A stretch of 64,000 nucleotides of DNA from Acidobacteriota bacterium (lineage in GTDB: Bacteria; Acidobacteriota; Terriglobia; Acidiferrales; UBA7541), in contig PMTV01000029.1 of the NCBI GenBank assembly GCA_003167215.1, positions 1 to 64,000 of the forward strand. Reading direction: 5' to 3'. Shown here piece by piece: positions 1-64,000 of this stretch. The notes under the pieces were generated by a model that was not told the DNA's origin, searched no databases, and saw only the letters and a list, made by a program, of their open reading frames with translations. Every line of letters begins with the position of its first letter. The stretch's first letter is position 1. The translations under genes were made by a program, and so were the position numbers.

Positions 1-117
1 AGAATCCGGCTTACAGGCTCGCCCGCCAAATATTGTAGTTTTTGGAATCTGCGCTACTCTGCGTTGGGCGGCGAGCACGCTTGCTTAACTCGGTGGCTTG
101 CGCTTCCAACTGCCTGG

Positions 118-1050
118 TTATTCAGAGGGGGCGAACTCGATCCGGTTGCGTCCGCGGTGTTTTGCGGTGTAGAGCGCGGCGTCCGCCTGGTTCAGGAGTT
201 GACGGAACTCCGGAGCTTTTTTCCCTTGAAAACCTGAGATGCCAAAACTTGCGGTGAGTTTGATCACGCGTCCGCCAAACAAGAATTCCTGCTCTTCGAA
301 TTCTTTGCGAATGCGCTCGGCCACGAACTGCACATTGTCTTTGTCCGCGTGAGTGAGAACGAAAAGAAATTCTTCACCACCAATGCGCCCGCAGATATTG
401 GAACGCCGCGAATTCGTTTTCAGAATCTCGGCAAATTTCTTGAGAACTTTATCGCCGGCGTCGTGCCCGCTCGAATCGTTGACGCTCTTGAAATTATCCA
501 GGTCAACCATCACCACCCAAAAAGGAAAGCCGTGGCGGGCCGCGCCGCTAAGCTGTCGGGCGGCCCATTCGTCAATGGCGCGGCGGTTGGGAAGGCCGGT
601 TAGCGAATCTGTTAGCGCCAGCTCTTCGAGCAGGCGGTTTTTTGCTTCCACTTGGCGGTGCAATTCCACAATCCGGCGGCCAACTTCGGCGCGCGCCAGC
701 AATTCTTTGGGATGGAATGGTTTGGTGAGGTAATCGTCTGCGCCGGCAGCCAGGCCTTTTACGACGTTTTCTTTGTCGGAGACGCTGGTTAGTATGATGA
801 TGTAAGTATAGGAAGTTGGGGATCCTGCGCGGATTCGACGGCACAGCTCAATGCCGCTAATATCCGGCATCACCCAATCCGTGATTACGATGGCGGGCGT
901 GTGCTCGGTAAAAAGCTCGATGGCTTCACGGCCGCTTCGCGCAAATAAGATGGAGAAGTCGGCTTCGCAAAAAGCTTGCTCCACCAGCTTGCGATAAACG
1001 GCTGAGTCATCGGCAACCAACACTTTCAGGCGATCTTTCGCGGCGCTCAT
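118..1050 (-). CDS. Response regulator with diguanylate cyclase (REC-GGDEF)
   Basis: About 310 aa. The N-terminal half is a receiver domain, with an acidic pair near VLVADDS, the phospho-acceptor Asp in ITDWVMPD, and a Lys in LTKPFHP. The C-terminal half is a GGDEF domain with an intact RIGGEEF signature and LTDSLTGLPNRRA at its start, so active c-di-GMP synthesis from two GTP is likely. I chose the ATG at 1050 because GAGGTCAG lies just upstream; the frame is open 25 codons further but those codons do not resemble the family. No histidine kinase is adjacent, so the partner is unknown. Two PilZ-like proteins at 12.0-12.8 kb are possible c-di-GMP readers. Confidence 0.9.
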   Translation of the reverse strand: MSAAKDRLKVLVADDSAVYRKLVEQAFCEADFSILFARSGREAIELFTEHTPAIVITDWVMPDISGIELCRRIRAGSPTSYTYIIILTSVSDKENVVKGLAAGADDYLTKPFHPKELLARAEVGRRIVELHRQVEAKNRLLEELALTDSLTGLPNRRAIDEWAARQLSGAARHGFPFWVVMVDLDNFKSVNDSSGHDAGDKVLKKFAEILKTNSRRSNICGRIGGEEFLFVLTHADKDNVQFVAERIRKEFEEQEFLFGGRVIKLTASFGISGFQGKKAPEFRQLLNQADAALYTAKHRGRNRIEFAPSE

Positions 1051-1159
1051 CTGACCTCGAAACGTAGTGAATTCCCAGTTAGCACACTGCAGAAGCGATG
1101 AACTTTGAATCAGAGATGCTAGCACAAGGTGTGCCGGGGAACCGCAGAGAGTTGCGGCA

Positions 1160-1903
1160 TTAGATCAAGCGCGAGCGCTCGTCAACTTTGACGAGGTGGA
1201 GGAGAAGATAAGTTTTGGCAAGGTTCCAAGCCAGTGTTGCCGCGCCCGGATGGTAGCTGGGGCGAACATCACAGAAAAACCCGTGATCCGCGTTCGAGAA
1301 CTCGACATTCACGTACGTTTTGCCCAGGCGTTTGCATTCGTCCACGATAGCGCGCGTCTGGTCCGGGCCGATGTGTTTGTCGAGACCGCCCCAGAAAAAC
1401 AGGATGGGTGCATGCAGGTCAGCAACCCGCGGGAGCAGCGACGGCGCGATATTCCCGCCGTAAAATGAGATTGACGCTTGCAGAGGAAGACTCGTGGCGG
1501 CCAAAAAAGAAGCCCGTCCGCCCATGCAGAATCCGATGCTGGCGATTTTGTGGGGCATAACGCGCGAACTGCGTGTTAGCCAGGCGTAGGCTGCGCGAAT
1601 ATCTTCGACTGTGCCTTTCTCGGTCATGGCTTTCATATGCGGAATCACGGACTGGAAGTCGTCATATTTGCCTTCAAAGCCCGGGGCGGTACGATGGTAG
1701 AGTTCAGGAGCGATCGATACGTAGCCTTCACGGGCGAGCCGTTCGGTGACGTCTCGAATATGCGCGTTCACACCGAAAGCTTCCTGAAAAACCAGCACAC
1801 CAGGATACTTGCCGTCGCCCGATGGACGCGCCACGTATGCATTCATCTCTGTTCCGTCGTCCACTTTCAGCGAAACTGTCTCGGTCGCAACGCTCTCCAT
1901 CAA
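1160..1903 (-). CDS. Dienelactone hydrolase family protein
   Basis: 247 aa, the usual size for the DLH family of cytoplasmic alpha/beta hydrolases. Visible landmarks are the Glu-containing VLVFQEAFGVN, the nucleophile elbow IGFCMGGRAS with Cys as nucleophile (typical of DLH rather than Ser), and the late ADHGFF motif carrying the catalytic His. The Asp sits around LFFWGGLDKHIGPDQ. Family members hydrolyse dienelactone in chlorocatechol breakdown, but many are general esterases; no aromatic-degradation gene is nearby, so the substrate is unknown. The first two codons are both ATG. It is read divergently from the aldo/keto reductase at 2071. Confidence 0.88.
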   Translation of the reverse strand: MMESVATETVSLKVDDGTEMNAYVARPSGDGKYPGVLVFQEAFGVNAHIRDVTERLAREGYVSIAPELYHRTAPGFEGKYDDFQSVIPHMKAMTEKGTVEDIRAAYAWLTRSSRVMPHKIASIGFCMGGRASFLAATSLPLQASISFYGGNIAPSLLPRVADLHAPILFFWGGLDKHIGPDQTRAIVDECKRLGKTYVNVEFSNADHGFFCDVRPSYHPGAATLAWNLAKTYLLLHLVKVDERSRLI

Positions 1904-2070
1904 ATGGGCCCCTTTACTCGCGCTCTATGGAAGCATACTTAGCGTGGTCTCGCTAAGTAGAAAATGCAAAAGATGCATTCCCTGGAGGATTTTATAGAGT
2001 TGTCTTTGCCAAAGGAATGCGAATCAATCCTTCCTGCTTTTGCATCCAAGAAGGACATGGAGGCTCGACG

Positions 2071-3186
2071 ATGAGCTTGAAACAGTATGTGACGCTGGGA
2101 CGCTCCGGACTTCGCGTAAGTCCGCTGGCGCTGGGAACGATGACATTCGGCACCGAGTGGGGGTGGGGAAGCGAACCGGCGGTGGCGAACCAGGTATTCG
2201 ACCGCTACATCGAGCAGGGCGGGAATTTCATCGATACAGCAGATGGCTACACGATGGGGAAGAGTGAAGAGTTAGTGGGCCAATTTATTACGGAACGCGG
2301 TTTGCGCGAGCGCGTGGTGCTCGCCACAAAATTTACTTTTAACGGCGACCCCAGCAATCCAAATGCGGGCGGAAACGGCCGCAAGAATATTTACCGCGCT
2401 TTGGAGGGATCTCTTCGCCGCCTGAAGACGGACTACATTGATTTGTACTGGATGCATGTGTGGGACATGGTCACACCGGTGGAAGAAGTTCTGTCCACGT
2501 TGAACGATCTTGTGCGTACGGGAAAAATCCGCCACTTCGGATTCTCGGATGTGCCGGCATGGTATGTGGCGCGCGCGCAGACGCTGGCGGAAAAGGAAGG
2601 CAAGGAGGGGCTGATCGCCCTTCAATTGGAGTATTCACTTGTCGAGCGCAATATCGAACGCGAACACGTTCCGGTCGCGCAGGAACTCGGGATTGGGATT
2701 TGTCCCTGGAGTCCGTTGGCAGGCGGTTTCTTGAGTGGGAAATACAAGCGGGAAGGAAATACCGGAAAGGGCGACGGACGGCTTGACCAGGCCAAATTCG
2801 CTCAGCTCTTTGATAGATTCACGGAGCACAACTGGGGAGTGCTGGATGCTCTTCTCGATGTCGCGAAACAGGTCGATAAGAAACCGGCGCAGGTGGCGTT
2901 GAATTGGGTTTCGACGCAGCCGGGAATTACTTCAACCATCATCGGCGCTTCGAATGTTCCGCAGCTCCAGGATAATCTCAGTGCGATTGAATTCACGATC
3001 CCGGCGGAGCTTAGGAAGCGCCTGGACGATGCAAGCGCAATCGAACTGTTTCACCCTTACACATTTTTTGGGCCTGCCATACAAAATAGGATCATGGGCG
3101 AAAATTCAGTGCATGCATGGTCTCCTGCTTCCCCTCGGCGCGCTACGACGCCTGAAAAACCGAAAGCGAATGCAGCGGAAAAGTAG
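2071..3186 (+). CDS. Aldo/keto reductase
   Basis: 371 aa NADPH-dependent oxidoreductase of the AKR superfamily (TIM barrel). Seen: N-terminal YVTLGRSGLRVSPLALGTM, catalytic Asp/Tyr region [30 protein letters not shown], and the cofactor-binding GITSTIIGASNVPQLQDN. The ATG at 2071 is preceded by GGAGG (about 2059); an upstream ATG at 2017 lacks this. The C-terminus has an extra 40-residue tail after the barrel. Substrate cannot be predicted. A second, distantly related AKR lies in the island at 58786. Confidence 0.9.
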   Translation: MSLKQYVTLGRSGLRVSPLALGTMTFGTEWGWGSEPAVANQVFDRYIEQGGNFIDTADGYTMGKSEELVGQFITERGLRERVVLATKFTFNGDPSNPNAGGNGRKNIYRALEGSLRRLKTDYIDLYWMHVWDMVTPVEEVLSTLNDLVRTGKIRHFGFSDVPAWYVARAQTLAEKEGKEGLIALQLEYSLVERNIEREHVPVAQELGIGICPWSPLAGGFLSGKYKREGNTGKGDGRLDQAKFAQLFDRFTEHNWGVLDALLDVAKQVDKKPAQVALNWVSTQPGITSTIIGASNVPQLQDNLSAIEFTIPAELRKRLDDASAIELFHPYTFFGPAIQNRIMGENSVHAWSPASPRRATTPEKPKANAAEK

Positions 3187-3201
3187 GCGGTCTCAATCTA
3201 G

Positions 3202-4179
3202 ATGAACTTTTATCGAGGGCCCGCTACGGACCACTTTGACGGGCGGCATTTTTATAATTCAGGAAGCGGATTGCGCGGCACCGGCAGCGTTCTCCGATGG
3301 CTGGCAAATCGCAAGCCGGGACCGTGGCGCAAATGGATAGACGAGCCGCCCGGAGCGCCACCGCCGGAACGAGTTATCGGCGGAAAAATCAGAGCGACGT
3401 TTGTTGGTCATTCCACCGTCCTGATTCAAATGGACGGATTGAATATTCTCTGCGACCCGATATGGTCGATGCGGGCCAGCCCCTTTTCATGGATCGGTCC
3501 TCGCAGGCACCGCGCGCCGGGCATTCGATTTGAAGATCTACCTTCCATCGATATTGTCTTACAGAGTCACGATCACTACGATCATCTGGACATTCCTACG
3601 GTGAAAAGAATCGCGTCGCAGTGGCACCCGAAGTTTGTAGTGCCTCTCGGCGTACGCGCTCGATTCGCGCGAAAGAGGATCACCTCGCCCGGACAAATCA
3701 GCGAACTCGATTGGTGGCAGACAGCCGATATGGGCAACAATGTGAAAATTACTTCGGTGCCCGCCAGGCATTTCTCGGGACGCAGTTTGCGCGATCGGAA
3801 CAAAACCCTTTGGTGCGGCTACGTAGTACAGAGTCGTTCCGTCGCGGTCTATTTCGCAGGCGACAGTGGATACGGTTCGCACTTCCAGGAGATTAAGCGC
3901 CGCTTTCCGGAGATTCGTCTGGCGTTTCTTCCCATCGGCGCATACATTCCGCAATGGTTTATGGGGCCAGTCCATGTTTCGCCCGCTGACGCAGTCCGTG
4001 CCCACGCAGAGCTTGAGGCGGCCACGAGCATTGGAATCCACTTTGGAACTTTTCGCTTGGCTGACGACGGAGAAGACGAGCCTGTGAACGAATTGCGGCG
4101 GGCGCTCGATGCTCGCAAACCTCTGAACCCTTTTTTCACGCTTGCTTCCGGCGAAGGACGCGATTTTCCGCAGTTGTAA
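3202..4179 (+). CDS. MBL-fold metallohydrolase, NAPE-PLD/UlaG-like
   Basis: 325 aa metallo-beta-lactamase-fold protein. The zinc-binding HxHxDH motif appears as QSHDHYDHLD, preceded by FVGHSTVLIQMDGLNILCDPIWS, which is typical of the NAPE-PLD/UlaG branch. Further ligands are probably the His in PARHFSGRS, the Asp in YFAGDSGYG and the His in IGIHFGTF. Relatives hydrolyse phosphodiester or lactone bonds; N-acyl-phosphatidylethanolamine hydrolysis is possible but unproven. No signal peptide is seen. It starts 15 bp after the aldo/keto reductase and probably shares its transcript. Confidence 0.88.
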   Translation: MNFYRGPATDHFDGRHFYNSGSGLRGTGSVLRWLANRKPGPWRKWIDEPPGAPPPERVIGGKIRATFVGHSTVLIQMDGLNILCDPIWSMRASPFSWIGPRRHRAPGIRFEDLPSIDIVLQSHDHYDHLDIPTVKRIASQWHPKFVVPLGVRARFARKRITSPGQISELDWWQTADMGNNVKITSVPARHFSGRSLRDRNKTLWCGYVVQSRSVAVYFAGDSGYGSHFQEIKRRFPEIRLAFLPIGAYIPQWFMGPVHVSPADAVRAHAELEAATSIGIHFGTFRLADDGEDEPVNELRRALDARKPLNPFFTLASGEGRDFPQL

Positions 4180-4217
4180 ACGACCGAGCAGTTAACTCCG
4201 AGAAACCAAGATTACCC

Positions 4218-4826
4218 TCATTGCTTTGTTGGTGATTTTGATCGCCGTTTGGATTTCGGGGCCTTTCGCCTACGCCGGGCGGGTTTGTCTGACGGATACG
4301 TAACTTTCTTCCCGCGCACTCGTGCAAACGAAGTCAGCTTATGCTGGTTTGCACGCGTCACGCTCATGATGTGTTCCACGGAGAATTTCCGCGCCGCGAG
4401 GGCGTCTGCCACAAGCGATCGGTGACAGCGCCAAGGCACCGCTTCAGCGCACATCAGGACGCTGGGCCTAACTTTGGAAAGCTTAATCGCACGCGCAAGG
4501 GCAACCTCGAATTCGGTCGTCTGCATGTAATCCGCGAAGCCGCGAAAACTTGCGTTGTGCCAGCCGACATTTTTGGAATCGAGTTTCGTGCGGCGTAGCC
4601 CACCAAGCGCCTTAAGGTGTACGTACCCGATTCCGTTGGATCGCAGCGCCGGCCCGAGAGTTTCGCGGTTATATTGAGGGTTGTGGCGCGAACGAGGTAT
4701 GGTGCGGATGTCGATTACGCGGTGAACCCCATGCGCTCGCAGCAATTGGACCAGCTCGCTGAGAGGACGCGTCGAATGGCCGATGGTGAACACTGTCTGT
4801 TTCTTATGCTTTTTATGCGTACGCAT
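4218..4826 (-). CDS. DUF488 domain protein
   Basis: 202 aa. The DUF488 core is clear: VFTIGHSTRPLSELVQLLRAHGV, then VIDIRTIPRSRHNPQYNR and the Cys/His region MCAEAVPWRCHRSLVADAL. The last 35 residues are a Lys/Arg/Ser-rich tail that might bind nucleic acid (inference). Molecular function of the family is unknown. It converges on the MBL hydrolase. Confidence 0.85.
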   Translation of the reverse strand: MRTHKKHKKQTVFTIGHSTRPLSELVQLLRAHGVHRVIDIRTIPRSRHNPQYNRETLGPALRSNGIGYVHLKALGGLRRTKLDSKNVGWHNASFRGFADYMQTTEFEVALARAIKLSKVRPSVLMCAEAVPWRCHRSLVADALAARKFSVEHIMSVTRANQHKLTSFARVRGKKVTYPSDKPARRRRKAPKSKRRSKSPTKQ

Positions 4827-4972
4827 ACATCATCGATTAATCATACGGCAAGGGCGTGGGCCGGTCGACGCCTGAGCCCAGGATTTTGCTTTAGCGGCGA
4901 TGCCTGAACGGTGATAATAGAACCCTTTCCGAAGACCCAACAGGGGACTGCGGAATATAAACTGAGGATCCT

Positions 4973-5593
4973 GTGCCAGCAATCAAAGCTTTGTTCTGGG
5001 ACAACGGTGGTGTGATCCTGACGAACGGCTGGGATCGCCACTCGCGCCGAGCGGCTGTCGAAAAGTTTCATCTTGACTGGGCGGATTTCGAGGATCGCCA
5101 TGAGCTGATGCTCGACGCTTTTGAAACCGGCCGCGCGACGTTGGATCAATATCTGCATCGCACAGTTTTTTATCGCGAACACTCCTTTACCCCGGCGGAT
5201 TTCAAAGCCTTTATGTTTGAGCAGTCGCAGGCATGTCCGGAGCCGCTGGCATTTCTGGGAAAGATCGCTCGCATGAGGCGCTTCCTGGTGGCCTCGCTGA
5301 ACAACGAATCACGCGAAATCAACGAATATCGTATCGAGAAATTCAAGCTGCGGGATTATTTTGAAGCTTTTTTCAGCTCTTGCTACCTGGGCGTGCGGAA
5401 GCCCGATCCTGGAATCTATGGTCTCGCCTTGAAAATTACTCAGCAAAGCCCCGCCGAGTGTATTCTGATCGACGACCGCGGGCTGAATCTGGAATGCGCG
5501 CGAGAACTCGGAATGCAGACGATACTCTTTAAGGATCTGGTGCAGCTGCGCGCCGACTTGGCGCACTTTGACATTTTGATTGATGGAAAATAA
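4973..5593 (+). CDS. HAD-superfamily hydrolase
   Basis: 206 aa, GTG start. HAD motifs are recognisable though motif I is unusual: ALFWDNGGVIL has Asp then Asn where most enzymes have DxD. Motif III Lys is in CYLGVRKPDPGIY and motif IV in ILIDDRGLNLECARELGM. This pattern resembles the epoxide-hydrolase-N/YihX-like subfamily, where motif I is often FDxGGV. Absence of the second Asp makes classical phosphatase chemistry less certain. It is 15 bp upstream of the 6-phosphogluconate dehydrogenase and probably in the same operon. Confidence 0.82.
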   Translation: MPAIKALFWDNGGVILTNGWDRHSRRAAVEKFHLDWADFEDRHELMLDAFETGRATLDQYLHRTVFYREHSFTPADFKAFMFEQSQACPEPLAFLGKIARMRRFLVASLNNESREINEYRIEKFKLRDYFEAFFSSCYLGVRKPDPGIYGLALKITQQSPAECILIDDRGLNLECARELGMQTILFKDLVQLRADLAHFDILIDGK

Positions 5594-5608
5594 TCAGGAG
5601 GAAAATTT

Positions 5609-6520
5609 ATGGAACTGGGAATGATCGGTCTGGGGAAAATGGGCGGGTTCATGACGGAGCGGCTCATCAAGGGTGGACACCGCGTTGTGGGATTCGACCG
5701 CGATCCGGCCGTGGTGAAGGGGCTTGCGGCCAAGGGCGCCGTGGGTGCGGATTCGCTGGAGAAAATGATCGCGCAGCTCAAGGCTCCTCGAATCGTGTGG
5801 CTGATGGTTCCCTCCGGAGCGCCCGTGGATCAAACCATCGACCAACTCACCGCTCATCTAGCCCCGGGTGACACGATTATCGACGGCGGAAATTCATATT
5901 ATAAGGATACCGTCCGACGCGGTGCTGCGCTGGCCCCCAAGAAAATTAACTTTGTGGACTGCGGCACCAGCGGAGGAGTCTGGGGTATCACGGAAGGCTA
6001 CAGCATGATGGTTGGCGGCGACGCGGACCTTATCAAACGAATTTCTCCAATCTTTCAGACGCTCGCGCCCGGACCTGACAAAGGCTGGGGACGCGTGGGA
6101 CCAACCGGCTCCGGACATTTCGTGAAAATGGTTCACAACGGAATCGAGTACGCAATCATGCAGGCGTATGCCGAAGGGCTGGATCTTCTTCGGCACAAAA
6201 AAGAATTCGGCCTCGATCTGCTGCAAGTCGGCCAGATTTGGCAGTTCGGGAGTGTGATCCGTTCCTGGCTGCTCGATTTGACTGTAGATGCTTTAAGCAA
6301 GAATCCCACTCTTCAAGGTATCGAGGCTTACGTCACCGATTCAGGGGAAGGCCGCTGGACAGTCATCGAAGGAGTGGAGCTCGGCGTAGCCCTCCCGGCA
6401 ATTTCATCGGCGCTGGACAACCGCTTTCGCTCGCAGGATCCCGAGCCTTTTGCCAACAAACTCCTGGCAATGATGCGGAATGAATTCGGCGGACACGCCG
6501 TAAGGAAAACCGCGAGCTAA
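5609..6520 (+). CDS. gnd: 6-phosphogluconate dehydrogenase, decarboxylating (short form)
   Basis: 303 aa, matching the short (YqeC/GntZ-type, about 300 aa) branch rather than the long 470-aa enzyme. The Rossmann start MELGMIGLGKMGGFM, substrate-binding FVDCGTSGGVWG and the catalytic GSGHFVKMVHNGIEY (Lys and Asn) are all present. It oxidatively decarboxylates 6-phosphogluconate to ribulose 5-phosphate; short forms are frequently NAD-preferring (family knowledge). The RBS AGGAGG lies just before the ATG. It is followed after 26 bp by the phosphogluconolactonase; zwf is not in the window. Confidence 0.93.
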   Translation: MELGMIGLGKMGGFMTERLIKGGHRVVGFDRDPAVVKGLAAKGAVGADSLEKMIAQLKAPRIVWLMVPSGAPVDQTIDQLTAHLAPGDTIIDGGNSYYKDTVRRGAALAPKKINFVDCGTSGGVWGITEGYSMMVGGDADLIKRISPIFQTLAPGPDKGWGRVGPTGSGHFVKMVHNGIEYAIMQAYAEGLDLLRHKKEFGLDLLQVGQIWQFGSVIRSWLLDLTVDALSKNPTLQGIEAYVTDSGEGRWTVIEGVELGVALPAISSALDNRFRSQDPEPFANKLLAMMRNEFGGHAVRKTAS

Positions 6521-6546
6521 GCGCAGCGGGAATAAACGAATACTCC

Positions 6547-7272
6547 ATGAAGCTCGATGCGCGTGTGCTCCCGGACCTTGTTTCGCTCAGCCGAGCTGTG
6601 CTGGAAGAAACATTCCCGATCATTCAAGAAGCGGTAACCAAACGCGGCAAGTTTGCGATCGCGCTCTCGGGTGGACATACGCCCGGGAAAATGTATTCCC
6701 TCTGGGCGCAGACCGAACAATACCGCAACAAGACTCCATGGGATCGCGTCCATTTATTCTGGAGTGACGAGCGATTCGTTCCCGCGGACGACCCTCGAAG
6801 CAATTACCGCATGGCGCGCGAGACTCTAATCTCTCAAGTCCCCATTCCGGCCGAAAATGTGCATCCGATGCCGACGAATTTATCCTCTCCAGAGGAATGT
6901 GCCCGCGCGTACGAGACCGAACTCCTGAAATTCTTCGGATCCGAGCCGCCCGCGTTCGACGTGCAGCTCCTGGGGATCGGCGATGAAGGCCACACCGCTT
7001 CCTTGTTTCCGGGATCGCCTGCATTAGGGGAAAAGGTGCGCTGGGTCGCCGCGGTTCGTGTTGCAGCGGAGCCTCCGCAGCGCATCACTCTCACTCCCGT
7101 GGTTCTCAACCAAGGGCGTAACACATTTTTTCTGGTGGCTGGTGAAGGCAAACGCGCCATATTGTCAGCCATTCGCGACGAGCTTGCTTCCAAACCCAGT
7201 CAGTATCCCGCTGCGAGGATTCATCCCGCGAGAGAACCAGTTTGGTTCTTGGATCAAGCTGCAGCCGGCTGA
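6547..7272 (+). CDS. pgl: 6-phosphogluconolactonase
   Basis: 241 aa DevB-type lactonase that hydrolyses 6-phosphoglucono-lactone to 6-phosphogluconate, the step just before the product of the upstream gene. Diagnostic motifs: ALSGGHTPGKMY, WSDERFVPADDPRSNYRM and LLGIGDEGHTASLFPGSPAL. Adjacent to gnd with 26 bp between them, so two oxidative pentose phosphate steps are encoded together. Confidence 0.93.
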   Translation: MKLDARVLPDLVSLSRAVLEETFPIIQEAVTKRGKFAIALSGGHTPGKMYSLWAQTEQYRNKTPWDRVHLFWSDERFVPADDPRSNYRMARETLISQVPIPAENVHPMPTNLSSPEECARAYETELLKFFGSEPPAFDVQLLGIGDEGHTASLFPGSPALGEKVRWVAAVRVAAEPPQRITLTPVVLNQGRNTFFLVAGEGKRAILSAIRDELASKPSQYPAARIHPAREPVWFLDQAAAG

Positions 7273-7428
7273 GATCCTCGCGTTGGCTTTTCTTGAAGCT
7301 TTTCGCAGGCCGCACGTCTAAATACTACAGTTGAAAACTCCTAAAAAATGTATGCTTGAAATTCCAGGGAGTGCGCGGAATTGCCGATATGAGCGGTAGG
7401 TCAGAGGTAGCGGCTCGCTAAACAAATC

Positions 7429-8562
7429 ATGCAGAAATCGCCGTCAAATAAAGACAGGAAATCATCCGCCGCTCTCGTTTTTCTGCTCGCAGCGTCTCTT
7501 GCGAGCGTCTCCTGCAGCTCAAAGACGGCGGCAAACGCTCCCGACCTCGCCGTGCCAGTGAGTGTGGCAAAGGCTGTGAAGAAGACTGTTCCCATCGAAC
7601 TGAGCGCCATTAGCACGGGGGAGGCGTACTCAACGGTTTCGATCAAGGGACAAGTGAACGCTGTGCTCAAGGAGGTGCACTTCAAGCAAGGTGACTTCGT
7701 GAAAAAAGGGGACCTGCTTTTCACGCTAGATGCCCGCCCTTTCCAGGCATCTCTGGCGCAAGCCCAAGCGAATCTCGATCGCGACAAAGCCCAAGCCGAC
7801 CTCACCGTGGTCCAGGCAGAGCGCTATAAGAAGCTCTACGACCAAGGCATCGCGCCCAAAGAGCAATACGACCAAATGCAGGCAAACGCCGCGGCGCAAC
7901 AAGGCTCAGTGCACGCCGACGAAGCCGCCGCTGAATCCGCGAAGCTTCAGCTCCAATATTGCGCGATCTATTCGCCGGTGGACGGGCGCACGGGAGCTTT
8001 GCAGGTGTATCCGGGAAACTTGGTAAAAGAGAACGACGTTCCAGTGCTCGTGGTGATCAACCAGATCGATCCGCTGTACGAAGATTTTTCCGTTCCGGAA
8101 CAATATCTTGGGGTGATTAAAAAATACATGGCCGGTGGCCGACTGCAAATTGAAGCCGCGCCTTACGGTGACACGGTGCCCGAAGCCGGCTACCTCAGCT
8201 TCGTTGACAACACAGTGGACAACACCACCGGCACCATAAAGCTGAAAGGTACTTTTGCAAACGCGGACCACCGTCTGTGGCCCGGGCAATTCTCGACCGT
8301 TTCTCTGCGGCTGTCCGAGGACGAAAATGCAACCGTGGTTCCGACGCAGGCAGTACAGACAGGGCAAGCCGGCGATTTCGTGTTCGTGATCAACTCGGAT
8401 CAAAGAGCTGAGTCGCGCCCGGTGAAAGTGGCGCGAACGCTTGGCGCGGAATCAGTGATCGCGAAGGGGGTCGAGCCGGGCGAGACGGTGGTGACGGACG
8501 GCCAGCTTCGTCTGATTCCCGGCATCAAAGTTCAAATCAAAACCGCGCCGCAGGGAAACTAA
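7429..8562 (+). CDS. RND efflux periplasmic adaptor (membrane fusion protein)
   Basis: 377 aa, HlyD/AcrA-type adaptor. An N-terminal hydrophobic segment ends at LASVSCSSK, a probable (weak) lipobox. The lipoyl domain begins near VNAVLKEVHFKQGDFVKKGDLLFTLD, followed by an alpha-helical hairpin rich in Gln/Ala (ASLAQAQANLDRDKAQADL). Late beta-barrel motifs include VDNTTGTIKLKGTFAN and VTDGQLRLIPG. It links the inner-membrane pump encoded next (10 bp downstream) to an outer-membrane channel; no TolC-like gene is adjacent. Confidence 0.93.
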   Translation: MQKSPSNKDRKSSAALVFLLAASLASVSCSSKTAANAPDLAVPVSVAKAVKKTVPIELSAISTGEAYSTVSIKGQVNAVLKEVHFKQGDFVKKGDLLFTLDARPFQASLAQAQANLDRDKAQADLTVVQAERYKKLYDQGIAPKEQYDQMQANAAAQQGSVHADEAAAESAKLQLQYCAIYSPVDGRTGALQVYPGNLVKENDVPVLVVINQIDPLYEDFSVPEQYLGVIKKYMAGGRLQIEAAPYGDTVPEAGYLSFVDNTVDNTTGTIKLKGTFANADHRLWPGQFSTVSLRLSEDENATVVPTQAVQTGQAGDFVFVINSDQRAESRPVKVARTLGAESVIAKGVEPGETVVTDGQLRLIPGIKVQIKTAPQGN

Positions 8563-8572
8563 GGAATCCGCG

Positions 8573-11500
8573 ATGAATATTGCCGAGCCATTCATACGAC
8601 GGCCGGTCATGACCACCCTGGTCATGGTAGCGATTCTTCTGTTCGGCATTCTCGGCTACCGTGCGCTGGCGGTAAGCGAACTTCCGAATGTGGACTATCC
8701 GACCATCCAGGTTGGCGCGAGCTTGCCCGGCGCGAGTCCGGACACGATGGCTTCGGCGGTAGCAACTCCCCTCGAAAAGCAATTCTCCACGATTGCGGGC
8801 ATCGATTCGATGACGTCGTCGAGCTCGCTTGGCACCACCAGCATTACTCTGCAATTTGATTTGAGCCGCAACATTGACGGAGCCGCGCAAGACGTGCAAG
8901 CCGCCATCGCGCGCGCTTCCTCTCAGCTTCCGCCGAGCCTGCCGACGCCGCCTACGTATCAGAAGGTGAATCCCGCGGACCAGCCCATCCTGTATCTCGC
9001 CATGGGGTCGAAGACTCTGCCGCTTTACACCGTGGACCAGTATGCCGAGACGCTGATGGGACAGCGGATCTCCATGGTGAAGGGCGTGGCTCAAGTGCAG
9101 GTGTACGGTTCGCAGAAATACGCCGTGCGCATACAACTGGACCCGCAGGCGCTGGCCACGCGGCAAATCGGGATAGACGACGTGCACACCGCGGTGCAGA
9201 ACGCCAATGTGAATCTTCCGGTCGGGACGCTATACGGCGAGCACCGAGCGTTTACGCTGCAGGCGAACGGGCAGCTGACACATGCATCGCTTTATCGCCC
9301 GTTGATCGTGGCTTATCGCAACGGCTCGCCTGTTCGCCTGGAGGACCTGGGCAAGGTTTACGACAGCGTGCAGAACGATCGCGTCGCGAATTGGTGGAAC
9401 GATACTGATTCGGTGGTTCTTGCGATCCAGCGCCAGCCCGGAACCAACACGGTGGAGGTTGTGGACGCGGTGAAGCGTTTGCTTCCGCTATTTCGCGACA
9501 TCATTCCGCCGTCGGTGCAGATGCAGACCCTTTACGATGCATCCGCATCGATTCGCAATTCGGTTGCCGACGTGAAATTCACGTTGTACCTCGCAATCGC
9601 GCTGGTGATCCTCGTAATTTTTCTGTTTCTGCGGAATCTCTCCGCCACCGTAATCCCCAGTTTCGCGCTGCCGATGTCCATCATTGGCACCTTCGCCGTT
9701 ATGTATCTGCTGGGCTACACAGTCGACAATTTGTCGCTGATGGCATTGACGCTTTCGGTGGGCTTCGTCGTGGACGACGCGATCGTGATGCTCGAAAACA
9801 TCGTGCGGCACATGGAGATGGGCGAAGGAGTGATGGAAGCGGCGCTGAGCGGCTCGCGTGAAATTGGATTCACAATTTTGTCCATGACGATTTCGCTGGC
9901 GGCGGTGTTTTTGCCGGTATTTTTCATGGGCGGAATCATGGGACGTCTGCTCCACGAATTCGCCGTGGTAATCATCACGGCGATCCTTGTCTCGGGAGTT
10001 GTTTCGCTAACGCTGACGCCCATGTTGTGTAGCCGCTTTCTTCGTCCCGCCGGCGAAATGAAACATGGCCGTCTCTACATGGCGCTGGAGCGATTCTTCG
10101 ACCGGCTCCTGAACATTTATGACGTTTCGCTGCAGTGGTCCCTGCGCCACAAAGTGTTCGTAATGACAGTGTCCGGAATCATTCTGATCATCACAATCGG
10201 GCAGTTCGCGGTTATTCCAAAAGGATTTCTTCCCGCGGAAGACAGATCCCAGATATTCATCTCTACGGAAGCAGCGCAGGGAATTTCGTTCGATGCCATG
10301 AGGCAGCATCAACTCGAATTGAACAAGATTGTATTCGACGATCCCAACCGCAACGATTTCTTTTCGAGCGTAGGAAGTTTTTCCGCCAGCAATGGGGGGA
10401 TCATCTTCATTCACTTGAAGGAGCGCAAAGATCGTCCCGCGACGCAGAGTCCCGCCATGATGCATCTCGAGCAGCGGTATGGCGGGGTGCCCGTGGCCGG
10501 AAGCGCGATTCGTGCCATAGCTCCTTTCTTCGCGCATCATCCGACAATCGATGAAGTGATCGGAGAATTTCGCGAGAAGTTTTCCACCGTGACTGGAATT
10601 AATGCTTACATGCAAAACCTGCCTCCGATCCAGGTCGGCGGTCAGATTACCAAGAGCCAATATCAGCTAGCGCTTCAGAGTCCCGACACGGCGGAGCTTT
10701 ATCGTGATTCCACCTCCTTCATGAAGGAAATGGCCAAGCTTCCCGGTCTTATGGACGTAACCACGGATTTGCTGATCGCGAATCCGCAGGTGAACGTCAA
10801 CATCGATCGCGACAAAGCCTCCGCGCTCGGCGTTTCCGCCCAGCAAGTGGAAGACGCTCTTTATACCGCTTACGGCCAGCGCCAAATTTCGACCATCTAT
10901 GCCCCCAATGACGAATATTGGGTGGTGATGGAGCTCGAGGACAAATATCAGGCGGACCCCGCGGCTCTCTCCATGCTCTACGTTCATTCGAGCAGCGGAA
11001 ACCTAGTTCCGTTGAACGCAGTCGCAAACTTGACTACGAATCTAGGGCCCCTGACGGTGAACCACCTCGGCCAGCTTCCTGCTGTGACGATTTCATTCAA
11101 CTTGAAAAATGGAGTCGCCATTGGCGACGCCGTGAACAGCATCAACAAACTCGCTCGGGAGGTTTTACCGCCAACCGTGACCACGGAATTTCAAGGAGCC
11201 GCGCAGGCATTTCAAGCTTCTTTGACCGGCCTGGGAATATTGCTCTTCATGGCCATTCTGGTGATCTATATTGTGCTAGGCATTTTGTATGAAAGCTTCA
11301 TCCATCCGATTACGATTCTTTCCGGTTTGCCGTCTGCGGCTTTTGGCGCTCTGCTGACGTTGCAGATGTTTCATTTGAGCCTCGACCTTTACGGATTTGT
11401 CGGCGTCATCATGTTGATAGGTATCGTGAAGAAGAACGCAATTATGATGGTTGACTTCGCAATCGAGCGCGAACGCCACAGCCACAAAACTGCTGAAGAA

Positions 11501-11794
11501 GCGATCTATGAAGGCTGCTTGATTCGTTTTCGCCCCATCATGATGACGACAATGGCGGCGTTGATGGGCACACTCCCCATCGCTTTAGGTTCAGGTGCGG
11601 GAGCTGATTCGCGGCGGCCTTTGGGCCTCGCGGTAGTCGGGGGTTTGGTTTTCTCGCAGGCGGTCACGCTGTATTTGACGCCCGTTTTCTACACATACAT
11701 GGATTCGTTCCAGACGTGGGCGGAGAGCCGTTTCGGGAAACTAACCCGAAAGCGGAATCCGATTCTCGCGGACGAGCACTCGTCAGCCGATTGA
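8573..11794 (+). CDS. RND multidrug efflux permease (AcrB/MdtBC-like)
   Basis: 1073 aa, full length for the HAE1 family. It begins with FIRRPVMTTLVMVAILLFGI, has the PN1/porter repeats, and the proton-relay Asp pair in VGFVVDDAIVMLENIVRHME within TM4. The second half repeats the fold (GIVKKNAIMMVDFAIE, FRPIMMTTMAALMGTLPIAL). Twelve membrane segments are expected. It exports hydrophobic compounds using the proton gradient together with the upstream adaptor. Substrates cannot be inferred. The C-terminal tail is short and polar. Confidence 0.95.
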   Translation: MNIAEPFIRRPVMTTLVMVAILLFGILGYRALAVSELPNVDYPTIQVGASLPGASPDTMASAVATPLEKQFSTIAGIDSMTSSSSLGTTSITLQFDLSRNIDGAAQDVQAAIARASSQLPPSLPTPPTYQKVNPADQPILYLAMGSKTLPLYTVDQYAETLMGQRISMVKGVAQVQVYGSQKYAVRIQLDPQALATRQIGIDDVHTAVQNANVNLPVGTLYGEHRAFTLQANGQLTHASLYRPLIVAYRNGSPVRLEDLGKVYDSVQNDRVANWWNDTDSVVLAIQRQPGTNTVEVVDAVKRLLPLFRDIIPPSVQMQTLYDASASIRNSVADVKFTLYLAIALVILVIFLFLRNLSATVIPSFALPMSIIGTFAVMYLLGYTVDNLSLMALTLSVGFVVDDAIVMLENIVRHMEMGEGVMEAALSGSREIGFTILSMTISLAAVFLPVFFMGGIMGRLLHEFAVVIITAILVSGVVSLTLTPMLCSRFLRPAGEMKHGRLYMALERFFDRLLNIYDVSLQWSLRHKVFVMTVSGIILIITIGQFAVIPKGFLPAEDRSQIFISTEAAQGISFDAMRQHQLELNKIVFDDPNRNDFFSSVGSFSASNGGIIFIHLKERKDRPATQSPAMMHLEQRYGGVPVAGSAIRAIAPFFAHHPTIDEVIGEFREKFSTVTGINAYMQNLPPIQVGGQITKSQYQLALQSPDTAELYRDSTSFMKEMAKLPGLMDVTTDLLIANPQVNVNIDRDKASALGVSAQQVEDALYTAYGQRQISTIYAPNDEYWVVMELEDKYQADPAALSMLYVHSSSGNLVPLNAVANLTTNLGPLTVNHLGQLPAVTISFNLKNGVAIGDAVNSINKLAREVLPPTVTTEFQGAAQAFQASLTGLGILLFMAILVIYIVLGILYESFIHPITILSGLPSAAFGALLTLQMFHLSLDLYGFVGVIMLIGIVKKNAIMMVDFAIERERHSHKTAEEAIYEGCLIRFRPIMMTTMAALMGTLPIALGSGAGADSRRPLGLAVVGGLVFSQAVTLYLTPVFYTYMDSFQTWAESRFGKLTRKRNPILADEHSSAD

Positions 11795-12007
11795 CGCCAG
11801 TTTCACCGATTCCGCCCGACACCTTTTCGGCAGTCAACTGACCTTCAGGACAGTCTTTGCCCCTGTCGTTGCGTACCAAAGTAGCTGGCATCCCGTACCA
11901 TTGACCCTGTTCCGGCCGTTCCTTAGCATGATTCAGGACGCGAACGCGCCCCGGAATGTGGGATTGGATTCCCGTGTTTCGTTTTGACCCGCAGGAACCC
12001 AGCCACG

Positions 12008-12346
12008 ATGCAATATGGAGAAGATTTCCCAAGAGATATGAGAATGCGCCCGAAACGGCGCGGGCCACGTATGAATTCGCGCGTTCCGGTGGCGATCGAA
12101 TGGAGTGGACACGCAGGGCCGCTGCACTTTGAGCCAGGTTTTACTCGAGTAGTGAGCGCGAACGGCTGTTTACTTGTGAGCCCGAAGGAACTTGAATTGC
12201 AACAGCGCGTACGGCTCACGAATCTCTCCACGCGAAGCTCAGTCGAAGCCATAGTCGTCTGGAAGGGAATGCAAGGAGCTGACGGGTGGGACATGGGAAT
12301 TGAAATCCTAGCGCGTGGCCAGGATTTCTGGGGTGTCGAACTTTGA
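12008..12346 (+). CDS. PilZ-like domain protein 1
   Basis: 112 aa small cytoplasmic protein. The pattern RRGPRMNSRVPVAIEWSG followed by SANGCLLVSPKELELQQRVRLTN and GWDMGIEIL resembles a PilZ domain: Arg-rich N-motif, then a beta-barrel. The canonical D/NxSxxG motif is degenerate here (SANGCL), so c-di-GMP binding is uncertain. I chose the ATG at 12008 with AGGAA about 10 bp upstream; a TTG at 11984 is also open. It sits directly before a second PilZ-like gene. Confidence 0.65.
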   Translation: MQYGEDFPRDMRMRPKRRGPRMNSRVPVAIEWSGHAGPLHFEPGFTRVVSANGCLLVSPKELELQQRVRLTNLSTRSSVEAIVVWKGMQGADGWDMGIEILARGQDFWGVEL

Positions 12347-12405
12347 AATTTGAAAGCTTGAGGGTCCCGTCTAAAGGTCCAGGTTCGCCGGTAAAAGGTA
12401 AAACC

Positions 12406-12825
12406 ATGGCGACGCCTGTGAAACATACCCTGCAGCCTTTGCATGCGCCGCCCGCGAAGGCGGCTTCCTTGCCGGTCAAGCAGGTCATCGCCGGAGAAGA
12501 GCGCCGCCGCAGCTACCGGGTTCTCTTGCGCGTGCGAGCCAGCATTCATGTTGCACTGCAGGGAAAGCCTGTGAGCTTCGAGACAGTGACGCTCAGCGTC
12601 AGCAATCACGGCGCGCTGGTTGTGCTTAGCCAGAGTCTGCCGTGCGATACGCGGCTGGTTCTTGAGCACAGCGGCACGAAAGAGCGAGTCGCGTGTAAAG
12701 TGGCGCGCATCGCGCGCGAGATGCCGGAAGGATTCCACATCCCGCTCGAATTTGATTCTCCCGCGCCTAATTTCTGGCGCATCGCATTTCCTCCGTCCGA
12801 CTGGCGTCCACCCGACGATCTGTAA
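12406..12825 (+). CDS. PilZ-like domain protein 2
   Basis: 139 aa. After a variable N-terminus, EERRRSYRVLLRVRASIHV matches the RxxxR entry of PilZ domains and LSVSNHGALVVLSQSL matches the D/NxSxxG strand with changes (S-N-H-G). The end, IPLEFDSPAPNFWRIAFPP, is typical of acidobacterial PilZ proteins as I know them. The ATG at 12406 has AGGT upstream; a TTG at 12343 overlapping the previous stop (TTGA) would add 21 residues and imply translational coupling. With the preceding gene it forms a PilZ pair. Confidence 0.68.
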   Translation: MATPVKHTLQPLHAPPAKAASLPVKQVIAGEERRRSYRVLLRVRASIHVALQGKPVSFETVTLSVSNHGALVVLSQSLPCDTRLVLEHSGTKERVACKVARIAREMPEGFHIPLEFDSPAPNFWRIAFPPSDWRPPDDL

Positions 12826-12915
12826 ATGCCCTCAAGCAATTGCTCGGTGGTACCGTAAAGCCGAACTTGGGCTTGCCTTGCGGAAAAGTCCCGGTATGCA
12901 AAATAATTGAATTTA

Positions 12916-13881
12916 TTAGAAGGGAAGTTTGTGCAGATCGAGATTGCCACCGGAGAGAATGATTCCAATTTTCTTGCCTTCGCTCCGAATGTGGCGGTTC
13001 AGCGCAGGCGCGGCTGCGACGGCCCCGGAAGGTTCGACGACAAGTTTCATCCGTTCCCACAGCAATAACATCGCAGCGGTGAGTTCTTCTTCAGTGACCA
13101 CCGAGATTTCATCCACAAAAGATTGCAGAATCGAAAACGTTAAAGGGCAAAGGGTGGCACGCAGGCCATCTGCCATGGTCTCAAAAGGCGCCGCCGGTTC
13201 GATCTTTTTCGCTGCAAGCGAGCGGTAAACATCGTCCGCGTTGCGCGGCTCACCGCCGATAACGCGAATTCCGGGACGCATGCTTTTCGCGGCGATCGCT
13301 GTTCCGCTCAGAAGGCCGCCGCCGCTCACTGGCGCAATGACCAGGTCGAGTTCACCCACGTCCTCGATCAATTCGAACGCCGCGGTCCCCTGGCCCGCGA
13401 TCACACGCGCGTCGTTGTAGGGATGCACCAAATGAGCGCCGGTCTTTTGCATTACTTCGGCGCAGGTTTCTTCGCGCGAGGCCATATTCGGCTCGCACTG
13501 GGTGATCTTTCCGCCGTAAGATTCCACCGCACGCATTTTTGCGGCGGAAGAATTCGAAGGCATCACGATGAATGCCGGAATGCCTCGCCAACGAGCTGCA
13601 AGCGCCAGGGCGGCTGCGTGATTTCCGGACGAGGGAGCCACTACGCCGTGACGCGCTTCTTCATCCGTGAGTGAGAAAACAGCGTTCGTTGCGCCGCGTA
13701 TTTTAAACGAGCCTGTCTTTTGCAAGTTTTCACATTTGAAATACAGGCGGGCGCCGGCGATCTCGTCGAGCGAGGCGGAGGTGACCATCGGCGTGCGGTG
13801 AATGCGCGGGGCGATACGCGCGTGCGCAGCAAGGATTGCTTCGAAGTTTGGCGCGTCCTTTTGCAGGGATGTCGCGTTCAT
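12916..13881 (-). CDS. Threonine dehydratase / serine-threonine racemase-type PLP enzyme
   Basis: 321 aa fold-type II PLP enzyme without an ACT regulatory domain, so closer to catabolic threonine dehydratase (TdcB) or serine racemase than to long biosynthetic IlvA. Seen: PLP-Lys in KTGSFKIRGA, SSGNHAAALA, and the phosphate-binding loop VSGGGLLSG. The reaction would be threonine to 2-oxobutyrate plus ammonia, or Ser/Thr racemisation. It is read leftward, 13 bp downstream (in transcription order) is the start of nothing coupled: the next gene at 13895-16198 lies upstream on the same strand, so the two probably share a transcript. Confidence 0.87.
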   Translation of the reverse strand: MNATSLQKDAPNFEAILAAHARIAPRIHRTPMVTSASLDEIAGARLYFKCENLQKTGSFKIRGATNAVFSLTDEEARHGVVAPSSGNHAAALALAARWRGIPAFIVMPSNSSAAKMRAVESYGGKITQCEPNMASREETCAEVMQKTGAHLVHPYNDARVIAGQGTAAFELIEDVGELDLVIAPVSGGGLLSGTAIAAKSMRPGIRVIGGEPRNADDVYRSLAAKKIEPAAPFETMADGLRATLCPLTFSILQSFVDEISVVTEEELTAAMLLLWERMKLVVEPSGAVAAAPALNRHIRSEGKKIGIILSGGNLDLHKLPF

Positions 13882-13894
13882 ATGCGCGGGCGGC

Positions 13895-16198
13895 TCACTT
13901 GGTCACGCGCCCCGGGACCGTGAATGTCACCTTGGCAGCGGTGCTATTGTCGAAGCGATCGGCGATTTGCACCGCTACAGTGTGTTCGCCCGGCAAGAGG
14001 CCGGTGATCGAAATCTGGTAGCTCTCCTTCGGCGCATCGGAAAGCAAGCCCTCCGGAAAAACGATGGTCCAATCGCCGGCGTCAACACTATAGCGCGCCC
14101 GAGCGATGGCACTCGAAGAGCTAGCCGCTTCGAAGGTTATTTTTGCCGTGCCCGCGGCCGCCGCCACGGCGCGCAGATTTGCGATACTGGGCGGCGTATT
14201 CTCGATCTCAAAGCGATCGCTCTCGCGTTCGCCGGTGAGGGACTGATCCACGGGATTCGACGGAGAGTCCGAAGCAACGATTTTCAAGTAGTAGGCTCCG
14301 TCCGGCATCGTTGTGGTGTCCCAGGAATAATATTTTTGCGTGAGCTTATCTTTCAACAGGCGCCAGTTTTGCTCGCCTTCTCCGTGATAATAAATGGAAA
14401 ACGTAAGATCGTCGTCGTTATCGTCATGCGCGCTCCACAGCACGCTGGAGTAACCCTTGTCCTCAAAACCCTGGGGAGGCACTTCCATCTTTGGAAATCG
14501 TGCAGGAATGTCCGGACTCACGCCCGGCGCTGTCGGAAAATTTGTGGTATTGCGTTGCGGCTGCCGGAGCTGCACGGATGCAGGAATTGCGAGTCCGCTC
14601 TGTGGGCTTGCGAAACCCTGCACGCGAATTCCGGGATCTTGAATCGCGATGTCGTCAATCACCGGCGCAACATTTTTCGGCTGATACGCCAAACCTACCC
14701 AAGAGATATTCGGCACGCCCCCGCTGTCGGTGTTCAGGAAGACCGCCTTCCATTGCACGAATCGTGCCGCAGGACAATCCACAGTTTCGCCCGAGGCATT
14801 CTTGTAGGGTCCGGCCCAGGCGCTCCAATTCTTTTGTGGAGTGGAGGTATTTCCGGAGCGGACGTAGAAAGCGACCTTGCCTTGTGTCGCGCCATCGCCC
14901 CACCATGACAAACGTCCCCAGTGCGAAAATATCTTGGCGTCGAATGTGTCGGATTCGAAGCTGCCGCTGGGACCGTATCCCGGCCCGAGAGTGAAGATTT
15001 TCCCGGGGTTCGCCGTGGCGACGTACATCTCCCCGTTGGGGCCTGCGATAATGCTCGTAACCTGTGCCGAAGCGGTTTTCGCGATACTCGAATAAATATC
15101 GTTGCCTTGCAGCGAGAGAATGGCGCCCTTATTTCCAGTGCCCAGAAGAATATTTTGCGTGGACGAAAGCCCCATCGCGAATACCAGATCATCGCGCGAG
15201 GTCCACAGTGTCTCGGGAGATCCGTCCGGCGATATTTTTATGACTTCCGCGCCGCCCGTCGCCGATGAAATAAACGGGAATGAAATAGCGGGCTGCGGCG
15301 CTTGTGCTTGCAATTGCAGCGTGACGTTTCCCTGGGGTGTGTTGTTCGCTTGCAATTGGGACAAAGACGGCGGCACATTAATCACCGGCGAGGCGGGTGC
15401 GGCGCGCTGCTTCTCTCCGATCGATGCGGCATAAACACTGCCTTTGTCGTCCGTCAGTAAAGAAGTTACTTCCTTCTTACTCATCTCATAAATAACAAAT
15501 ACTGGGCCTGCTTCGGGCGCGGCCTGAGAATTTTTCCGAACGATTGCAACTCGCAAAACCAAGCCGTTGGGATCGGTTCCAATCAAAAGATTCCCCTTCT
15601 GATCGAACGCGAGAGAACGCGCGTGGCGTTCATCACTTTGATAGAAGAGCTGGCCCTTGCCATCCGGCGTCACCGCGAATACTTCGCCTTTATCTCCCGT
15701 GGCCACGAATAGGATGCCCTGCGAATCCAGTGTCAGCGCCCAGATGTACTTGGTCTTCGGATCGAAGAAAACGCTTTTCTGACCCTCAGGCGTAACTTTG
15801 TACACTTTTCCATCCGGCGAAGTGCCGACATACAAATTATCGTGCGAATCAAACGTGATGGCTTGCGCGGCAAGCTCGCCGGACTCGAAAACCGTGGTTG
15901 GCTTCGCTGGATCGTCAAAGCGCAAGACTTTTGCATTCGATCCGCCCGCAGCGTAGAGACGCCCTCGCGAATCCGCGCGGAGGGCCCAAAGATAAGCGAG
16001 ATTCGGATCCGAAAAGGCAGTGAACTTCGGCGCGGGCATGAGCTTTCCATCGCTGCGTATCGCGACGCCGTTCGCCGTGCCGCGCTCGAATTCGGAGAAC
16101 TCCGATTGCCGCCATATACGTGTGTGTTCCGCGAGCGCGGAGATAGGCACGATGAGTCCTATCGCCAGAATCCACACAACAAACCCTCGCGGTCTCAT
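13895..16198 (-). CDS. Secreted beta-propeller protein (YVTN/SMP-30-like repeats)
   Basis: 767 aa. A signal peptide (RPRGFVVWILAIGLIVPISALAEH) is followed by repeated blade-like segments such as DSRGRLYAAGGSNAKVLRFD, DSHDNLYVGTSPDGKVYKVT and DQKGNLLIGTDPNGLVLRV, indicating a propeller over residues 50-420. The C-terminal 350 residues look like beta-sandwich or fibronectin-like domains (SVLWSAHDDNDDDLTFSIYY). The ATG at 16198 follows AAGGAG; a GTG at 16231 overlaps the stop of the S55 peptidase (GTGA). Probably exported to periplasm or surface. Function unknown; its link with the peptidase suggests a joint role. Confidence 0.82.
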   Translation of the reverse strand: MRPRGFVVWILAIGLIVPISALAEHTRIWRQSEFSEFERGTANGVAIRSDGKLMPAPKFTAFSDPNLAYLWALRADSRGRLYAAGGSNAKVLRFDDPAKPTTVFESGELAAQAITFDSHDNLYVGTSPDGKVYKVTPEGQKSVFFDPKTKYIWALTLDSQGILFVATGDKGEVFAVTPDGKGQLFYQSDERHARSLAFDQKGNLLIGTDPNGLVLRVAIVRKNSQAAPEAGPVFVIYEMSKKEVTSLLTDDKGSVYAASIGEKQRAAPASPVINVPPSLSQLQANNTPQGNVTLQLQAQAPQPAISFPFISSATGGAEVIKISPDGSPETLWTSRDDLVFAMGLSSTQNILLGTGNKGAILSLQGNDIYSSIAKTASAQVTSIIAGPNGEMYVATANPGKIFTLGPGYGPSGSFESDTFDAKIFSHWGRLSWWGDGATQGKVAFYVRSGNTSTPQKNWSAWAGPYKNASGETVDCPAARFVQWKAVFLNTDSGGVPNISWVGLAYQPKNVAPVIDDIAIQDPGIRVQGFASPQSGLAIPASVQLRQPQRNTTNFPTAPGVSPDIPARFPKMEVPPQGFEDKGYSSVLWSAHDDNDDDLTFSIYYHGEGEQNWRLLKDKLTQKYYSWDTTTMPDGAYYLKIVASDSPSNPVDQSLTGERESDRFEIENTPPSIANLRAVAAAAGTAKITFEAASSSSAIARARYSVDAGDWTIVFPEGLLSDAPKESYQISITGLLPGEHTVAVQIADRFDNSTAAKVTFTVPGRVTK

Positions 16199-16227
16199 CA
16201 GTCGGAATCTCCTTTTCGAAAGGGGCT

Positions 16228-18042
16228 TCACTTCACTGTAATCGTCAGAGTGCGTTCACCGGTAATTACCTGATGCATTTCCGCAAACCATGAACCGGCC
16301 AACGACTGGTGCAGCAACCTCGCGCCGCCCACGTTTTGGCGCTGGTCCAGCACACTGATCTCCGAGGACGGTGCGTTGGGCATTACTTTGTCTTCTATGA
16401 GCAAGGTTGTAGTGGGCTGTAGCAGGGTGGCATAGAGGCAGTCGTTTTGCCGTCCGCGATTGATCAATTTGATCAGTTCTTCCAGTCCGGGCAGCGGACC
16501 CTGCATCCCGGCCGTCGGATCCACGGTGCGATCCACTGTTTCTCCGTCGCTGATCAGGAGCTCCAGCGTGCCGCGGGCGGTCTGCGGCGGAATGGTAATC
16601 GGAATTTGCTGAATGAACGGCTCACCGCGGTAGGGCCGCAGCAAAACCTTCACCGCCACCGTCTCGCCGGGCGCTACTTCGCTTTTTTCGATCCAGGCGT
16701 TATCAATCATGGACCAGCGCCGCTCCGCCAACGCCGTTACTCTTAAATGGATACCCTGAACGTGCGGTGGTTCGTAGGGATTCGAATAGATGCGGGCAAA
16801 GACACTTTGAACCTCGGTGGCCACATAAAAGCCGCTAGGGATCGGCTGATCATTAGGCGCAAAAAGATTTTCCAAATGGACCGGCGTGTGACCTTGCAGG
16901 TCTATGTCGCCTTCCATTCGCAGTGTCCAGCCTTCGCCGTAAGCGGGGCTTCCTACAATGCCGTTATAAGTCGCCAGCGCCACCAAAAGGGGAGTGAGTT
17001 GGGGGCTTTCGATAACCTCAAAATGAAATTTCTTCTCGGCGTTCGGCGTCGCCAGAGTCACATCCACCGGAATCATTGCGGGTCCGGCGCCCAGCTTGCC
17101 CATAATCGCTGACGAGCGATCCTGAGTTAACGTACCGATCGTTCCGCCGGTAGTAATAATTTTCGTCGAAGCCATCGAGGACGCCAGAGTCGTGAGTACG
17201 TGGGCGCGCGTCATCGGCATCGAAACCGAGCCGAACGAAAATATCGGATGGCCGCACGCAAGAATCGTTCCGTCGCTCTCTACAGCCGTTATCGTGCATC
17301 CAGGAGCGATCGAGAGATCGCCGCGAACCAATTCCACTCCTACCATGTCCCCAGGCTTCACCTGAGGATCTTCCGGGGTCGGCTCGGCACTACCACCCGC
17401 CATCATGCTCATTCCCCAGCCGGAGAGCTGTTTGCTGAATTGCGCGATCGTTTCTGGATAAAGTCCGGCGGAAATCAGCGGCGTCTCGATGGGAACCAGA
17501 AATTGTCCCTCGCCGGCGCTGGTGCGAGCCGAAAATTCTTGCGGCAGGGCTAGGCGCGAAGCTGCGGGGAACATTCCGGTATTCACGGCGGATGCACCGG
17601 CCGCGCCACCCGACGAGGAGACCGAGTCTTTTTCGACTTCGAGCATGCTTTGAATCGGCGTCACTCCGCCGATCGCTTCTTTCGTAAATACGCCCAGCTT
17701 AAGAGAAAGCGCGCCGGCCAGTTTTCCCTCGAAATAAACGGGACTCCCGCTCATCCCGGCGACTACTCCGGCGTGCTCGACTTTTTCGCCGAGAAGTTGG
17801 ACGAGAATAATGTCCTGCTTGGGACCCAGCGCGTTGTGCAGGACACCCAGAACGACGAGATCCACCTTCTCGATTTCATCACCGGTAAAGATCGTGTAAA
17901 CCACGCCCTTCATGCCCGGCTGCACTTGGTCCAGCGGGAATGTTGCCTGGGTATCGCCGGCAAATCCCGGCAGTGCAAAAATCAGAATTAGGGCGAATAG
18001 ATATGCGAAGGATTTCTTCCGTGGGGCTAAAGGCATGAACAT
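16228..18042 (-). CDS. Secreted S55 (SpoIVB-type) serine peptidase domain protein
   Basis: 604 aa. An N-terminal signal segment (SFAYLFALILIFALPGFAG) precedes a SpoIVB peptidase S55 domain. Landmarks: QVQPGMKGVVYTIFTGDEIE, a region typical of the start of S55 proteins, and the catalytic Ser in AGMSGSPVYFEGKLAGALS; ACGHPIFSFG probably supplies the His. SpoIVB itself signals in Bacillus sporulation, but this organism shows no sporulation genes here, so the role is different, perhaps envelope proteolysis. The C-terminal half is beta-rich. The downstream propeller gene is separated by less than 40 bp. Confidence 0.85.
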   Translation of the reverse strand: MFMPLAPRKKSFAYLFALILIFALPGFAGDTQATFPLDQVQPGMKGVVYTIFTGDEIEKVDLVVLGVLHNALGPKQDIILVQLLGEKVEHAGVVAGMSGSPVYFEGKLAGALSLKLGVFTKEAIGGVTPIQSMLEVEKDSVSSSGGAAGASAVNTGMFPAASRLALPQEFSARTSAGEGQFLVPIETPLISAGLYPETIAQFSKQLSGWGMSMMAGGSAEPTPEDPQVKPGDMVGVELVRGDLSIAPGCTITAVESDGTILACGHPIFSFGSVSMPMTRAHVLTTLASSMASTKIITTGGTIGTLTQDRSSAIMGKLGAGPAMIPVDVTLATPNAEKKFHFEVIESPQLTPLLVALATYNGIVGSPAYGEGWTLRMEGDIDLQGHTPVHLENLFAPNDQPIPSGFYVATEVQSVFARIYSNPYEPPHVQGIHLRVTALAERRWSMIDNAWIEKSEVAPGETVAVKVLLRPYRGEPFIQQIPITIPPQTARGTLELLISDGETVDRTVDPTAGMQGPLPGLEELIKLINRGRQNDCLYATLLQPTTTLLIEDKVMPNAPSSEISVLDQRQNVGGARLLHQSLAGSWFAEMHQVITGERTLTITVK

Positions 18043-18097
18043 AAATGATACCCGCCGGGTCCATGGGAAGCAAATCGCCTCATGCTAGAATCGCGCG

Positions 18098-19414
18098 ATG
18101 GCGAAACTGTTTGATAACAAGACGATATCGCCCGGCGGAACTATCGACGGGGTGGTCGAGCTCCCCGGCGACAAGTCCATATCGCACCGCTATGCGCTCA
18201 TTGCAGCGCTAGCCGAAGGCCGCAGCGAAATACGCAACTATTCGACCGCGGCAGACTGCCGGAGCACGCTGAGCTGTCTGCGGCGCCTGGGAGTTGAAAC
18301 GGATTTCACGCGGGAGCGCCTGCGCATATCCGGTCAGGGTCTCGGTGGTTTGCAAGCCCCGCGGCGTTCTCTGGATGCAGAGAACTCAGGAACGACGATA
18401 CGCATGCTTGCAGGAGTGCTGGCGGGCCAATCTTTTGCCTCAACCTTATCGGGAGATGCTTCCTTGCGGAGCCGCCCTATGCGCCGCGTGGTGGAACCAC
18501 TGCGAAAGATGGGAGCGGAAATTCGCGCTCATGACGACGATTGCGCGCCGCTGGAAATCCGTGGCGGCGCTTTGCATTCGATTGACTACACGTTGCCGAT
18601 TCCGAGCGCGCAAGTGAAGTCTGCAATCCTGCTGGCCGGTCTTTACGCCGACGGCGTAACGACGGTACGGGAAGCGGTGCGCACGCGCGATCATACGGAA
18701 CTCGCGCTGCGCGAATTCGGAGCGACGATCGAAAGTCTGAACAAATCGGTGCGCATTCATCCGCGTCCGAAACTCGAACCTCGCCAGCTGATTGTTCCAG
18801 GCGATCTTTCCAGCGGAGTATTTTTCATCGCTGCCGCGCTGATCGTCCCGGACTCTGCTTTGATATTGCATAACGTGGGATTGAACCCCACGCGCACACG
18901 CGTTCTCGATTTCCTGATTTCCATCGGGGCTGCGATTCATCTGGCATCGGTTCAATTGCGAGACGGGGAATTGATTGGCGACATTTCCGTGCGGCATTCA
19001 GCCCTTGCGGGAGGCGAAATTAGCGGCGCGCACGCCGCCGAAATGATTGATGAACTTCCCATGCTTGCGGCGCTCGGTCCATTCACCGAGAAGGGAATCG
19101 AAATACACGGAGCGCAGGAATTGCGCGTGAAGGAGAGCGACCGCATCGCCACGATTTCCGCGGGGTTGCGCCGGATGGGTGCGCGAGTGGAAGAATTTCC
19201 AGATGGTCTTCGCGTGGAAGGGCGTTCCGCCGGAAAACTGCGAGGCGCTAAAGTTGAGCCGGGTGGAGATCATCGCATCGCTATGGCGCTCGCTATTGCA
19301 GCGCTAGGGGCACAAGGCGACACAGTGATCCGCCATGCCGATTGTGTTGCAGTTTCGTTCCCGGAATTTTTCGTTATTCTCGAACGGCTGCGTGGAAAGG
19401 GAACTGACGGTTAA
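18098..19414 (+). CDS. aroA: 3-phosphoshikimate 1-carboxyvinyltransferase (EPSP synthase)
   Basis: 438 aa, normal length. It transfers enolpyruvate from PEP to shikimate 3-phosphate in aromatic amino acid synthesis. Motifs: VELPGDKSISHRYALIAAL, LDAENSGTTIRMLAGVLAG (the class-defining NSGT), VPGDLSSGVFFIAAAL, and ELRVKESDRIATI. It stands alone, divergent from the S55 peptidase gene. Its TAA shares the palindromic TTAA at 19411-19414 with the convergent DUF4097 gene. Confidence 0.96.
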   Translation: MAKLFDNKTISPGGTIDGVVELPGDKSISHRYALIAALAEGRSEIRNYSTAADCRSTLSCLRRLGVETDFTRERLRISGQGLGGLQAPRRSLDAENSGTTIRMLAGVLAGQSFASTLSGDASLRSRPMRRVVEPLRKMGAEIRAHDDDCAPLEIRGGALHSIDYTLPIPSAQVKSAILLAGLYADGVTTVREAVRTRDHTELALREFGATIESLNKSVRIHPRPKLEPRQLIVPGDLSSGVFFIAAALIVPDSALILHNVGLNPTRTRVLDFLISIGAAIHLASVQLRDGELIGDISVRHSALAGGEISGAHAAEMIDELPMLAALGPFTEKGIEIHGAQELRVKESDRIATISAGLRRMGARVEEFPDGLRVEGRSAGKLRGAKVEPGGDHRIAMALAIAALGAQGDTVIRHADCVAVSFPEFFVILERLRGKGTDG

Positions 19415-20775
19415 GAGGATTTGCGGAGATAAAAGGTCCCGTAGCTCGTGGCGATGTGAATTTTTGGGCCGCCTGCTCCGACCTTCCCGCTGAGTCGTCC
19501 CGTCCCGTTATCATTCTGAAGCTTCAGAGAAGCGTCCTCGAAATCGCTCTGAACCTCGCCCGATTGCGAAATGGCGGAAATTTCGAAGCTGGAGTTCGAA
19601 GGAAGCGTTAGATCCACTTCTCCGGAGTCATCCGCGATATTAATATCTTCGCGCGGAGGCTGGGAAAAGCGCAGTTTGATGTTCCCTTTCGAGTCGGCGA
19701 TATCAATACGCCCGCTGATGTTTTCCGCTTCGATGTCCTTCTCATGCGTAACCAGTTTCGCAGAGCCGCTCACGTCCGAAATTTCGATTTGCTCGGAATC
19801 CAGCTCTAACCGCCCGCGCACGCCCACGAGCGTCATATCCGCCTTTTGCGACCGGTAATGCGTAGTGCCGGCCACACTTCTGACGCGGATAGGCCCAAAG
19901 AAATCTCCGTCGAGCGCAGCGTTTCCTTTTACTTCGGATATCTCAATTTCATTGCCGTGCCCGGTGAGGCTGACGTTTCCACCCACGCCGGTGATGCGAG
20001 CGTCACCTTTCGTTATTTTCGCGCTCGCGTCCGAACTTACATTATGTATTTCGACGTCTCCGCTGTCAGTTCTGGCGGTTACCGGCCCCGCGATCTCGGA
20101 GATCTTGATGTCACCGTGTGAAGAATTTACCCAAAGCGAAATCTGTTTGGGAAGGGTAACTTCGAGGTCTATGCTCACAGTGCCTTCGGAATCTTCCTGA
20201 TTGACGGGATGGACGACGTATCCGCCTCCCGTCTGTTCAATAACAACCTTCACTTTGTTCATTCGCTCCTGCGCCGCAGATTCCGTCGATCCCGAAGCGG
20301 ACTTGTTTACCGTCACGCGCAAGTCATTTCCTTCTCCAGCATGCGCTGTGATATCTCCGCGGTCGGTGGTCAGTGTAACGTGCGCGTTCACGGGAAGAGT
20401 TTTCGGATTTAGCTCTTCGCTTTGCGAAAAATCCTTTGAGAAAGGGTCCAAGTTTAAATTCGGACTCAGGTTCGGATCTCTGGTGACGAGCCAGTGTTTG
20501 GCGCCGAGGCCGATGAAAACAAAAACTACCAGAACCATCAGCGCCGCTTCTCCTCCACTTAGCAGTGGAGGTTTGCCCTCGCCGGAACGTTGCGCTGAGA
20601 GATGATCGATAATCTTGGCAAGGCCCCAGACGATCAGCAGCACGGGCCAAAAACGATAAAAGTAATGCCAGATTTGAAATTCCTGATGGAATCGTTCGAA
20701 AAGGAAAAGCACTCCGAGGAAAATCAGAAGTAATCCGCTGAATATGGAGCTGCGCTGGCCTTGACCGTTGCTCAC
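19411..20775 (-). CDS. Membrane protein with DUF4097-type beta-repeat domain
   Basis: 454 aa. The N-terminus has LiaI/LiaF-like membrane segments (SSIFSGLLLIFLGVLFLFE, WPVLLIVWGLAKII, GEAALMVLVVFVFIGLGA). From about residue 110 onward there is a beta-solenoid of short repeats (ISEIAGPVTARTDSGDVEIH, ISDVSGSAKLVTH, AENISGRIDIADSKGNIKL), characteristic of DUF4097 adhesin-like proteins. I chose the GTG at 20775, which has GAGGG upstream and lies 8 bp after the preceding gene. It is last in the sigma-factor operon, probably an envelope-stress effector (inference). Confidence 0.85.
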   Translation of the reverse strand: MSNGQGQRSSIFSGLLLIFLGVLFLFERFHQEFQIWHYFYRFWPVLLIVWGLAKIIDHLSAQRSGEGKPPLLSGGEAALMVLVVFVFIGLGAKHWLVTRDPNLSPNLNLDPFSKDFSQSEELNPKTLPVNAHVTLTTDRGDITAHAGEGNDLRVTVNKSASGSTESAAQERMNKVKVVIEQTGGGYVVHPVNQEDSEGTVSIDLEVTLPKQISLWVNSSHGDIKISEIAGPVTARTDSGDVEIHNVSSDASAKITKGDARITGVGGNVSLTGHGNEIEISEVKGNAALDGDFFGPIRVRSVAGTTHYRSQKADMTLVGVRGRLELDSEQIEISDVSGSAKLVTHEKDIEAENISGRIDIADSKGNIKLRFSQPPREDINIADDSGEVDLTLPSNSSFEISAISQSGEVQSDFEDASLKLQNDNGTGRLSGKVGAGGPKIHIATSYGTFYLRKSS

Positions 20776-20782
20776 GCCGCCC

Positions 20783-20998
20783 TCACGAACTGATGTGCCC
20801 TTGTTTGGAGGCGAGCGATTGCAGCACAAGTATGAAGCCGATCACAATCAGCAGCGCAGGCCAGAGGTCTCCGAAGCTGTACCGGCTGTATTGGCCAATC
20901 AGGAAAAGGATGCCGACGGTGATGAGTATCACTGGTCCCATGAGACTGCGAATTCGGCAATTTGCGCATGCACAGTGAACCCGGTTTGAATCAGCCAT
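20783..20998 (-). CDS. Small membrane protein, DUF5668/LiaI-like
   Basis: 71 aa. Two hydrophobic helices (GPVILITVGILFLIGQYS and WPALLIVIGFILVLQSL) joined by a short turn containing YSFGDLWP, the LiaI-LiaF-like transmembrane repeat. A CACANC Cys cluster precedes the first helix. It lies between the B-box-type protein (10 bp) and the DUF4097 protein (8 bp), which supports it as a real operon member. Confidence 0.8.
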   Translation of the reverse strand: MADSNRVHCACANCRIRSLMGPVILITVGILFLIGQYSRYSFGDLWPALLIVIGFILVLQSLASKQGHISS

Positions 20999-21008
20999 CG
21001 AATATCTC

Positions 21009-21605
21009 CTACGACTTTTTCTGCGTGCGTTCCCAGACGAGCCATCCGCCCAGGATGATCAAGCCCACCGGCCAGGTTTTCGAAAACCACTCGCGGTCCA
21101 GCAGGCCAAAATTCTTCATCAACAATAAAGCGCCAATAGCGATCAGAATAATTGCGCCCATGGGCTTGCTGCCATCGACGGACGCAAAATCAACAGGCTC
21201 AGCCGCGCCCAGCCTGCGAGCTTTGGCGGTGCGATACGCTTCCACCGGCATATAGAAGTAGAAGCAGCCCAGAGCAATCCCGAAAAACGCATCATACCCG
21301 CCGGGCAAATCGCTGTTCAGCAGCGCGATCAGACCGCCGAAAATCAGGACGTGGATCAGAGCCTTGATATATTCGCCGTTGTAAACTGCGCCAAGCCCGG
21401 GAACAAATCCCAGCGTCGCGGCGAGTCCGGGATTGGTGTCCGACCGCGGTGGCACATCGGGCCGCGGCACCACCACCGCAGCCGCCAAACAGTTTTCACA
21501 GTAGAGCGCGCCGTTCACTTCCCGGGTACAGGCGGGGCACAGCGGCTTTCCGCAATTACGGCAAAATCCGGTAGCCTCCACTTCCGGGTGCGTGGCGCAT
21601 TTCAT
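21009..21605 (-). CDS. B-box-type zinc-finger membrane protein
   Basis: 198 aa. The first 40 residues carry eight potential metal ligands (C3, H6, C15, C18, C23, C26, C36, C39) in a B-box-like arrangement. Membrane segments follow, including LIHVLIFGGLIALLNSDLP, with a last LiaI-like pair (MGAIILIAIGALLLMKNFG, WPVGLIILGGWLVW). Start and stop of the upstream anti-sigma gene overlap here (21602-21605, ATGA), so translational coupling is likely. Role unknown; probably senses or anchors within the envelope-stress operon. Confidence 0.82.
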   Translation of the reverse strand: MKCATHPEVEATGFCRNCGKPLCPACTREVNGALYCENCLAAAVVVPRPDVPPRSDTNPGLAATLGFVPGLGAVYNGEYIKALIHVLIFGGLIALLNSDLPGGYDAFFGIALGCFYFYMPVEAYRTAKARRLGAAEPVDFASVDGSKPMGAIILIAIGALLLMKNFGLLDREWFSKTWPVGLIILGGWLVWERTQKKS

Positions 21606-22321
21606 CGCGTGCTCCTGGTGGAACTGTTGATCGTAATTTCGGCCATGCCGTCAGCCAAGCTCTCGGTTAACAGGAACGCAAATATCGGCCGGTTGCGGAC
21701 CTGCGTGCGGTTCGGAATCGGCGAGGTTTGCGACTTCTGCTGCGGAATCGAATTGGGCGGCTGCGAATCATGTTCCTTTTCCGGGGTTGGGGCTGGGGTG
21801 CTTACAGGCAGGGTTTCCGGCTCCGGCTGAAGCTTTGACTGAATCTCATACACCACGCGGAGGTCGTTCACGAACTTAGCGCCTCGCGCATACGTCAGAT
21901 GCGCTTGCCGGTTGGCTGAGCGAAACACATTGGTAGGGCTCAGGTCGGCTTTCTTTAGCTTTGCTGGCGTCAGCCCGGCAGTATAAGAAATGACGATCAG
22001 CAAGGCCGCCACCGTCGCCAATCCCATCGCGAATCGCGGTTGCCACAAAATCGGAACCCAATCGAACCAGCGCTTCCACCCTTCGTTCTGCGTGCGCGGT
22101 CCCAGCGTTGCGTCTAGAATTTTTGCAACGAGCTGCGGCGGCTCCTCGAGCATCTCCATCTTGTGCATCCGATTCACGAGGCCACTCACCAGCGCAACCG
22201 TTTGCGCGCAATTCGCGCACTCCGCCGAGTGCGCGGAGAAGGCCGCAGCCTCGGCCGGTGAAAGATTCCCGTCGAGATAGTCGCTCAGCCGTTCGTCCGT
22301 GAATGCGCAGCTCCAGTCCAT
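21602..22321 (-). CDS. Anti-sigma factor with zinc-finger (zf-HC2)
   Basis: 239 aa. The N-terminal domain has the HxxxCxxC anti-sigma zinc motif (FSAHSAECANCAQTV) within LSDYLDGNLSPAEAAAF. One membrane helix (FAMGLATVAALLIVISYTAG) is followed by a Pro/Gln-rich periplasmic part. I chose the ATG at 22321 with GGAG and AAGG upstream; a longer frame to 22366 would overlap the sigma gene. It should hold the adjacent ECF sigma factor inactive until a signal releases it. Confidence 0.87.
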   Translation of the reverse strand: MDWSCAFTDERLSDYLDGNLSPAEAAAFSAHSAECANCAQTVALVSGLVNRMHKMEMLEEPPQLVAKILDATLGPRTQNEGWKRWFDWVPILWQPRFAMGLATVAALLIVISYTAGLTPAKLKKADLSPTNVFRSANRQAHLTYARGAKFVNDLRVVYEIQSKLQPEPETLPVSTPAPTPEKEHDSQPPNSIPQQKSQTSPIPNRTQVRNRPIFAFLLTESLADGMAEITINSSTRSTR

Positions 22322-22349
22322 AACCTTGCTCCCAATCACTGCCCACCAG

Positions 22350-22919
22350 CTAACTCGGGCGAACACCCATTTCCGTCAGGATGCGGGCCAACTCGATGCG
22401 CCCTCGGTTAATCCGCGATTTCACCGTGCCTGCGGGCACTTGCAGCACCACCTGAATCTCGTTGTACTCGAGACCTTGCAAATCGCGCAAGATTACAGAC
22501 TCACGCAGTTCGGGTGAAAGCCGCGCTAAACCTCGTTGCAGTTGGACGCTCAATTCCGTGGCCTCTGCCAGTTTGTCGGGCGCCCGTGCGGATGAATGCT
22601 TCTCTTCCAATTGCGGCATCGCGTCGTCGATCGAGTCCGTCTGCCGATCGCGACGCGTGCGGCGGTAATTGTCCACCAGCAAATTGCGCGTGACGCTGGT
22701 GAGCCAAGTCGGGAAAGCTCCAAATGCAGGCTTGTAGCTCGATAGCGTCTTGTAGAGACGTAGAAAAACCTCCTGGCTCAAGTCCTCGGCTTCCGTCGAA
22801 TTGCCGGTGAACCGGTAACAAAGGTTGAACACTCGCCGCGAATGCCGCCGCACGAGTTCCTCCCAGGCCGGCCCTTCGCCCCGGAGACATTGTTGTACCA
22901 GTTGGGCGTCGGCCTCCAA
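22350..22919 (-). CDS. ECF (sigma-70 family) RNA polymerase sigma factor
   Basis: 189 aa, typical ECF length. Region 2 is seen in WEELVRRHSRRVFNLCYRFTGNSTEAEDLSQEVFLRLY, and region 4 in LSPELRESVILRDLQGLEYNEIQVVL with VPAGTVKSRINRGRIEL as the recognition helix. The start is a TTG preceded by AAGGA at short spacing; no in-frame ATG lies upstream. It heads a five-gene leftward operon with its anti-sigma factor next. Confidence 0.92.
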   Translation of the reverse strand: MEADAQLVQQCLRGEGPAWEELVRRHSRRVFNLCYRFTGNSTEAEDLSQEVFLRLYKTLSSYKPAFGAFPTWLTSVTRNLLVDNYRRTRRDRQTDSIDDAMPQLEEKHSSARAPDKLAEATELSVQLQRGLARLSPELRESVILRDLQGLEYNEIQVVLQVPAGTVKSRINRGRIELARILTEMGVRPS

Positions 22920-23170
22920 TCTTCCTTAGCCTCGCATCATCCTGCATCCCTATCGGCCTCACACAATGAAACGCAATCCAGGCTCAAAAAGTTCCCCGCT
23001 GTGTGCGGTTCCGAACAGTCTTCCAAACCTCTTTAGGATCACTCAATTTAGCATTGTTCGGCATCTTATCCGCGTTGGGATTGTGAAAACAAGCCGCTAT
23101 TCCCTGGCGCAGGAATAGCGCGGGGACGTCCAATGCATTGCGGCTGGGGTGCCAGAGTGGGGAGAAAAGC

Positions 23171-24169
23171 CTATTTCGAGGGCTGCTGTTTTGGATTGCT
23201 GGTCGGCCTAATCTTGTTGTAATCCGGCATGTGAACGCAGAGCCCGCCCTTTCGGGTCATCTTCTCGTAGCCCGCAACGAGCTGGTCCTTGTAGTGGTCG
23301 ATAGCAAAATCGAACGGATCGGCTGGGTCGGAATCAATCAACTCCAAGTCTGTGTCGCTCATCGTAAGCTTGCCGAAGCGTACCGAACCACCCTTGAATG
23401 CGAGATAATTGCGCCCGCCACAACTGCTGGTCACGGCTGTCTGCGTTCCCGTTTGCTCGGGAGACTTAAATGCCAAGACGATCGCCTGATTTTCGACATC
23501 AACGCTCGCCAAATGGCCACTCAGTTCAGGAGGCGGAAGAATCTTACCGGGATCCAGGATGAGATCATCTTTATCAACCGTGACACCTTCAACTTTCTTT
23601 GTGTTGAGGATGTCGGCGGTATCAACTCCGAGAAGGTCCATCAAGCCTTTAACCGGTAGCTTCAGCGCTTTCACCTTTGTAGTGTGAACGCGGATCATTC
23701 CTTCGGGCGTGACTGTTAACGTCCCGGACGTTTCAAACGGAACCCCGCCTTTGCTCACCAGGAGTCCTTTCACCACTAGCTCTTTACCCTTGGTTGTCAC
23801 GTTAAGTTTCTTCAGTGGCGCGTTGGCTTTTGCAAAGACGTACTCGTTCAAATCGTTAGTCAGCGCGGTCATGCTCACCGTAATATCCGCGGAGTCAACG
23901 TCCAGCCCGAAGGATTCCTTGTCATCGAACACGGGAATTTGTCCTTGTTTGGGCGTGAGCTTTCCGTCTAGCGCGGAAATATGCACGATGATTGTATCCG
24001 TCAGATGGAAGTCCACATTTTTCATGCCAACCCTCACCGCAGCGTTCGCCGCGGGGGCGTCGGAAGCTTGGCCGGCGCCTGCGCTTTGAAGCGGATAAAG
24101 AGCAATGAAGGTCGCCATGCACAAAAAGCTCAGCACACAAAAAAGCGTGATTCGTCTCACTGGATTCAC
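23171..24169 (-). CDS. Secreted hypothetical protein, possibly lipid-binding (DUF2993-like)
   Basis: 332 aa. An N-terminal signal/anchor (RITLFCVLSFLCMATFIALY) precedes a long beta-rich domain. Patterns such as VSMTALTNDLNEYVFAKANAPLKKLNV, KGLLVSKGGVPFETSGTLTV and LKLPVKGLMDLLGVDTADIL recall DUF2993/LmeA-type tubular lipid-binding proteins, but this is impression-level similarity. Stands alone between the sigma operon and the small Cys-rich protein. Function unknown. Confidence 0.7.
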   Translation of the reverse strand: MNPVRRITLFCVLSFLCMATFIALYPLQSAGAGQASDAPAANAAVRVGMKNVDFHLTDTIIVHISALDGKLTPKQGQIPVFDDKESFGLDVDSADITVSMTALTNDLNEYVFAKANAPLKKLNVTTKGKELVVKGLLVSKGGVPFETSGTLTVTPEGMIRVHTTKVKALKLPVKGLMDLLGVDTADILNTKKVEGVTVDKDDLILDPGKILPPPELSGHLASVDVENQAIVLAFKSPEQTGTQTAVTSSCGGRNYLAFKGGSVRFGKLTMSDTDLELIDSDPADPFDFAIDHYKDQLVAGYEKMTRKGGLCVHMPDYNKIRPTSNPKQQPSK

Positions 24170-24335
24170 CTTTCAAATATTGTTATCGGCATTTAGCAAG
24201 ACAACTGTAACGAGCGCAGCATGTATGGATCAGCGCAATATAGAATTCCCGGATGCAAGCGCAGGGCTTAAGCCTCGCATTAAGCGGAGTTCGGGCTCCA
24301 TAAGGGGAAATAAGGATATTCAAAAAAAACAAACC

Positions 24336-24593
24336 TTAGGTTTTCGACGTGTATCCGGGGCATTGCATCACCGGAAGCGCCGGGTATTTCGGGAATCTTG
24401 GGTCGCACGACGACAGTTCGCAGAGATAGAACGTCGAGCCGCGGTCGGACTCAATCCGGCGCGCGCGCCGGCAGCTCTCGCATAAACCGGCTTGTCCGGA
24501 GACGCGCAATGGCGGCGGAAGGGCGCTGTCTTTCTTCGCTCTCATCTCATTTGCCCGCCATTCCCCTCGACTAACATTCTCCTCCTTTGACAT
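24336..24593 (-). CDS. Small Cys-rich protein with CxxC motif
   Basis: 85 aa. The C-terminal half has five Cys (C38, C41, C58, C63, C78) in LCESCRRARRIESDRGSTFY, then LCELSSCDPRFPKYPALPV and MQCPGY, consistent with a small zinc-binding fold. I recognise this pattern from acidobacterial hypothetical proteins, without a known role. The start is uncertain: an internal ATG at 24545 would give 69 aa and keep all cysteines. Confidence 0.6.
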   Translation of the reverse strand: MSKEENVSRGEWRANEMRAKKDSALPPPLRVSGQAGLCESCRRARRIESDRGSTFYLCELSSCDPRFPKYPALPVMQCPGYTSKT

Positions 24594-24704
24594 TCCCCTC
24601 TAATACACGACCTACCGTCATCAGTGCATTGTGACTTAGATTGGCTCTTTGCTAGCGTTTAGTCGTCAGCCATAGCGAGCCTCAGCCAGCGCGGAGGATA
24701 TGCT

Positions 24705-25148
24705 GTGATATTTCGATCACCAAGAAATCTAAGTTTGTGCAGCGTGCTTCTTTTGGTCGGTTTGGCCGGTTGCAATTCAGCTCCAACACAGGACCAACGA
24801 CAGCGCGATGAAAAGACCCGCGAAGAAGCCGCCAAAGCAACCGAGCGGATTAAACCGGAGCTAAAGGAAGCAGGGAAGGAGTTAGGTCAAGCCGCTCGCC
24901 AAGCCGCCGAAGACGCCCGGGCGGCCGCCCAAGGAGTAAAAGAAGGTTGGAACCACGACCACTCGCACCCGGTCAATTTGAATTCAGCGCCGGAAAGCGA
25001 ACTGACCAGTCTCCCCGGAATTTCAAGCGCCGAAGCCAGGAAAATTATTCACGGACGCCCGTACCACAGCAAAGGTGAACTGGTGACCAGAGGAATCCTC
25101 TCCAGCGAGGATTACAACAACATCCGCGATTACATCTCTACTGAATAG
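24705..25148 (+). CDS. Helix-hairpin-helix (ComEA-like) lipoprotein
   Basis: 147 aa, GTG start with GGAGG 7 bp upstream. The signal sequence ends in a good lipobox (VGLAGCNS). Residues 28-85 are a Lys/Glu/Ala-rich helix likely to form a coiled coil. The C-terminal 60 residues form the helix-hairpin-helix unit: VNLNSAPESELTSLPGIS and RPYHSKGELVTRGILSSEDYNNI. ComEA proteins bind DNA during uptake; here the anchored form could bind DNA in the periplasm, but no competence gene is adjacent. Confidence 0.85.
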   Translation: MIFRSPRNLSLCSVLLLVGLAGCNSAPTQDQRQRDEKTREEAAKATERIKPELKEAGKELGQAARQAAEDARAAAQGVKEGWNHDHSHPVNLNSAPESELTSLPGISSAEARKIIHGRPYHSKGELVTRGILSSEDYNNIRDYISTE

Positions 25149-25203
25149 AAAATAAGCGCTCTGCTTGACACCCTCGGAAGCTTACTGCTACGGTGCGAAA
25201 TCA

Positions 25204-26331
25204 ATGTTTCAAAAGTCACGAAAGTTCTTTTTGCTCCTGCTCGCCTTTCTGGCACTCGGCTATTTATTTTACAAGTTCCGCAATTCAATCACGCTGGAAG
25301 GATTTCACTGGGGGATGGTAGGGCAGTCCCTTCGCGACGCGCGTCTTTCGTTGCTTGTCCTGGGAGTGCTTGCGGTGTACGTCTGCTTCGCAATACGCGC
25401 CATTCGATGGATGCGGTTTTCGCGGACCCTTGGACATACAAATTTTTGGCACGTTTATAGCGCTACTCTGATGGGATTCACCTGCACTTTTCTGCTTGGC
25501 CGAGCGGGCGAGCCGATTCGTCCCGTATTGATCGCGAAGAAAGACTCGATTCCAATTCCCCATATGTTCGGTGTGTATGTCCTGGAGCGCGTGTTCGACA
25601 TGGCTGCTGCGGCGGTGATCGCGGGTCTTGCGTTGCTGGCATTCGAGCGCAAAGGAGTTGGAGCCAACGAGCAAAGCGATAAAATTGTAGCTCTTGCACG
25701 CACCGGAGGAATATTGCTCCTGGTGCTGCTGGCGGCTGCGATTTCGTTTCTGCTCTATTTCCGGTTTCATGGCGCGGAATGGCTGGGAAGAAGGCTAAAG
25801 AAGTCGAGTTGGCAGCACGGCTGGCGCGGGAAAATCGTCACATTGCTGGAAGGTTTCAGCGAAGGATTGCAGGGCATCCGCACCTGGAGCGATCTGCTGG
25901 TGCTCCTTGCGTATAGCAGCGTGCACTGGTTTCTGGTGTTAGTCGCATACGTTTGGATCGCGCACGCGTTCAGCGGAGAACCAGCGCTAGCGGCGATGAC
26001 GCTTTCAGGCGCGCTGGTGGTTCTGGCGTTCACCCTGATTGGTTCGGCCGCTCAGCTTCCCGGAGTCGGGGGTGGCGCCCAACTCGCCACATTCCTTGTT
26101 TTGACACTGATCTTTGGAGTAGAAAAGGAGCCGGCAGCCACGGCTTCGATCATTCTCTGGCTGGTGACGTTTGCAAGTTGCTGCCTCGCGGGTTTGCCGT
26201 TGCTCTTTAGCGAGGGATGGTCGATGGGCGAACTCCGCCGGATGGCGAGCGCTGAAGAACAAGCAGCCGAAGCGGTTGAATCTGAGGAGTGGTCTAAAAG
26301 AGTGAATAGCTCGGAAGAGAGGCCGCGGTGA
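25204..26331 (+). CDS. UPF0104 membrane protein (LPG synthase TM/flippase-like)
   Basis: 375 aa polytopic protein of the lysylphosphatidylglycerol synthase transmembrane (flippase-like) family. Family signature regions are visible: FAIRAIRWMRFSRTLGH, LMGFTCTFLLGRAGEPIRP and VLERVFDMAAAAVIAG, and near the end GVGGGAQLATFLVL. About eight membrane segments. Relatives are thought to flip or modify lipids or glycans; the cargo here is unknown. I chose the ATG at 25204; a TTG at 25165 is in frame. The stop overlaps the nrdR GTG start (GTGA). Confidence 0.85.
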   Translation: MFQKSRKFFLLLLAFLALGYLFYKFRNSITLEGFHWGMVGQSLRDARLSLLVLGVLAVYVCFAIRAIRWMRFSRTLGHTNFWHVYSATLMGFTCTFLLGRAGEPIRPVLIAKKDSIPIPHMFGVYVLERVFDMAAAAVIAGLALLAFERKGVGANEQSDKIVALARTGGILLLVLLAAAISFLLYFRFHGAEWLGRRLKKSSWQHGWRGKIVTLLEGFSEGLQGIRTWSDLLVLLAYSSVHWFLVLVAYVWIAHAFSGEPALAAMTLSGALVVLAFTLIGSAAQLPGVGGGAQLATFLVLTLIFGVEKEPAATASIILWLVTFASCCLAGLPLLFSEGWSMGELRRMASAEEQAAEAVESEEWSKRVNSSEERPR

Positions 26332-26792
26332 AGTGCCCGTTTTGTTCGCATCTGGATGACAAGGTAGTGGATTCGCGCGAGGCCAAGACGGGGGATCTGA
26401 TTCGCCGTCGCCGCGAATGCCTGCAATGTAACCGCCGCTTCACCACCTACGAGCGCATTGATGAAATTCCCTACATGGTCATCAAGAAAGATGGCCGCCG
26501 CGAAAAGTTTGACCGTCAAAAACTTCTGCAGGGTCTGCTGAAGGCGTGTGAAAAACGGCCCGTGCCTGTGGGAAAACTGGAAACCATCGTAGATGAAGCC
26601 GAACAATTCGTTAGCGAAGCGCCCGAGCGCGAGCGTACCACCACGGAAATCGGCAAGCTGATCATGGACAGGTTGAAGAAGCTGGATAAGGTCGCGTACG
26701 TGCGGTTCGCGTCCGTTTATCTGGATTTCAAGGACGTGAAGGAATTCATGGACGAACTGAAAGTTCTTTTGAAGGACCGCGCGAAAAAGTAA
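26328..26792 (+). CDS. nrdR: Transcriptional repressor NrdR
   Basis: 154 aa, exactly the family length. The N-terminal zinc ribbon is MKCPFCSHLDDKVVDSRE with RRRECLQCNRRFTTYER (C3, C6, C31, C34), followed by an ATP-cone domain (PYMVIKKDGRREKFDRQKLL and VRFASVYLDFKDVKEFMDEL). It senses nucleotides and represses ribonucleotide reductase genes. GTG start overlaps the preceding stop by 4 bp. No nrd gene lies in the window. Confidence 0.96.
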   Translation: MKCPFCSHLDDKVVDSREAKTGDLIRRRRECLQCNRRFTTYERIDEIPYMVIKKDGRREKFDRQKLLQGLLKACEKRPVPVGKLETIVDEAEQFVSEAPERERTTTEIGKLIMDRLKKLDKVAYVRFASVYLDFKDVKEFMDELKVLLKDRAKK

Positions 26793-26794
26793 GT

Positions 26795-27841
26795 TTACCT
26801 AGTGTGCGCCTGCCACACTCCCGCTGCAAACTTTTTAATCGTCCGAAAGCCCAGGTGCTCGTACATCTGGACCGCGGGAGTATTCGCGCTGGTAACCGTG
26901 AGCGAAAGCGATTCGTACTTCCGGCGCTGGAGCGCCTTGATCGAGCTTTCCATCATGAGGCGTCCGATTCCGTGACCCTGGTAGCCGGGCATCACGCAAA
27001 TTTGCGTCGTATGTCCGACACCCTCCGCCACGGTGGAAGTCAGGACCATGCCTACCGGCCGGTCACCCGTCGCCGGCCGCACGAGGAATGAAGCTTCCGG
27101 CAGAAACTGGCCACAACCCGGCAACAATACAATGTTGCGCAGGAACTTCATCCCTCCGGGTTCGCTTCGATACTGGTCGTTGATTTCTCCATCCACGTGG
27201 TCGGCATAGGCAAGCTGAATGAGCCTGGCGGCGGATTCGAAAGCCTTGTCGGTCCAGGGCTCCAGTCGCAGGCCGCTGGAAAGGGGTTTGTTGATCAACT
27301 GGGCTTCCGCTAGCGGCAATAACATAAACAAGCGCGTGTGCAGGCTGAAATATTGAGAAAGAAATGCCGGGTCCAGTTCCGCGCCGAAGGGCATCAATTG
27401 CGCCTCCACCCTTTGCAATCGCGGAGTGGCGCGAAGAGCACCAACCATCTCGGTTAAAAGTAATTCGGTAATTGGCGCTTGGGATTCCCGTGAGGAAACG
27501 AACAATCCGCCAATCAATCCTTTGTGATCCTCGAGAACGTAAAATCCATAGCCCGCGGGCTTGTCGTTCTCGAGCGCAACGTAGCCACCCAGAGAGTGCG
27601 AGTCTATGAACTTCCGAATCAGATCCACGGACGGGCGGTAATCCCAATGCAGTTCGTCCCGCCAATGGCGGGTCTCCTCTTGGAACAGCGGTTCCAGTCT
27701 GCGTGACGGTATTTGGCGAAGATCTAGAATCTGCATGAGGGCCGGCACAAAGTCCGTAAACATTATAGCTTCGCGTGACGCGAGAACCCAACTGTCCGTG
27801 CTTGGCAACTGAATTTCTTTCCACCCCGTAGCGGGCCACAT
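26795..27841 (-). CDS. GNAT-family N-acetyltransferase
   Basis: 348 aa with two GNAT-like halves. The C-terminal half holds the acetyl-CoA loop (CVMPGYQGHGIGRLMMESSI, the R/Q-x-x-G-x-G/A signature) and LTVTSANTPAVQMYEHLGF. The N-terminal half (WDYRPSVDLIRKFIDSHSLGGYV) is a degenerate GNAT. Substrate unknown. The start is ambiguous: ATG at 27841, 27763 or 27736; family resemblance begins near LDLRQIPSRRLEPLF, so a later start is possible. It is divergent from the alpha/beta hydrolase at 27888. Confidence 0.8.
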   Translation of the reverse strand: MWPATGWKEIQLPSTDSWVLASREAIMFTDFVPALMQILDLRQIPSRRLEPLFQEETRHWRDELHWDYRPSVDLIRKFIDSHSLGGYVALENDKPAGYGFYVLEDHKGLIGGLFVSSRESQAPITELLLTEMVGALRATPRLQRVEAQLMPFGAELDPAFLSQYFSLHTRLFMLLPLAEAQLINKPLSSGLRLEPWTDKAFESAARLIQLAYADHVDGEINDQYRSEPGGMKFLRNIVLLPGCGQFLPEASFLVRPATGDRPVGMVLTSTVAEGVGHTTQICVMPGYQGHGIGRLMMESSIKALQRRKYESLSLTVTSANTPAVQMYEHLGFRTIKKFAAGVWQAHTR

Positions 27842-27887
27842 CGAACGGTACCTGAGCCTACTTGCTCGATGTGTAACCTCTTGAGAA

Positions 27888-28889
27888 ATGAGCTTGCTGC
27901 GAACTGTGCTAACATTCGTCTTGCCGGGTCGCAGAACTCTTAACGCCCGCTCCCAACGGATGGCCGTCTTCTCAGAGCTCCGCTATCCCACAACGCGCCT
28001 AGCCAAGGTTCTCTCCAGCCTTCTGGCAATAATCCTTTTTGCATTCGTTTCGATCGCCTTGATTTCGGGGTTTCTCCTCTACCAAATATTACGGACTGCG
28101 CATCCAACCGCGACGGTTGATTTGACCGTAATGATGGGCCACCCGACGACTATGTCTTTTCCACTTGCTGACGGAACCACGCGCGATGGCTGGTTTTTCC
28201 CGGGACGGCGTGGAGCGCCTACGGTGGTGTTATGTCACGGCTATCTTTCTCAGCGTGGCGACGTCATGACGCTTGTGACCGCGCTACAAGATAGCCAGTT
28301 CAATGTCTTCCTCTTCGATTTTTCCGGTCACGGCACCAGCCCAGGGATTACCACGCTGGGATACCGCGAGAGGCAGGAACTTAAATCTGCAGTTCAAACT
28401 TTGTCGGCGCGCGACGACGTTGACCCCCAACATTTTGGACTGTGGGGCGTCGATCTCGGGGGATACGTTGCTCTGGAAGAAGCGTCCAGCGATCCTCGAA
28501 TCTCGGCTCTAATTGTGGACGACGCATATTCGGATCCTCGCGAAATGGTTCAAATCGCGGTGAATCAGTCGGGGCTCGCGGTTTTACCTTACGTTGGCCG
28601 CTTCTGTGACTGGGGGTTCCGCTTATTGAATTATCAATTCCGAAACGAAGCGCCCGTCACCAGCCGCTTGGCCTACACAAAAGGAATTCCGAAACTCTTC
28701 TTCCAATCGGATAGTCGCCCGGTGCTGGCGAACCAGGTTTTGCAGCTATTTATTCTTTCGCCTGAACCGAAGCAACTGATCCGCACGCGAACGGGATATT
28801 CTGAAATGACGGACGAAGACCGCAAGAACTACGAAAACATCGTTGTGAGCTTTTTTTTGACGAATATCTCGCCTACGTCTAACCGCTAG
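27888..28889 (+). CDS. Membrane-anchored alpha/beta hydrolase
   Basis: 333 aa. After a Lys/Arg-rich N-terminus there is one transmembrane segment (VLSSLLAIILFAFVSIALIS). The hydrolase core follows: VVLCHGYLSQRGDVM (oxyanion region), FDFSGHGTSPG, and FGLWGVDLGGYVALEEA, where the nucleophile elbow GxDxG carries Asp instead of Ser (WGVDLGG). That is the haloalkane-dehalogenase-like choice, or a non-catalytic variant; it is unusual for this subgroup. The C-terminal catalytic His is not obvious. Overlaps the convergent glycosyltransferase gene by 4 bp. Confidence 0.78.
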   Translation: MSLLRTVLTFVLPGRRTLNARSQRMAVFSELRYPTTRLAKVLSSLLAIILFAFVSIALISGFLLYQILRTAHPTATVDLTVMMGHPTTMSFPLADGTTRDGWFFPGRRGAPTVVLCHGYLSQRGDVMTLVTALQDSQFNVFLFDFSGHGTSPGITTLGYRERQELKSAVQTLSARDDVDPQHFGLWGVDLGGYVALEEASSDPRISALIVDDAYSDPREMVQIAVNQSGLAVLPYVGRFCDWGFRLLNYQFRNEAPVTSRLAYTKGIPKLFFQSDSRPVLANQVLQLFILSPEPKQLIRTRTGYSEMTDEDRKNYENIVVSFFLTNISPTSNR

Positions 28890-30565
28890 CGAGGAAGCGG
28901 CCCAACGGGTACGTACAAAATTCCTTTTTCCGCTTCGTTCAGCTCGCCTTGAAACCTTCCCGCGTTTGCGATTTCCTCCAGGCCCTCGCGCGTGGTCAAG
29001 ACAAGGGCAGCATCGGGATCTTCGGGCGACCACTCCGGTAGCTCACGCTGAAAGTAGAAAGCCAGTCCGTAGTTCCACGAGCGATTCAAATGGAAAGTAA
29101 ATATGCGATCCGGCCGCAGATCGTGGCGCAGAAAAACGCCATAGGGTCTGGCTGATAGATATGGATCCAGGGCCGGAAGCACCCGGAGACTTGCCAATAC
29201 CGTGGCAGCAACGAGCAGGGAGCAAGTTGCCGCAACGGCTCCGAGATTTTGCCGGCTGCCTGCTCTTAGAATTAAGAGCAAGACGAAGACGCTCACCAGC
29301 AACGCGGTTTCAGCGAGGTGCAGCCAGCCGGCAAGTTCCGGATCCCAGATGGAAAGACCGCGTGCCTTGGCCAAAACAAAAATCGCGAGCACCAACCAGA
29401 AAAGATCGACACCCGCAGCGACGAGAAGCGAAGCCGAGCGGCTCCTCTGAAATGTGCGAATCATTGCAACGGATAATATGAGCGCGAGAGCCGGGATCGC
29501 CGGGAGAATATAGCCCGGCAATTTCGATTGCGAGGCGCTGAAAAATAGAATTGGGAAAATTGCCCAGCAGGCGAAGAAAAACCCCGGCGAACGCAACCAG
29601 GTTTTTTCACGCCATAGACGCAAGCCTTCCTGCGCAGCCGGAATCAACAGCACGGTCCACGGCAGCAGTGCCAGGAAAGTGATCCATCCGAAAAACCAGA
29701 AGGGCTGTTTATGCTGGAACACAGGGGTGAGGTAGCGCTGAAAATTGTGCTGAAAAATAAAAACGCGTATGAAATCCGGATTTCGCACAGCGCAGAGGAT
29801 GTACCAGGGGAGAGCCACGATGCAGAATGCGCCGATGGCGGCGGGATGCGCCAGCCGAAAAGCGGTCCGCCACTGAGAGGTAGCAAACGCCCAAAGTGCC
29901 AATGCTCCTCCGGCGAGTAACACGCCCGCCGGGCCTTTCGCCAGGACCGCCAGCCCCAGGAACGCGCCGAAGAGCGCCAGCGTGAGCATCTCACGAGGCG
30001 GAGCGCCCGAAGTTGCGCTTTCCGCGGCACGCAATGCTTGACGACCGCGCAGCACGTTAGCGGCACAAGCCATCGCGAGAGTGACAAATGCGCTGAAAAG
30101 CATATCTGGCGTCGCCGCCCGGGAAAAACCGATGGCCGCCACACTCGTGGAGAAAATCAGCGGCGCCAGGAACACAGGCCGTTGAAGGAAGCTTTTTTCG
30201 CCGTCATAGTGCTTCCAGCCGAGCCAGCCGACAGCGAGAGCGGCAGCAAACGCCGCCAATGCGGAAGGCAAGCGAGCAGCCCACTCCGGCTGCAGGTTCA
30301 AGCGAATTCCGATTGCGGTTGCCCAATAATAGAGGGCCGGTTTCTCGAACCAAGGCTGTCCGTAAAGCCGCGGCGTAACCCAATCGCCGGACTCGGCCAT
30401 GGCTCTCGCGATCCAGGTATACCGCGGTTCGTCCGGGCCAACCAATCCGAACGCGCCGAGGCCGGTAAAGAGACAAATGAACGCGATCAAGGTTGACAGC
30501 GCCGCGTCCAAAAGATTGTCTCGGCGCAATTGTGAAAGTGCATTCAAGCGGGTTGAGTCTAACAT
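28886..30565 (-). CDS. ArnT/PMT-like glycosyltransferase, family 39
   Basis: 559 aa polytopic membrane protein. The GT39/ArnT signature is in the first loop: GLVGPDEPRYTWIARAMAESGDW with the catalytic-type DE, then YGQPWFEKPALYYWATAI. About 12 membrane helices follow and a soluble C-terminal domain. ArnT enzymes move 4-amino-arabinose from undecaprenyl phosphate to lipid A; the substrate here could equally be another sugar. Its position just before the LpxL-like and lpxD genes fits a lipid A or glycan role. Confidence 0.87.
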   Translation of the reverse strand: MLDSTRLNALSQLRRDNLLDAALSTLIAFICLFTGLGAFGLVGPDEPRYTWIARAMAESGDWVTPRLYGQPWFEKPALYYWATAIGIRLNLQPEWAARLPSALAAFAAALAVGWLGWKHYDGEKSFLQRPVFLAPLIFSTSVAAIGFSRAATPDMLFSAFVTLAMACAANVLRGRQALRAAESATSGAPPREMLTLALFGAFLGLAVLAKGPAGVLLAGGALALWAFATSQWRTAFRLAHPAAIGAFCIVALPWYILCAVRNPDFIRVFIFQHNFQRYLTPVFQHKQPFWFFGWITFLALLPWTVLLIPAAQEGLRLWREKTWLRSPGFFFACWAIFPILFFSASQSKLPGYILPAIPALALILSVAMIRTFQRSRSASLLVAAGVDLFWLVLAIFVLAKARGLSIWDPELAGWLHLAETALLVSVFVLLLILRAGSRQNLGAVAATCSLLVAATVLASLRVLPALDPYLSARPYGVFLRHDLRPDRIFTFHLNRSWNYGLAFYFQRELPEWSPEDPDAALVLTTREGLEEIANAGRFQGELNEAEKGILYVPVGPLPR

Positions 30566-30633
30566 TGCCCCGCGAATCTTGATGCCGCGATTGCGCGACT
30601 ACTACTGGCATCTGCTTCGCCGCCTCTAGCATA

Positions 30634-31548
30634 ATGGCCCACATGCGTGAATGGCTCGAATATGCCGCGACGTGGGTTGGAGTGAAGTCACTCGGGGTGT
30701 TGCCGCGGCCCGCGGCGCGATTCGCCGGCGCGAGTTTTGCGGCCGCGGCTTATGCCGTGCGCGCGCCGCTCCGTCGCGCGGCCATGTTTAATTTGGGTCT
30801 GGCGTTTCCCGACTGGAGCGAGACCAAGCGCAAGCGCGTAATTCGCCGAATGATTCAGCAAATCGGCTGGATGGCCGCGGAATTTTCACAATTTCCAAGA
30901 TACACGCGCGACAACATCGAGAAAATTGTGGTGCTCGATGGCTTCGAAAATTTCGATGCGGCGCGGCGGCGCGGAAAGGGCGTGCTCTTTCTCACCGGGC
31001 ACATGAGCGCGTGGGAACTGGCGCCGTTTGCGCAAGCTCTGTACGGCCACCCGCTTCATTTCCTCGTCCGCCCCATCGCGAACCGCCGGGTGGACGCACT
31101 CATTAACCACTACCGCTGTCTCTCCGGCAACCGGCCCATCGAAAAAAATAAGTCGGCTCGCTCCATTCTGAGGATTCTGGCGGACGGCGGCACGGTTGGT
31201 ATCCTCTCCGATCACAACACCGTGCTGGAGGAGAGCGTGTTCGTTGATTTCTTCGGCATTCCGGCTTCCACCACTTCCGGCCTCGCGCGTATCGCTTTGC
31301 GCACGGACGCGGCGGTAGTCCCGGGATTCCTCTCCTGGGACAGTGCGCGCCGAAAATATCGTCTGCGCTTTGAACCTGCAATAGAGCTTGCGCGAACGGG
31401 AGATGAAGAAGGGGATGTTCGCGAGAACACCGCGCGTTTCACCCAAACTATTGAAGATTATGTGCGCGCATATCCTGATCAGTGGCTCTGGGTCCACAAG
31501 AGATGGAAGACTCGCCCGCCGGGCGAAAAGGAAATTTATCCGGCCTAA
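30634..31548 (+). CDS. LpxL/HtrB-like lysophospholipid (lipid A) acyltransferase
   Basis: 304 aa. The acyltransferase motif HX4E is seen in LTGHMSAWELAPF, and later LADGGTVGILSDHNT with VFVDFFGIPASTTSGLARIA, which are LpxL-family blocks; the end WLWVHKRWKTRP is highly typical. It should add a secondary acyl chain to a lipid A precursor at the inner membrane. Followed after 45 bp by lpxD. Confidence 0.9.
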   Translation: MAHMREWLEYAATWVGVKSLGVLPRPAARFAGASFAAAAYAVRAPLRRAAMFNLGLAFPDWSETKRKRVIRRMIQQIGWMAAEFSQFPRYTRDNIEKIVVLDGFENFDAARRRGKGVLFLTGHMSAWELAPFAQALYGHPLHFLVRPIANRRVDALINHYRCLSGNRPIEKNKSARSILRILADGGTVGILSDHNTVLEESVFVDFFGIPASTTSGLARIALRTDAAVVPGFLSWDSARRKYRLRFEPAIELARTGDEEGDVRENTARFTQTIEDYVRAYPDQWLWVHKRWKTRPPGEKEIYPA

Positions 31549-31593
31549 ACCGTTTTCCATTGGTGTCTTTGATCCTTGCCAAAAGAGGTGACC

Positions 31594-32607
31594 ATGAGTT
31601 GCACGGCTGGTGAACTCGCAAAATTCCTGGGGACGACTATCGTGGGAGACGGACAGCTAGCGCTTTCTGGCGTGGCCATGCCGGAAAACGCGCGGGCGGA
31701 AGATTTAATTTACGTGGATTCTCCGCGACATCAGAAGCGCGCCGAGGATTCTGCGGCCAGGTGCGTGCTGGCGCCGGCGGGATTGCAGTTGAAAGGGAAG
31801 ACCACGTTGTTTGCGGAGAACCCGAAGTTCGCTTTCGCCAAGGCTTCCGCACGCCTGCTGCCGGAGTTTGCGCCTCCTCCGGGAATCCACCCCACCGCGA
31901 TTGTGGCTTCGAGCGCGCGCCTTGGGCTGAATGTTTTCGTCGGCCCATACGTAGTGATCGAAGATGAAGTTGAAATCGGCGCAGGCAGCATCGTAGAAGC
32001 TTTTTGTTTTCTCGGACGCGGCAGCGCAATCGGCGAAAAATGCCGGCTTCATCCGCGCGTCACGCTTTACGCGAAAGCGCGACTAGGTGAGGATGTCGAA
32101 ATTCATTCCGGCGTTGTGATCGGAAGCGACGGATTCGGATACGTTTTCGGGGAAGGCCGCCATTGGAAGTTTCCTCAGATCGGTACCGTCGAAATTGGCG
32201 ACAATGTTGAGATCGGCTGCAACACGACAATCGATCGCGGCTCGCTCGGTGCCACGCGCATTGCGGCGGACGTGAAGATCGATAACCTGGTTCAGGTGGG
32301 TCACAATGTATCCGTTGGCGAGCACTCGATCCTGGTATCGCAGGCTGGGATTTCGGGAAGCAGCTCTCTAGGAGTAGGCGTAATTCTCGGAGGGCAGGTG
32401 GGTCTTGGGGATCACTGCAATCTTGAGGATGGAGTAATCGTCGGCGGTCAGGGCGGGGTGCTCTCGGGCAAGACGATTCGGCGAGGCCAAACCGTGTGGG
32501 GAACTCCCGCGCGTCCGCTCGAACAATTCAAGAAACAATATGCCGTGTTGGCGCGCTTACCCAAGTTGATCGAGCGCGTAGAAAACCTCGAAAAGAGAAA
32601 GCCCTAG
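31594..32607 (+). CDS. lpxD: UDP-3-O-acylglucosamine N-acyltransferase
   Basis: 337 aa, normal length. The N-terminal uridine-binding domain precedes a left-handed beta-helix of hexapeptide repeats (VFVGPYVVIEDEVEIGAGSI onward). The catalytic His is in LVQVGHNVSVGEHSI. It adds the second acyl chain in lipid A synthesis. The ATG at 31594 has AGAGGTG upstream; a TTG 18 bp earlier is also open. Its presence shows an outer membrane with lipid A. Confidence 0.95.
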   Translation: MSCTAGELAKFLGTTIVGDGQLALSGVAMPENARAEDLIYVDSPRHQKRAEDSAARCVLAPAGLQLKGKTTLFAENPKFAFAKASARLLPEFAPPPGIHPTAIVASSARLGLNVFVGPYVVIEDEVEIGAGSIVEAFCFLGRGSAIGEKCRLHPRVTLYAKARLGEDVEIHSGVVIGSDGFGYVFGEGRHWKFPQIGTVEIGDNVEIGCNTTIDRGSLGATRIAADVKIDNLVQVGHNVSVGEHSILVSQAGISGSSSLGVGVILGGQVGLGDHCNLEDGVIVGGQGGVLSGKTIRRGQTVWGTPARPLEQFKKQYAVLARLPKLIERVENLEKRKP

Positions 32608-33190
32608 GCTCCTTCGAGATCCCTGACAGCATTGGATTCTTGAATAGCGCCACGAAAATGCCCTGCAAGGTGGAACTCTCCCGCAGGATCTTTCGTTTTC
32701 CGTTCGCCATGCCCGTAAGTCATTATGTCGAGCTCCCAGGGCGAAAGGCCGCTAAAGTTTTTGCCGCCCGTCGGCAGGACGCTCCCGTTGGTACTGCAAG
32801 AACTGTTATTGCACCCATTTGGGCCGTTGGCTCATCCCATGTAACAGGAGGCACGTTTTCAGTTGACCCAGGAGGCAAAGCCAAAGATAATCTTACTGTT
32901 ACGGTACGAGGTTCTGACGGGGCCCAGGTTTGAGGGGGCACGTTTTAATCGGGGCGCCGACCTATTCGTCAGGCGGATTCTCAGATCAGGGCTGGGTGGT
33001 CTCATAGTGAGTTGGCGGGACGCCGCGGAACCTCAGGCGAAACAGCATTAGATGTACTTGAATACCGGTGCTCGCCGTGGCCAGGGCCCGCGCCGTCCAT
33101 TGGTCACCAGTCCGTAACAAACACGGCGAGGGTTGCTCGATAGGTAACCTGAGAACTGCCCGGCGTATTTTTACCGGTTGATGATGGTAT
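32608..33190. other. 583-bp stretch without a recognised gene
   Basis: Between lpxD and shc. Several short open frames exist on both strands (for example 32723-32941 minus), but none shows a motif or a good RBS. The 10-bp word GGCACGTTTT occurs twice, at 32850-32859 and 32937-32946. The promoter of the hopanoid operon should lie at its right end, but I cannot define -35/-10 boxes with confidence. It could hold a decayed gene. Confidence 0.4.
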
Positions 33191-35236
33191 ATGACTGAAG
33201 GATTGATGACACCAGAAGCCAGACTGCGAACGGACTTCTCCTTTGGGGGCGGCCAAGCTACGGCTGCCGTCCGCAGCCGCGATTTTGAATGCCAAGTCGA
33301 GGACGCAGTATCCCGCAGCGCAAACTGGCTCCTCTCTGCGCAGTCCCAGGACGGGTATTGGTGGGGCGAGCTGGAAGCGGACACAACGCTCGAGTCCGAT
33401 TACATTGTTTACCTCCACGTACTCGGGCAATTGAAATCCGAAAAGGTAGCGAAGCTCGCAAATTATATTCGCAAAAAACAGCTTGCCGATGGCGGATGGA
33501 GTATTTTTGAAGGCGGTCCCTCCGAGCTGAATGCTTCGGTAAAGGCATATGTCGCCCTGCGTTTGGCGGGTGACGCAGCTACGGCGCCGCACATCGTTGG
33601 CGCGAAAGAGAAAATTATCGAGCTTGGCGGGCTTGAGGCCACGAATTCCTACGTTCGATTCTATCTCGCCATGGTTGGCGCCATCGATTGGAATATCGTT
33701 CCGTCGATTCCGCCCGAGCTGATGCTTCTGCCGGAATGGGTTCCTATCAATATCTACGAAATGTCTTCGTGGACTCGCGGGATCGTCATTCCTCTTTCGA
33801 TAATCTACGGGAATAAGCCTGACTGGCATTTGCCGGAAGGCGTCACCGTCAACGAACTCTTCAAGACCAAGGGTGAAAAGCCGCATTCCTTCGATTGGGA
33901 CAAGCGCATTATTTCCTGGCGCAACGTCTTTCTTGCCCTCGACCGCGCCGTGAAGGTTTACGAGCGTTCGCGATGGAAACCGTTCCGCAAATTCGCGCTC
34001 TCGCTCGCGCGCAAATGGATGCTCGAGCGCCTGGAGCGCACCGAAGGCCTGGCCACCATTTATCCCGCGATGATGAATTCGATTTATGCGCTGCTGGCCG
34101 AAGGCAAAGACCAGGACGACCCTCTGGTTACGCGCGAGATTAAATTCCTTGCGCGTTACGAAATCGAAGAGGACGACACCATTCGCGTGCAGCCTTGCAT
34201 TTCGCCCGTGTGGGACACGGCTATCGCCATGGTATCGCTAGAAGAAGCCGGCGTCGATCCGGCGCATCCAGCTCTCATCGCTGCGGAGCGCTGGGTTGTA
34301 TCCAACCAGATCCTCGGACCAGGCGATTGGCAGGTTAAGAATCAAAACGCGGAGCCCGGCGGATGGGCGTTTGAATTCCGCAACGATTTTTATCCCGATG
34401 TGGACGACACCGCTTTCGTTCTAATGGCGCTCGGCCGCGTCGATGATCCCGATTCAGATCGCTTGCGCAATTCGATGCGCCGCGGGCTGGCCTGGCTTGT
34501 TAGCATGCAGAACGCCGACGGCGGCTGGGGCGCGTTCGATCACGAAAACGATTTGCAATTTCTAAATCACATCCCTTTCGCCGACCACAACGCGATGCTC
34601 GATCCCTCCACCGCGGACGTAACCGCGCGCACCGTGGAGTGCCTCGGGCAGATGGGTTGGTCTGCGAATCACCCGGTCATTCAGCGCGCTCGCGCTTTCA
34701 TACGCCACGAGCAGACGCCTGACGGTTCTTGGTTCGGGCGCTGGGGCGTCAACTATGTTTACGGAACTAGTGGCGTGCTGCGCGCACTCGAGACCATCGG
34801 CCTTTCAAAACAGCCTGATTGTCAGCGCGCCGCGGATTGGTTGCGCTCTGTGCAGAATGCCGATGGCGGCTTCGGCGAGTCTGTCCTTTCCTACTACGAT
34901 CCTGCGCTGAAAGGCAAAGGGAAGAGCACTGCATCGCAAACGGCCTGGGGCTTGATCGGGTTGCTCGCAACCAGCGGTCCCGACGATCCTTCTGTCGAAC
35001 GCGCTGTGGCGTGGCTTCTGGAGCAGCAGAATCCTGATGGAACCTGGGACGAGGCGGAATTTACGGGCACAGGATTCCCTTGCGTCTTTTATCTTAAGTA
35101 TCACCTGTATCGAAACTCCTTCCCGCTTTACGCCTTGGCGCGTTACGACAACATGCGCAAGGGCCGGCGAAATTTTGGCGGTATGCAGATTTCCGCGGCG
35201 GAGTTGCAGCATCTAATCGGACGAAACCGGGGGTAA
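33191..35236 (+). CDS. shc: Squalene-hopene cyclase
   Basis: 681 aa, full length. The protonating DXDD motif is DVDD at about residues 403-406 (YPDVDDTAFVLMALGR). Multiple QW repeats are seen: QSQDGYWWGELEAD, QNADGGWGAFDHEND, QTPDGSWFGRWGV, QNADGGFGESVLSY and QQNPDGTWDEAEFTG. It cyclises squalene to hopene at the membrane. It heads the operon, ending 3 bp before hpnH. The start could also be the ATG at 33206. Confidence 0.96.
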   Translation: MTEGLMTPEARLRTDFSFGGGQATAAVRSRDFECQVEDAVSRSANWLLSAQSQDGYWWGELEADTTLESDYIVYLHVLGQLKSEKVAKLANYIRKKQLADGGWSIFEGGPSELNASVKAYVALRLAGDAATAPHIVGAKEKIIELGGLEATNSYVRFYLAMVGAIDWNIVPSIPPELMLLPEWVPINIYEMSSWTRGIVIPLSIIYGNKPDWHLPEGVTVNELFKTKGEKPHSFDWDKRIISWRNVFLALDRAVKVYERSRWKPFRKFALSLARKWMLERLERTEGLATIYPAMMNSIYALLAEGKDQDDPLVTREIKFLARYEIEEDDTIRVQPCISPVWDTAIAMVSLEEAGVDPAHPALIAAERWVVSNQILGPGDWQVKNQNAEPGGWAFEFRNDFYPDVDDTAFVLMALGRVDDPDSDRLRNSMRRGLAWLVSMQNADGGWGAFDHENDLQFLNHIPFADHNAMLDPSTADVTARTVECLGQMGWSANHPVIQRARAFIRHEQTPDGSWFGRWGVNYVYGTSGVLRALETIGLSKQPDCQRAADWLRSVQNADGGFGESVLSYYDPALKGKGKSTASQTAWGLIGLLATSGPDDPSVERAVAWLLEQQNPDGTWDEAEFTGTGFPCVFYLKYHLYRNSFPLYALARYDNMRKGRRNFGGMQISAAELQHLIGRNRG

Positions 35237-35239
35237 GGG

Positions 35240-36418
35240 ATGAGAGTACCTTTAAGTTTGACCACCAGCATGGCCGGGTATCTGACCGGCAAGAAGATTA
35301 GCGGCGCTGAGAAATTTCCGCTGGTGATGATGCTCGAACCGCTGCACGCCTGTAATCTTACCTGCACCGGCTGCGGCCGCATTCGCGAATATAAATCCAC
35401 GATCAATGAGATGTTGACGGTGGAGGAATGCCTGAAGGCCGTGGATGATTGCGGCGCGCCCATCGTTTCGCTCTGCGGCGGCGAGCCCATGATTTATCCC
35501 GAGCTCGATCGCTTGTGCAAAGAAATTCTCGATCGCAAAAAACACATTTACCTGTGCACCAACGGAATGTTCATTCGCAAGCGATTGAAAGAATTCAAGC
35601 CGACCTCGCGGCTCTTTTTCAACGTGCATTTGGACGGACTTGAGAAGACGCACGACATCTGCGTCGAACGCGATGGCGTGTTCCGCGAAGCGATCGAAGG
35701 CATCAAGGCGGCTAAGGCTGCAGGTTTCCTGGTCACTTCCAACACCACCGTCTATAAGGAAACCGATATCGAAGAGATTGCGGATCTTTTTGCTTATCTG
35801 CAGACGCTGGGCGTCGACGGCCACATGATTTCTCCGGCGTATTCCTACGCCGCGGTGATGACCAAGGAAATCTTCATGTCGCGCGATGAAATTCGCGACA
35901 AATTCCGGCAGGCCAGCAAACTGCTCGAACGCTACAACATCGTGACCTCGCCGATTTACATGGAATACCTTCGCGGCGAGCGTGAGCTCATGTGCACCGC
36001 CTGGGGCAATCCGACTTACAACCCGCGCGGATGGAAGGGCCCCTGCTATCTGATGACCGACGCGCATCACGCCACGTTCAAGGAATTCATCGATAACACT
36101 CCATGGGAAAAGTATGGCCACGGTCGCGATCCTCGTTGCGAAGATTGCATGGTTCACGCCGGTTACGAAGCCTCCGCTGTTCTCGGCGGAAATAAGAAAC
36201 TGGGCGACACCTGGAAAATGCTCACTTGGACGCTTTCGGGAAAAATGGGCGGACTGATCGGCGAACCGAGCGAGAGAGAACTTCAGGCCAAGCGGAACGG
36301 TCATGCCAACGGCAACGGACATTCCAACGGCCACGAAAATGGTAATGGGTCCGCGAAGCGCGCGATTCCCGTGGCGCCATCAAACCAGTCCCAGGATGAG
36401 GTTTTCCGCATTCTATGA
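35240..36418 (+). CDS. hpnH: Adenosyl-hopene transferase HpnH (radical SAM)
   Basis: 392 aa. The radical SAM cluster motif is C38-X3-C42-X2-C45 (ACNLTCTGCGRIREYKS), followed by SLCGGEPMIYPEL. It adds a 5'-deoxyadenosyl group to hopene, giving adenosylhopane. The C-terminal 50 residues are a Gly/Asn/His-rich tail (NGHANGNGHSNGHENGNG) of low complexity, longer than I expect for the family. Stop overlaps the hpnA start (ATGA). Confidence 0.95.
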   Translation: MRVPLSLTTSMAGYLTGKKISGAEKFPLVMMLEPLHACNLTCTGCGRIREYKSTINEMLTVEECLKAVDDCGAPIVSLCGGEPMIYPELDRLCKEILDRKKHIYLCTNGMFIRKRLKEFKPTSRLFFNVHLDGLEKTHDICVERDGVFREAIEGIKAAKAAGFLVTSNTTVYKETDIEEIADLFAYLQTLGVDGHMISPAYSYAAVMTKEIFMSRDEIRDKFRQASKLLERYNIVTSPIYMEYLRGERELMCTAWGNPTYNPRGWKGPCYLMTDAHHATFKEFIDNTPWEKYGHGRDPRCEDCMVHAGYEASAVLGGNKKLGDTWKMLTWTLSGKMGGLIGEPSERELQAKRNGHANGNGHSNGHENGNGSAKRAIPVAPSNQSQDEVFRIL

Positions 36419-37443
36419 CCACGCTCGTTACCGGTGCCGCTGGCTTCGTGGGAAGCCATGTCACCCGGCAACTTGTCAGCGCAGGCCAATCGGTTCGCGT
36501 CCTGGTTCGTCCAGGTAGCAACTTAGAGGCGCTCGCCGGGCTACACGTGGAGTGCTTCGAAGGCGATCTGCGGGATGCCAACTCGCTGGAACGCGCTATG
36601 CACGGCGTGCGGCGGGTTTTTCATTTGGCGGCAGACTACCGGTTGTGGGCGCCTCGGCCCGAAGAGATTTACGAGAATAATGTTGAAGGAACCCGCCAGC
36701 TGCTTGCTGCAGCGAAGCGCGCGGGCGTCGAGCGGATCGTCTATACCAGCACCGTCGCAACGATCGCAGTCCCGCGGCACGGCGCACTTCCGAATGAAGA
36801 CACGCAAGCAACGTTCGACGAAATGATTGGGCACTACAAACGCTCGAAATTCTTGGCGGAACAGGTTGCGGTCGAAGCCGCCGCTGACGGAGTGCCGGTC
36901 GTCATCGTAAATCCAACAGCTCCTGTGGGGCCGTGGGACTGGAAGCCGACACCGACGGGTCGCATCATCCTCGATTTCTTGAAAGGCAAGATGCCTGCCT
37001 ATGTTGACACTGGGCTGAATGTTGCCGCGGTAGAAGACATTGCAACCGGGCATTTGCTGGCGGCCGAAAAAGGCCGCATTGGCGAGCGCTATATTTTGGG
37101 CGCACGGAACATGACTTTGAAGCAGATTCTCGATGCGCTCTCTGCCATTACGGGGCGTCCGGCGCCGCGTGTTCGGTTGCCTCATGCCGTTGCGCTCGCC
37201 GCGGGATATGCCGATCAGTTGTTCTCGCGTCTGGCGGGCCGCGAACCCCAAATTCCCGTTGAAGGTGTGAAAATGTCGCGCCATCGCATGTTCGTCGAAA
37301 GTGACAAGGGCGCGCGCGAACTCGGCTACCAGCATACCTCGGTGGAAGCCGCGCTCGAACGCGCCGTGCGTTGGTATGAACTGCACGGATATCTGGCCAC
37401 GGGCGCAGGAAATAAATCCGTCGCGCATGAAGCCGCGGCGTAA
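36415..37443 (+). CDS. hpnA: Hopanoid-associated sugar epimerase HpnA
   Basis: 342 aa extended SDR. Rossmann motif VTGAAGFVGSHVTRQL at the start, and YKRSK as the catalytic YxxxK. The block IVNPTAPVGPWDWKPTPTGRII is characteristic of HpnA. It presumably modifies the side chain sugar or its donor; the exact reaction is not settled. Translationally coupled to hpnH and followed 8 bp later by hpnG. Confidence 0.93.
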   Translation: MTTLVTGAAGFVGSHVTRQLVSAGQSVRVLVRPGSNLEALAGLHVECFEGDLRDANSLERAMHGVRRVFHLAADYRLWAPRPEEIYENNVEGTRQLLAAAKRAGVERIVYTSTVATIAVPRHGALPNEDTQATFDEMIGHYKRSKFLAEQVAVEAAADGVPVVIVNPTAPVGPWDWKPTPTGRIILDFLKGKMPAYVDTGLNVAAVEDIATGHLLAAEKGRIGERYILGARNMTLKQILDALSAITGRPAPRVRLPHAVALAAGYADQLFSRLAGREPQIPVEGVKMSRHRMFVESDKGARELGYQHTSVEAALERAVRWYELHGYLATGAGNKSVAHEAAA

Positions 37444-37451
37444 GGATCGCA

Positions 37452-38234
37452 GTGAGAATTCTGGTCACCTTCGCATTGGAAAATGAATTCGCTCCCTGGC
37501 GCGCCCTGCGCGATTTCAGATCGGCGAAGTTGGGCGATTCTGAAATTCACCTCGCGGAATTCAGTTCCGCACAAACGGCGGTAGTCCTCACCAGTGTGGG
37601 TGCCCGGCGGGCTGCGTTGGCCACCTCGGAAATAATGCGTGGCGAATACGACGCTTTTGATTGTTGTATCTCCTGCGGTCTGGCCGGTGGGTTGCGTAGC
37701 GAGTATCATGTAGGGGAAGTGTTGGCTGCTCGGAGCGTTTTTTCGGAAGCTCCCCGGACGGACGGAAGCAGCCGGCAGCTACAATCCAGTGCGGCGCTTG
37801 TTTCGTTCGCTGCGGAATGCGGCGCGGCCGTCGTGGACCGGTTTTATAGCGCGGATCACGTCGTTTCGAGCGCGGACGAAAAACAGCGCTTGGGCGAATC
37901 TGCTGATGCGGTGGAAATGGAAAGTTTTGAGATTCTGCGTGAAGCGCAAGCCGCCGGCGTCCCCGCTGTTGCCGTTCGCGCAATCAGTGACACGGTGGGT
38001 GAAGATTTGCCTCTCGATATGAATCAGGTATTCACGGACCAGGGACAAGTGAGCATTCCGCGCGTGCTGGGCCAGGTCGCGCTCAAGCCGCAATCCTTGC
38101 CGGGGTTGATCCGGCTTGGTAGGAACAGCCGCATCGCGTCGCAATCGCTTGCGTGTTTTCTGGATTCTTACGTTATCGCGTTGGCAGGTCGCGTAGCGCA
38201 ACTTGAAACGAAATCAAGCGTTGTGGCAGTCTAA
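37452..38234 (+). CDS. hpnG: Hopanoid phosphorylase HpnG (nucleoside phosphorylase-like)
   Basis: 260 aa, GTG start. Nucleoside phosphorylase fold: ILVTFALENEFAPWRALRDF at the start, CCISCGLAGGL, and ADAVEMESFEILREAQAAGVPAVAVRAISDTV carrying the EMES and RAISD motifs. It releases adenine from adenosylhopane, giving (phospho)ribosylhopane. Next in the operon are two dehydrogenases, candidates for the following reduction. Confidence 0.92.
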   Translation: MRILVTFALENEFAPWRALRDFRSAKLGDSEIHLAEFSSAQTAVVLTSVGARRAALATSEIMRGEYDAFDCCISCGLAGGLRSEYHVGEVLAARSVFSEAPRTDGSSRQLQSSAALVSFAAECGAAVVDRFYSADHVVSSADEKQRLGESADAVEMESFEILREAQAAGVPAVAVRAISDTVGEDLPLDMNQVFTDQGQVSIPRVLGQVALKPQSLPGLIRLGRNSRIASQSLACFLDSYVIALAGRVAQLETKSSVVAV

Positions 38235-38241
38235 AAGCACC

Positions 38242-39363
38242 ATGGGTCAAACCATTAGTCCAATTGAATCGACCGGGTCTTCTCGCCAGAGGGATTCGCA
38301 CCTGGCCGTCGGCCATATGCGCGCCGGCGTCTACCGTGGCCAAGGCCGCGTGACGGTGGAATCGGTGCCGATCCCGGAAATTGGCGAAGGCGAAATTCTC
38401 TTCCGAGTGGCTGCCTGTGGCATCTGCGGTACCGACATCAAAAAGATTCACCATGGTTTTATCGCGCCTCCACAAATTCTAGGGCACGAGCTTGCCGGTA
38501 CCGTCGTGAAGGCCGGCCGCGGCGTCACTAAGTTTAAACCGGGCGACCGCGTAGTCAGCTTCCACCATATTCCGTGCGGCGATTGCTTTTACTGCGAGCG
38601 AAAACTTTTTTCGCAGTGCGCCGGATACAAGAAAGTCGGCCTCACGGCCGGGTTCGACCCCAATGGCGGAGGGTTTGCGGAATACGTTCGCGCCATGCCG
38701 TGGATTGTTGAACGCGGAATGATCGCGCTGCCTGCGGACGTCAGTTTTGAAGAAGCCACCTTTGCGGAGCCTGTGAACACCTGTTTGAAAGCTGTGCGCA
38801 AAGCTCGCGTTTCGAAAAATGAGACGGTGCTGGTAATAGGTCAAGGTCCCATCGGAATGCTGCTCATGCTGCTCGCCAAGTACGAAGGCGGCGAAGTCTT
38901 CACCAGCGATCCTATGCCGGGACGCCGGGCCGCAAGCCTGCGATTTGGCGCCGAAGGATCCTTCGATCCCGCCAGCAAGAATCTACTGGAAGAAATTCGC
39001 AGCCGTACGGACGGGCGCGGCGCCGATGTGGTTATGGTGGCTGTGCCTAGTCCATCATTAGTCCCTGAAGCTTTAACCCTGGCGCGCCCCGGAGGGCGCA
39101 TACTGTTGTTTGCGCACAACGACCCGGTGATGCAGCTCGGGTTTCCGGCTGCGGCAGTGGGTGTGGAAGAAAAAGAAATTCTCGGAAGTTATAGCGCTTC
39201 GGTGGACGATCAGGACGAATCGGCGGCCCTTGTTTTCGAACGCAAGCTACCGGTACGGGAATTGATTTCGCATCGCTTTCCGCTGGACCAAATCGGGGAA
39301 GCGTTGGAATTGGCCGCTCGGCCCGCAGACGATACTTTGAAAGTGGTGATACGTCACGAATGA
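38242..39363 (+). CDS. Zinc-dependent MDR dehydrogenase 1 (hopanoid operon)
   Basis: 373 aa medium-chain dehydrogenase of the sorbitol/threonine dehydrogenase type. Catalytic zinc ligands are in ACGICGTDIKKI and GHELAGTVVKAGRG; structural zinc cysteines are CGDCFYCERKLFSQC (C-X2-C-X2-C-X7-C). The cofactor loop is VLVIGQGPIGMLLM. I chose the ATG at 38242, 7 bp after hpnG; ATGs at 38203 and 38317 are also possible. Its stop overlaps the next dehydrogenase (ATGA). Substrate is unknown; the context points to hopanoid side-chain chemistry. Confidence 0.88.
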   Translation: MGQTISPIESTGSSRQRDSHLAVGHMRAGVYRGQGRVTVESVPIPEIGEGEILFRVAACGICGTDIKKIHHGFIAPPQILGHELAGTVVKAGRGVTKFKPGDRVVSFHHIPCGDCFYCERKLFSQCAGYKKVGLTAGFDPNGGGFAEYVRAMPWIVERGMIALPADVSFEEATFAEPVNTCLKAVRKARVSKNETVLVIGQGPIGMLLMLLAKYEGGEVFTSDPMPGRRAASLRFGAEGSFDPASKNLLEEIRSRTDGRGADVVMVAVPSPSLVPEALTLARPGGRILLFAHNDPVMQLGFPAAAVGVEEKEILGSYSASVDDQDESAALVFERKLPVRELISHRFPLDQIGEALELAARPADDTLKVVIRHE

Positions 39364-40424
39364 GAGTAGAACGCGAACGCAATGGACACATGACGGCGGC
39401 CGTGTTGTACGGTGCTGAAGATTTGAAAATCGAGAGCGTCGACATTCCCGCCCTGTCCGACGACGAAGTACTCGTGCGCGTGGAAGTGGCGCTGACCTGC
39501 GGCACAGATTTCAAAGTCTGGAAGCAGGGATTTCATCAGCGCATGATCAAGCCCCCTGCGCTGTTCGGTCACGAGCTGGCGGGCGTGGTTGAATTGAAGG
39601 GAAGCGCGGTGAATGGCGGCATTCGGGAAGGCATGCGGGTGGTGCCTGCGAATTCCGCGCCCTGCAACGTTTGCCTCTACTGCCGCAAGGGACAGCCGAA
39701 TCTTTGCGAGGACCTGCTGTTCAATAATGGCGCCTACGCGGAATACATTCGCATCCCGGGGAGAATCGTGCGGCAGAACTTGCTGCAGATTCCGGATAAT
39801 GTTTCGTTCGTCGATGCCGCCATGGCCGAACCGCTTGCGTGTGTGCTGCGCGGCATCCATGAAATGGGGGTCAATCCCGGCGATACCGCGGTCGTGATCG
39901 GATGCGGACCAATCGGCTTGAAATTTATACGAATTCTTTCCGGCCGCCACGTGCGCGTGATCGCTATCGGAAAGCGCAAAAGCCAGATGCGTGCGGCCGA
40001 ACGGCTCGGAGCAATCGCAACATTTGACGCTGCGGAAATTGAGAATCCGGTGGCCCTGGTGCGCCAGATCACGGAGGAAGGCCGCGGAGCCGATGCCGTG
40101 ATCGAAGCGGTAGGCACCGCCGCCACCTGGCAATGGGCGCTCCAAATGGTGCGCAAGGGCGGAACTGTAAATCTTTTCGGCGGCTGCCCGCGCGGCACGG
40201 AAGTGAAAATCGATCCCGCCGCCCTGCATTATTCTGAAATCACGATCAAGTCCACTTTCCATCACACGCCCAGGTTTATGCGCGAAGCGCTCGACACCAT
40301 CGCGCGCGGCGAGATTCGCGCGAGCGATTTTATCAATGGCGAGGCGTCCCTGTCGGAATTGCCTCAAGTCTTTGAACACATGAAGAACCGGCATGGCGAG
40401 ATGAAAACGGCCGTCATTCCCTGA
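39360..40424 (+). CDS. Zinc-dependent MDR dehydrogenase 2 (hopanoid operon)
   Basis: 354 aa, a distant paralogue of the preceding gene. Catalytic zinc region: LTCGTDFKVW and FGHELAGVVELKGSA; structural zinc: CNVCLYCRKGQPNLC. The nucleotide loop is AVVIGCGPIGLKFIRIL. Start overlaps the previous stop by 4 bp, so the two are translationally coupled and may act together. A second ATG at 39390 would drop ten residues. Confidence 0.88.
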   Translation: MRVERERNGHMTAAVLYGAEDLKIESVDIPALSDDEVLVRVEVALTCGTDFKVWKQGFHQRMIKPPALFGHELAGVVELKGSAVNGGIREGMRVVPANSAPCNVCLYCRKGQPNLCEDLLFNNGAYAEYIRIPGRIVRQNLLQIPDNVSFVDAAMAEPLACVLRGIHEMGVNPGDTAVVIGCGPIGLKFIRILSGRHVRVIAIGKRKSQMRAAERLGAIATFDAAEIENPVALVRQITEEGRGADAVIEAVGTAATWQWALQMVRKGGTVNLFGGCPRGTEVKIDPAALHYSEITIKSTFHHTPRFMREALDTIARGEIRASDFINGEASLSELPQVFEHMKNRHGEMKTAVIP

Positions 40425-40499
40425 TCTTTCGAACCAGCAGTAAAAGTAACAGTTGTAGAATCTTGAACTGGAAGTAACCGCCGCCCGAATCAGGGCACC

Positions 40500-42431
40500 A
40501 TGTTAGCCACACCTGAGTTGAAAATCGTGCGCAACCTTCCCGCGGAGGGCTGCGACCCCGCTGCCGCACAGCGCTACACGCGCTGGCTGGCGAACCATCA
40601 CTACGAAAATTTCAATGTTGTCTCCCGTCTGCTACCTCGCCGCCTACATCAGGATTTCTACAATGTTTACGCTTATTGCCGGTGGTCAGATGACTTGGGC
40701 GATGAAGTGGCGACTCCCGTGCGCGCGCTGGCGTTGCTCGATGCCTGGGAGGACGAGCTGCGGCTGATTTACGAGCCGGGCCGCGGACCTTCTCATCCGG
40801 TTCTGATCGCCCTGCGCGAAACTGTCCGTGCGAAAAATATTCCGATGCAGCCGTTCAGCGATTTGCTGCGCGCCTTCCGCCAGGATCAGAAAGCCCATCG
40901 CTATCCGGATTGGGATTCCGTTTTGGACTATTGCGTGTACTCGGCGAATCCGGTTGGCAGGCTCGTTCTTTATCTCTGCGGTTATCGCGACGAAGCGCGG
41001 CAAAAACTTTCCGATTACACTTGCACCGCCTTGCAGCTGGCGAATTTCTGGCAAGACGTTTCGCTGGACCTGGGGAAAGGACGCCTCTATATCCCTCTCG
41101 ATGCGCTGGCCGAACACGGTCTAACCGAAGCCGATATCGCGGCGCGGAAGTTCGACGCGCGTTATGTCGCGCTGATGAAATCCCTGATCGCGCGCACACG
41201 CGCTCTATTTCGCGAGGGGCTTCCGCTGGCCCAGACCGTTGAACCATTCCTGCGCGTGGACCTCGAAATGTTCAGCCGCGGTGGTCTCGCGATTCTCGAC
41301 GCCATCGAAGCCTCGGGATACAACACGCTCGCGCACCGCCCTGCATTGACGAAATGGACGCAAATGCGATTGCTGGCAGGCGCTTTTGCCTCCCGCGTCT
41401 TTTCACGCCGCGTGAATCTGCGGGCCGATGCGCCGGAAGCAAGGTCTGTGGAAGTTGATTCAATTGATCCACCGACTGACAGGCCGTTGGCCATAATGCG
41501 TTCCCGCAACGAGATCGCCTCTTCGTACGCCGAATGCGCGCGCATCGCCAGAGAATCCCGCAGCAGCTTCTATCTCGCTTTCTTCGGCCTGCGCAAGGAA
41601 AAGCGCAATGCGCTCTGCGCCCTCTATGCTTTCATGCGCCTGGTGGATAACGTTTCCGACGAGCCAGGCGACTTGGATTCAAAGCGTAACGGACTGGCTC
41701 GCTGGCGAGCGATGCTGGATGACGCGATTGCTGGCCGCGCCACCGCCAGCCCGATTCTTCCCGCGCTCGCCGACACCATTACGCGATTTGAAATTCCGTC
41801 GCGCTATTTTCACGATTTGATTCTCGGCGCGGAAATGGATTTGACCGTCTCGTCCTACGCCACATTCGACCGGCTGTCGGAATACTGTTATCGTGTAGCA
41901 GGCACTGTAGGCCTCACCTGCCTGCATGTTTTCGGTTTTCGCGATCCGAAAGCTCCGGATTTGGCGGAGCGCTTGGGCCTCGCATTTCAGTTGACCAACA
42001 TCATTCGCGATGTCCGCAGCGATTTCGACATAGGCCGCGTATATCTTCCGGCGGAAGACCTCGAATGCTTTGGAGTTTCCGAATCACAGCTTTCCGGGCC
42101 GCTTACTCCGCAAATTCGAGACCTGCTCGAATTCGAAGCGGATCGTGCCTGGGAATTCTATCAACAGGGCGCGGCTCTGGTGCGCCGTGTCGATGGTGAC
42201 AGTCACGCAACCCTTTGGGCTTTGATCCGCACCTACAGCAGCCTTTTGGAACGAATCGAAGAACGTGACTTCGATGTTTTTTCTAGCCGCATTTCGTTGT
42301 CGAGTGCGGAAAAAATTCAATATCTCCTCACGGCGGGGATGAGCGGTTGGTGGAAGAAGGATGCCCTCGCAAAGCGTTCTAGTGATCGGCGGCGGTCTGG
42401 CAGGACTGTCCTCCGCCGTCGCGCTGGCTGA
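40500..42431 (+). CDS. hpnCD: Fused HpnC-HpnD squalene biosynthesis protein
   Basis: 643 aa, double the usual length. Residues 1-300 resemble HpnC (WLANHHYENFNVVSRLLP, first acidic motif SDDLGDE at 63-69, second QDVSLDLGKGR). From about residue 335 it resembles HpnD (ARESRSSFYLAFFGLRKEKR, LVDNVSDEPG near 383, NIIRDVRSDFDIGRVYLP near 504). HpnD makes presqualene diphosphate from two farnesyl diphosphates, HpnC converts it to hydroxysqualene. In most bacteria these are separate adjacent genes. The last 24 codons overlap hpnE and look non-conserved. Confidence 0.92.
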   Translation: MLATPELKIVRNLPAEGCDPAAAQRYTRWLANHHYENFNVVSRLLPRRLHQDFYNVYAYCRWSDDLGDEVATPVRALALLDAWEDELRLIYEPGRGPSHPVLIALRETVRAKNIPMQPFSDLLRAFRQDQKAHRYPDWDSVLDYCVYSANPVGRLVLYLCGYRDEARQKLSDYTCTALQLANFWQDVSLDLGKGRLYIPLDALAEHGLTEADIAARKFDARYVALMKSLIARTRALFREGLPLAQTVEPFLRVDLEMFSRGGLAILDAIEASGYNTLAHRPALTKWTQMRLLAGAFASRVFSRRVNLRADAPEARSVEVDSIDPPTDRPLAIMRSRNEIASSYAECARIARESRSSFYLAFFGLRKEKRNALCALYAFMRLVDNVSDEPGDLDSKRNGLARWRAMLDDAIAGRATASPILPALADTITRFEIPSRYFHDLILGAEMDLTVSSYATFDRLSEYCYRVAGTVGLTCLHVFGFRDPKAPDLAERLGLAFQLTNIIRDVRSDFDIGRVYLPAEDLECFGVSESQLSGPLTPQIRDLLEFEADRAWEFYQQGAALVRRVDGDSHATLWALIRTYSSLLERIEERDFDVFSSRISLSSAEKIQYLLTAGMSGWWKKDALAKRSSDRRRSGRTVLRRRAG

Positions 42432-43839
42432 AGCGGGCCTTCAAGTCCGCCTGCTCGAAAAGCGTCCCCACCTGGGCGGGCGCGCCACTTCCTACACGCT
42501 GCCAGACGGCAGCGAAGTGGACAACTGCCAGCATGTCACGCTCGGATGCTGCACCAATTTAGCCGATTTTTATTTGCGCGTAGGCGCCGCCGGCAAGATT
42601 CGGTTTTATGACCGGCTCCATTTTGTTGACGCGCAGGGCCGCCGCTCGACGATGGAAGCGTCGCCGCTGCCTCCGCCGCTGCATATGGCGCCATCGTTCC
42701 TGCTTTTCAGCCCGTTGAACTTGGCGGACAAGCGAGCGATCGCCGGCGCGATGATGGAAATCGCGCTGAACGGCGGAAATCCGCCGGGCATTGGCGGCAT
42801 TTCGATGCTCGACTGGCTGCTGCGGATGAAGCAGACGCCGGCCGCCATCGAGCGTTTCTGGCGCGTAGTCTTGGTCAGCGCTCTCGATGAGGAACTTTCG
42901 AGAACGGATGCGCGTTACGGGATTGAAGTTTTCTGGAAGGCGTTTCTGGCGAATAAAGGCGGATATCGTGTTGGGATTCCTTCCGTGCCCTTGGTTGACC
43001 TATACGCAGGCTGCCGCGAAGCGGTTTTGCAACGTGGCGGCGAAGTTCGGCTGCGTTGCGGCATTCGTGAAATTCGAGTTCGGGAGAATCGTTTTGTGAG
43101 CGTCGTGATGGATGACGGTATCGAAACAACGGCGGACGCCTGCATCTTAGCCGTCCCGCACGACGTCCTGCTGAATCTGTTGCCGAAAGAAATGAGCGAA
43201 GGAAATGGGCCGCTGTCTGGGTTGCGCAATATCAAGACCTCGCCGATCACCGGCGTTCATCTGTGGTACGACCGCACCGTGATGACCGAGCCGTTTCTTA
43301 CGCTGCTCGACCACACCACCCAATGGGTGTTTAACAAAACCTTGTTATATAAGACGTCTGAAACCGCCCGCACGAACTCGCGCCCAACTGGGCAGAGCGG
43401 CCTTTCTTCGGAAGCGGAAGCGGACGGCCAGTATCTTCAACTCGTAATCAGCGCGTCGTACGATCTTGTGCCGAAATCACGACAGGAGATTATCGATCTC
43501 TGCCGGCGCGAGCTCGCTGATGTCTTGCCGGCAACCCGCGACGCGCAGTTGCGAAAAGCTACCGTGATCAAGGAAATCAACGCGACGTTTTCGCCCGAGC
43601 CCGGAGTGGACCGCTGGCGCCCTCCGCAGAAGATGGCAGTGGACAATCTTTTTCTGGCCGGCGATTGGACTCGCACTTCATGGCCCGCCACTATGGAAGG
43701 CGCAGTGCGAAGCGGCTATCTGGCCGCAGAAGCGTTGCTGGCGGAATTCGGCGAACCGAAATCTTTTTTGCAACCAGACCTGCCGTTCGAAGGCTTGTCC
43801 AAACTGTGGGCCCACAGCAATAACGAGGCAGGTTTATGA
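42361..43839 (+). CDS. hpnE: Hydroxysqualene dehydroxylase HpnE
   Basis: 492 aa FAD-dependent amine-oxidase-like protein. The dinucleotide motif SVLVIGGGLAGLSSAVAL opens the protein, then RPHLGGRATSYTLPDGSEVD; the C-terminal FAD motif is LFLAGDWTRTSWPATMEGAVRSG. It reduces hydroxysqualene to squalene, completing the HpnCDE route that feeds Shc. Start overlaps the 3' end of hpnCD by 71 bp, an unusually long overlap. Last gene of the hopanoid operon. Confidence 0.94.
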   Translation: MPSQSVLVIGGGLAGLSSAVALAEAGLQVRLLEKRPHLGGRATSYTLPDGSEVDNCQHVTLGCCTNLADFYLRVGAAGKIRFYDRLHFVDAQGRRSTMEASPLPPPLHMAPSFLLFSPLNLADKRAIAGAMMEIALNGGNPPGIGGISMLDWLLRMKQTPAAIERFWRVVLVSALDEELSRTDARYGIEVFWKAFLANKGGYRVGIPSVPLVDLYAGCREAVLQRGGEVRLRCGIREIRVRENRFVSVVMDDGIETTADACILAVPHDVLLNLLPKEMSEGNGPLSGLRNIKTSPITGVHLWYDRTVMTEPFLTLLDHTTQWVFNKTLLYKTSETARTNSRPTGQSGLSSEAEADGQYLQLVISASYDLVPKSRQEIIDLCRRELADVLPATRDAQLRKATVIKEINATFSPEPGVDRWRPPQKMAVDNLFLAGDWTRTSWPATMEGAVRSGYLAAEALLAEFGEPKSFLQPDLPFEGLSKLWAHSNNEAGL

Positions 43840-43947
43840 CTAAGCCGCAGAAGGGAACCGTCCTGTTACTTGTGAGAGCAACGTTTGTTTCATTTTCCGA
43901 AGTAAATTGTGAATTCAAGTATGATTTGGCAACCCCCAGGAGGTCCG

Positions 43948-44436
43948 ATGGACCGGAAGTATAGGCAGAGGGGCTACAGCGATCGCGATTCCCAGGACAA
44001 GAAAAGAGAAAGAGGCGACCGCCCCGCCGGCGAGTCACGCCCGAAAGCGGAGCCGCGCCCGAAACAGGAATTGATGGGTCCGCGCACTCCTCGCATGGTG
44101 GGAACTGTGATGAGGGCGCGCTGTTCCAGTTGCGGCGCGGTGCTCATGCCCGGCTTCGATCCCACCGCTCAATGCCCTCGCTGCCACGCCGAAATACACT
44201 CCTGCAAACAGTGCGTCCACTTTGATACCGGCAAGCAGTTCGAATGCACGCAGCCGATTCCTGAACGCATTGCGAAAAAAGACGCGAAGAACGATTGCAC
44301 CTTCTTTGAGTTGCGCATGACCGTGGAAAAAGATACCTCTCCGGTGAATTACGCTTCAGCCACGCCGATTGCAGCTCCCGCCGCTGGACGCCCCAACGAC
44401 GCGCGCAAAGCCTTCGAGGATCTTTTCAAGAAGTAA
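43948..44436 (+). CDS. Zinc-ribbon hypothetical protein
   Basis: 162 aa. The ATG at 43948 has a strong AGGAGG upstream. The first 45 residues are highly charged and disordered-looking. Then come a double CxxC ribbon (RCSSCGAVLMPG, CPRCHAEIHSCKQCVHFD) and further Cys in FECTQPIPERIAKKDAKNDC, giving eight potential ligands. I know similar proteins from acidobacteria, with unknown role. Confidence 0.78.
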   Translation: MDRKYRQRGYSDRDSQDKKRERGDRPAGESRPKAEPRPKQELMGPRTPRMVGTVMRARCSSCGAVLMPGFDPTAQCPRCHAEIHSCKQCVHFDTGKQFECTQPIPERIAKKDAKNDCTFFELRMTVEKDTSPVNYASATPIAAPAAGRPNDARKAFEDLFKK

Positions 44437-44514
44437 CTGTCCCGAACGAACTGTAATTCCGCTCAGCGCAACACAAGACCGTAGTAGTACGGCCGCGAAT
44501 CCTTGAGCCGTTCC

Positions 44515-45462
44515 TTACTTAGCCGGAAGAGGGAACAGTGTCGGTTCTCTTGAAGGCTCCGTGGCGATAGAATCAAGCTGCGGATAATGGTGGCGCAGTG
44601 TTTCAGGAACTTTCACTTTGCCGCCATCGAGCAAGTGAATGAGCTGAAGCGCGTTTACGATACCTTTCCCCTCGAAATGATTGTTTGTTATGACGAATGT
44701 CGTTCGCGTATTTTTCGATACGTTGCGAACCCTCTCCACCCACGGCTCGAGTTCCTTCTCCGAATAGAGGTAGTTGTATCGCTCGGCAGCCGGCGCGGAT
44801 GGGTCGTCGCTGAACCAGGTATCGTACCGGCGCCCATGCAATCGCACATACCCGATCGGCGAGGTCACTTGCTCGCTGGGCTCGATGGAACGCCCGATTA
44901 CCGGCTGATCGATGTTGCAGAATCCCACCCCACGCTCCTGCAGCAATTCATAAAATTTCACGTTGGCCCACGACGAGTGCCGCACCTCCACCACTAGCGG
45001 ATAATCGCGGAAGGAGTCAAGTATGTGCTTTAATCGCGCGAGATTTTCGCGGTCGGAATGGAATGAAAAAGGAAACTGCAGCAAAACGGCGCCTAGCTTA
45101 TCCGCCCCGCGCAAAAGATCGAATCCGGCCCGAACCGCTTTCTCATCTTCCGCGTTCGTGCCGCCTTCATGGGTAAATTTCTGCCAGAGCTTTGCGGTAA
45201 AGAGAAAACGCGGGTTTGCCGCGACGCGCCCCAGCCATTGCGCGGCATGCGCCGCTTGAAGCGGATGATAAAACGAAGTGTTGATTTCGATCGTGTCGAA
45301 GAATTCCGCAAGGTACTTTGCTTCATGAAAGCCGCGCGCCCGCGGCGTCGGATACACGATGCCGTTCCAATCCTTGTAAGCCCACCCAGCTGGCCCGACG
45401 AAGAGGCCCGCATGCTGAACAGTAATACTTGGTTTTTCGATTGCCACGCGCGGAGCGCTCAT
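44515..45462 (-). CDS. DUF72 domain protein
   Basis: 315 aa TIM-barrel-like DUF72 family (YecE). Typical blocks: LFVGPAGWAYKDWNGIVYP, FFDTIEINTSFYHPL, FTAKLWQKFTHEG, VEVRHSSWANVKFYELL and the RLHGRRYDTWFSDD region. No established enzymatic function. I chose the ATG at 45462 with GGAAG upstream; the frame continues 30 codons further without family resemblance. Confidence 0.88.
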   Translation of the reverse strand: MSAPRVAIEKPSITVQHAGLFVGPAGWAYKDWNGIVYPTPRARGFHEAKYLAEFFDTIEINTSFYHPLQAAHAAQWLGRVAANPRFLFTAKLWQKFTHEGGTNAEDEKAVRAGFDLLRGADKLGAVLLQFPFSFHSDRENLARLKHILDSFRDYPLVVEVRHSSWANVKFYELLQERGVGFCNIDQPVIGRSIEPSEQVTSPIGYVRLHGRRYDTWFSDDPSAPAAERYNYLYSEKELEPWVERVRNVSKNTRTTFVITNNHFEGKGIVNALQLIHLLDGGKVKVPETLRHHYPQLDSIATEPSREPTLFPLPAK

Positions 45463-45675
45463 AAAATAGCTTCCAGCGTATGACGCTTTTCTTGCGCCTG
45501 TCAATCCGGTGAAAACACTAGATATCCCTAGACGCGACTCACCGCTTTCCACATCATCAGCTTAAAATATCGCCCCCAAGCAGGTTGCAACCCGCCGCTC
45601 CGAGGGCTATCCTAGCCCTGTCTTCCATGCGAACCCTCCTTCGTCTGTTTAAGCGATTTAACATGGGGTGCCCGA

Positions 45676-46047
45676 ATGAAAATCACGTACAGCCATATAG
45701 AACCGGAATTGCGCGAAGCAATCGAACATGAAACTGCCCACCGTACCGAAAAGCTAAACCGGCTGTTGAAACACTACCCTGAAGATTCGGTTTTGCTCCA
45801 CGGATCGCTCGAAGAAAATCCCCACGAACATCAATTCAGTTACTCGCTGAACCTCACACTTCCCACCGGAACTTTGCATGCGACCGGCATGGGCGCCGAT
45901 GCTCGTGCCGCCGCGAAAGCGGCGTTCGCGGAAACCGAGCGTCAGCTGAAGAAGCATCAGGAAAAGCTGCGCAAAGATTACCTTTGGAAACGAAAGCGTC
46001 CCCGCTCGGCCACGCTCCTGCCGCGCGAAGTCCCCTCGGCCGACTGA
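45676..46047 (+). CDS. Ribosome hibernation promoting factor (HPF/RaiA family)
   Basis: 123 aa. Ribosome-associated inhibitor fold: MKITYSHIEPELREAIEHET at the start with HRTEKLNRLLKHYPED, and the strand-helix end TLPTGTLHATGMGADARAAAKAAFAETERQL. It should bind the 30S subunit and limit translation in slow growth. The basic C-terminal tail (KRKRPRSATLLP) is divergent. A probable terminator follows at 46072-46099. Confidence 0.8.
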   Translation: MKITYSHIEPELREAIEHETAHRTEKLNRLLKHYPEDSVLLHGSLEENPHEHQFSYSLNLTLPTGTLHATGMGADARAAAKAAFAETERQLKKHQEKLRKDYLWKRKRPRSATLLPREVPSAD

Positions 46048-46071
46048 GCCCCCTGTTCATTCATAATCAGG

Positions 46072-46099
46072 TTCGAGCGCATGTGCGCGAAGTTTTTTT
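46072..46099 (+). terminator. Probable intrinsic terminator after the HPF gene
   Basis: Stem TTC-(GA bulge)-GCGC, loop ATGT, GCGC-GAA, followed by G and seven Ts. It lies 25 bp after the HPF stop and 25 bp before tRNA-Lys, so it separates the two units. Confidence 0.55.
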
Positions 46100-46124
46100 C
46101 GTGTAAGATGTTGTGACCATTTTT

Positions 46125-46199
46125 AGGGGCGTAGCTCAGTGGTAGAGCAGCGGCCTTTTAAGCCGAAGGTCGTGGGTTCGATCCCCACCGCCCCTACCA
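46125..46199 (+). tRNA. tRNA-Lys (anticodon TTT)
   Basis: 75 nt including encoded CCA. Acceptor AGGGGCG/CGCCCCT, D arm GCTC-AGTGGTAGA-GAGC region, anticodon loop CTTTTAA (anticodon TTT), T arm GTGGG-TTCGATC-CCCAC. The first anticodon-stem pair is a G-A mismatch. The 3' end (from 46177) is duplicated at 62129-62152, marking it as the integration site of the island. Confidence 0.96.
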
Positions 46200-46200
46200 A
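46177..46200 (+). repeat. Left attachment repeat (within tRNA-Lys 3' end)
   Basis: 24 bp starting TTCGATCCCC and ending CCCCTACCAA; identical to 62129-62152. It includes the T-loop, 3' T-stem, acceptor strand and CCA of tRNA-Lys, so integration left the tRNA functional. Confidence 0.9.
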
Positions 46201-46221
46201 ACCTCACTAAAACAAAGACCT

Positions 46222-46836
46222 TCAGGCCGCTGAGTCAGCAATTCTCGTGTCAGTCAGCAATTGACCTTCAAGCCGATCCGCCAGGGTCTCTACGGCATCC
46301 CTTTGTGATTGCGGGATAACGTGACCGTAGATGCCCAAGGTAATGCGCGGGTCGGAGTGTCGCATCTGTGTTTGAACCACCGAAATTGGAGCACCCGAGT
46401 CGATTAGTTCACTGGCAACCGCGTGACGGAAGCTATGAAATCCCGCTCGCCTAATCCCAAGTTCAGCAAGTAGCGGCGCGTGCAGCCCTGTGTTGGCTGT
46501 TGGTATGCCGAGCTTCCGAAGTACTGGATGCAATCCCACTCTCACAACATTGCGGCGCGACCTCGGACGTTTGCCCGAACGGACAGGAAAAAGAATTCTG
46601 TTCGCGTTCGGCTTCCATTGCGTTGCCAAATAATTCTGCAACAGGCTGGCCAACGTGGAGGGCATCGGCAGCTTTGCCACAGAACCCTTCGTCTTCGGCT
46701 GTCGAATCAAGCGAGTTAGATCGTCTGCTGATTTGTTCACGCGAATTTCTTTGTCCTCGAAGTTCAAAGAAAGGAGTGCGCTTCGACGCCGAATATCTGA
46801 AACAGCAAGCAGCTTGAGCGTCTGTCGGGAGCCCCT
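46222..46836 (-). pseudogene. Tyrosine recombinase (integrase) C-terminal remnant
   Basis: The catalytic domain remains: an Arg I region in IRRRSALLSLNFEDKEIRV, box II HSFRHAV, then MRHSDPRITLGIYGHV with the second His/Arg and the nucleophile Tyr. In this frame a stop lies at 46837-46839. Upstream sequence (to about 46939) reads on in a shifted frame (WILTLEPERLKNRQAITENE), suggesting a frameshift near 46825, and the N-terminal core-binding domain is not found. A TTG at 46767 could start a 181-aa protein, but it would lack the first catalytic Arg. It ends 22 bp from the left repeat. Confidence 0.8.
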
Positions 46837-47013
46837 TCATCCCGGATTCATTTTCGGTGATAGCCTGTCGGTTCTTGAGACGCTCTGGTTCGAGGGTGAG
46901 TATCCATAAGCGCGTTAGGCTGAACGGGTGCTTCGGCACCGAGTCTCTTGATTAACCGTATGCCCCCTCGGACAACCAGAAAAAGCTATAGGCCGCGAGT
47001 CTCAGATAGAACC

Positions 47014-47316
47014 ATGGTTGGCACAACACAACCACTCTGCTTGTTGCGTCAGAAACCGAAGGGCGTCGTCATCAGGCACAACGAATCTGCGGAAGACGAA
47101 AAATCAGAGCGCCTCGTTGCATTCCTCGGGCTGGACGGCAAGACCATTTCATCTGCGCCTTCCAGTCGTAGGGGAACCATTTTTCTTGACATCCCCTTTT
47201 ATAGAACGCGCTTACCGGACACAGCATTCCTGTCGTTCCGCGATCTGCACCTGCCGTTCGTCCAATGTCTACTCTCGTTTGCTGGCGAGTTGGATCAGGC
47301 CTCTGTTTGCTGCTGA
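47014..47316 (+). CDS. Small hypothetical protein or gene fragment
   Basis: 100 aa (an in-frame ATG at 46948 would add 22). No recognised domain. The text VVIRHNESAEDEKSERLVAFLGLDGK is somewhat protein-like, and the abrupt end 3 bp from the racemase stop suggests a truncated gene. No clear RBS. Treat as doubtful. Confidence 0.3.
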   Translation: MVGTTQPLCLLRQKPKGVVIRHNESAEDEKSERLVAFLGLDGKTISSAPSSRRGTIFLDIPFYRTRLPDTAFLSFRDLHLPFVQCLLSFAGELDQASVCC

Positions 47317-47318
47317 GC

Positions 47319-48398
47319 TCAGGTCAACGCTTTATCGACTGCGGCGCCCCAGATATCGCCAACGGTGAAACCCTCAGGGAAGGGATCCTCGGGATCGACC
47401 ACGTATTGAGCGAAGCCTGTGATCCACGCCGTTCCGCTGAGTGTAGGTACGACTGCGCGATATTGGCCAACCTGCGTTTCGCGTACAAGGCAACCTGTGA
47501 AGACTGTCCCGAGTATACCCTCGTGCGGGAATGCTTCGTTTAGGCCGAGTTTGCCCCTAGCGTAAAGTGCGGCCATGCGGGCGCAAGTGCCAGTTCCACA
47601 AGGTGACCGATCAATGGCGCCAGTCCACGTGGCAGGCCTGCTCCAGTCGAGCTCGCCAGTCGAGCAAACCACTGTGTTTTTGGCAACAGCATCAGGGTTT
47701 GTGGGCGGGCCCGTAAGCTCGGCGATAGTGATACCACGAATCCCGGGATTCTCAGGGTGCACGACTGGCAGTTGCTCGCGGGCCGCGGCTTTGACCATTT
47801 CGGCGACCCGAACAATATCTCGCCCTTCGTCTGGCGTAAGTCGCAGGCCGAGAGGCTCGGCCTCTGCGATAACGTAGAACATCCCGCCATACGCGACATC
47901 GACGGTCACGGTTCCGAGATGCGGTACTTCTACTTTCGCGTCCAAATGCGTGGCAAACGCCGGAACGTTCTCGAATGTGACTTGCTTCACCCTACCGTTT
48001 TGTACCTCCGCTCTGACTACCACCAGGCCAGCCGGCGTGTCTAGCACAATTGTGGTAGTGGGCTCGACTGCAGTCACCATACCCGTTTCGATCAGTGTAG
48101 TGACCACACAAATTGTGTTGGTGCCCGACATAGGCGGATATTCCACCTGTTCCATAATGACGAAACCTGCATGCGCCTTAGGATTGGTCGGTGGCAGCAA
48201 TAAGTTGCAGTTTGCCGCGGGATACCCCCTCGGCTCGCGAAGCATAAGCTTTCGAAGACCGTCGGCATGATTCTCCAGGTAAGTCTTCTTCTCAAACATC
48301 GTGCGACCGGGCACGTCGAGGACACCGCCAATGATTACGCGGCCATGCTCACCCGCAGCGTGCAGATCCACAGCGCAGATCATTCTTGATACCCGCAT
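47319..48398 (-). CDS. Proline racemase family protein, probable hydroxyproline epimerase (Ser/Cys type)
   Basis: 359 aa. Family motifs: MICAVDLHAAGEHGRVIIGG at the start and DRSPCGTGTCARMA with catalytic C267. The first catalytic position is S91 in PPMSGTNTIC, where most racemases have Cys. Ser/Cys members are reported as 4- or 3-hydroxyproline epimerases; Cys/Thr would mean trans-3-hydroxyproline dehydratase. The likely reaction is trans-4-hydroxy-L-proline to cis-4-hydroxy-D-proline. It follows the permease gene and is probably co-transcribed from the divergent promoter near 50.1 kb. Confidence 0.87.
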   Translation of the reverse strand: MRVSRMICAVDLHAAGEHGRVIIGGVLDVPGRTMFEKKTYLENHADGLRKLMLREPRGYPAANCNLLLPPTNPKAHAGFVIMEQVEYPPMSGTNTICVVTTLIETGMVTAVEPTTTIVLDTPAGLVVVRAEVQNGRVKQVTFENVPAFATHLDAKVEVPHLGTVTVDVAYGGMFYVIAEAEPLGLRLTPDEGRDIVRVAEMVKAAAREQLPVVHPENPGIRGITIAELTGPPTNPDAVAKNTVVCSTGELDWSRPATWTGAIDRSPCGTGTCARMAALYARGKLGLNEAFPHEGILGTVFTGCLVRETQVGQYRAVVPTLSGTAWITGFAQYVVDPEDPFPEGFTVGDIWGAAVDKALT

Positions 48399-48515
48399 CG
48401 ATCCTCTCTTTGCTAGGACTGTCTATCGGCGCCAGACATTACGGCTGATATATCCATTTCATTGCCGCTGAGTGCTCTAATCGTCGCGGACGCGCCGGGG
48501 AGTCGCCAGTCTTAT

Positions 48516-50051
48516 TCAAGTCGAAACTGGGCCTGCTCTCGCACGCTGGTTGGCTGACCGCAACAGCAAATAAACCGGAACTCCCAACAATATTATTACG
48601 AGCCCCGGCCATGAGCTCGTCGGCCGATACGCGAGCAATGCCACCAGTATTGTGCTGGTGGACAGAATATGCAACGCAGGCACTACGGGATACCCGGCAG
48701 CGCGGTACGGACGCTCAGCGTTAGGTCGAATGAACCGCAATCGGAACAGACCAAGTACGGTCAGAATGTAGAACAATAACACGGCGGAAATCACGTAATC
48801 GAGAAGGTTGCTATAGACGTTCCCGTACTTGCCGGTTATCGGATCATAAGTCCGCGGCAACACCAGAAACATAGCCCAGACGCCCTGCACCAGAAGTGAT
48901 CGCGCCGGAACGTGAGCCTTGTTGAGACGCGCAGTGGCTGGAAAGAAGAGGTGCTCACAGGCCATGGCGTAATAAACGCGCGCCCCTGTCATGACTAATG
49001 CGTTGACAGCGCCAAATGTCGAAACCATGATTGCCACGGCCATTGCGCTGGTGCCGATGCCGGGAAAGATGACTCGCAACGTTGCAGTTGCCACCCGATC
49101 GACTGGCGCATGTTGGATAGCAGATAGAGGTAAGGTTACGAGATATGCGAGATTGGCAAGAAGGTACAGCAGGATCACCAAAACGGTGCCTATGACCATT
49201 GCGAGTGTTACGTTGCGGCGTGCGTTTTTCACTTCTGCGGCGGCAAATGCTATGTTGTGCCACGCCTCAGATGCAAAAAGCGAACCACTCTGCGACAAGC
49301 AGAGCGCAATAATGAGGCCAAAAGCGGTGCCGGCAGTCAAGCCCGGAGCAATTGGTTCAAACCCGTGTCGCGACCAAGGGTTGACGAAGTTCGCGCGAAG
49401 CGCCACAGCGTTACTTCCCAACCCAATTCCAACAATGATAAGTGCGAAGAGCGTCCCGATCTTTGCAATTGAGGAGACGTTCTGGACCACACGACCATAG
49501 CTCAGACCGCATGTGTTTGCTGACGTAAGCAGTGCGATTAAGAGGATCGCCACCAGCTGGACCGTAGACAGGGAAAGTGCGTAGTGAGTACTCAGGTGCA
49601 CTGGCCCTATTAGATATTTATCGTCCGAAACAAGCGGCCAAAGCACTCCGAGAAAGCGCCCGAAAGCAACTGCAACCGCTGCAATTGTGCCGGTCTGGAT
49701 CACTGTGAACAACGTCCAACCGTAGAGAAAACCCCACATGGAAGATAATGACTCACGCAGATAGATGTACATGCCACCCGCGCGCGGCATCATGCCAGCC
49801 AGTTCACCGTAACAAACTGCCCCTGCGATAGTAATCAGACCTGCGATTACCCAGGCCACCAGCAGCCAGGCAGCGCTACCGATCAACCTCGACATATCCG
49901 CGGAAACAATAAAAATGCCTGACCCAATCATTACTCCAACCACAATCATCGTGGCGTCGAACAGACCCAATTCTTGTCTGAATTGACGATCACTTGCAGC
50001 CGTCTCAGGAGCCAATGTACCTTTTCCGGTCATCTCGAAAACGCGCTCCAT
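48516..50051 (-). CDS. APC-family amino acid permease
   Basis: 511 aa with about 12 membrane helices. The APC signature opens TM1 (DATMIVVGVMIGSGIFIVSA), followed by GELAGMMPRAGGMYIYLRE in TM2-3. Context next to the epimerase and lyase suggests uptake of proline or hydroxyproline. GGAG directly precedes the ATG at 50051; an ATG at 50033 is an alternative start. Divergent from the DHDPS-family gene, with 159 bp between them holding an operator. Confidence 0.9.
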   Translation of the reverse strand: MERVFEMTGKGTLAPETAASDRQFRQELGLFDATMIVVGVMIGSGIFIVSADMSRLIGSAAWLLVAWVIAGLITIAGAVCYGELAGMMPRAGGMYIYLRESLSSMWGFLYGWTLFTVIQTGTIAAVAVAFGRFLGVLWPLVSDDKYLIGPVHLSTHYALSLSTVQLVAILLIALLTSANTCGLSYGRVVQNVSSIAKIGTLFALIIVGIGLGSNAVALRANFVNPWSRHGFEPIAPGLTAGTAFGLIIALCLSQSGSLFASEAWHNIAFAAAEVKNARRNVTLAMVIGTVLVILLYLLANLAYLVTLPLSAIQHAPVDRVATATLRVIFPGIGTSAMAVAIMVSTFGAVNALVMTGARVYYAMACEHLFFPATARLNKAHVPARSLLVQGVWAMFLVLPRTYDPITGKYGNVYSNLLDYVISAVLLFYILTVLGLFRLRFIRPNAERPYRAAGYPVVPALHILSTSTILVALLAYRPTSSWPGLVIILLGVPVYLLLRSANQRARAGPVST

Positions 50052-50125
50052 CTCCAGTCTTGCTGGTCAACTGACGTAAGTTCAATGAAAATAACGTCAA
50101 AACTGCAGCGCATCTTATCACGCTT

Positions 50126-50138
50126 ACATACTGTATGT
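50126..50138. promoter_or_regulatory. Putative GntR operator in the divergent promoter
   Basis: Perfect 5-3-5 palindrome ACATA-CTG-TATGT. A -10-like TATACT follows at 50141-50146 on the plus strand, so the site would lie in the promoter spacer of the lyase gene. No good -35 match was found. Compare 51958-51970. Confidence 0.6.
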
Positions 50139-50210
50139 GGTATACTATATCCTAGTGCTGTTCCGGGGATCCGTACAATCAGAAAGATCGAAACCAACAG
50201 GAGGCTACTA

Positions 50211-51146
50211 ATGGACTGGAAGGGTGTCATGCCTGCAATTACGACCTTTTTCGATGAAAGCTATCGTGTCGATCACAAAAGCATTGAGCGCCATTGCCGA
50301 TGGCTACTTAGTGAGGGTTGTTTAGGAATCATTGCACTTGGCACTCTGGGAGAAGGTGCGACGCTTACATTTGATGAGAAACTCGAAGTCCTTCGTACTT
50401 GTGTGCATTCAGCGGAAGGTCGAGCGCCCGTAGTGGCTGGCATTTCCTCCGTCACCACATCGGGGGCAGTAGAGCTGGCCCGAGCAGCTGCCGACCTAGG
50501 ATGCCAAGGCCTCATGATTTTGCCCCCTTACGTTTATCAAGGAGACTGGCGCGAGATGAAAACTCACGTCAGCGCCGTGCTCGATGCAGTTCGAATTTCT
50601 TGCATGCTGTACAACAATCCGGTCTCATACGGAACGGATTTTCTTCCTGCGTACGTTCAAGAACTCGTCGGCGAGCACCAGAATTTGCAGGCCGTAAAGG
50701 AGTCCAGCATGGATGTCCGGCGCGTCACCGCAATTCGTGCGCTGGTCGGGGATCGACTCGAAGTCTCCATAGGCGTAGATGACTTAGTTGTTGAGGCGGT
50801 CGGTGTTGGAGCTTCAGGTTGGGTTTCTGGCCTAGCTAATGTGCTACCGCGGGAATCGGTGAATCTTTTTACTCTGGCGCTCAATGGCGAGCGTGAGAAA
50901 GCCTTCGATTTATATCGCTGGTTTCTCCCGCTATTGCGTATGGACACTGTGCCAAAGTTCGTCCAACTAATAAAGCTGGCGCAATCGGAAGCTGGAGTAG
51001 CTAGTTCGCGAGTACGTCCTCCGCTTCTCGAGCTCGCAGGTACAGAATTGCAAGAAGCGCGAAACACTATTAATCAGGTTCTCCGCAATCGGTCCGGTGT
51101 TCGTGATGAGCCTACGATGAACGCGACTAAAGGGATGGGCACTTAG
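50211..51146 (+). CDS. DHDPS-family lyase, probable pyrroline-4-hydroxy-2-carboxylate deaminase
   Basis: 311 aa DapA-superfamily TIM barrel. The Schiff-base Lys is K163 (LQAVKESSMD) and the Tyr is Y134 (CMLYNNPVSYG); GTLGEGATLTFDEK is the usual GxxGE loop. In hydroxyproline catabolism this family deaminates delta1-pyrroline-4-hydroxy-2-carboxylate to 2-ketoglutarate semialdehyde (HypD-type). The blocks PPYVYQGDWREMKTHVSAV and FLPLLRMDTVPKFVQLIKL match proteins I know beside proline racemases. Strong RBS CAGGAGG before the ATG at 50211. Confidence 0.88.
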   Translation: MDWKGVMPAITTFFDESYRVDHKSIERHCRWLLSEGCLGIIALGTLGEGATLTFDEKLEVLRTCVHSAEGRAPVVAGISSVTTSGAVELARAAADLGCQGLMILPPYVYQGDWREMKTHVSAVLDAVRISCMLYNNPVSYGTDFLPAYVQELVGEHQNLQAVKESSMDVRRVTAIRALVGDRLEVSIGVDDLVVEAVGVGASGWVSGLANVLPRESVNLFTLALNGEREKAFDLYRWFLPLLRMDTVPKFVQLIKLAQSEAGVASSRVRPPLLELAGTELQEARNTINQVLRNRSGVRDEPTMNATKGMGT

Positions 51147-51205
51147 AGACAAATACCTGGCACCTGACAGCGCCCTGTCCGTCGCACGGATGGTTTCGTC
51201 ACGTA

Positions 51206-51961
51206 TTACCGCTGCGAATCTGGTTTGTCCACAGGTTGCGATGTCGTGGCGCCGGCACGGGCGTCGCGTAATACCTGCTTCAGAGACTGGCCCGCATGCT
51301 TAATATGCTGCTGCAGTAAGTAGCAGGCACCGATCACATCTCGTGCTTGACACAGCTCGAGCAGTTTCCGGTGTTCCTCTTTGGCACGCTCGAACTCACG
51401 GGTTAAATACAACTGAAGTCCGGTATAGCGCACGGCATTGTTGTTAACGTTTCTTATAATGGACATGAAATGTGGACTGCGCGTGCCGGAGTAAAGGGCA
51501 GAGTGAAATTCCCAATTGAGGCGACCCCACTCGGAAATGTGTTCCGGTCGCAATAATTCCCTCTCGTACTCCCCCAAAATCCCCTCTGCACGCGCGAGAT
51601 GCGACTCGGTCAAGCCCGGAATGGAAAGCTTGAGAACTTCACATTCAAGCAACAAGCGGATCTCAAACAATTCTTCGATATCATCAGGAGAGAGCGAAGA
51701 GACTACCGCGCCACGGTGCTGAACGATCGTAATCAAGCCTTCAGATTCCAGCTGTCTCAATGCCTCGCGGACCGGGATGCGGCTCACTTGAAACTCGGCC
51801 GCAATGGCGCCCTGATTCAGTTGTTTGCCTTCTGGAATCTCGCTTCGAATGATTTTGTCCCGCAGTTGGTCTGCGACTGCTGAGGTCAACGACTGGCGCG
51901 GTATGACCAAGCTCTTGGGTGCATCGGGACCTTCCGAAGGTGGATCTTCATTATAACGCAT
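51206..51961 (-). CDS. GntR-family (FCD) transcriptional regulator
   Basis: 251 aa. The N-terminal winged helix reads AVADQLRDKIIRSEIPEGKQ, FQVSRIPVREALRQLESEGL and VQHRGAVVSSLSPDDIEELF; the C-terminal FCD ligand domain has the metal-binding pattern EFHSALYSG and HRKLLELC. FCD members usually bind carboxylic acids or amino-acid-derived ligands and repress catabolic genes. Its ATG lies inside a palindrome (51958-51970), suggesting autoregulation. The RBS is weak. Confidence 0.92.
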   Translation of the reverse strand: MRYNEDPPSEGPDAPKSLVIPRQSLTSAVADQLRDKIIRSEIPEGKQLNQGAIAAEFQVSRIPVREALRQLESEGLITIVQHRGAVVSSLSPDDIEELFEIRLLLECEVLKLSIPGLTESHLARAEGILGEYERELLRPEHISEWGRLNWEFHSALYSGTRSPHFMSIIRNVNNNAVRYTGLQLYLTREFERAKEEHRKLLELCQARDVIGACYLLQQHIKHAGQSLKQVLRDARAGATTSQPVDKPDSQR

Positions 51962-51970
51962 ATTGTATGC
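51958..51970. promoter_or_regulatory. Putative GntR operator over the regulator's start codon
   Basis: Perfect 5-3-5 palindrome GCATA-TTG-TATGC overlapping the start codon (51959-51961). Same architecture as 50126-50138 (RCATA-YTG-TATGY). Binding here would block transcription elongation or initiation of the regulator. Confidence 0.6.
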
Positions 51971-52169
51971 TCAGCTCGTTATGACACTCGTTCCGCAAGT
52001 AGGTACTATGGGCACATCGTAGCCGATTCTCCGCTGAAAACAAAGCCAGAATTCCGACCAAGCCCATTTCCATCGCCTCCGGTATAATCCAGGACGCTCA
52101 TCACAAAGAACTTGCGACGCAGTGCCTCGGACCTCAGGAAGAAGAGAGAGCGCTCGTCCAAGAAACAGC

Positions 52170-52199
52170 TTGACAAGAAGTACGGCGCTGGAATATAGA
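52170..52199 (+). promoter_or_regulatory. Sigma-70-like promoter of the TonB receptor gene
   Basis: TTGACA at 52170-52175, 18-bp spacer, TATAGA at 52194-52199. Transcription would begin near 52206, inside the operator-like site. Confidence 0.6.
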
Positions 52200-52204
52200 A
52201 TATC

Positions 52205-52217
52205 GCATATTGCATAC
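52205..52217. promoter_or_regulatory. Putative GntR operator at the TonB receptor promoter
   Basis: GCATA-TTG-CATAC, differing from the regulator-gene site by two transitions in the right half. It lies just downstream of the -10 box, where a bound repressor would block initiation. Confidence 0.5.
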
Positions 52218-52270
52218 ACTTCTGTTTTGGGGACATATTTTGTAACGTGTTTTTCTGATTGAGAGGCCTA

Positions 52271-55200
52271 ATGAACAGCCTACGAATTGGAACGTTTGCC
52301 TTGTTCGCAATTCTCCTTGCAGGTTTCGGACTACAAACCGCTTTTGCGCAGACTGCCAACACCGGTTCTATAAGTGGCAGGGTCACAGACTCAAGCGGCG
52401 CGATCATATCTCAGGCAAAGATCTCGGTGACCAGCATTGGTAAGGGATTTACAAAGGATGACAGCACGGATCCCTCGGGTGCGTATTCGTTCAATTTTCT
52501 GCCTCCTGACAAATACAACGTTTCAGTGTCTGCAGCTGGGTTTGGAACTGTGAACCAGGACGTCGTCGTACAGGCGGGGCAAATAACGACTGTAAACATC
52601 AGTCTTGCAGTTGCTACAGCACATCAGGTCGTGACAGTAGCCGGTACCGGCCCGCTCCTTCAGATCGGAAGCGGGAGCATAGCGACCACGCTTACCGAGA
52701 GACAGGTCACCGAGCTACCTGACCCCGGCAATGACCTCAGTTATTTCGGGGAATTGAGTCCTGGAGCTCAGGTGAACACTCAGTCCGGTTACGGTAATTT
52801 TGAAGTATTCGGCCTACCGGGTAACGCTAACAATTTCACAACAAATGGTGGAGATGACAATTTCGAGATGGGCAACTTGAACACCGCCGGCGCCTCGAAC
52901 TTGTTTCTTGGGAAGAATGGCACTCAAGAAGTTACGGTGGTCTCCAACGCCTATGGAGGCCAATATGGCGGGCTCGCTGGCGCGCAAGTCAATATCGTCA
53001 GCAAGTCCGGAGGCAATAGCTTCCATGGCAATGCCGTCTACTATTGGAGTGGTTCCTCTCTAAATGCGAACGACTGGTTCAACGATAGTGCCGGGGTTCC
53101 AAAGCCATTTACGAATGCCAATGCCTGGGCTGCGTCTATAGGAGGGCCGATCAAGAAGAATAAGCTGTTCTTCTTTGCAGATGACGAAGGAGTCGCAGTC
53201 GACTTACCGACCAACGGGCTCACTGTAGTTCCCAGTCAGGAATTCGAGCAAGCTACAGTCGCCAACCTTACGAGTCTTGGATTAACGAATTCGATTCCGT
53301 TCTACTGCCAAAATCTAACAGGAATCTGCCCTGGAATAGCACCGGTCAGCGGCGTTAATCAGGGCGCTGGGATGTTCAATCTGTATAACACAGCGCCAGG
53401 TATCGCCAATGCCAAGCCGGGCAACGGAGGGGATCCTCTCGGCTGTGGCGGCTTGCTCTCGCCGACCGTCGACCCGCTATTGGGCACACCGGGGCACCCG
53501 TGTGCATTAAGTATCCGCTCGGCTATCAATACTTTTGTCTGGGAAAATAAGTTGATTGGGCGCCTTGACTATGTAGTTGGACCGAAGGATCTGATATTTC
53601 TCCAGGTGTCGTGGGATCCAGGAACTCAGCCGACCTTCACCGATCCTATCAACTCGGTGTTTAATTCCACCAGTTACCAGCCAGAGTGGAACGGGCAGTT
53701 CAACTGGACTCACACATTCACCGGAAACACTACAAACCAGTTTATTCTTTCGGGAAAGTGGCTAGAAGCCAAGTTCGATGCCACCAATCCCACTCTGAAG
53801 CAAGCCGCATTCCCCACCCAACTCAACGTAAACGGCTTTACTACACTGGGCGGGATAACCGGTAGCGAGCCTAACGGTCAAGACGCTACCTCTTACGGCT
53901 TCAGCGACGACGTGGCAAAGGTTTTAGGCCACCATACAATTAAATTCGGAGGAAAGTTCCATCGCGTCGACATGAGCAGCTATTTCGGTTTCAACACACG
54001 AGGAACCGAAAACGTGAACAGCATTCCTGACTTTTTCAACGGTGGGTCGACGGGCGACTTCCTTGTTCAGAGCTACCCACAGAGCATCGACTTGCCTTTT
54101 GCTCAGTGGATCGGGGGCCTATATATCGAAGACGACTGGCGGGCGAAACCAAATTTCACTCTAACAGCAGCATTACGGGTCGAACACTACTCCAATCTTA
54201 TTTGTCGGATCAATTGTTTTGCACGATTGAATGGGCCATTCTTTGGAGTGACCCATGATCCAAATGAACCGCTCAACCAAGCGATTCTGTCCTCACAACA
54301 TCAGGCAGTTCAGAGCACCGTTCCTCTTACATGGAGTCCGCGACTTGGTTTTTCCTGGCAGCCCTTTTCAGGGTTGTCCAATCTCGTGGTTCGCGGCGGG
54401 GTAGGCATTTTCTATAGTGGTTACCCAACATGGTTTGTCAATAACTTCGCATCGAACGTGCCCGAAATCAACACGTTCGTACCGTCTAACGACAACTTGG
54501 CGCCGGGAGAGACAACGAATTTATTTCTTGATGCGGCCGCCACCAACCAGGCTTTTGTGACCGGATTTGCTAATGGACTGACTTTGGCGCAAATAAAGGC
54601 CAGCGTGCCGCCCGCTCTCCAACCGTTTTTCTCTGCCCCAAATCTCAATACTTTCGACGGGCAAACGAAAGTGCCGCAATATCAAGAATGGAATTTGGAG
54701 GTTCAATACGGCTTCAGCCGTAACACCATGGCGAGTATAAATTACGTGGGCAATCATGGATACCACGAATTGATTGATAACGCTTCGGCCAACGCGTTTG
54801 GGTTTGGCTCGCTCCCGGCAACCGCACCCGATCCGGTATTCCACAATGCGGCGGTGTTCAACAACGCCGGCACTTCCAACTATAACGGCGTCGTGTTTTC
54901 GTTCCAGCAACGCATCACTGGGGGCTGGGGTCAAGGAATATTGGCGGCTCACTATACATGGAGTCATTCATTGGATGACGTGTCCGGCGATGGAATGAAT
55001 CCGTTCAATGTCACTACGGCGCCGAGCATATTAATACCGGAAAATCCGTACAACATCCGTGCGAACTATGGATCTTCTGACTACGACGCGCGGCACAGTT
55101 TTAACATGAACTACGTGTGGGATCTTCCGATCAGGCAAGCTCTAGGTGGGCACGGCTTTCGCGACTTGGTCGAAGGTTGGACGGTTTCAGGCGCATTTCT

Positions 55201-55699
55201 CGCTCGTACCGGATTTCCGTTCAGCGTCATCGACGGTGGTTTTGCAGGTAGTTTGTCTGGCAATAATTTTGCAGGTCCTATTTTCCCTGAATTTCTCGGC
55301 GGCCCGGTATCGAGCTGCGGCGAATCTGCAGCTCGACCCAACTCCCCACCATGTCTCAGTACTTCTCAGTTTATCGCACAGGGAACCGAAACTGACTTTA
55401 CCAATGGCATGAAGAATTTCTTTCGAGGGCCAGGGTTCTTTAGTACAGATTTTGCCGTCAACAAAAGCACGAGTTTGCATTTAAAAGGGCCTTTGGAAGA
55501 CGCTAAGCTCCAATTGGGAGTGCAATTCTTTAATGTCTTTAATCACCCGAATTTCGATTTGCCGGTGAATGACATCTCCAATCCAAACTTCGGCCACATT
55601 ACACGCACAGTAAGCGTTCCTACGAGTATTTTTGGTGTTTTCTTTGGTGGCGACGCGTCGCCCCGAATTATCCAACTGAAGGCAGAGTTCAATTTTTAG
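52271..55699 (+). CDS. TonB-dependent receptor, Oar-like with carboxypeptidase-regulatory domain
   Basis: 1142 aa outer-membrane protein. A signal peptide ends near LQTAFAQTANTG. A carboxypeptidase-regulatory-like domain follows at about residues 30-110 (GSISGRVTDSSGAIISQAKI, PDKYNVSVSAAGF), then a plug (YGGQYGGLAGAQVNIVSKSG) and a long beta-barrel with YSWSHSLDD-like strands, ending in Phe (LKAEFNF). It probably imports peptides or other large substrates; the neighbouring peptidase suggests peptides. The ATG at 52271 has GAGAGG upstream. The promoter carries a GntR-like site. Confidence 0.92.
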   Translation: MNSLRIGTFALFAILLAGFGLQTAFAQTANTGSISGRVTDSSGAIISQAKISVTSIGKGFTKDDSTDPSGAYSFNFLPPDKYNVSVSAAGFGTVNQDVVVQAGQITTVNISLAVATAHQVVTVAGTGPLLQIGSGSIATTLTERQVTELPDPGNDLSYFGELSPGAQVNTQSGYGNFEVFGLPGNANNFTTNGGDDNFEMGNLNTAGASNLFLGKNGTQEVTVVSNAYGGQYGGLAGAQVNIVSKSGGNSFHGNAVYYWSGSSLNANDWFNDSAGVPKPFTNANAWAASIGGPIKKNKLFFFADDEGVAVDLPTNGLTVVPSQEFEQATVANLTSLGLTNSIPFYCQNLTGICPGIAPVSGVNQGAGMFNLYNTAPGIANAKPGNGGDPLGCGGLLSPTVDPLLGTPGHPCALSIRSAINTFVWENKLIGRLDYVVGPKDLIFLQVSWDPGTQPTFTDPINSVFNSTSYQPEWNGQFNWTHTFTGNTTNQFILSGKWLEAKFDATNPTLKQAAFPTQLNVNGFTTLGGITGSEPNGQDATSYGFSDDVAKVLGHHTIKFGGKFHRVDMSSYFGFNTRGTENVNSIPDFFNGGSTGDFLVQSYPQSIDLPFAQWIGGLYIEDDWRAKPNFTLTAALRVEHYSNLICRINCFARLNGPFFGVTHDPNEPLNQAILSSQHQAVQSTVPLTWSPRLGFSWQPFSGLSNLVVRGGVGIFYSGYPTWFVNNFASNVPEINTFVPSNDNLAPGETTNLFLDAAATNQAFVTGFANGLTLAQIKASVPPALQPFFSAPNLNTFDGQTKVPQYQEWNLEVQYGFSRNTMASINYVGNHGYHELIDNASANAFGFGSLPATAPDPVFHNAAVFNNAGTSNYNGVVFSFQQRITGGWGQGILAAHYTWSHSLDDVSGDGMNPFNVTTAPSILIPENPYNIRANYGSSDYDARHSFNMNYVWDLPIRQALGGHGFRDLVEGWTVSGAFLARTGFPFSVIDGGFAGSLSGNNFAGPIFPEFLGGPVSSCGESAARPNSPPCLSTSQFIAQGTETDFTNGMKNFFRGPGFFSTDFAVNKSTSLHLKGPLEDAKLQLGVQFFNVFNHPNFDLPVNDISNPNFGHITRTVSVPTSIFGVFFGGDASPRIIQLKAEFNF

Positions 55700-55847
55700 G
55701 CAGGATATCTTAGAGGCCGTGAGCCGCTGCTCTCCCGGGTACGGACCCTAGAACGAGGGCGATTTTCTCGGAGGAGCCAGATACTCCGCTAGCATCGAAT
55801 GGACAACCTGTTCAAAGGTCACACCCTGGCAGCGGAGGAGATCAGAA

Positions 55848-57878
55848 ATGTATAAATCAATCGTCTCTTTCTTTGGCTTCTTGTTCGTACTCACGCTCCT
55901 TACTCCTGGCCAAGTCGCCAAAAAGAGAGCCTGGGGCGATCTGGACCCTTTCCGTCTTAAGGATGTTCACTCACTTGAGCTCTCGCCTGCGGGAGACCGG
56001 CTGGCATTCGTGTTGTCCGAGCGGAGCGTAGCAAACAACCGAAGTTACGCATCTATCTGGGCACTAGCCACGACCGGGGGCAAACCTACTCCTCTGACCG
56101 AACTGCAAGGATATGCGTCCAGCCCCCGATGGTCCCCAGATGGCAAGCAGATCGCATATTTTGACTCAGCTAAGGGCGAACTGGGTCTCTGGGTGATGAG
56201 CGCCGACGGAAGCGATAAGAGAAAACTGACTACATTCGAGCGATCCAACGCGTTTCTGGGAGACACGGGCGATGAACTCACCTGGTCGCCCGACGGCAAG
56301 CAGCTGGCCTTCACGGCTGCCGGACCGCGCCACTATTCAAACATATTTTCTCCCCTTGACCCGCCCAACGGAAATAACGTCATGCTGGTGGACCGCCTTC
56401 TATATAAAAGCGATTACTACTACTCCGATTTGCGCCGGACATATATATGGCTCATTTCAACGGAAGGCGGAAAAGCGACGCAAATTGCTTTCGGGGATTA
56501 TGACTACCACTCAATCGACTGGTCGCCGGATGGAAAATCGATCGTCGCTGTTTCCAACCGAACTGGGGACGACGACTACAACTCGAATAACGACCTGGTG
56601 CGACTCTCGCCCAGCGGTGGCCAGGTCGTTCAGTTGACACACACTCCCGGCCCGGAGTACGTGCCAGCTTGGGCACCGGATTCGCTCGAGATTGGTTACC
56701 TCGGGCGAAAGCGAGATTATCGTAGCAAAGAGAGTGACGCAGAGTTTGAGAAGGTGTACGTGCTTGGCGCTAACGGCCAGCCTGAAGAGCTAACCGGGGC
56801 GCTCGACATGTGGTGTCACGATCCGACATGGTCGAGCGATGGCAGCAAAGTCTATTTCAGGGCCGAGCACGAAGGCAAAATGCTGTTGTATTCGGTTGCA
56901 CTGCGTGATCGGAAGCTCGATCGTTTGATCGACCTTAAAGGCACCGTCACCGGTTTTGCGGTCGCCCGCACTGGCGAAGTCTTCTACTCTTTCACGGATG
57001 CGACCCACCCATCAGAAATCTTTCGCACCGTTCCGGGGAGCGATCGCTATGAAAAGCTAACCGACTTCAACCGGGAAATGGTCGAAGACTTGGATACGAT
57101 TGAACCTGAACATTTCTCCTTTTCCAGTTTCGACGGACAGACCGTCGAGGGTTGGATCATTCGTCCTTACGGCTTCAATCCCGAAAACAGATACCCAATG
57201 ATCCTCGACGTTCATGGCGGTCCGCATTTTCAATATGGCTACGATCTGCGGGCCACGGTCAAACTACAGCGATTTGCGGGCGCGGGTTACGTTGTCGTTT
57301 TTATGAATCCGCGCGGCAGCACGGATAACGGTCAGAAGTTCTCCGATTTAGTCGTAGGCGATGTAATGGGCGGAGATTATAAGGACGTGATGTTAAGCGT
57401 GGACTACGTGCTGCAACATTACCCGTTTATCGACCCCAACCGCATGGGCGTAACCGGCCAAAGCTACGGCGGGCATATGACTAACTGGATCACAACTCAC
57501 GGTGACCGTTTTAAGGCGGCCGTGCCCGTCTCGGGAACGAGTGACTTGCTCAGTGGTTGGGGAATCAATGCAAGCTTCAATTGGGGAGAGAGCGACATTG
57601 AAGTCCGTAGCTACGACGATCTTGATCGCCTGTGGGCCGTGTCGCCGCTCAAGTATATCCGGAATATTCACACGCCGACCTTGTTCATCCAGGGGGCTGA
57701 GGATAACTATGCCGCCCTGAATCAGGGGGAGGAGATGTTTATGGCCATGAAGCGATTGCATCAGTCGGCGGTAATGGCCATTTACCCTAACGACGGACAC
57801 GGCGTTAGTAGACAGCCGGCGCATACTCACGACTACTATGAACGAAGTGTGCAGTGGTTCAATCAGTATCTCAAGTAA
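55848..57878 (+). CDS. Secreted S9 (prolyl oligopeptidase family) peptidase
   Basis: 676 aa. A signal peptide (SIVSFFGFLFVLTLLTPGQVA) precedes a WD40-like/TolB propeller (residues 40-400; PRWSPDGKQIAYFDSAKGEL, LTWSPDGKQLAFTAAGP). The hydrolase domain has S539 (GVTGQSYGGHM), D619 (GAEDNYA) and H651 (NDGHGVS). S9 enzymes release dipeptides or cut after proline or alanine. Periplasmic action on imported peptides would free amino acids for the permease. GGAGGAG upstream of the ATG. Confidence 0.92.
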   Translation: MYKSIVSFFGFLFVLTLLTPGQVAKKRAWGDLDPFRLKDVHSLELSPAGDRLAFVLSERSVANNRSYASIWALATTGGKPTPLTELQGYASSPRWSPDGKQIAYFDSAKGELGLWVMSADGSDKRKLTTFERSNAFLGDTGDELTWSPDGKQLAFTAAGPRHYSNIFSPLDPPNGNNVMLVDRLLYKSDYYYSDLRRTYIWLISTEGGKATQIAFGDYDYHSIDWSPDGKSIVAVSNRTGDDDYNSNNDLVRLSPSGGQVVQLTHTPGPEYVPAWAPDSLEIGYLGRKRDYRSKESDAEFEKVYVLGANGQPEELTGALDMWCHDPTWSSDGSKVYFRAEHEGKMLLYSVALRDRKLDRLIDLKGTVTGFAVARTGEVFYSFTDATHPSEIFRTVPGSDRYEKLTDFNREMVEDLDTIEPEHFSFSSFDGQTVEGWIIRPYGFNPENRYPMILDVHGGPHFQYGYDLRATVKLQRFAGAGYVVVFMNPRGSTDNGQKFSDLVVGDVMGGDYKDVMLSVDYVLQHYPFIDPNRMGVTGQSYGGHMTNWITTHGDRFKAAVPVSGTSDLLSGWGINASFNWGESDIEVRSYDDLDRLWAVSPLKYIRNIHTPTLFIQGAEDNYAALNQGEEMFMAMKRLHQSAVMAIYPNDGHGVSRQPAHTHDYYERSVQWFNQYLK

Positions 57879-58018
57879 AGCAAGCTTACGTCGCCTTCGC
57901 ATAATCATGACGTTCAATAGGCCGGTTTCCTGCTCTTCGCAACCTGCGGCAGTATTCCGATGAAGCGGACGCCTCCGAAGGAGGAGTGATCGAGAACCTG
58001 TAGGCGGAGAAGTGACTT

Positions 58019-58780
58019 ATGAGAGAAGCTAACATGGCCTTCACGGGAAAAGTCGCTATCGTGACGGGCGCGGCCTCGGGAATGGGTGCAGCCACCGCTC
58101 GCGAGTTTGCCGCTACCGGTGGAGAAGTCATTATCGTGGATCGCAATGGATCACTGGCTGCGCAGGTGGCCAACGATATCAATGCCGGCCCCCCTGTTAT
58201 CGGTGACGTCAGCGACGCCTCTTTCTGCAAACGGGCCGTTGAAACAGCCTTGGAACGCCACGGTCGTTTAGACGTCTTAGTAAACGCAGCCGGCATTATT
58301 GTTCGCGCAGATGCGCTCAACACCTCTGATGAGCAGTGGCAGCGAATCATGGATGTGAATGTTAAGGGCGTGTTTTTTATGAGCCGGGCGGCAGTGCCCC
58401 ATATGAGGAAGCTGGGACGCGGCGCTATTGTTAACTTCGGCTCAATTTGGGGTACCGTCGGTGCAACTGGCGCTGTAGCTTATTGCGCTTCTAAAGCGGC
58501 CGTTCATCAGATTACGCGAGCGATGGCCTTGGACCACGTCAGAGATGGCATTCGTATCAATGCGGTATGCCCTGGTGAAGTGAACACTCCAATGCTTGCT
58601 TCCGAGCGTACTGAACCGGTTACGGCTGAACTCATGGAACGGCTAGCAGCGACAGTTCCGCTCGGACGATTGGCGGACCCTTTGGAGATTGCGAGAGTTG
58701 TGCTCTTCCTGGCATCGGATTCGGCCAGTTACATCACCGGATCACTGCTGACTGTCGATGCTGGATACACCGCGAGGTAA
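58019..58780 (+). CDS. Short-chain dehydrogenase/reductase (SDR)
   Basis: 253 aa classical [11 protein letters not shown] cofactor motif, NAAG ([10 protein letters not shown]), Ser in NFGSIWG, and YCASK as YxxxK. It oxidises or reduces a carbonyl/alcohol; Asp in IIVDRN predicts NAD(H). Position between peptidase and AKR in the island makes it a candidate for an alcohol or ring-oxidation step of the pathway. GGAGAAG precedes the ATG at 58019. Confidence 0.9.
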
Positions 58781-58785
58781 GGTGG

Positions 58786-59793
58786 ATGGAATATCGCAGT
58801 TTGGGTCGAACGGGCGTCAAGATCTCCGCACTTTGCCTAGGGACAGATAACTTCGGCAACCCTACTCCTGAATCAGAATCTATCGCGATCATCAATCGCG
58901 CTTTAGACGCGAGTATCAATCTAATCGATACAAGCAACAGCTATGCAAACGGGGAAAGTGAACGGATTATTGGCCGTGCTCTGGAACTGAACGGCCGTCG
59001 TCAGCAAGTTCTTATCGCCACAAAGGCGCACTACCCCGTGGGTCCTGGCCCTAATGACAGAGGCAATTCGCGCTTGCATCTGTTGAACGCTTGTGACCAG
59101 TCGCTTCGTCGACTGAAGACGGACTACATTGATCTGTATCAGCTTCATCGTCCATCATTCGATATTCCTATCGATGAAACTCTCGCTGCACTGACTGACT
59201 TAGTGCGACAGGGTAAGGTCCGATACATCGGCAGCTCCACCGCTCCAGCCTGGAAGGTGATGGAGTCCTTAATGGTCAGTGAAATGAAAGGATATGCTCG
59301 CTTCATCTCAGAGCAACCCCCCTACAATCTTCTCGACCGTCGAATTGAAAACGAATTGGTACCGCTATCCCAGGCGTACGGCCTCGGTCTACTTCCTTGG
59401 TCGCCCCTGGCCATGGGACTCTTGGCTGGCCGGTATTCAGACGGCTCCGTCTATCCCGCTGATTCGCGAGCTAGTTTGCGCGGAGGCATATACGCGGATC
59501 GCATCACCGCCCGTGCCATTCTTGTCGGAAATAAATTCGTACAATTGGCCCAATCCTTCGGTATGTCACCAGCCCAATTGGCAGTGTTGTGGGTCAAGGA
59601 TCAGCCGGGGATTACCGCCCCGCTCATTGGTCCTCGCACGTTAGGGCAGCTCGAACACCTATTACCAGTCCTTCAGATGAATCTCGATGAAGCTTTGCGA
59701 GCAGCGTGTGACAAATTAGTGCCGCGAGGTAGCGCGGTGGCCAACTTTCACAATTCAGCAGGCTGGATGCAGATGCAGGTCCCATGGAACTGA
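58786..59793 (+). CDS. Aldo/keto reductase (island)
   Basis: 335 aa. [42 protein letters not shown] (catalytic Asp/Tyr), [15 protein letters not shown] and [19 protein letters not shown] are AKR blocks. Five bases after the SDR stop and overlapping the aldehyde dehydrogenase start, so one operon. Substrate unknown. Confidence 0.9.
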
Positions 59794-61385
59794 CCGGTCA
59801 ATCGATAATCGGTTATCGCCGCGGCGCAAAAACGAGCACGGTGCTGAACGGCTTCAATCCTTCAACCGGAGAAGCTCTTCCGCCCGATTTCTATTCCGCG
59901 TCCGAGACAGAAGTGGATAAGTCTGTCCAGCTTGCTGCGGAGAGCTTCGTGCATTACGGGCGCAAGGGAGGGAAGGGGCGAGCGTCGTTCTTACGCAGCA
60001 TCGCGGAAAATCTGGTTCAGTACGGAGAAACTCTGGTGGAACGCACGGTATTGGAGACGGGTCTCGCGGCGGCTCGTATCCGTATCGAGAGAGAACGCAC
60101 CTGTTTTCAACTGCGATTCTTCGCCGATATGGTAGAGGATGGTTCTTGGGTCGACGCCAGAATTGACCGCGCCGACTCCGCACGAATTCCTGTTCCTAAA
60201 CCGGATGTGCGATCTATGCTGCGGCCGCTTGGTCCCATAGCGGTTTTTTGCGCGAGCAATTTCCCGCTCGCATTCTCGGTCGCCGGAGGGGACACCGTCT
60301 CGGCCCTAGCATCTGGCAATCCTGTAATCGTTCTGGCTCACTATTCGCATCCGGGGACTGCCGAATTCGCCGGGACTGCGATACGGGACGCAGCATTGAA
60401 GCATGGTTTTCCCGAGGGTGTGTTTTCGCTTCTATACGATTCCGGAAACGACGTGGCGCAAGCGCTCGTCACGCATCCTCTAGTTAAAGGTATTGGGTTT
60501 ACGGGTTCGCGCACAGGTGGAACGGCTTTGATGAAAGTGGCCAGTTTTCGGTCAGAGCCGATTCCCTTCTATGCCGAGATGAGTAGCGTAAACCCTGTTT
60601 TTATTTTGCCCAATGCCCTGAAAGCTCGCAGTGACGTTGTCGCAGAAGATCTCCATGTTTCTGCAACGCTCGGCGTCGGTCAGTTTTGCACGAATCCTGG
60701 CGTGATAGTCACGATGGGCGATTCTGGTGAATTCGTTTCCCGGTTTACGGAATTGATGGCGAAGAAAGACTCGGGAGTGATGCTAAATCGCAATATCGCG
60801 GCTTCATACCGACGCGCGATTTTCGACAGGTCCGCTCAACCGGATGTCCGGGTGAGATGGACAGCGCCCAGCGCGGCGGAAATCTCCCAGAATGTCTGCT
60901 CTGTAGGAACTGCGGTTTTTGAAATAAACGCTCAGACCTGGCTGGCTAACCGGGTTTTCCAAGATGAGGTTTTCGGCCCCGCGACATTGCTAGTGCATGC
61001 CGAAAGTCGAGAAGACCTTTTGGAGATAGGCCGCCGCATGGATGGAAACCTCACGGCGACGATTCTGGGTACTGCAGACGATCTACGTGACTTTTCCGAT
61101 CTTGTCTCTCTTCTCGAAACCAAGGTTGGCAGGCTGATCTTCAACGGCTCTCCGACAGGAGTGGAAGTCTGTGAAGCCATGGTCCACGGTGGGCCCTACC
61201 CTGCGACATCCGACGGGCGGAGCACTTCCGTGGGAGGCAGGGCGATCTTTAGGTTCACACGGCCCGTTTGCTTTCAGAATTTTCCCGATGTTGGCCTGCC
61301 CCCAGAACTTCAAGAGTCGAATCCTAGTGGGATCTGGCGAATGGAAGATGGACGACACATCCAACCGGCAGCCCGCACGCGATGA
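59784..61385 (+). CDS. Aldehyde dehydrogenase, 2-ketoglutarate-semialdehyde-type
   Basis: 533 aa, longer than average ALDH and similar to type III ketoglutaric semialdehyde dehydrogenases. Catalytic C302 ([10 protein letters not shown]), general base E265 ([14 protein letters not shown]) and N159 ([12 protein letters not shown]) are present. The Lys that normally binds the cofactor ribose is L184 here ([12 protein letters not shown]). It should oxidise 2-ketoglutarate semialdehyde, the product of the DHDPS-family enzyme, to 2-ketoglutarate. Its start overlaps the AKR gene by 10 bp. Confidence 0.9.
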
Positions 61386-61437
61386 CCCGTAGGAGCCGCT
61401 TGCGGGACAAAACGAAAAAAGATCGGAGGTAATGCCC

Positions 61438-61800
61438 ATGGTAATTGGTGAACGTTTAAAGGTATTGCGCGAACAGAGAAATCTGTCGCAAGGCGACGTC
61501 GAGAAGCGCACGGGTCTGCTTCGCTGTTACGTTTCACGGGTTGAAAGTGGGCACACAGTTCCAAGCGTGCGTACTCTGGAAAAGATGGCCCGTGCGTTGC
61601 AAATTCCGATGTACCGGCTTTTCACTGATGATGCGCATATAAAGAAGCCAGATATACCGCAGCCAAAGACTCCAACTCGGGCGGTCACCACAAAACAAGA
61701 CCGCGAGATTCAGTCTTTCGCCAAGTTATTCTCCCGGATGGATGATAAGAAACGCGAGCTTTTGTTTCACGTGGCGTCAAAAATGGCGAACAGGGCTTAG
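61438..61800 (+). CDS. XRE-family transcriptional regulator
   Basis: 120 aa. Helix-turn-helix: MVIGERLKVLREQRNLSQGD, GLLRCYVSRVESGHTVPSVRTLEKMARAL. I chose the ATG at 61438 because GGAGG lies 8 bp upstream; the ATG at 61432 is only 2 bp from it. The C-terminal half is charged and may oligomerise. Near the right end of the island; target unknown. I recognise a frequent acidobacterial single-domain XRE protein of this type. Confidence 0.88.
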   Translation: MVIGERLKVLREQRNLSQGDVEKRTGLLRCYVSRVESGHTVPSVRTLEKMARALQIPMYRLFTDDAHIKKPDIPQPKTPTRAVTTKQDREIQSFAKLFSRMDDKKRELLFHVASKMANRA

Positions 61801-61810
61801 AAAAACACTG

Positions 61811-61993
61811 ATGTCGAAGTTATATAGTGATGGAGTGTCGTCTTTTGCTAAATGTGGCACTGGACAGTCCCTCTCGCCACGCAGTTCATCATGCGGCCGG
61901 TTAGGGAAATCAACCACGTTGGCCGTTCATCCGTTCGTTTGTGACAGGTGTGGGCATGTAGAATTTTTCACTCGCGCTGTGCCGAGTGGATGA
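61811..61993 (+). CDS. Possible small zinc-ribbon protein
   Basis: 60 aa. Only the C-terminal HPFVCDRCGHVEFFTR looks like a zinc-ribbon knuckle; an earlier Cys pair is poorly spaced. No good RBS. May be a fragment. Confidence 0.25.
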   Translation: MSKLYSDGVSSFAKCGTGQSLSPRSSSCGRLGKSTTLAVHPFVCDRCGHVEFFTRAVPSG

Positions 61994-62128
61994 CAGGTGT
62001 TACCCGTCCGCAATTCTTATCACGGCCCGCACGATGTCTCACGTATAATCAGCGGAGTCAGCAGTTGCTGTTTTAAGTGAGGGGCGCAACGCCGTCTGTC
62101 TACAGGGCTTGTGAGATTAAGGGATGCT

Positions 62129-62152
62129 TTCGATCCCCACCGCCCCTACCAA
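62129..62152 (+). repeat. Right attachment repeat
   Basis: 24 bp identical to the tRNA-Lys 3' end at 46177-46200. No tRNA 5' part precedes it (upstream is GGGATGC), so it is a duplicated attachment core, not a second tRNA. Confidence 0.9.
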
Positions 62153-62355
62153 CATCTTCTGCACTCCGGTGCGGCCCGGGATGACAGTCCTCGACGTATC
62201 GGCAAAGTACGGCGGAGGCATGGAACAGTTTTTCGATTTCCTGCGATCGCGCCGCAACGCCGCTCGCGTCATTGCCGCCTCTCAAGGTGCAAAAGCCTTG
62301 GCGGCACCCGATTAATGGCTGACCGCTGAGCGCAGGACAACTGCACTGAAGGAAA

Positions 62356-63165
62356 ATGATCGGCTTACTTTCCATCGTCGCGCTGGGCTTCTTCCTCGGT
62401 ATGCGGCACGCCACCGATCCCGACCACGTAATCGCCGTTACCACTATCGTCTCTCGATACCGGAAGATCAGCCACGCCGCGCTAATTGGTGCAGTTTGGG
62501 GAGTAGGCCACACGCTCACCATCCTCCTGGTGGGAAGCGGAATTATTCTGTTCGGCTGGGTTATTCCGGCACGCGTCGGTCTCTCCATGGAATTCTCCGT
62601 CGGCTTGATGCTGATTCTCCTCGGCGTTCTCAACCTGACCGGCACGCTCCAGTGGATTACCAACACATTCTCTCCAGCCGTCGAAATATCGGCGGCGGCC
62701 CATTCTCACCTTCATAGTCACGGCGACTACATTCATACTCATCCGCACCAACATGAACCCGAAGCCCACCCGCACTCGTCTGAGCAAACGCCACTGGGCT
62801 GGTTCGATCGACATTTCGGCCAGATTGGTCTCTATCAGGCCGTGCGGCCGCTCATCGTAGGACTCGTCCACGGCCTCGCGGGTTCGGCCGCTGTCGCGCT
62901 CTTGGTCTTGACCACAATTCAGAATCCGAAATGGGCGATTGCGTATCTTCTCGTGTTTGGGATCGGCACGATTGCAGGAATGATGCTGATCACCGGAGCG
63001 ATGGTCCTGCCGTTTGCCTACGCGAACAAACGATTCTCGCGGCTTAATCAAGGATTGCGAATTGCTTCCGGACTAATCAGCGTGGCCTTCGGTCTCTTCC
63101 TGGTTTACGAAATTGGATGCGTGAATGGACTGCTCACCAGCCATCCGCACTGGACCCCTCACTGA
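62356..63165 (+). CDS. NicO/UreH-type nickel/cobalt transporter
   Basis: 269 aa, six or seven membrane segments. The metal-binding HX4DH signature is GMRHATDPDHVIAVTT in the first helix, and HGLAGSAAVALLVL is the second family motif. A cytoplasmic or periplasmic loop at about residues 114-140 is His-rich (SHLHSHGDYIHTHPHQHE), likely metal-binding. Imports or exports Ni or Co; no urease or hydrogenase gene is in view. First gene outside the island. Confidence 0.87.
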   Translation: MIGLLSIVALGFFLGMRHATDPDHVIAVTTIVSRYRKISHAALIGAVWGVGHTLTILLVGSGIILFGWVIPARVGLSMEFSVGLMLILLGVLNLTGTLQWITNTFSPAVEISAAAHSHLHSHGDYIHTHPHQHEPEAHPHSSEQTPLGWFDRHFGQIGLYQAVRPLIVGLVHGLAGSAAVALLVLTTIQNPKWAIAYLLVFGIGTIAGMMLITGAMVLPFAYANKRFSRLNQGLRIASGLISVAFGLFLVYEIGCVNGLLTSHPHWTPH

Positions 63166-63276
63166 CGCACCAAGACGAATAATTGCCCTGACGCGTGTTC
63201 GTTCGCAAGGCGCCTAACCGAGTTGAACATCTTTCCGATAGCACGGCACGCGTGTTTGATATAGTGTCCCACTGTC

Positions 63277-64000
63277 ATGGACCGTTCTGCTGCGAACGAA
63301 GTGAATCATCCTGCCTCGGCCGTGTCTCCATCTCTCACACGAAATCAGATTCGCGGCTTCTGGGCATCGTGGGGTGGCTGGACACTGGACGGCATGGATT
63401 CCTTTGTTTATGCGCTGGTCCTTGTACCTTCGCTGCGCGAACTGCTTCCGCGCTCCGGCATTGCAGCCACCAAGGGAAACATCGGATTGTACGGCGGTTT
63501 GCTGTTCGCCCTATTTCTGATCGGCTGGGGACTAGCGTTTCTTTGGGGACCGGTCGGCGACAAGTTCGGGCGCGTGCGCACGCTTATGCTGACCATCGTG
63601 TGGTATTCGGTGTTCACTTTTCTGAGCGCGTTCGTTACTGGCGTGTGGCAACTTGCTATTCTTCGCCTCCTCGCAGGCGTGGGTATTGGCGGGGAATGGG
63701 CCATGGGCGGGACGTTTGTCGCGGAGGAGTGGCCCGAGAGTCGGCGCCGCATGGGCGCAGGTTTGATGCACACCGGTTACTACGTCGGAATATTTCTCGC
63801 CGCGCTGGCAAACTACGGAATCGGCAGCCGCTTTGGGTGGCGCTCGATGTTTATCGTAGGAGGTGTTCCGGCGCTGTTGCTGGCCTGGATTCGGCACGGT
63901 GTTTCGGAACCGGCTGCCTGGAAAAAGAAAGAAAGTGTTGTACGGTCCTGGGCTGTGTGGCGCCCTTTCGCAACGCTGTTCTCCGCTGCCTGGCGCCGCC
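63277..64000 (+). CDS. MFS transporter (partial, runs off window)
   Basis: 241 residues visible. The first TM helices show GWTLDGMDSFVYALVLVPSL, and the MFS loop motif is GPVGDKFGRVRTLML; LAGVGIGGEWAMGGTFVAEEWPE is characteristic of the metabolite/sugar-proton symporter families. Substrate unknown; the 3' part is missing. Confidence 0.9.
   Translation, partial: MDRSAANEVNHPASAVSPSLTRNQIRGFWASWGGWTLDGMDSFVYALVLVPSLRELLPRSGIAATKGNIGLYGGLLFALFLIGWGLAFLWGPVGDKFGRVRTLMLTIVWYSVFTFLSAFVTGVWQLAILRLLAGVGIGGEWAMGGTFVAEEWPESRRRMGAGLMHTGYYVGIFLAALANYGIGSRFGWRSMFIVGGVPALLLAWIRHGVSEPAAWKKKESVVRSWAVWRPFATLFSAAWRR

Follow-up and report, generated by a model that had tools for sequence, protein, structure and literature searches.

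Which enzyme reduces ribosylhopane to bacteriohopanetetrol (BHT), the parent of the main bacterial biomarker lipids, was stated to be not established as recently as November 2025 (PMC12583986), and no later assignment was found among the papers searched. The initial annotation of the locus described here, which lies in a 64,000-nucleotide stretch of DNA from a soil bacterium of the Terriglobia (the window), had likewise called this reduction not firmly assigned, in agreement with that paper. It had further proposed that two zinc dehydrogenases encoded directly after hpnG, here named MDR1 and MDR2, are strong candidates for this step, or act on isoprenoid alcohols. The locus thus raises the question of whether this pair is the missing hopanoid enzyme.

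Part of the linkage between hpn and MDR genes is already published. A 2017 study of Acidobacteria by Sinninghe Damste et al. described the gene clusters hpnA-hpnG-ug1 and ug2-hpnC-hpnD-hpnE; ug2, whose product is about 350 aa long and in many cases annotated as a Zn-binding alcohol dehydrogenase, is absent from Chloracidobacterium thermophilum (PMC5462960). MDR2 fits ug2, and MDR1 is probably ug1 by its position; ug1 follows hpnA-hpnG, ug2 precedes hpnC, the lineages are the same, and fused hpnCD genes are reported in subdivision 2, but that study is silent on the ug1 product, on pairing, on complementary cofactor types and on occurrence without hopanoid genes (PMC5462960). The same authors suggested hpnA for the conversion of ribosylhopane to BHT, while citing evidence that Burkholderia can do without hpnA and that Rhodopseudomonas lacks it (PMC5462960).

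Two coupled dehydrogenase genes within a hopanoid cluster

The cluster is organised on the plus strand in the order shc-hpnH-hpnA-hpnG-MDR1-MDR2-hpnCD-hpnE, with the MDR pair between hpnG and the fused hpnCD gene:

33191..35236, plus strand: shc, squalene-hopene cyclase (TIGR01507, 797 bits)
35240..36418, plus strand: hpnH, adenosylhopane synthase (TIGR03470, 437 bits)
36415..37443, plus strand: hpnA, SDR, hopanoid-associated sugar epimerase (TIGR03466, 484 bits)
37452..38234, plus strand: hpnG, divergent, nucleoside phosphorylase-like (TIGR03468, 118 bits, below the cut-off of 187.1; PF01048)
38242..39363, plus strand: MDR1, zinc-dependent MDR, polyol-dehydrogenase-like, NAD-type (373 aa; possible alternative start 38317)
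39360..40424, plus strand: MDR2, zinc-dependent MDR, polyol-dehydrogenase-like, NADP-type (354 aa; alternative start 39390)
39360..39363, plus strand: ATGA overlap of the MDR1 stop and MDR2 start (translational coupling), kept in several lineages
40500..42431, plus strand: hpnC-hpnD fusion (TIGR03464, 503 bits; TIGR03465, 423 bits)
42361..43839, plus strand: hpnE, hydroxysqualene dehydroxylase (TIGR03467, 434 bits)

SHC, HpnH, HpnA, the HpnC-HpnD fusion and HpnE all pass their curated cut-offs, and HpnG is clear but divergent, scoring below its own. HpnA also gives 246 bits against the model for the sterol demethylation protein SdmB, below the SdmB cut-off, and the hpnE frame overlaps the end of the single fused hpnC-hpnD gene by about 70 bases. 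Just upstream of the cluster and on the same strand (30634-32607) are a lipid A acyltransferase-like gene and lpxD. Further along the window (47319-51146), inspection by eye suggests a putative hydroxyproline-use cluster, with a proline racemase/hydroxyproline epimerase-like gene, an amino-acid permease and a DapA-like gene.

Both MDR genes are intact, and the description of them as a coupled pair directly after hpnG is confirmed, including their neighbours and the ATGA overlap of the MDR2 ATG with the MDR1 stop. An ATG overlapping the MDR1 stop recurs in genomes G095 and G187, in nine genomes of family f29, in Acidipila and in one genome of family f40, and recurrence in several lineages indicates that the MDR1-MDR2 coupling is conserved and not a product of chance. 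A second MDR2 ATG, at 39390, is also conserved. For MDR1, the Met at 38317 is near-invariant among orthologs and is a possible later start; Terriglobus roseus and one other ortholog lack a start codon at the matching position, so the N-terminal extension is real in some relatives.

Zinc and cofactor motifs of MDR1 and MDR2

Each protein contains complete ADH_N and ADH_zinc_N domains (Pfam), and the catalytic Cys, His and Glu together with the four structural-zinc Cys are near-invariant among 42 MDR1 and 40 MDR2 sequences. In one MDR2 ortholog elsewhere (locus L145, 3119-4150, gp2), the Cys of the catalytic zinc site is replaced by Asp (LTDGTD). AlphaFold models (pLDDT of 92 for MDR1 and 79 for MDR2) match MDR enzymes in Foldseek searches with TM values of 0.8-0.9, the top matches being TADH, a putative Zn dehydrogenase and a ketose reductase. 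The zinc polyol dehydrogenases of the MDR family, such as ketose reductase/sorbitol dehydrogenase (1e3j) and galactitol-1-phosphate dehydrogenase (4a2c), have the same fold, catalytic Cys-His-Glu and structural zinc lobe at about 25-31% identity; unlike these, MDR1 and MDR2 occur as an NAD/NADP pair and lie far under every curated equivalog cut-off, those of IolM, L-threonine dehydrogenase and galactitol-1-P dehydrogenase included. The best NCBIfam model for both is IolM, scyllo-inosose 3-dehydrogenase (NF041097), but the scores of 154 and 157 bits against a cut-off of 450 show that they are not members, and the best score against Tdh is 147 with a cut-off of 458.

In Rossmann folds, a discriminating residue after beta-2 tells NAD(H) from NADP(H) dependence. 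All 54 MDR1 sequences have an acidic residue at the end of beta-2, which is Asp in 53 of them. MDR2 has a non-acidic residue at this point, with Lys or Arg as the usual next residue, in 36 of 37 cluster-linked sequences, in 8 of 9 from family f40, in genome G132 and in 3 of 5 outgroup sequences; the non-acidic residue is Gly, Ala or Val in the same 36/37 cluster-linked and 8/9 f40 proportions. From these motifs MDR1 is predicted to be NAD(H)-dependent and MDR2 NADP(H)-dependent. An NAD-type enzyme beside an NADP-type enzyme would probably mean that the two run in opposite directions, and this complementarity suggests a redox couple more than it does two enzymes devoted to one reduction.

The closest plasmid relatives also point towards polyols. 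The Rhodococcus opacus plasmid zinc dehydrogenase WP_242323970.1 is 44% identical to MDR2 and has SAPC and HYSE...FHHTP motifs in common with it. Its operon, with a layout of the pentitol or tetritol type, also encodes an FGGY kinase, a DeoR regulator and a class II aldolase. This relative differs from MDR2 in having an acidic, NAD-type cofactor residue, a point against the cofactor preference predicted from the motifs, and no MDR1 partner is annotated alongside. The nearest plasmid relative of MDR1 (37%) is near a DeoR regulator and a transketolase. The NAD-type acidic residue of MDR1, the NADP-type basic motif of MDR2 and the presence of MDR2 kin in a polyol-catabolism operon are new here.

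Distribution of the pair among hopanoid producers

We surveyed 247 acidobacterial genomes, some of them MAGs, in which both orthologs are clearly set apart from other MDRs: MDR1 is found in 38 genomes at 353 bits or above, with the next best hit at 228, and MDR2 in 39 genomes at 339 bits or above, with the next best at 268. MDR2 is present in every one of the 38 MDR1 genomes. The two genes adjoin each other in 21 of these and are split in the remaining 17; wherever split genomes were examined, MDR2 lies before hpnC and MDR1 after hpnG. HpnH is encoded in 62 of the 247 genomes, 35 of which have the pair: 26 of the 27 in the window's class (Terriglobia), all seven in family f29, one in f51 and one in f40. 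The one Terriglobia genome with HpnH and SHC and no pair (G007) was considered as a co-loss with HpnG; HpnC and HpnD hits are also absent from it, and an assembly gap is an equally likely cause. The pair is built persistently into the hopanoid clusters of Terriglobia and of two related families, f29 and f51, and its retention inside such clusters across four deep lineages speaks for a function connected with hopanoids in these organisms.

These observations can be read as marking a lineage-specific ribosylhopane reductase, in which MDR2 would use NADPH to reduce the open-chain aldehyde to BHT in Terriglobia and relatives, with MDR1 assisting or running the reverse reaction. The pair directly follows hpnA-hpnG in conserved clusters, it accompanies HpnH in nearly the whole class, polyol dehydrogenase chemistry would suit reduction of a C-linked ribose to ribitol, and the enzyme is still unassigned. 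The linkage, however, was seen in only part of the Acidobacteriota: 26 of the HpnH genomes surveyed, all from other families of the phylum, do not have the pair, and they probably include the Chloracidobacterium lineage, a member of which makes BHT (PMC5462960). In an hpnH pattern scan of GTDB genomes, covering the neighbourhood of hpnH at 119 loci of 8 kb or less, MDR1 was found at 13 of 28 acidobacterial loci, and an MDR ortholog at none of the 91 loci from other phyla. One of the loci recovered, from a MAG labelled Planctomycetales (L143, 1-2588), carries shc-hpnH-hpnG with an HpnH 63% identical to that of the window, reflecting either transfer or mis-binning; neither hpnA nor the MDR pair lies beside these genes, and the lack of an adjoining pair in a cluster so close in sequence also counts against a reductase role.

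Several of the pair-less HpnH genomes have their hpn genes beside mevalonate-pathway genes, with no MDR there. At three such loci from other acidobacterial families (L101, L103 and L112), shc-hpnH-hpnA-hpnG is joined to genes for HMG-CoA reductase, GHMP kinases, diphosphomevalonate decarboxylase and an FMN-type isomerase-like protein. No alternative dehydrogenase was found beside hpnG in the other acidobacterial hpn clusters, only mevalonate-pathway genes, IPP isomerase-like FMN proteins and HpnA.

The pair in genomes without hopanoid genes

If the pair served only to reduce ribosylhopane, it should be confined to organisms that make adenosylhopane or ribosylhopane, and it is not. In family f40, 10 of 14 genomes have an MDR1 ortholog, in each case with MDR2 adjacent, whereas HpnH is found in one of the 14. 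The f40 MDR1 orthologs, at 49-55% identity, are as close as those of Terriglobia. Genome G221, rated 100% complete, lacks SHC, HpnA, HpnG and HpnH and keeps HpnC and HpnD. In eight of the ten f40 genomes (L118, L120, L265 and L267-L271), mostly without HpnH, the pair follows a proline-dehydrogenase-domain gene in a conserved operon. Outside this family, G132 has an MDR2 ortholog and no hpn gene was found in it; the neighbours of low-identity pairs in G063, G078 and G132 (ABC solute-binding protein, beta-propeller, AcrB, 3HCDH) point to no common substrate.

In trees, the f40 sequences group in a single clade next to the cluster-linked ones, the pattern that vertical descent would give; this clade is sister to them for MDR2 (SH-aLRT 92), and for MDR1 its placement is unresolved. 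Each protein has 85 columns that are conserved with the same residue in cluster-linked and f40 sequences, and conserved-but-switched columns number four in MDR1 and one in MDR2. A change of substrate from a small molecule to a hopanoid might be expected to leave more switched columns than this, although, similar as their conserved residues are, the f40 enzymes could still act on another substrate.

Absence from most hopanoid producers and presence without hopanoids together weaken the assignment as ribosylhopane reductase, which we now consider unlikely, and the earlier view of the pair as strong candidates for this reduction loses much of its force. The pair is probably not simply the long-sought missing hopanoid enzyme.

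A role in isoprenoid metabolism fares no better. Genes carried along in an isoprenoid operon could act on prenols or balance redox for squalene synthesis, and MDR2 does adjoin hpnC or hpnD in nearly all clusters, split or unsplit, while the f29 clusters include ispH. A link to squalene synthesis instead of hopanoids was rejected as there is no correlation with HpnC in f40: G256-G258 carry the pair but lack both HpnC and HpnH, and G247, G254 and G255 have HpnC and no MDR1. The best relatives, moreover, are polyol and not prenol dehydrogenases. Action on isoprenoid alcohols has thus gained no support, and we regard it as very improbable.

The pair might instead tailor the hopanoid side chain, BHT itself being made by another enzyme such as HpnA. 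MDR1 would oxidise a secondary hydroxyl of BHT (for example at C-34) with NAD+, and MDR2 would re-reduce it with NADPH to give a stereoisomer or other derivative. Complementary cofactor types, obligate co-occurrence and a location with hpnA and hpnG are all in keeping with this, as is the presence of HpnA in the tested pair-less HpnH genomes except G007. With f40 carrying the pair in the absence of hopanoid genes, and a search for signs that these bacteria make BHT of unusual stereochemistry finding none, such tailoring seems distinctly unlikely.

A candidate polyol redox couple

The reading that we favour, with about even confidence, is that MDR1 and MDR2 are a polyol redox couple, one partner using NAD and the other NADP, that arose outside hopanoid metabolism and was recruited into the hopanoid cluster. 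It draws on the complementarity of the motifs, the polyol-type structural matches and the polyol operon of the MDR2 kin. The two zinc polyol-dehydrogenase-like enzymes would form a module in which both most likely act in succession on one shared carbinol, sugar-like or polyol: MDR1 would oxidise it with NAD+ and MDR2 then reduce it with NADPH, for a net inversion, isomerisation or transhydrogenation. The module would be older than its hopanoid linkage, with the orthologous pair working in relatives that lack hopanoid side-chain genes, and in Terriglobia and related families the hopanoid cluster would later have taken it in and retained it. The genes are intact, their zinc and cofactor motifs conserved and their co-occurrence obligate, and they are found both in conserved clusters and in genomes without HpnH; cofactor preference, the direction of each step and a polyol substrate, which need not be a hopanoid, are what we infer from them.

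Ribosylhopane is itself a C-linked ribose, so recruitment of a polyol couple to it is chemically reasonable. It is conceivable, though less likely than not, that the Terriglobia pair, derived from an ancestral NAD/NADP polyol couple, acts on the ribose or ribitol side chain of hopanoids, either as this lineage's missing ribosylhopane reductase or as a stereo-inverting couple.

The hopanoid-free relatives provide a control for any hopanoid role of the pair. If the f40 enzymes carry out the same chemistry as the hopanoid-linked ones, then the missing enzyme lies outside the pair, and HpnA or an unlinked reductase would again become the candidates to consider. The strict pairing of an NAD-type with an NADP-type enzyme yields a specific prediction, open to testing, about the working of the module, and the conserved pair offers a concrete, lineage-limited candidate for the BHT-forming step.
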